NCBI GenBank assembly: GCA_001797815.1
Contig: MGQK01000081.1
Span: 130,818-140,893 of the forward strand
Direction of reading: 5' to 3'
DNA from: Deltaproteobacteria bacterium RBG_13_61_14
GTDB taxonomy: Bacteria; RBG-13-61-14
Length of the DNA: 10,076 bases
This document shows, in pieces, positions 1-10,076 of the stretch. The position numbers were made by a program, and so were the translations under genes. The first letter of the stretch is position 1. The number at the start of each line of letters is the position of its first letter. Under the pieces are notes generated by a model. The model had not been told where the DNA came from. It saw only the letters and a list, made by a program, of their open reading frames with translations, and ran no database searches.

Positions 1-554
1 AGGGAGGGCTCCAGGACGGGGAAGAGCAACTGAAAAAGAGCCAGGCCAAGTTGCACGCGGTCAAGACCAACAAGGAATACGAAGCCACCCTTAAGGAGAT
101 CGAGGGGCTTCGGGGGAAAAATTCGAGTTTGGAAGAAGAGATTCTCTTGCTTTACGATGAGATCGAAGCGGCGGAGGCAAAGCTAGAGGAGCGCGAAAAG
201 ACCTGGCAAGATTACGAGCGGAAGTTCCAGGAGGGAAAGCGGGCCCTGGCCGAGCGGAGGGACCAGGCTGAGACAGACGCCAAGGAACTCGAAGCCCGGC
301 GCGCGGAGTTGACGGCGCGCTTGGCCGAGAGCGAGCTGGCCTTATACGAGCGCCTCCGCCGCTCTCTGGGCGACCCGGTGGTGGTGCCGGCCGAGAAAGA
401 GGTGTGCACGGCCTGCAATCGCATGATGCCGGCCCAGCTTTATATCCAGGTGCTCAAGAACGAGCAGGTGATTCACTGCCCTCATTGCGGCCGTTACCTG
501 GTGCATTTGCCGGTGCCGGCCAACCTGCCCGCGCCGGAGCCGGAGGATGACTGA
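1..554 (+). CDS. C4-type zinc ribbon coiled-coil protein (CT398/DUF164 family), 5' end outside window
   Basis: The reading frame is open from the left edge, so the N-terminus is missing. The visible 184 or so residues begin in a charged helix with the family-typical stretch KLHAVKTNKEYEATLKEIE. A long Glu/Lys/Arg-rich coiled coil runs to about base 390. A C-terminal zinc ribbon follows, with CTAC cysteines at 405-407 and 414-416 and CPHC cysteines at 477-479 and 486-488, then an acidic Pro-rich tail. The family is about 240 residues long and has a hairpin coiled coil plus zinc knuckle. It is thought to bind nucleic acid or act as an adaptor, but no precise role is established. A TTG at 51 is in frame but falls inside the conserved helix, so it is not the start. 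The stop overlaps the next gene's ATG by 8 bases, indicating translational coupling to the RNase H gene. Confidence 0.88.
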   Translation, partial: GGLQDGEEQLKKSQAKLHAVKTNKEYEATLKEIEGLRGKNSSLEEEILLLYDEIEAAEAKLEEREKTWQDYERKFQEGKRALAERRDQAETDAKELEARRAELTARLAESELALYERLRRSLGDPVVVPAEKEVCTACNRMMPAQLYIQVLKNEQVIHCPHCGRYLVHLPVPANLPAPEPEDD

Positions 555-1116
555 CGCCTCGGACCGGGAGATCCTGCTCTGCCTGGCCGAAACCCTGGAC
601 GTCGCGGCGACCTGCGACCGCCTGCGGATCAGCCGGAGCCGGCTCAAGCAGTGTCTGGAACGCGCGGCCGGGAATCCCCCTCCGGAAGTCCCGCCGCCGC
701 TCGAGCCGCTGGAATCGGTGACCGTGAACATAGACGGCGCCGCCCGGGGCAACCCCGGTCCGGCCGGGGCCGGCGTGGTGATTTGGCGGGGGAACAAGGT
801 CTTTGAAGAATTCTGCGAATACCTGGGAAAGGCCACCAACAACCAGGCCGAATACCGGGCCCTGGTCCTGGCGCTGCGCCGGGCCCGGGAGCTGGGCGCG
901 CGAAAGGTGGCGGTGCGCTCGGACTCCGAGCTGCTGGTCAAGCAGTTGCTGGGGGAATACCGGGTCAAGAATCCGGAGTTGAAGGTGCTGTTCCAACAGG
1001 CGCAGGACCTGAAGCGCGGGTTCAAAAACTTCACCATTGAGCACATCCCCCGCGAAGACAACCGGGAGGCCGACCGCCTGGCCAACCGGGCGATTGACGA
1101 GTTTGCCGAGGGTTGA
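547..1116 (+). CDS. Ribonuclease HI family protein with N-terminal HTH-like extension
   Basis: A 189-residue protein predicted to hydrolyse the RNA strand of RNA/DNA hybrids in the cytoplasm. The RNase H domain spans about residues 57-187. It opens with VNIDGAARGNPGPAGAG, and the D-E-D-D metal-binding set can be read as D63, E102 (NNQAEYRAL), D126 (VRSDSELL) and D176 (READRLAN). It lacks the basic handle seen in E. coli RnhA and looks like the Bacillus/archaeal 'RNase HI-like, reverse-transcriptase-like' subgroup. Residues about 6-40 are an extra helical segment, REILLCLAETLDVAATC... LRISRSRLKQ, with the shape of a helix-turn-helix, joined to the catalytic domain by a Pro-rich linker (43-54). 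The ATG at 547 is preceded by GGAG at 536-539 and lies inside the end of the zinc-ribbon gene. Whether it replaces or supplements a canonical rnhA/rnhB cannot be told here. Confidence 0.88.
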   Translation: MTDASDREILLCLAETLDVAATCDRLRISRSRLKQCLERAAGNPPPEVPPPLEPLESVTVNIDGAARGNPGPAGAGVVIWRGNKVFEEFCEYLGKATNNQAEYRALVLALRRARELGARKVAVRSDSELLVKQLLGEYRVKNPELKVLFQQAQDLKRGFKNFTIEHIPREDNREADRLANRAIDEFAEG

Positions 1117-1134
1117 TCCGGCAAAATTTTTCCC

Positions 1135-1170
1135 TTGCTTTTTCCTTGAAACTTGATAAACTTATAAAAT
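1135..1170 (+). promoter_or_regulatory. AT-rich putative promoter of the rpsF operon
   Basis: This is an abrupt AT-rich patch in otherwise GC-rich DNA just after the RNase H stop. It contains TTGCTT (1135-1140), TTGAAA (1146-1151), GATAAA (1155-1160) and TATAAA (1163-1168). No pair of boxes has ideal 16-18 base spacing, so the exact promoter cannot be assigned. Its position directly upstream of the structured rpsF leader makes it the likely transcription start region. Confidence 0.35.
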
Positions 1171-1203
1171 CTTTTCAGGCGCGCCGGCTTGGGTGGCGGC
1201 TGA

Positions 1204-1241
1204 CTCCTTGCTCCTGCGGGGGCTGTGCAAACCACAAGGAG
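1204..1241 (+). promoter_or_regulatory. rpsF leader hairpin masking the Shine-Dalgarno (S6:S18-type autoregulatory leader)
   Basis: CTCCTTG at 1204-1210 is a perfect 7-base complement of CAAGGAG at 1235-1241, which contains most of the rpsF Shine-Dalgarno AAGGAGG (1236-1242). Inside it, CTCC (1211-1214) can pair with GGGG (1219-1222), leaving an unpaired 3'-side stretch CTGTGCAAACCA at 1223-1234. The position, the sequestered ribosome binding site and the bulged architecture fit the known class of rpsF leaders bound by the S6:S18 heterodimer. That assignment is from established knowledge of the class plus inspection, not a covariance-model search. Expected behaviour: excess S6:S18 stabilises the fold and represses translation of the operon. 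Confidence 0.6.
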
Positions 1242-1246
1242 GTTCT

Positions 1247-1774
1247 ATGACCAAATACGAAACGCTGTTCCTGTGCAAACCGGATCTGCCGGAAGACAGC
1301 ATCCAGGCGATGGTCTCGCGTCTCAGCGAGCAGGTGTCGAGCAACCAGGGCAAGCTGGCCGTGGTGGACATGTGGGGCCACCGGCGTCTGGGCTATCCGG
1401 TCAGCTACCGGGGGGCTCAATACCAGAAGGGCTTCTACATCCTGCTCACCTACCTGGGCAGCGGCCGGACCGTGACCGAGGTGGAACGGACGATCGGGTT
1501 GCTCGAAGACGTGATGCGGTTCCAGACGGTGAAGCTGGAAGATCAGGTGGACCCGGCTTCCATCACCGAGGTGACCCACACCCGCCAAAAGGACGAGATC
1601 ATCGCTCCCCAAGAGGTATTTGAAGAAGAGGAGTCGGGCCGGGAAGAAGCCCCGCCTCCCCGCGAGCGGGCGGCCCCGCCCGAGGCGGAAAGCCAGAGCG
1701 CCGACGAAGCCGGCGGCCCGGCTGAGCCGGCGGCGCCCGCGCCGAGTGATAAGGACCAGGAGGACGAGGCATGA
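1247..1774 (+). CDS. rpsF: 30S ribosomal protein S6
   Basis: A 175-residue small-subunit protein that pairs with S18 on the platform, binding 16S rRNA. The S6 ferredoxin-like domain covers residues 1-100 or so: [14 protein letters not shown] at the start, the [10 protein letters not shown] core, GFYILLTY, and the final strand [10 protein letters not shown]. Residues from about 110 onward form a long low-complexity tail rich in Glu, Asp, Ala and Pro, making the protein much longer than the usual 95-135 residues. The ATG at 1247 is chosen because AAGGAGG sits 4 bases upstream and S6 homology begins there; an in-frame GTG at 1193 would add 18 unrelated residues. It overlaps rpsR by ATGA. The predicted leader hairpin at 1204-1241 probably controls it. 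Confidence 0.97.
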
Positions 1775-2022
1775 CCTACCCAGCGAGCAGTGATCGCCGG
1801 CGGCATTTCAGCCGGCGCAAGGTCTGCCGGTTTTGCGCGGACCACACCGTGAAGATTGATTATAAGGATTCCCGTTTGCTGCGCCAGTTCATCACCGAGC
1901 GGGCCAAGATCGTGCCGCGCCGGATTTCCGGCAACTGCACGCGGCACCAGCGGGAGATCACCCGGGCGATCAAGCGGGCGCGCAACATCGCGCTTTTGCC
2001 GGTGGGCGGGCCCCACGTCTAG
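1771..2022 (+). CDS. rpsR: 30S ribosomal protein S18
   Basis: An 83-residue basic small-subunit protein that forms the S6:S18 heterodimer. The family signature is clear: [17 protein letters not shown], then [19 protein letters not shown], then the [19 protein letters not shown] helix. C19, C22, C56 and H59 are arranged as in the 'C+' S18 forms that can hold a zinc ion; the metal site is inferred. Its ATG overlaps the rpsF stop (ATGA), so the two are probably translationally coupled, which suits a protein made in equal amount with its partner. No ssb gene lies between rpsF and rpsR. Confidence 0.97.
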
Positions 2023-2043
2023 GCCGGCTTGAGGAGAGTCGAG

Positions 2044-2487
2044 ATGAAGGTGATTTTGAAAACCGACGTGTCCCGGCTCGGCAAGACCGGCGAGGTGGTG
2101 GAGGTCAAACCCGGTTACGGCCGCAACTACCTGATCCCCCGCAACCTGGCGGTGGAGGCCACCCGCAAGAACGTGAACCAGCTCGGGCATGAAAAGCGCC
2201 TGATCTCGGACCAGCAGAGCCGCCAGAAGGCTTCCGCCGAAAAGCTGGCCGAGCAGCTCGAGAACTACTCCTGCACCATCCCCTGCAAGGTGGGGGAAAA
2301 CGACCGGCTCTTCGGCTCGGTTACCGCCCAGGATATTGCCGAGACCCTGCGCAAGGACGGCTACGCGGTGGATAAGCGGGAGGTGCTCCTGGAAGAGCCG
2401 ATGAAAACCCTGGGCGTCTATACCGTGCCCGTTCGCATCGGCGCCAAGGTCGAGGCCAAGCTCAAAGTCTGGCTGGTGAAAAAATGA
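2044..2487 (+). CDS. rplI: 50S ribosomal protein L9
   Basis: A 147-residue large-subunit protein of normal family length. The N-terminal rRNA-binding domain has MKVILKTDVSRLGKTGEVV and the Gly-rich signature PGYGRNYLIPRNLA. A long charged helix (about residues 42-75) links it to the C-terminal domain, which includes LFGSVTAQDIAE and ends KVEAKLKVWLVKK. The ATG at 2044 follows GAGGAG at 2031-2036 with 7-base spacing; an in-frame TTG at 2029 is rejected because it precedes the universal MKVIL start. It is the third gene of the rpsF operon, and its stop overlaps the start of a lipoprotein gene. Confidence 0.97.
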   Translation: MKVILKTDVSRLGKTGEVVEVKPGYGRNYLIPRNLAVEATRKNVNQLGHEKRLISDQQSRQKASAEKLAEQLENYSCTIPCKVGENDRLFGSVTAQDIAETLRKDGYAVDKREVLLEEPMKTLGVYTVPVRIGAKVEAKLKVWLVKK

Positions 2488-3209
2488 ACCGGTTCGATCG
2501 AGTCCTGGGGATGGGCTTGGCCCTGGCGCTGATCCTCCTCGGAGTAACCGCCTGCGACAGTGAGACCGAGGCCAAGGAAGAGGTCGTCAACATCAGCGGT
2601 TCGGATCCCCGCGCCATCCTCGCCCCCGGCAAGGCTGGGGTCCTCTCCGGCACCACCCTGCTCGTGCCCCGGGTTCCCAATACCTTTCATGTTTACTCGG
2701 TCCCGGAATTCGCGGGGGTGGAGAACCCCGGCGAGGCGGGGATCGGCACTTCAATCGGTTACAATCCGGGCGAACGGGTCTTTCTCCCGATCAACGTCAA
2801 CCTGGGCATGGAAGAGTTAGGCTCCTACTCCATCACCCTCACCCTGCAGAACCCCGCCGCGATCCAGATCGTGGACGTGGATGGCAGCGTTCCTTATCTG
2901 CCCATCAGCTACCCCAGCCAGTATCAAGCCGCGGAGGGCTTTGAAACCCAGCCCGTGGTCAGCATCGGAAATACTGTTACCACCATTTCCGCCGCCTCCG
3001 CTTCCGCGGAGCCGACCACCGGCCGGGTGAACCTGGCCTACGTGACCGTGGACATCCTGGAGCCGGGTCCGCTCCCGCCGGCCGGCGCCGTTATCACCTT
3101 TACCCTGGACTCACTCCAAACTCCCGGCGATGATGACATCTGCGCCATCCTCACCGGCGGCTGCACCACCTTCGACGGAATCGTGATCGAGAACTTCAGG
3201 ATCCAGTAG
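2484..3209 (+). CDS. Predicted lipoprotein with a cohesin-like beta domain
   Basis: A 241-residue protein with an N-terminal lipoprotein signal: basic start MNRFDR, hydrophobic GLALALILLG, and lipobox VTAC with the lipidated cysteine at C24. After a short acidic linker, residues from about 80 to the end are rich in beta strand. The pattern GERVFLPINVNLGMEELGSYSITL... followed late by GAVITFTLDSL resembles the beta-sandwich of type I cohesin-like domains, where an N-terminal 'defined protein-binding strand' and a late 'G.ItFtv' strand recur. This is a fold-level guess; no dockerin is visible nearby. C-terminal Cys pair C221 and C228 could form a disulfide. The ATG overlaps the rplI stop (ATGA), so it is read from the ribosomal operon. 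No separate Shine-Dalgarno is strong. Confidence 0.7.
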   Translation: MNRFDRVLGMGLALALILLGVTACDSETEAKEEVVNISGSDPRAILAPGKAGVLSGTTLLVPRVPNTFHVYSVPEFAGVENPGEAGIGTSIGYNPGERVFLPINVNLGMEELGSYSITLTLQNPAAIQIVDVDGSVPYLPISYPSQYQAAEGFETQPVVSIGNTVTTISAASASAEPTTGRVNLAYVTVDILEPGPLPPAGAVITFTLDSLQTPGDDDICAILTGGCTTFDGIVIENFRIQ

Positions 3210-3232
3210 TCTCTTAGTCAACTGGCGTCCGC

Positions 3233-4096
3233 TTATCTCCAGAGTTGGACCGGGAGCTTGGCCGCCAGGTAGAAGACCACCCAGGCGCCGCACAGGTCGC
3301 AATCCACGTCGTTGCCATAGCAACAATAAGGAATCACGAATTCCTCGCCCTCCAGATAGAGGGGCAAGACGTATTGCTTGGCCGGGCAATGGTCGGTGAC
3401 CGCCTTGGCGTGGGGCGAGAGCATCAGCTCCAGGCTCCGGCGCTTGCTCCAGATAAAGTCCGGATACTTCTCCTTGAGACGGATCGCCTCGCGCACCGCC
3501 CGGTCCCGGCGCTCGAGTGAGCCCCAGGTGAGCTCCGAATCATCCTTTTGGCGCGGAACATAAAACGAGAAGGTCAGGCCCTGGATCCGGGTCGGCCGCA
3601 GCCGCGCGACCAACTCCTCCAGCCGGTCCTCGTTCAACCGGGTCACCACGCATTGGCACATGAGCGTCGGCCCGAACTTGGCCGGCACCCGCCTGAGCGT
3701 CTTCATCACCCTTGCGAAGGTGCCTTTGCCCCGGATCGCGTCGTTAAGCTCCGGCGGGCCGTCCAGCGAGATCACGTAAATGCAGCGGGGCAGCTCGATC
3801 AGGTCCAGGGTGCCGTTGGTGGTGACGGTGTTGCGGCCGAAGAGTTTCGCGCCCTCGCGCAGCACCTCCGGCCGCAGCAGCGGCTCGCCTCCCATCCAGA
3901 GCATGGTCAGGATGCCGCAGCGCTTTTGCAATTCGGCGAGCTTCCGGACCATGGTCGCGCTGTCCATCTCCTGGCGCGGCTGGTTGGGGTTGCCCTCCCG
4001 GTAAACGAAGCAATGCCGGCAGCTTAAGCTGCAGCGGTTGGTGATGTTGACCACGGCGCCGGGGTATTGACGGTCAGGGATGGCGGAAGTCGTCAT
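3233..4096 (-). CDS. Radical SAM protein with C-terminal auxiliary-cluster cysteines
   Basis: A 287-residue predicted [4Fe-4S] enzyme that cleaves S-adenosylmethionine reductively to make a 5'-deoxyadenosyl radical. The cluster motif CSLSCRHC (C22, C26, C29) follows NITNR, the SAM-binding motif is GGEP at 69-72, and the strand VISLDG at 108-113 matches the barrel core. A second group of cysteines (C237, C258, C259, C266, C269) lies in a short C-terminal region with the LYLEGEEFVIPYCCYGN pattern. It resembles a shortened SPASM/Twitch domain that holds an auxiliary Fe-S cluster. Such domains are typical of peptide-modifying maturases and dehydrogenating radical enzymes. No small substrate peptide is seen nearby. 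Last gene of a three-gene operon, 10 bases after the second dehydrogenase. The substrate is unknown. Confidence 0.85.
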   Translation of the reverse strand: MTTSAIPDRQYPGAVVNITNRCSLSCRHCFVYREGNPNQPRQEMDSATMVRKLAELQKRCGILTMLWMGGEPLLRPEVLREGAKLFGRNTVTTNGTLDLIELPRCIYVISLDGPPELNDAIRGKGTFARVMKTLRRVPAKFGPTLMCQCVVTRLNEDRLEELVARLRPTRIQGLTFSFYVPRQKDDSELTWGSLERRDRAVREAIRLKEKYPDFIWSKRRSLELMLSPHAKAVTDHCPAKQYVLPLYLEGEEFVIPYCCYGNDVDCDLCGAWVVFYLAAKLPVQLWR

Positions 4097-4106
4097 GGGC
4101 AGGGTC

Positions 4107-5366
4107 TCAGGAGCTCCGGGTAAAGTCGAAGACGACCTTCACCGCGTGGGAGCCGCTTTTGCCGGCCAGCGTATCAAAGGCGGCCTGGTATTGGGCCAGC
4201 GGGAATTGATGGGTGACCAGGGGCGAGGGATCAAATTTCTTCTCGGCCAGGAACTTAAGGAAAAATTCGAAGGCGTGCGCTTTCCGGCCGCGAAAAGTCT
4301 CCAGGGCGAAGGCGTTGGAGCCGATGATCTCCAGCTCCTTGAAATAATGGGGCGTGTTCTCGCAGCGTCTCGGCACCTCCACTCCGGTGAAGACCAGCCG
4401 GCCCTGGGCCTTGAGAAACCGCAGGCCGGCTTCCAGGGTGGCGGCAGACGAGATCGTGTCCAGGACCGCGTCCACGCCGTCCATGCACCATTTCCAGCCC
4501 CGGTCGGGCGTGTAGAGCTCGGCCCCGGTAAAGGCCGCCACTTCCTCCACCAACCTGGCCCCGCTGGTCAAGAACACGCGCTCCGCGCCCAAGCGCCGGG
4601 CCAGCTCTTTTTGGAAGGGGTAGCGGCCGACCGCCAACACTCGCTTGACCTCGAACAGGTTCTTGAGACAGATGATCGTGGCCAGGCCGATCACCCCGAG
4701 GCCGTAAACCAGGACCAGAGTATCGGGTTCCGGCTCGAGCAGCCGGCAGGAATGGAAGGCCACGGAAAAGGGTTCGGCCAGGACCGCGGCCTCGAAGCTG
4801 ACCTCCGGAGGAATGACAAAGCACTGCGATTCGTGAGCCGCCACGTAGGGCGCGAAGCCGCCGAAGCCGGGGGTGACGCCGAGGTGCATGCCCGGCGGAA
4901 GCTGCCCGCGGCGGAAATTATGACAATGGGTATAATCTCCCTCTTGGCAGCGGGGGCAGGCCGGCTGGATACCCCGAGGGGCACAGGCAAGCCAGGGGCT
5001 GAGCGCCACGCGGTCGCCGGGCCGGAGCCGGGTCACTCGGCCGCCGGCCTGCTCAATGGTCCCGACCGCCTCGTGGCCCATGATCTGGGGAAAGCTGATC
5101 AGGGTTTGCAAGGGGTTGTCCCTGGCGCCGCTGAGGGTCAGCTCCTTCATGTCGCTCCCGCAGATGCCGCAATAGGCCGTCTGGACGATGACCCAATCTT
5201 CCGCCGGCAGCGCGGGCCGGGGCACCTGCCGGAGCGCCACCGGGCCGCCCGGTTTCCAGTAGCCGCCGGGACGGCGGAGACCCCGCAGCTTGGCGAGCGC
5301 GAGCTTGCCCAGGTGGAAGTCGAATTGGAGCGCGGGCATGGTCGCGGCCGGAGGGCTGCCACTCAT
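4107..5366 (-). CDS. Zinc-dependent medium-chain dehydrogenase, copy 2 (Tdh/ADH family)
   Basis: A 419-residue NAD(P)-dependent alcohol or polyol dehydrogenase of the COG1063 type. The catalytic zinc site can be read as C69 (CGICGSD), H98-E99 (IMGHEAVG) and E198 (LAEPFSVAFHS). The structural zinc lobe has C128, C137, C140 and C148. The Rossmann motif is GLGVIG (G222, G224, G227). It is about 60-70 residues longer than standard 350-residue members, with an N-terminal lead and a late insert around IIGSNAFA. It is a clear paralogue of the upstream neighbour. Start: ATG at 5366 overlaps the upstream stop (TGATG) and has GGAGG 8 bases upstream. A GTG at 5369 is equally possible. An ATG at 5339 matches the paralogue's first residue but has no ribosome binding site. 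The substrate cannot be deduced. Confidence 0.88.
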   Translation of the reverse strand: MSGSPPAATMPALQFDFHLGKLALAKLRGLRRPGGYWKPGGPVALRQVPRPALPAEDWVIVQTAYCGICGSDMKELTLSGARDNPLQTLISFPQIMGHEAVGTIEQAGGRVTRLRPGDRVALSPWLACAPRGIQPACPRCQEGDYTHCHNFRRGQLPPGMHLGVTPGFGGFAPYVAAHESQCFVIPPEVSFEAAVLAEPFSVAFHSCRLLEPEPDTLVLVYGLGVIGLATIICLKNLFEVKRVLAVGRYPFQKELARRLGAERVFLTSGARLVEEVAAFTGAELYTPDRGWKWCMDGVDAVLDTISSAATLEAGLRFLKAQGRLVFTGVEVPRRCENTPHYFKELEIIGSNAFALETFRGRKAHAFEFFLKFLAEKKFDPSPLVTHQFPLAQYQAAFDTLAGKSGSHAVKVVFDFTRSS

Positions 5367-6643
5367 CACGCTTGCCTCCGCTCCGGCTCCGGGTAGGCGA
5401 AAAGCACCTTGATCGCGCCCGATTGTTTCTGCTCGTGCGCGGCCACCAGGGCATCCCGGTATCGGGACAAGGGGAATTGATGGGTCAGCATCGCCGTCGG
5501 GTCAGCCCGGCCTTCCTCAAGGAACCGGAAGTAATGGCCGTAGGCGTGCTCGCGCCGGCCCTCGAACTCTTCCACGGCAAAGGCGTTGCTGCCGATGATC
5601 CGGATTTCCTTGAAATACCAGGGCGTCCATTCAAAGCGCCGGGGCGCGGAAACGCCGGTGACCACGATCACGCCGGAGCGATGGCCGTCCCGGCCCGCCC
5701 TTCGCGCCTTGACGATGCGGATGCCGGTGGCCAGGGTTTCCGCCGAGGCCACGGTGTCGAAGAGGATGTCCACGCCCTCGATCAGCCAGGGTTGCTTGGG
5801 TTTCAGATAGTAAATTTCGCAGCCCAGGTGCTCGGCGACCTGCTCGATCAGGCGGTGCGGAGGCCGGGCGGCGAGCACCAGGTCCGCCCCGAAGCGGCGC
5901 GCCATCTCCGCCTGCTGGGGGAAGGCGGCGAGGGCGATCACCTGGACCCCGGAGAAGACGCGCTTGAGGATGTGGACGGTGAGGAGTCCGAGGTTGCCGC
6001 AGCCGTAGACCGCGACTACGGATCCCGGCTGCGGCCGCACTTTCAGAACTGAATGGAAGGCGACGGAGAAGGGATCGGCCAGCACCGCCTGCTCCCAGGT
6101 GATGTTGTCCGGGATCGCGACGGCCATGGACTCGTGGGCCGGAAGGAGCTCGGCAAAGCCGCCGGTCACGTCGCGGCTGTTGCCGGTGTGGATGCCGGGC
6201 GCGACCCGGCCCTTGGTGAAGTTGCGGCACAGCGTATTTTTTCCGGCCCGGCAGGCGGGGCAGGGCGGCTCGATCCCCCGGGGCCCGCAGGAGATCCAGG
6301 GGTTGAGCGCCACCCGGTCGCCGGGCTTGACCCGGGTGACGGCTGAGCCGACGCGCTCGACCCGGCCCACCACCTCGTGGCCCAGGATCTGGGGCCAGGA
6401 GATGACCGCGGTCATGGGGTTGTCGAGGTTGCCGTCGAGGAATACCTGTTTGTGGTCGCTGCCGCAGATGCCGCAATAGCGGGGCCGGATGACCAGCCAG
6501 TCGTCGGCCAAAGGCTCGGGATCCGGCAAGTCCAGGTAGCGCAGGAAGCCGAAGCGGGTGAAGTATCCCCCCGGGCGGAACAGGCCGGCGATGCGGCTCG
6601 CGGCCAGGCGCGGAAGTTTATACTCGAAGACAAGCGCCTTCAT
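5366..6643 (-). CDS. Zinc-dependent medium-chain dehydrogenase, copy 1 (Tdh/ADH family)
   Basis: A 425-residue cytoplasmic oxidoreductase, predicted to interconvert an alcohol and a carbonyl with NAD(P). Catalytic zinc residues: C60 (CGICGSD), H89-E90 (ILGHEVVG) and D190 in LADPFSVAFHS, where the paralogue and most relatives have Glu. Structural zinc cysteines are C119, C128, C131 and C139. The Rossmann motif is GCGNLG (G214, G216, G219). Shared blocks with copy 2 include FRPGGY-type N-termini, the YFKE..IIGSNAFA block and THQFPL near the C-terminus, showing an old tandem duplication. It carries a short basic insert KARRAGRDGHRSG before the VIVVTG strand that copy 2 lacks. It is the first gene of the minus-strand operon, with the start ATG at 6643 only about 5 bases from a predicted transcription start and no clear Shine-Dalgarno. 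Confidence 0.89.
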   Translation of the reverse strand: MKALVFEYKLPRLAASRIAGLFRPGGYFTRFGFLRYLDLPDPEPLADDWLVIRPRYCGICGSDHKQVFLDGNLDNPMTAVISWPQILGHEVVGRVERVGSAVTRVKPGDRVALNPWISCGPRGIEPPCPACRAGKNTLCRNFTKGRVAPGIHTGNSRDVTGGFAELLPAHESMAVAIPDNITWEQAVLADPFSVAFHSVLKVRPQPGSVVAVYGCGNLGLLTVHILKRVFSGVQVIALAAFPQQAEMARRFGADLVLAARPPHRLIEQVAEHLGCEIYYLKPKQPWLIEGVDILFDTVASAETLATGIRIVKARRAGRDGHRSGVIVVTGVSAPRRFEWTPWYFKEIRIIGSNAFAVEEFEGRREHAYGHYFRFLEEGRADPTAMLTHQFPLSRYRDALVAAHEQKQSGAIKVLFAYPEPERRQA

Positions 6644-6654
6644 CGAACTCGGTC

Positions 6655-6663
6655 ATCATAGCA
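6655..6663 (-). promoter_or_regulatory. Extended -10 promoter for the dehydrogenase/radical SAM operon
   Basis: Read on the minus strand, the sequence is TGC followed by TATGAT (-10 hexamer at 6660-6655), an extended -10 element needing little -35. No good -35 is visible at 17 bases. Transcription would begin near 6648, leaving only about 5 bases before the ATG at 6643, consistent with a nearly leaderless message and with the missing Shine-Dalgarno. Confidence 0.45.
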
Positions 6664-6708
6664 CAAGAGGCCGGATAAACCCATGCCTAACCGCTTGCAA
6701 TTCCCCAT

Positions 6709-6736
6709 TTGATTGATTTATTGTTTGTGCTATAAA
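6709..6736 (+). promoter_or_regulatory. Promoter for the methyltransferase-like gene
   Basis: TTGATT (6709-6714), a 16-base spacer and TATAAA (6731-6736), with TGC directly before the -10 (6728-6730) forming an extended -10. The predicted start near 6743 falls at the edge of the GGAGGAG ribosome binding sequence (6742-6748), so the true start may be a few bases earlier. Confidence 0.5.
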
Positions 6737-6741
6737 CAAAC
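6723..6741. repeat. Inverted repeat over the -10 box (possible operator)
   Basis: GTTTGT at 6723-6728 and ACAAAC at 6736-6741 form a perfect 6-base inverted repeat with a 7-base centre. It covers the predicted TATAAA box of the methyltransferase promoter, so a bound repressor would block polymerase. No regulator gene is in the window, and six matching bases can occur by chance. Confidence 0.35.
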
Positions 6742-6760
6742 GGAGGAGTGGACATTCGCC

Positions 6761-7858
6761 ATGGCTCTAATTGACTCGGTTTCCATTCGGTCTCAGCCCG
6801 ATTTCTCCCGGTTGCGCCAGGTGCTCCTCCGCCAGGGGCTCCCGGACCGGGTCCCGTTCTACGAGCTCTTCGCCGACAAGCCGATCAAGGACAAGATCCT
6901 GGGCAAGCCCTGTTTGCTCTTCCTGCTCCCCTCGCCCGACCTGGATCAGTTGATCCGCAACGAGATCGAATTCTGGTCGCGTCTCGGCTTCGACTACGTG
7001 CCGGCTTCGCCCCCCTTCCTGTTCACCACCAAAGTCTCGATCAGCCGCGACACCGCCAGCCTCACCCTCGGCGCGCGCCTCTGGCTGAACGAGGCCGCGA
7101 CCAATATCATCAAGACCCGCGCCGACTACGAGCGCCACCAGTTCCCCCAGGTGGAGATGATCAACTGGAGCGCTTTCGACCGGCTCTGTGAAATGCTCCC
7201 CGAGGGCATGGTCGCCTTCGGCCAGCTCTCGGGCGTGCTCGAGAACGTGATGTGGCTGATGGGCCACGAGGGCCTGGCCTTTGCCCTGGCCGACGACCCG
7301 GAGCTGGTGCAGATGATGTTCGACCGCATCGGCTCCGCGCTGCTCAAGCTCACCCGGCTCATGCTCGAGCGGCCCCGGGTGGGCGCCATCCAGATGGGGG
7401 ACGACATGGGCTTCAACACCGGCACCTTCCTCTCCCCGGCCGCGCTCCGCCGCTACGTCTTCCCCTGGCAGAAAAAGCTGGTGGAAGCGACCCATGCCGC
7501 CGGCCGGCCCTTTATCCTTCATTCTTGCGGCAACCTGACCAAGATCATGGAAGAACTGATTGAAGAGGTGGGGATTGACGCCAAGCACAGCTTTGAGGAC
7601 GCGATCATGCCGGTGGCGGAGGTGAAGCGGCGCTGGGGCGGCCGGATCGCGGTGCTGGGCGGGGTGGACCTGGGGGTGCTGGCGCGGGCCTCGGTGGAGG
7701 AGGTGCGGGCCTACACCCGGAAGGTCATGCAGGATTGCATGGAAGGCGGGGGCTGGGCGCTGGGCTCGGGCAACTCGGTGGCCAACTACCTCCAGCCGGA
7801 GAACTACCTGGCCATGCTCGAAGAGGGCTGGAAGTGTGGAAGCTACCACGCGGCCTGA
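6761..7858 (+). CDS. Uroporphyrinogen decarboxylase superfamily protein (MtaA/CmuA-type methyltransferase-like)
   Basis: A 365-residue TIM-barrel protein of the URO-D superfamily. It lacks the HemE N-terminal signature with RQAGRY, so it is not the haem enzyme. It instead resembles the cobamide:CoM methyltransferase branch (MtaA, MtbA, CmuA), which moves methyl groups between corrinoid proteins and thiols or folates using zinc. The likely zinc motif is HSCG (H254, C256). Other marked sites are the acidic GDDMG (214-215) and HSFED (H276, E279). Near the C-terminus GSGNSVANY takes the place of the PGC segment that holds the third zinc Cys in MtaA; C326 lies 10 or so residues earlier. The ATG at 6761 has GGAGGAG 12 bases upstream, a rather long spacing. 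The gene is divergent from the dehydrogenase operon. No corrinoid protein gene is in the window; substrate unknown. Confidence 0.82.
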   Translation: MALIDSVSIRSQPDFSRLRQVLLRQGLPDRVPFYELFADKPIKDKILGKPCLLFLLPSPDLDQLIRNEIEFWSRLGFDYVPASPPFLFTTKVSISRDTASLTLGARLWLNEAATNIIKTRADYERHQFPQVEMINWSAFDRLCEMLPEGMVAFGQLSGVLENVMWLMGHEGLAFALADDPELVQMMFDRIGSALLKLTRLMLERPRVGAIQMGDDMGFNTGTFLSPAALRRYVFPWQKKLVEATHAAGRPFILHSCGNLTKIMEELIEEVGIDAKHSFEDAIMPVAEVKRRWGGRIAVLGGVDLGVLARASVEEVRAYTRKVMQDCMEGGGWALGSGNSVANYLQPENYLAMLEEGWKCGSYHAA

Positions 7859-7911
7859 CCCGTTGCCTTGAAATTCCCGGCCGTTTAAAAAAGACTGGTA
7901 AAGGTAACATC

Positions 7912-8805
7912 GTGAAAAACCGAAAAGGATTTTTGCAAACTGGATTTCTCACTCTGATTGCAGTTGCTCTAACCGCGCCCGTATCCTCGGAGAAGAGCAG
8001 CGGGTCGGGATTCGACCGGAAGAGCCGCGCATGGACCGAGCAGGGAGTTTTTTCCATCTTAACTTATAACGTGGCCGGCCTGCCCGAGCCGTTCTCCGGA
8101 TCCCGGCCGGCGAAGTATAGCCAGCTGATCAGCCCGCGGCTCAACGACTTCGACCTCGTGCTCACCCAGGAAGATTTCTGGTATCACCGGGACCTGGTCT
8201 CCGCCTCGAAGTTTCCCCACGTGGCCAAGCGGAGCCGGGCCGGGACCCTGGGCGACGGGTTGAGCCGGTTCTCCCGGTTTCCCATGAGCGAGGTGCAGCA
8301 CGAGGCCTGGCGGGCGTGCTCCGGCTACCTCCGGCGCGGGAGCGACTGCATGACCGCAAAGGGCTTTGCCTGGGCCCGGCACGAGCTCGCGCCGGGAATC
8401 TGGCTCGATGTCTATGACCTGCACATGGATGCCGGCCGGGACCCGGGCGACCAGGAGGCGCGGGCCGCGGAAATGGACCAGCTCATCGCCGCGATCCGCC
8501 GGCACTCGGCCGGCCGGGCGCTGATCGTGGCCGGCGACTGGAACCTGTATTGCCAGCGGCCGCGGGACCGGGCGGTCCTGCAGAAATTGTTGGATGAGGA
8601 ACATTTGACTGACGTGTGCCGGGCGCTGAACTGCGGGGAAGAGCGGGTTGACCGGATTCTGTTCCGGAGCAGCGCCGAGTTGGAGTTGATTCTCCGAAAC
8701 TACCGGGTGGAAGTGGAGCGGTTTCAAAATGACCAGGGCGGCCAGTTGTCGGACCACGAGGCGGTCTCGGCCGTGTTTGCATGGAAATACCTGGGTGCGG
8801 ATTGA
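7912..8805 (+). CDS. Secreted sphingomyelinase-like phosphodiesterase (EEP superfamily)
   Basis: A 297-residue protein with a Sec signal (KNRK start, hydrophobic FLTLIAVALTA, likely cleavage near residue 26) and no lipobox. The mature part is an endonuclease/exonuclease/phosphatase domain. Metal and catalytic residues can be read in order: N53 (TYNVAGLP), E87 (LTQEDF), H171 and D173 (LHMDAG), D209 and N211 (AGDWNL), D248 (VDRILF), D281-H282 (LSDHEAV). The TYNVAGLP and LHMDAG patterns are closest to bacterial neutral sphingomyelinases/phospholipase C, which split phosphodiester headgroups from lipids outside the cytoplasm. A secreted nuclease is the main alternative. The start is GTG at 7912, with AAGG at 7901-7904 and a signal peptide directly following; upstream in-frame codons overlap the methyltransferase gene and look non-coding. 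It lies 53 bases after that gene. Confidence 0.8.
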   Translation: MKNRKGFLQTGFLTLIAVALTAPVSSEKSSGSGFDRKSRAWTEQGVFSILTYNVAGLPEPFSGSRPAKYSQLISPRLNDFDLVLTQEDFWYHRDLVSASKFPHVAKRSRAGTLGDGLSRFSRFPMSEVQHEAWRACSGYLRRGSDCMTAKGFAWARHELAPGIWLDVYDLHMDAGRDPGDQEARAAEMDQLIAAIRRHSAGRALIVAGDWNLYCQRPRDRAVLQKLLDEEHLTDVCRALNCGEERVDRILFRSSAELELILRNYRVEVERFQNDQGGQLSDHEAVSAVFAWKYLGAD

Positions 8806-8830
8806 GCTGGAGACAGGAAGGGAGGGGCGG

Positions 8831-10048
8831 TTGAATCGCAAGCTGGTATTGGTCCTGGTCTTGATGGTTTCCGGGATCGGCTTTTCTGCACCGGCATCGG
8901 AGCTTCCGGCCACCGAGTTCGACCAGATGTATGCGGACCTGGCCGCGTATCTCCTGGACCCGGCCCACCACCCGGACCTGGCTCACGGCGTAGTCCAAAT
9001 TGAATACGGCGACGCCAAGGCCTATTTCCCGGCCTGGGTGTATGTCCGGGACCAGCTTCCGGGCGAGAAACCCTCCGCCTTCGAGTTCCAGGTGGCCCGG
9101 GCCATGCACGACCGTTACCGCCGGGCCTTTGACCAGATCGAGCAATCGCCGCTTCAGGCGTTTAAGGATCTGAACCTGGCCATGGACGCGGCCATCGGGA
9201 TCGAGGGCATCTTCCGCGCCTATGAGCATGATTCTTCCGAGGATTACCGCGAACTGGCGCAGCGATACCTTGCCTTCGCCCGGCCCCTGGCCAAACATCC
9301 GGGCTTGCTCATGGCCTACCACCTGCAACCCTATGGCCCGGCTACCGTGATCGCCGGCGGCGCGTGGTTCTACCTGGAATACGCCCTGGCCACGCCGGCG
9401 GAAGACCCTCATCACGAGGAATACCTGCGGCTGGGATTGGACATGCTCGAGAAGATGGACCGGAAGCTTTATTCAAAACAGAAACACACCTACCGCTACT
9501 CCGTCCGGCCCGGGTATGACTTTATATATGTTTACAACAACACGGTGCTGGTGCAGGCCCTGGTCCGGGCCTACGTCCTGACCGGGGAGAGGCGTTACTA
9601 CGACCGGGCGCTGGAAATTATGCGCACCCTGGAGCAGGCGCTCTACCATCCCGGCTACCGCGGCTTTCTGGCGGCGGAGGATAACTGCCGCTATCATCGC
9701 CGGTATGAGAAAGTGGGGCCGCAGTATAACCGCGAATACATGGCGCTCTCGGCGCATAACTACATGGTCTATGCTTACCTTTCCCTATACGAGGCGGGCG
9801 GCTTCCGGGACCAGGAGCTGCTGGAGAAGGCGGCGGCGTGCTTGCGGTTCGAGCGGGATTGGCTCTGGGACCGCCAGGGCAAGATCCAGCACCATCTCGA
9901 GCGAGGCCGGCTCTCGCGGCCGGAGGACTACTGCATGGGGTGCAATTTCCAGACCTTGTATCACATCGTGCAGTACCAGGCCGCGCTCCGGCAGATCCCG
10001 ACCCAGCATCTCTTGCGGGCCGGCGAGGAGGTCAAGTCATCCCGATGA
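8831..10048 (+). CDS. Secreted all-helical protein, probable (alpha/alpha) toroid enzyme, function unknown
   Basis: A 405-residue protein with a signal peptide (MNRK, hydrophobic LVLVLVLMVSGIGF, likely cleavage after SAPA at about residue 22). The rest is a series of amphipathic helical hairpins with repeated aromatic and Gly turns: IFRAYEHDSSEDYRELAQ (127-144), WFYLEYALAT (179-188), LVRAYVLTGERRYYDRALEIM (244-264), YMVYAYLSLYEAGG (311-324). This spacing is typical of six-hairpin (alpha/alpha)6 barrels found in glycosidases, epimerases and lyases; no named family is recognised. A CMGC motif (C368, C371) and C286 could make a disulfide or metal site. The start is TTG at 8831 with GGAGG at 8821-8825, 5 bases upstream, and the signal peptide begins there. 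It follows the sphingomyelinase-like gene by 25 bases, in the same operon. Confidence 0.72.
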   Translation: MNRKLVLVLVLMVSGIGFSAPASELPATEFDQMYADLAAYLLDPAHHPDLAHGVVQIEYGDAKAYFPAWVYVRDQLPGEKPSAFEFQVARAMHDRYRRAFDQIEQSPLQAFKDLNLAMDAAIGIEGIFRAYEHDSSEDYRELAQRYLAFARPLAKHPGLLMAYHLQPYGPATVIAGGAWFYLEYALATPAEDPHHEEYLRLGLDMLEKMDRKLYSKQKHTYRYSVRPGYDFIYVYNNTVLVQALVRAYVLTGERRYYDRALEIMRTLEQALYHPGYRGFLAAEDNCRYHRRYEKVGPQYNREYMALSAHNYMVYAYLSLYEAGGFRDQELLEKAAACLRFERDWLWDRQGKIQHHLERGRLSRPEDYCMGCNFQTLYHIVQYQAALRQIPTQHLLRAGEEVKSSR

Positions 10049-10076
10049 ATCCAGTTTTGCAACTATTCCTGGGCTG
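10045..10076 (+). CDS. Start of a further gene, cut by the window edge
   Basis: An ATG at 10045 overlaps the preceding stop as ATGA and opens a frame reading MNPVLQLFLG to the edge. The hydrophobic beginning could be a signal peptide or membrane segment. The ATGA overlap is the main support; the product cannot be named. Confidence 0.45.
   Translation, partial: MNPVLQLFLG

Follow-up and report, generated by a model that had tools for sequence, protein, structure and literature searches.

Do four neighboring genes that encode two zinc-dependent dehydrogenases (ADH1 and ADH2), a radical SAM protein and a URO-D superfamily protein constitute one metabolic unit, or does a smaller module lie among them? 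The genes are located within a 10,076-nucleotide stretch of DNA (the window) from Deltaproteobacteria bacterium RBG_13_61_14, a bacterial assembly of 4.74 Mb that is 95% complete and in which the window is on a 193-kb contig. ADH1, ADH2 and the radical SAM gene are encoded, in that order of transcription, on the minus strand, and the URO-D gene is divergent, on the plus strand:

3233-4096, minus strand: radical SAM protein (PF04055, 4.6e-17)
4107-5369, minus strand: ADH2, a zinc dehydrogenase paralogous to ADH1 (PF08240/PF00107)
5366-6643, minus strand: ADH1, a zinc-dependent medium-chain dehydrogenase, first gene of the run (PF08240/PF00107)
6644-6760, no strand: divergent intergenic region of 117 bp (G+C 0.46)
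6761-7858, plus strand: URO-D superfamily protein of the MtaA-like fold class (PF01208, 6e-20)

Open reading frames and family searches bear out the description, in an earlier note, of a minus-strand trio whose genes overlap or lie 10 bases apart: ADH1 and ADH2 share 4 bases (5366-5369), and 10 bases separate ADH2 from the radical SAM gene. The divergent arrangement of the URO-D gene is also real, with a corrected start; homologues begin M(A/S)LIDEL, indicating that the gene starts at the ATG at 6761 (rather than the TTG at 6713) and that the divergent gap is 117 bp, not 69 bp. Co-regulation of the URO-D gene with the ADH run via this common intergenic region is possible. No sigma-70 site passed a scan of the region (6644-6760), and a 9-bp inverted repeat within it (6658-6666/6725-6733) was rejected as a regulatory site because 14% of shuffled sequences contain one like it and it is not significant. 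Beyond the URO-D gene, the window encodes a secreted endonuclease/exonuclease/phosphatase-family protein (7912-8805) and, after it, a protein of 405 aa (8831-10048) for which neither Pfam nor NCBIfam gave a match.

When ADH1 was used to query named genomes, 35 loci were recovered. The closest matches among them (59-65% identity) are all Lokiarchaeal, from Asgard archaea, and ADH1 and ADH2 are present in tandem, in the same order, in 11 of 11 Lokiarchaeal loci (including L051, in which ADH1 is in two pieces, and L034, in which the end of the contig truncates ADH2), with Lokiarchaeal ADH2 proteins 55-64% identical to that of the window. The paired alcohol dehydrogenase system proposed earlier is thus well founded. 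The other bacteria among the 35 loci, mostly Acidimicrobiia and their relatives together with two Acidobacteria, have a single copy with 44-50% identity, and L061 contains a distant relative only. The pair was found in none of 386 sampled bacterial genomes (few genomes per phylum), and when four candidates were scored per genome in this sample, no ADH2 match outside the source genome exceeded 38% identity, the nearest being 34-38%. Neither of the two order-mates that made up our order-level comparison set (G001 and G002) contains a match to the pair at the threshold used, and we found no description of the pair in the open-access literature. Separately, two contigs labeled as Bifidobacterium breve MAGs (L053 and L055) carry ADH genes near-identical to those of Actinobacteria IMCC26207, suggesting that these labels are wrong.

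In a maximum-likelihood tree, window ADH1 is located inside the Lokiarchaeal ADH1 clade (support 100/95), window ADH2 is sister to Lokiarchaeal ADH2 (100/100), and the ADH1 and ADH2 clades join at 95/89. Placement of the two window copies in matching Lokiarchaeal clades indicates that the duplication came before the Lokiarchaeal and window genes diverged, and that ADH1 and ADH2 were inherited or transferred as one. A laterally shared, conserved dehydrogenase pair is well supported by these data, and the pair was most likely exchanged, in either direction, between this bacterium's lineage and a Lokiarchaeia relative. At the genomic site, which in the window reads rpsF-rpsR-rplI-lipoprotein, both order-mates lack the ADH/radical SAM cassette; there, argJ and a gene of pilus type (identified by eye) come after the rplI-lipoprotein pair. 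The order-mate arrangement is consistent with the cassette having been gained in this lineage, or possibly with loss or rearrangement. In G+C and GC3, the four genes resemble their neighbors, so no recent transfer is visible. The lipoprotein-like gene itself (2484-3209, after rplI) belongs to no family, and G001 and G002 also have a similar gene after rplI.

Both dehydrogenases are predicted to be active enzymes. They contain ADH_N and ADH_zinc_N domains above cut-off, and they have kept the catalytic-site residues (C60 in GICGSD, H89 and E90 in GHE, and D190, Glu in ADH2, followed by Pro) and a complete set of structural-zinc cysteines (C119, C128, C131 and C139), with roles taken from known sorbitol dehydrogenase structures. 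The best solved-structure match by sequence is the ketose reductase 1e3j, which is also the nearest fold to a model of ADH1 (pLDDT 76.9, built from an alignment of only 15 rows). The window ADHs share with this sorbitol dehydrogenase/ketose reductase the fold, the GICGSD cysteine, GHE, (D/E)P and the four structural-zinc cysteines, but they are only ~25% identical to it, have an N-terminal extension and a longer zinc-lobe region, and occur as two diverged tandem copies. After the second Rossmann beta strand, 1e3j and the Lokiarchaeal ADH1s have Ala-Arg, the ADH2s have Gly-Arg and window ADH1 has Ala-Ala; this pattern hints at use of NADP(H) by most ADH copies. IolM (NF041097) is the best NCBIfam match of both proteins, but with 123.5 and 130.1 bits they are far under its cut-off of 450 and we rejected their assignment as scyllo-inosose 3-dehydrogenases; no inositol genes were seen near the window ADHs. 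ADH1 and ADH2 are most likely NAD(P)-linked polyol or secondary-alcohol dehydrogenases.

Elsewhere, ADH homologues have neighbors suggestive of aldehyde, CoA or lipid chemistry. Six Lokiarchaeal loci (L027-L032) have sulfopyruvate decarboxylase-family genes, alpha and beta, in divergent orientation to the pair (the copies in L028 exceed curated cut-offs), and a class III CoA-transferase gene is located downstream. Acidimicrobiia ADH genes neighbor acyl-CoA genes, and the distant ADH homologue in L095 adjoins a gene for a reductase-like NAD-binding protein (neighbors named by eye in both cases). The divergent decarboxylase genes could mean that the pair reduces an aldehyde produced by a 2-oxo-acid decarboxylase, for example sulfoacetaldehyde to isethionate. 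We consider this very unlikely, however, since no such decarboxylase gene is present in the window, nor next to the L035 and L036 pairs, and a single ancestral arrangement may explain all six loci. The Lokiarchaeal pairs are orthologues of the window pair, in the same order and with about 55-65% identity, but their surroundings differ, and neither a URO-D nor a radical SAM homologue adjoins them. A radical SAM gene that is located near a Lokiarchaeal pair has no recognizable homology to that of the window and was rejected as its counterpart.

Based on its position in the minus-strand run, the window radical SAM gene is probably co-transcribed with the ADH genes but is not a conserved partner of them. 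Its product belongs to the Radical SAM superfamily, with a PF04055 match and a CxxxCxxC motif (C22, C26 and C29) that is invariant in an alignment of eight homologues; four C-terminal cysteines (C237, C258, C266 and C269), which likely hold a second Fe-S cluster, are also invariant. Homologues are present in 8 of the 386 genomes at E 1e-40, counting the source genome, with identities of 69% (G026), 69% and 59% (G061), 55% (G291) and 53% (G153), and a wider search in the phylum of G291 covered two genomes. Both order-mates lack a match, and none of the homologues in other genomes (53-69%) adjoins ADH genes. The homologue in G026 adjoins a gene for a GmhA-like isomerase, and those in G061 and G291 (L089 and L090) adjoin orthologous acyl-CoA dehydrogenase genes. 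We rejected a conserved link with the acyl-CoA dehydrogenase, since the adjacency is limited to these two genomes; the orthologue in the source genome is located away from the radical SAM gene, and G001 and G002 have the orthologue but no radical SAM gene.

The radical SAM protein could mature a peptide or cofactor for the dehydrogenases in a mycofactocin-like manner, a role consistent with its four conserved C-terminal cysteines and with the oxidoreductases encoded beside its homologues (the acyl-CoA dehydrogenases of L089 and L090, an OYE-type reductase in L088, for which mycofactocin-OYE scores are under cut-off, and a GMC-like oxidoreductase, named by eye, in L091). SPASM/twitch maturases such as SkfB (6efn) have in common with it the radical SAM core (profile E 8.6e-19) and a C-terminal cysteine set, but the C-terminus of the window protein is short, no curated radical SAM subfamily matches it above that subfamily's own cut-off, and no precursor peptide accompanies it. 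Small ORFs that matched between loci are nearly all inside the radical SAM and acyl-CoA dehydrogenase genes, the few others being at chance level, so none is conserved beside the homologues outside the genes themselves. The score with the mycofactocin MftC model is 38.7 bits (cut-off 265), and together with the lack of a conserved small ORF this led us to reject a mycofactocin-like maturase class. Because, in addition, the Lokiarchaeal pair manages without this radical SAM gene, and the acyl-CoA dehydrogenase does so in the order-mates, a maturase role is highly improbable. A fold model of the protein from one sequence was unusable (pLDDT 38). We infer that a functional link of some kind may exist between the radical SAM protein and the ADHs.

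The URO-D gene, by contrast with the cassette, looks native to the order, since orthologues with 57-58% identity are present in G001 and G002, at unrelated sites. Its product shares with MtaA/CmuA the URO-D superfamily and an aligned HxCG motif, but the match to the MtaA profile (4ay7) is weak (1.1e-4) and the TIGR01463 score is 48 bits against a cut-off of 235.4, and we rejected membership in the MtaA/CmuA methyltransferase family. His254-x-Cys256 of the zinc motif (HSCG) is present. The place of the third cysteine reads GSGNS/GTGNS by motif (the 4ay7 alignment stops short of it), such that the third zinc ligand of thiol methyltransferases seems to be absent. In the URO-D superfamily, the zinc site of thiol methyltransferases is His-Cys-Cys, and O-methyltransferases show replacement of one or both cysteines (PMC10418091); an O-methyl substrate is therefore possible, and the protein may, by itself, have a corrinoid O-methyl role. 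A PF02607 search of the genome identified three corrinoid-binding proteins (on C110, C106 and C64), two of which adjoin URO-D paralogues, and none on the contig of the window, where the earlier note had suggested looking for one in neighboring DNA. On C106, one URO-D paralogue is directly followed by the corrinoid-binding protein. In L099 (G000:C106:62000-81900) and L101 (G000:C7), several URO-D paralogues are accompanied by GntR-type regulators and by large proteins that look secreted; these are possible corrinoid demethylation clusters.

The same note had suggested that the four genes could act in a single pathway for the oxidation of a methylated or methoxylated alcohol, in which a corrinoid or folate carrier would receive the methyl group from the URO-D protein. 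The divergent layout around a common 117-bp region, the retained His-x-Cys with an apparent Ser or Gly in place of the C-terminal cysteine, and the corrinoid-binding proteins elsewhere in the genome are consistent with such a pathway. The distribution of the genes argues against it: the order-mates have their URO-D orthologues elsewhere and lack the ADH pair and the radical SAM gene, the Lokiarchaeal pairs have neither companion, radical SAM homologues do not adjoin ADHs, and the contig lacks a corrinoid partner. The four families show no conserved adjacency, which the note itself had named as refuting its proposal, and conservation is limited to the ADH pair. A four-gene methyl-transfer pathway is thus very doubtful, and of the methyltransferase idea there survives only the compatibility of the URO-D zinc motif, taken alone, with an O-methyl substrate.

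On balance, we favor a model in which a laterally shared ADH1-ADH2 module is the functional core, the radical SAM gene was gained and the URO-D gene is a native neighbor. The two diverged sorbitol-dehydrogenase-type enzymes would be kept together as a two-gene core, probably translationally coupled, and would probably either form a mixed complex or catalyze successive hydroxyl/keto steps on one polyol or secondary-alcohol substrate with NAD(P)H. The pair would have passed laterally between a Lokiarchaeia relative and this lineage, the radical SAM gene would have been gained downstream in this genome, probably on the same transcript, and the URO-D gene, although now adjoining the cassette, would be unrelated to the ADHs. 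It is quite unlikely that the ADH pair, the radical SAM gene and the URO-D gene are all functionally independent chance neighbors: no two of these three parts adjoin in any other genome examined, but the spacing of ADH2 and the radical SAM gene, 10 bases on the same strand, argues for a single transcript. It is conceivable, if unlikely, that ADH1 and ADH2 form an obligate two-subunit system in an undescribed pathway common to Asgard archaea and a seldom-sampled bacterial lineage, with the radical SAM protein making or modifying the substrate. That Lokiarchaeia and a single distant bacterium have both retained the dehydrogenase pair suggests an uncharacterized metabolic step that they have in common.
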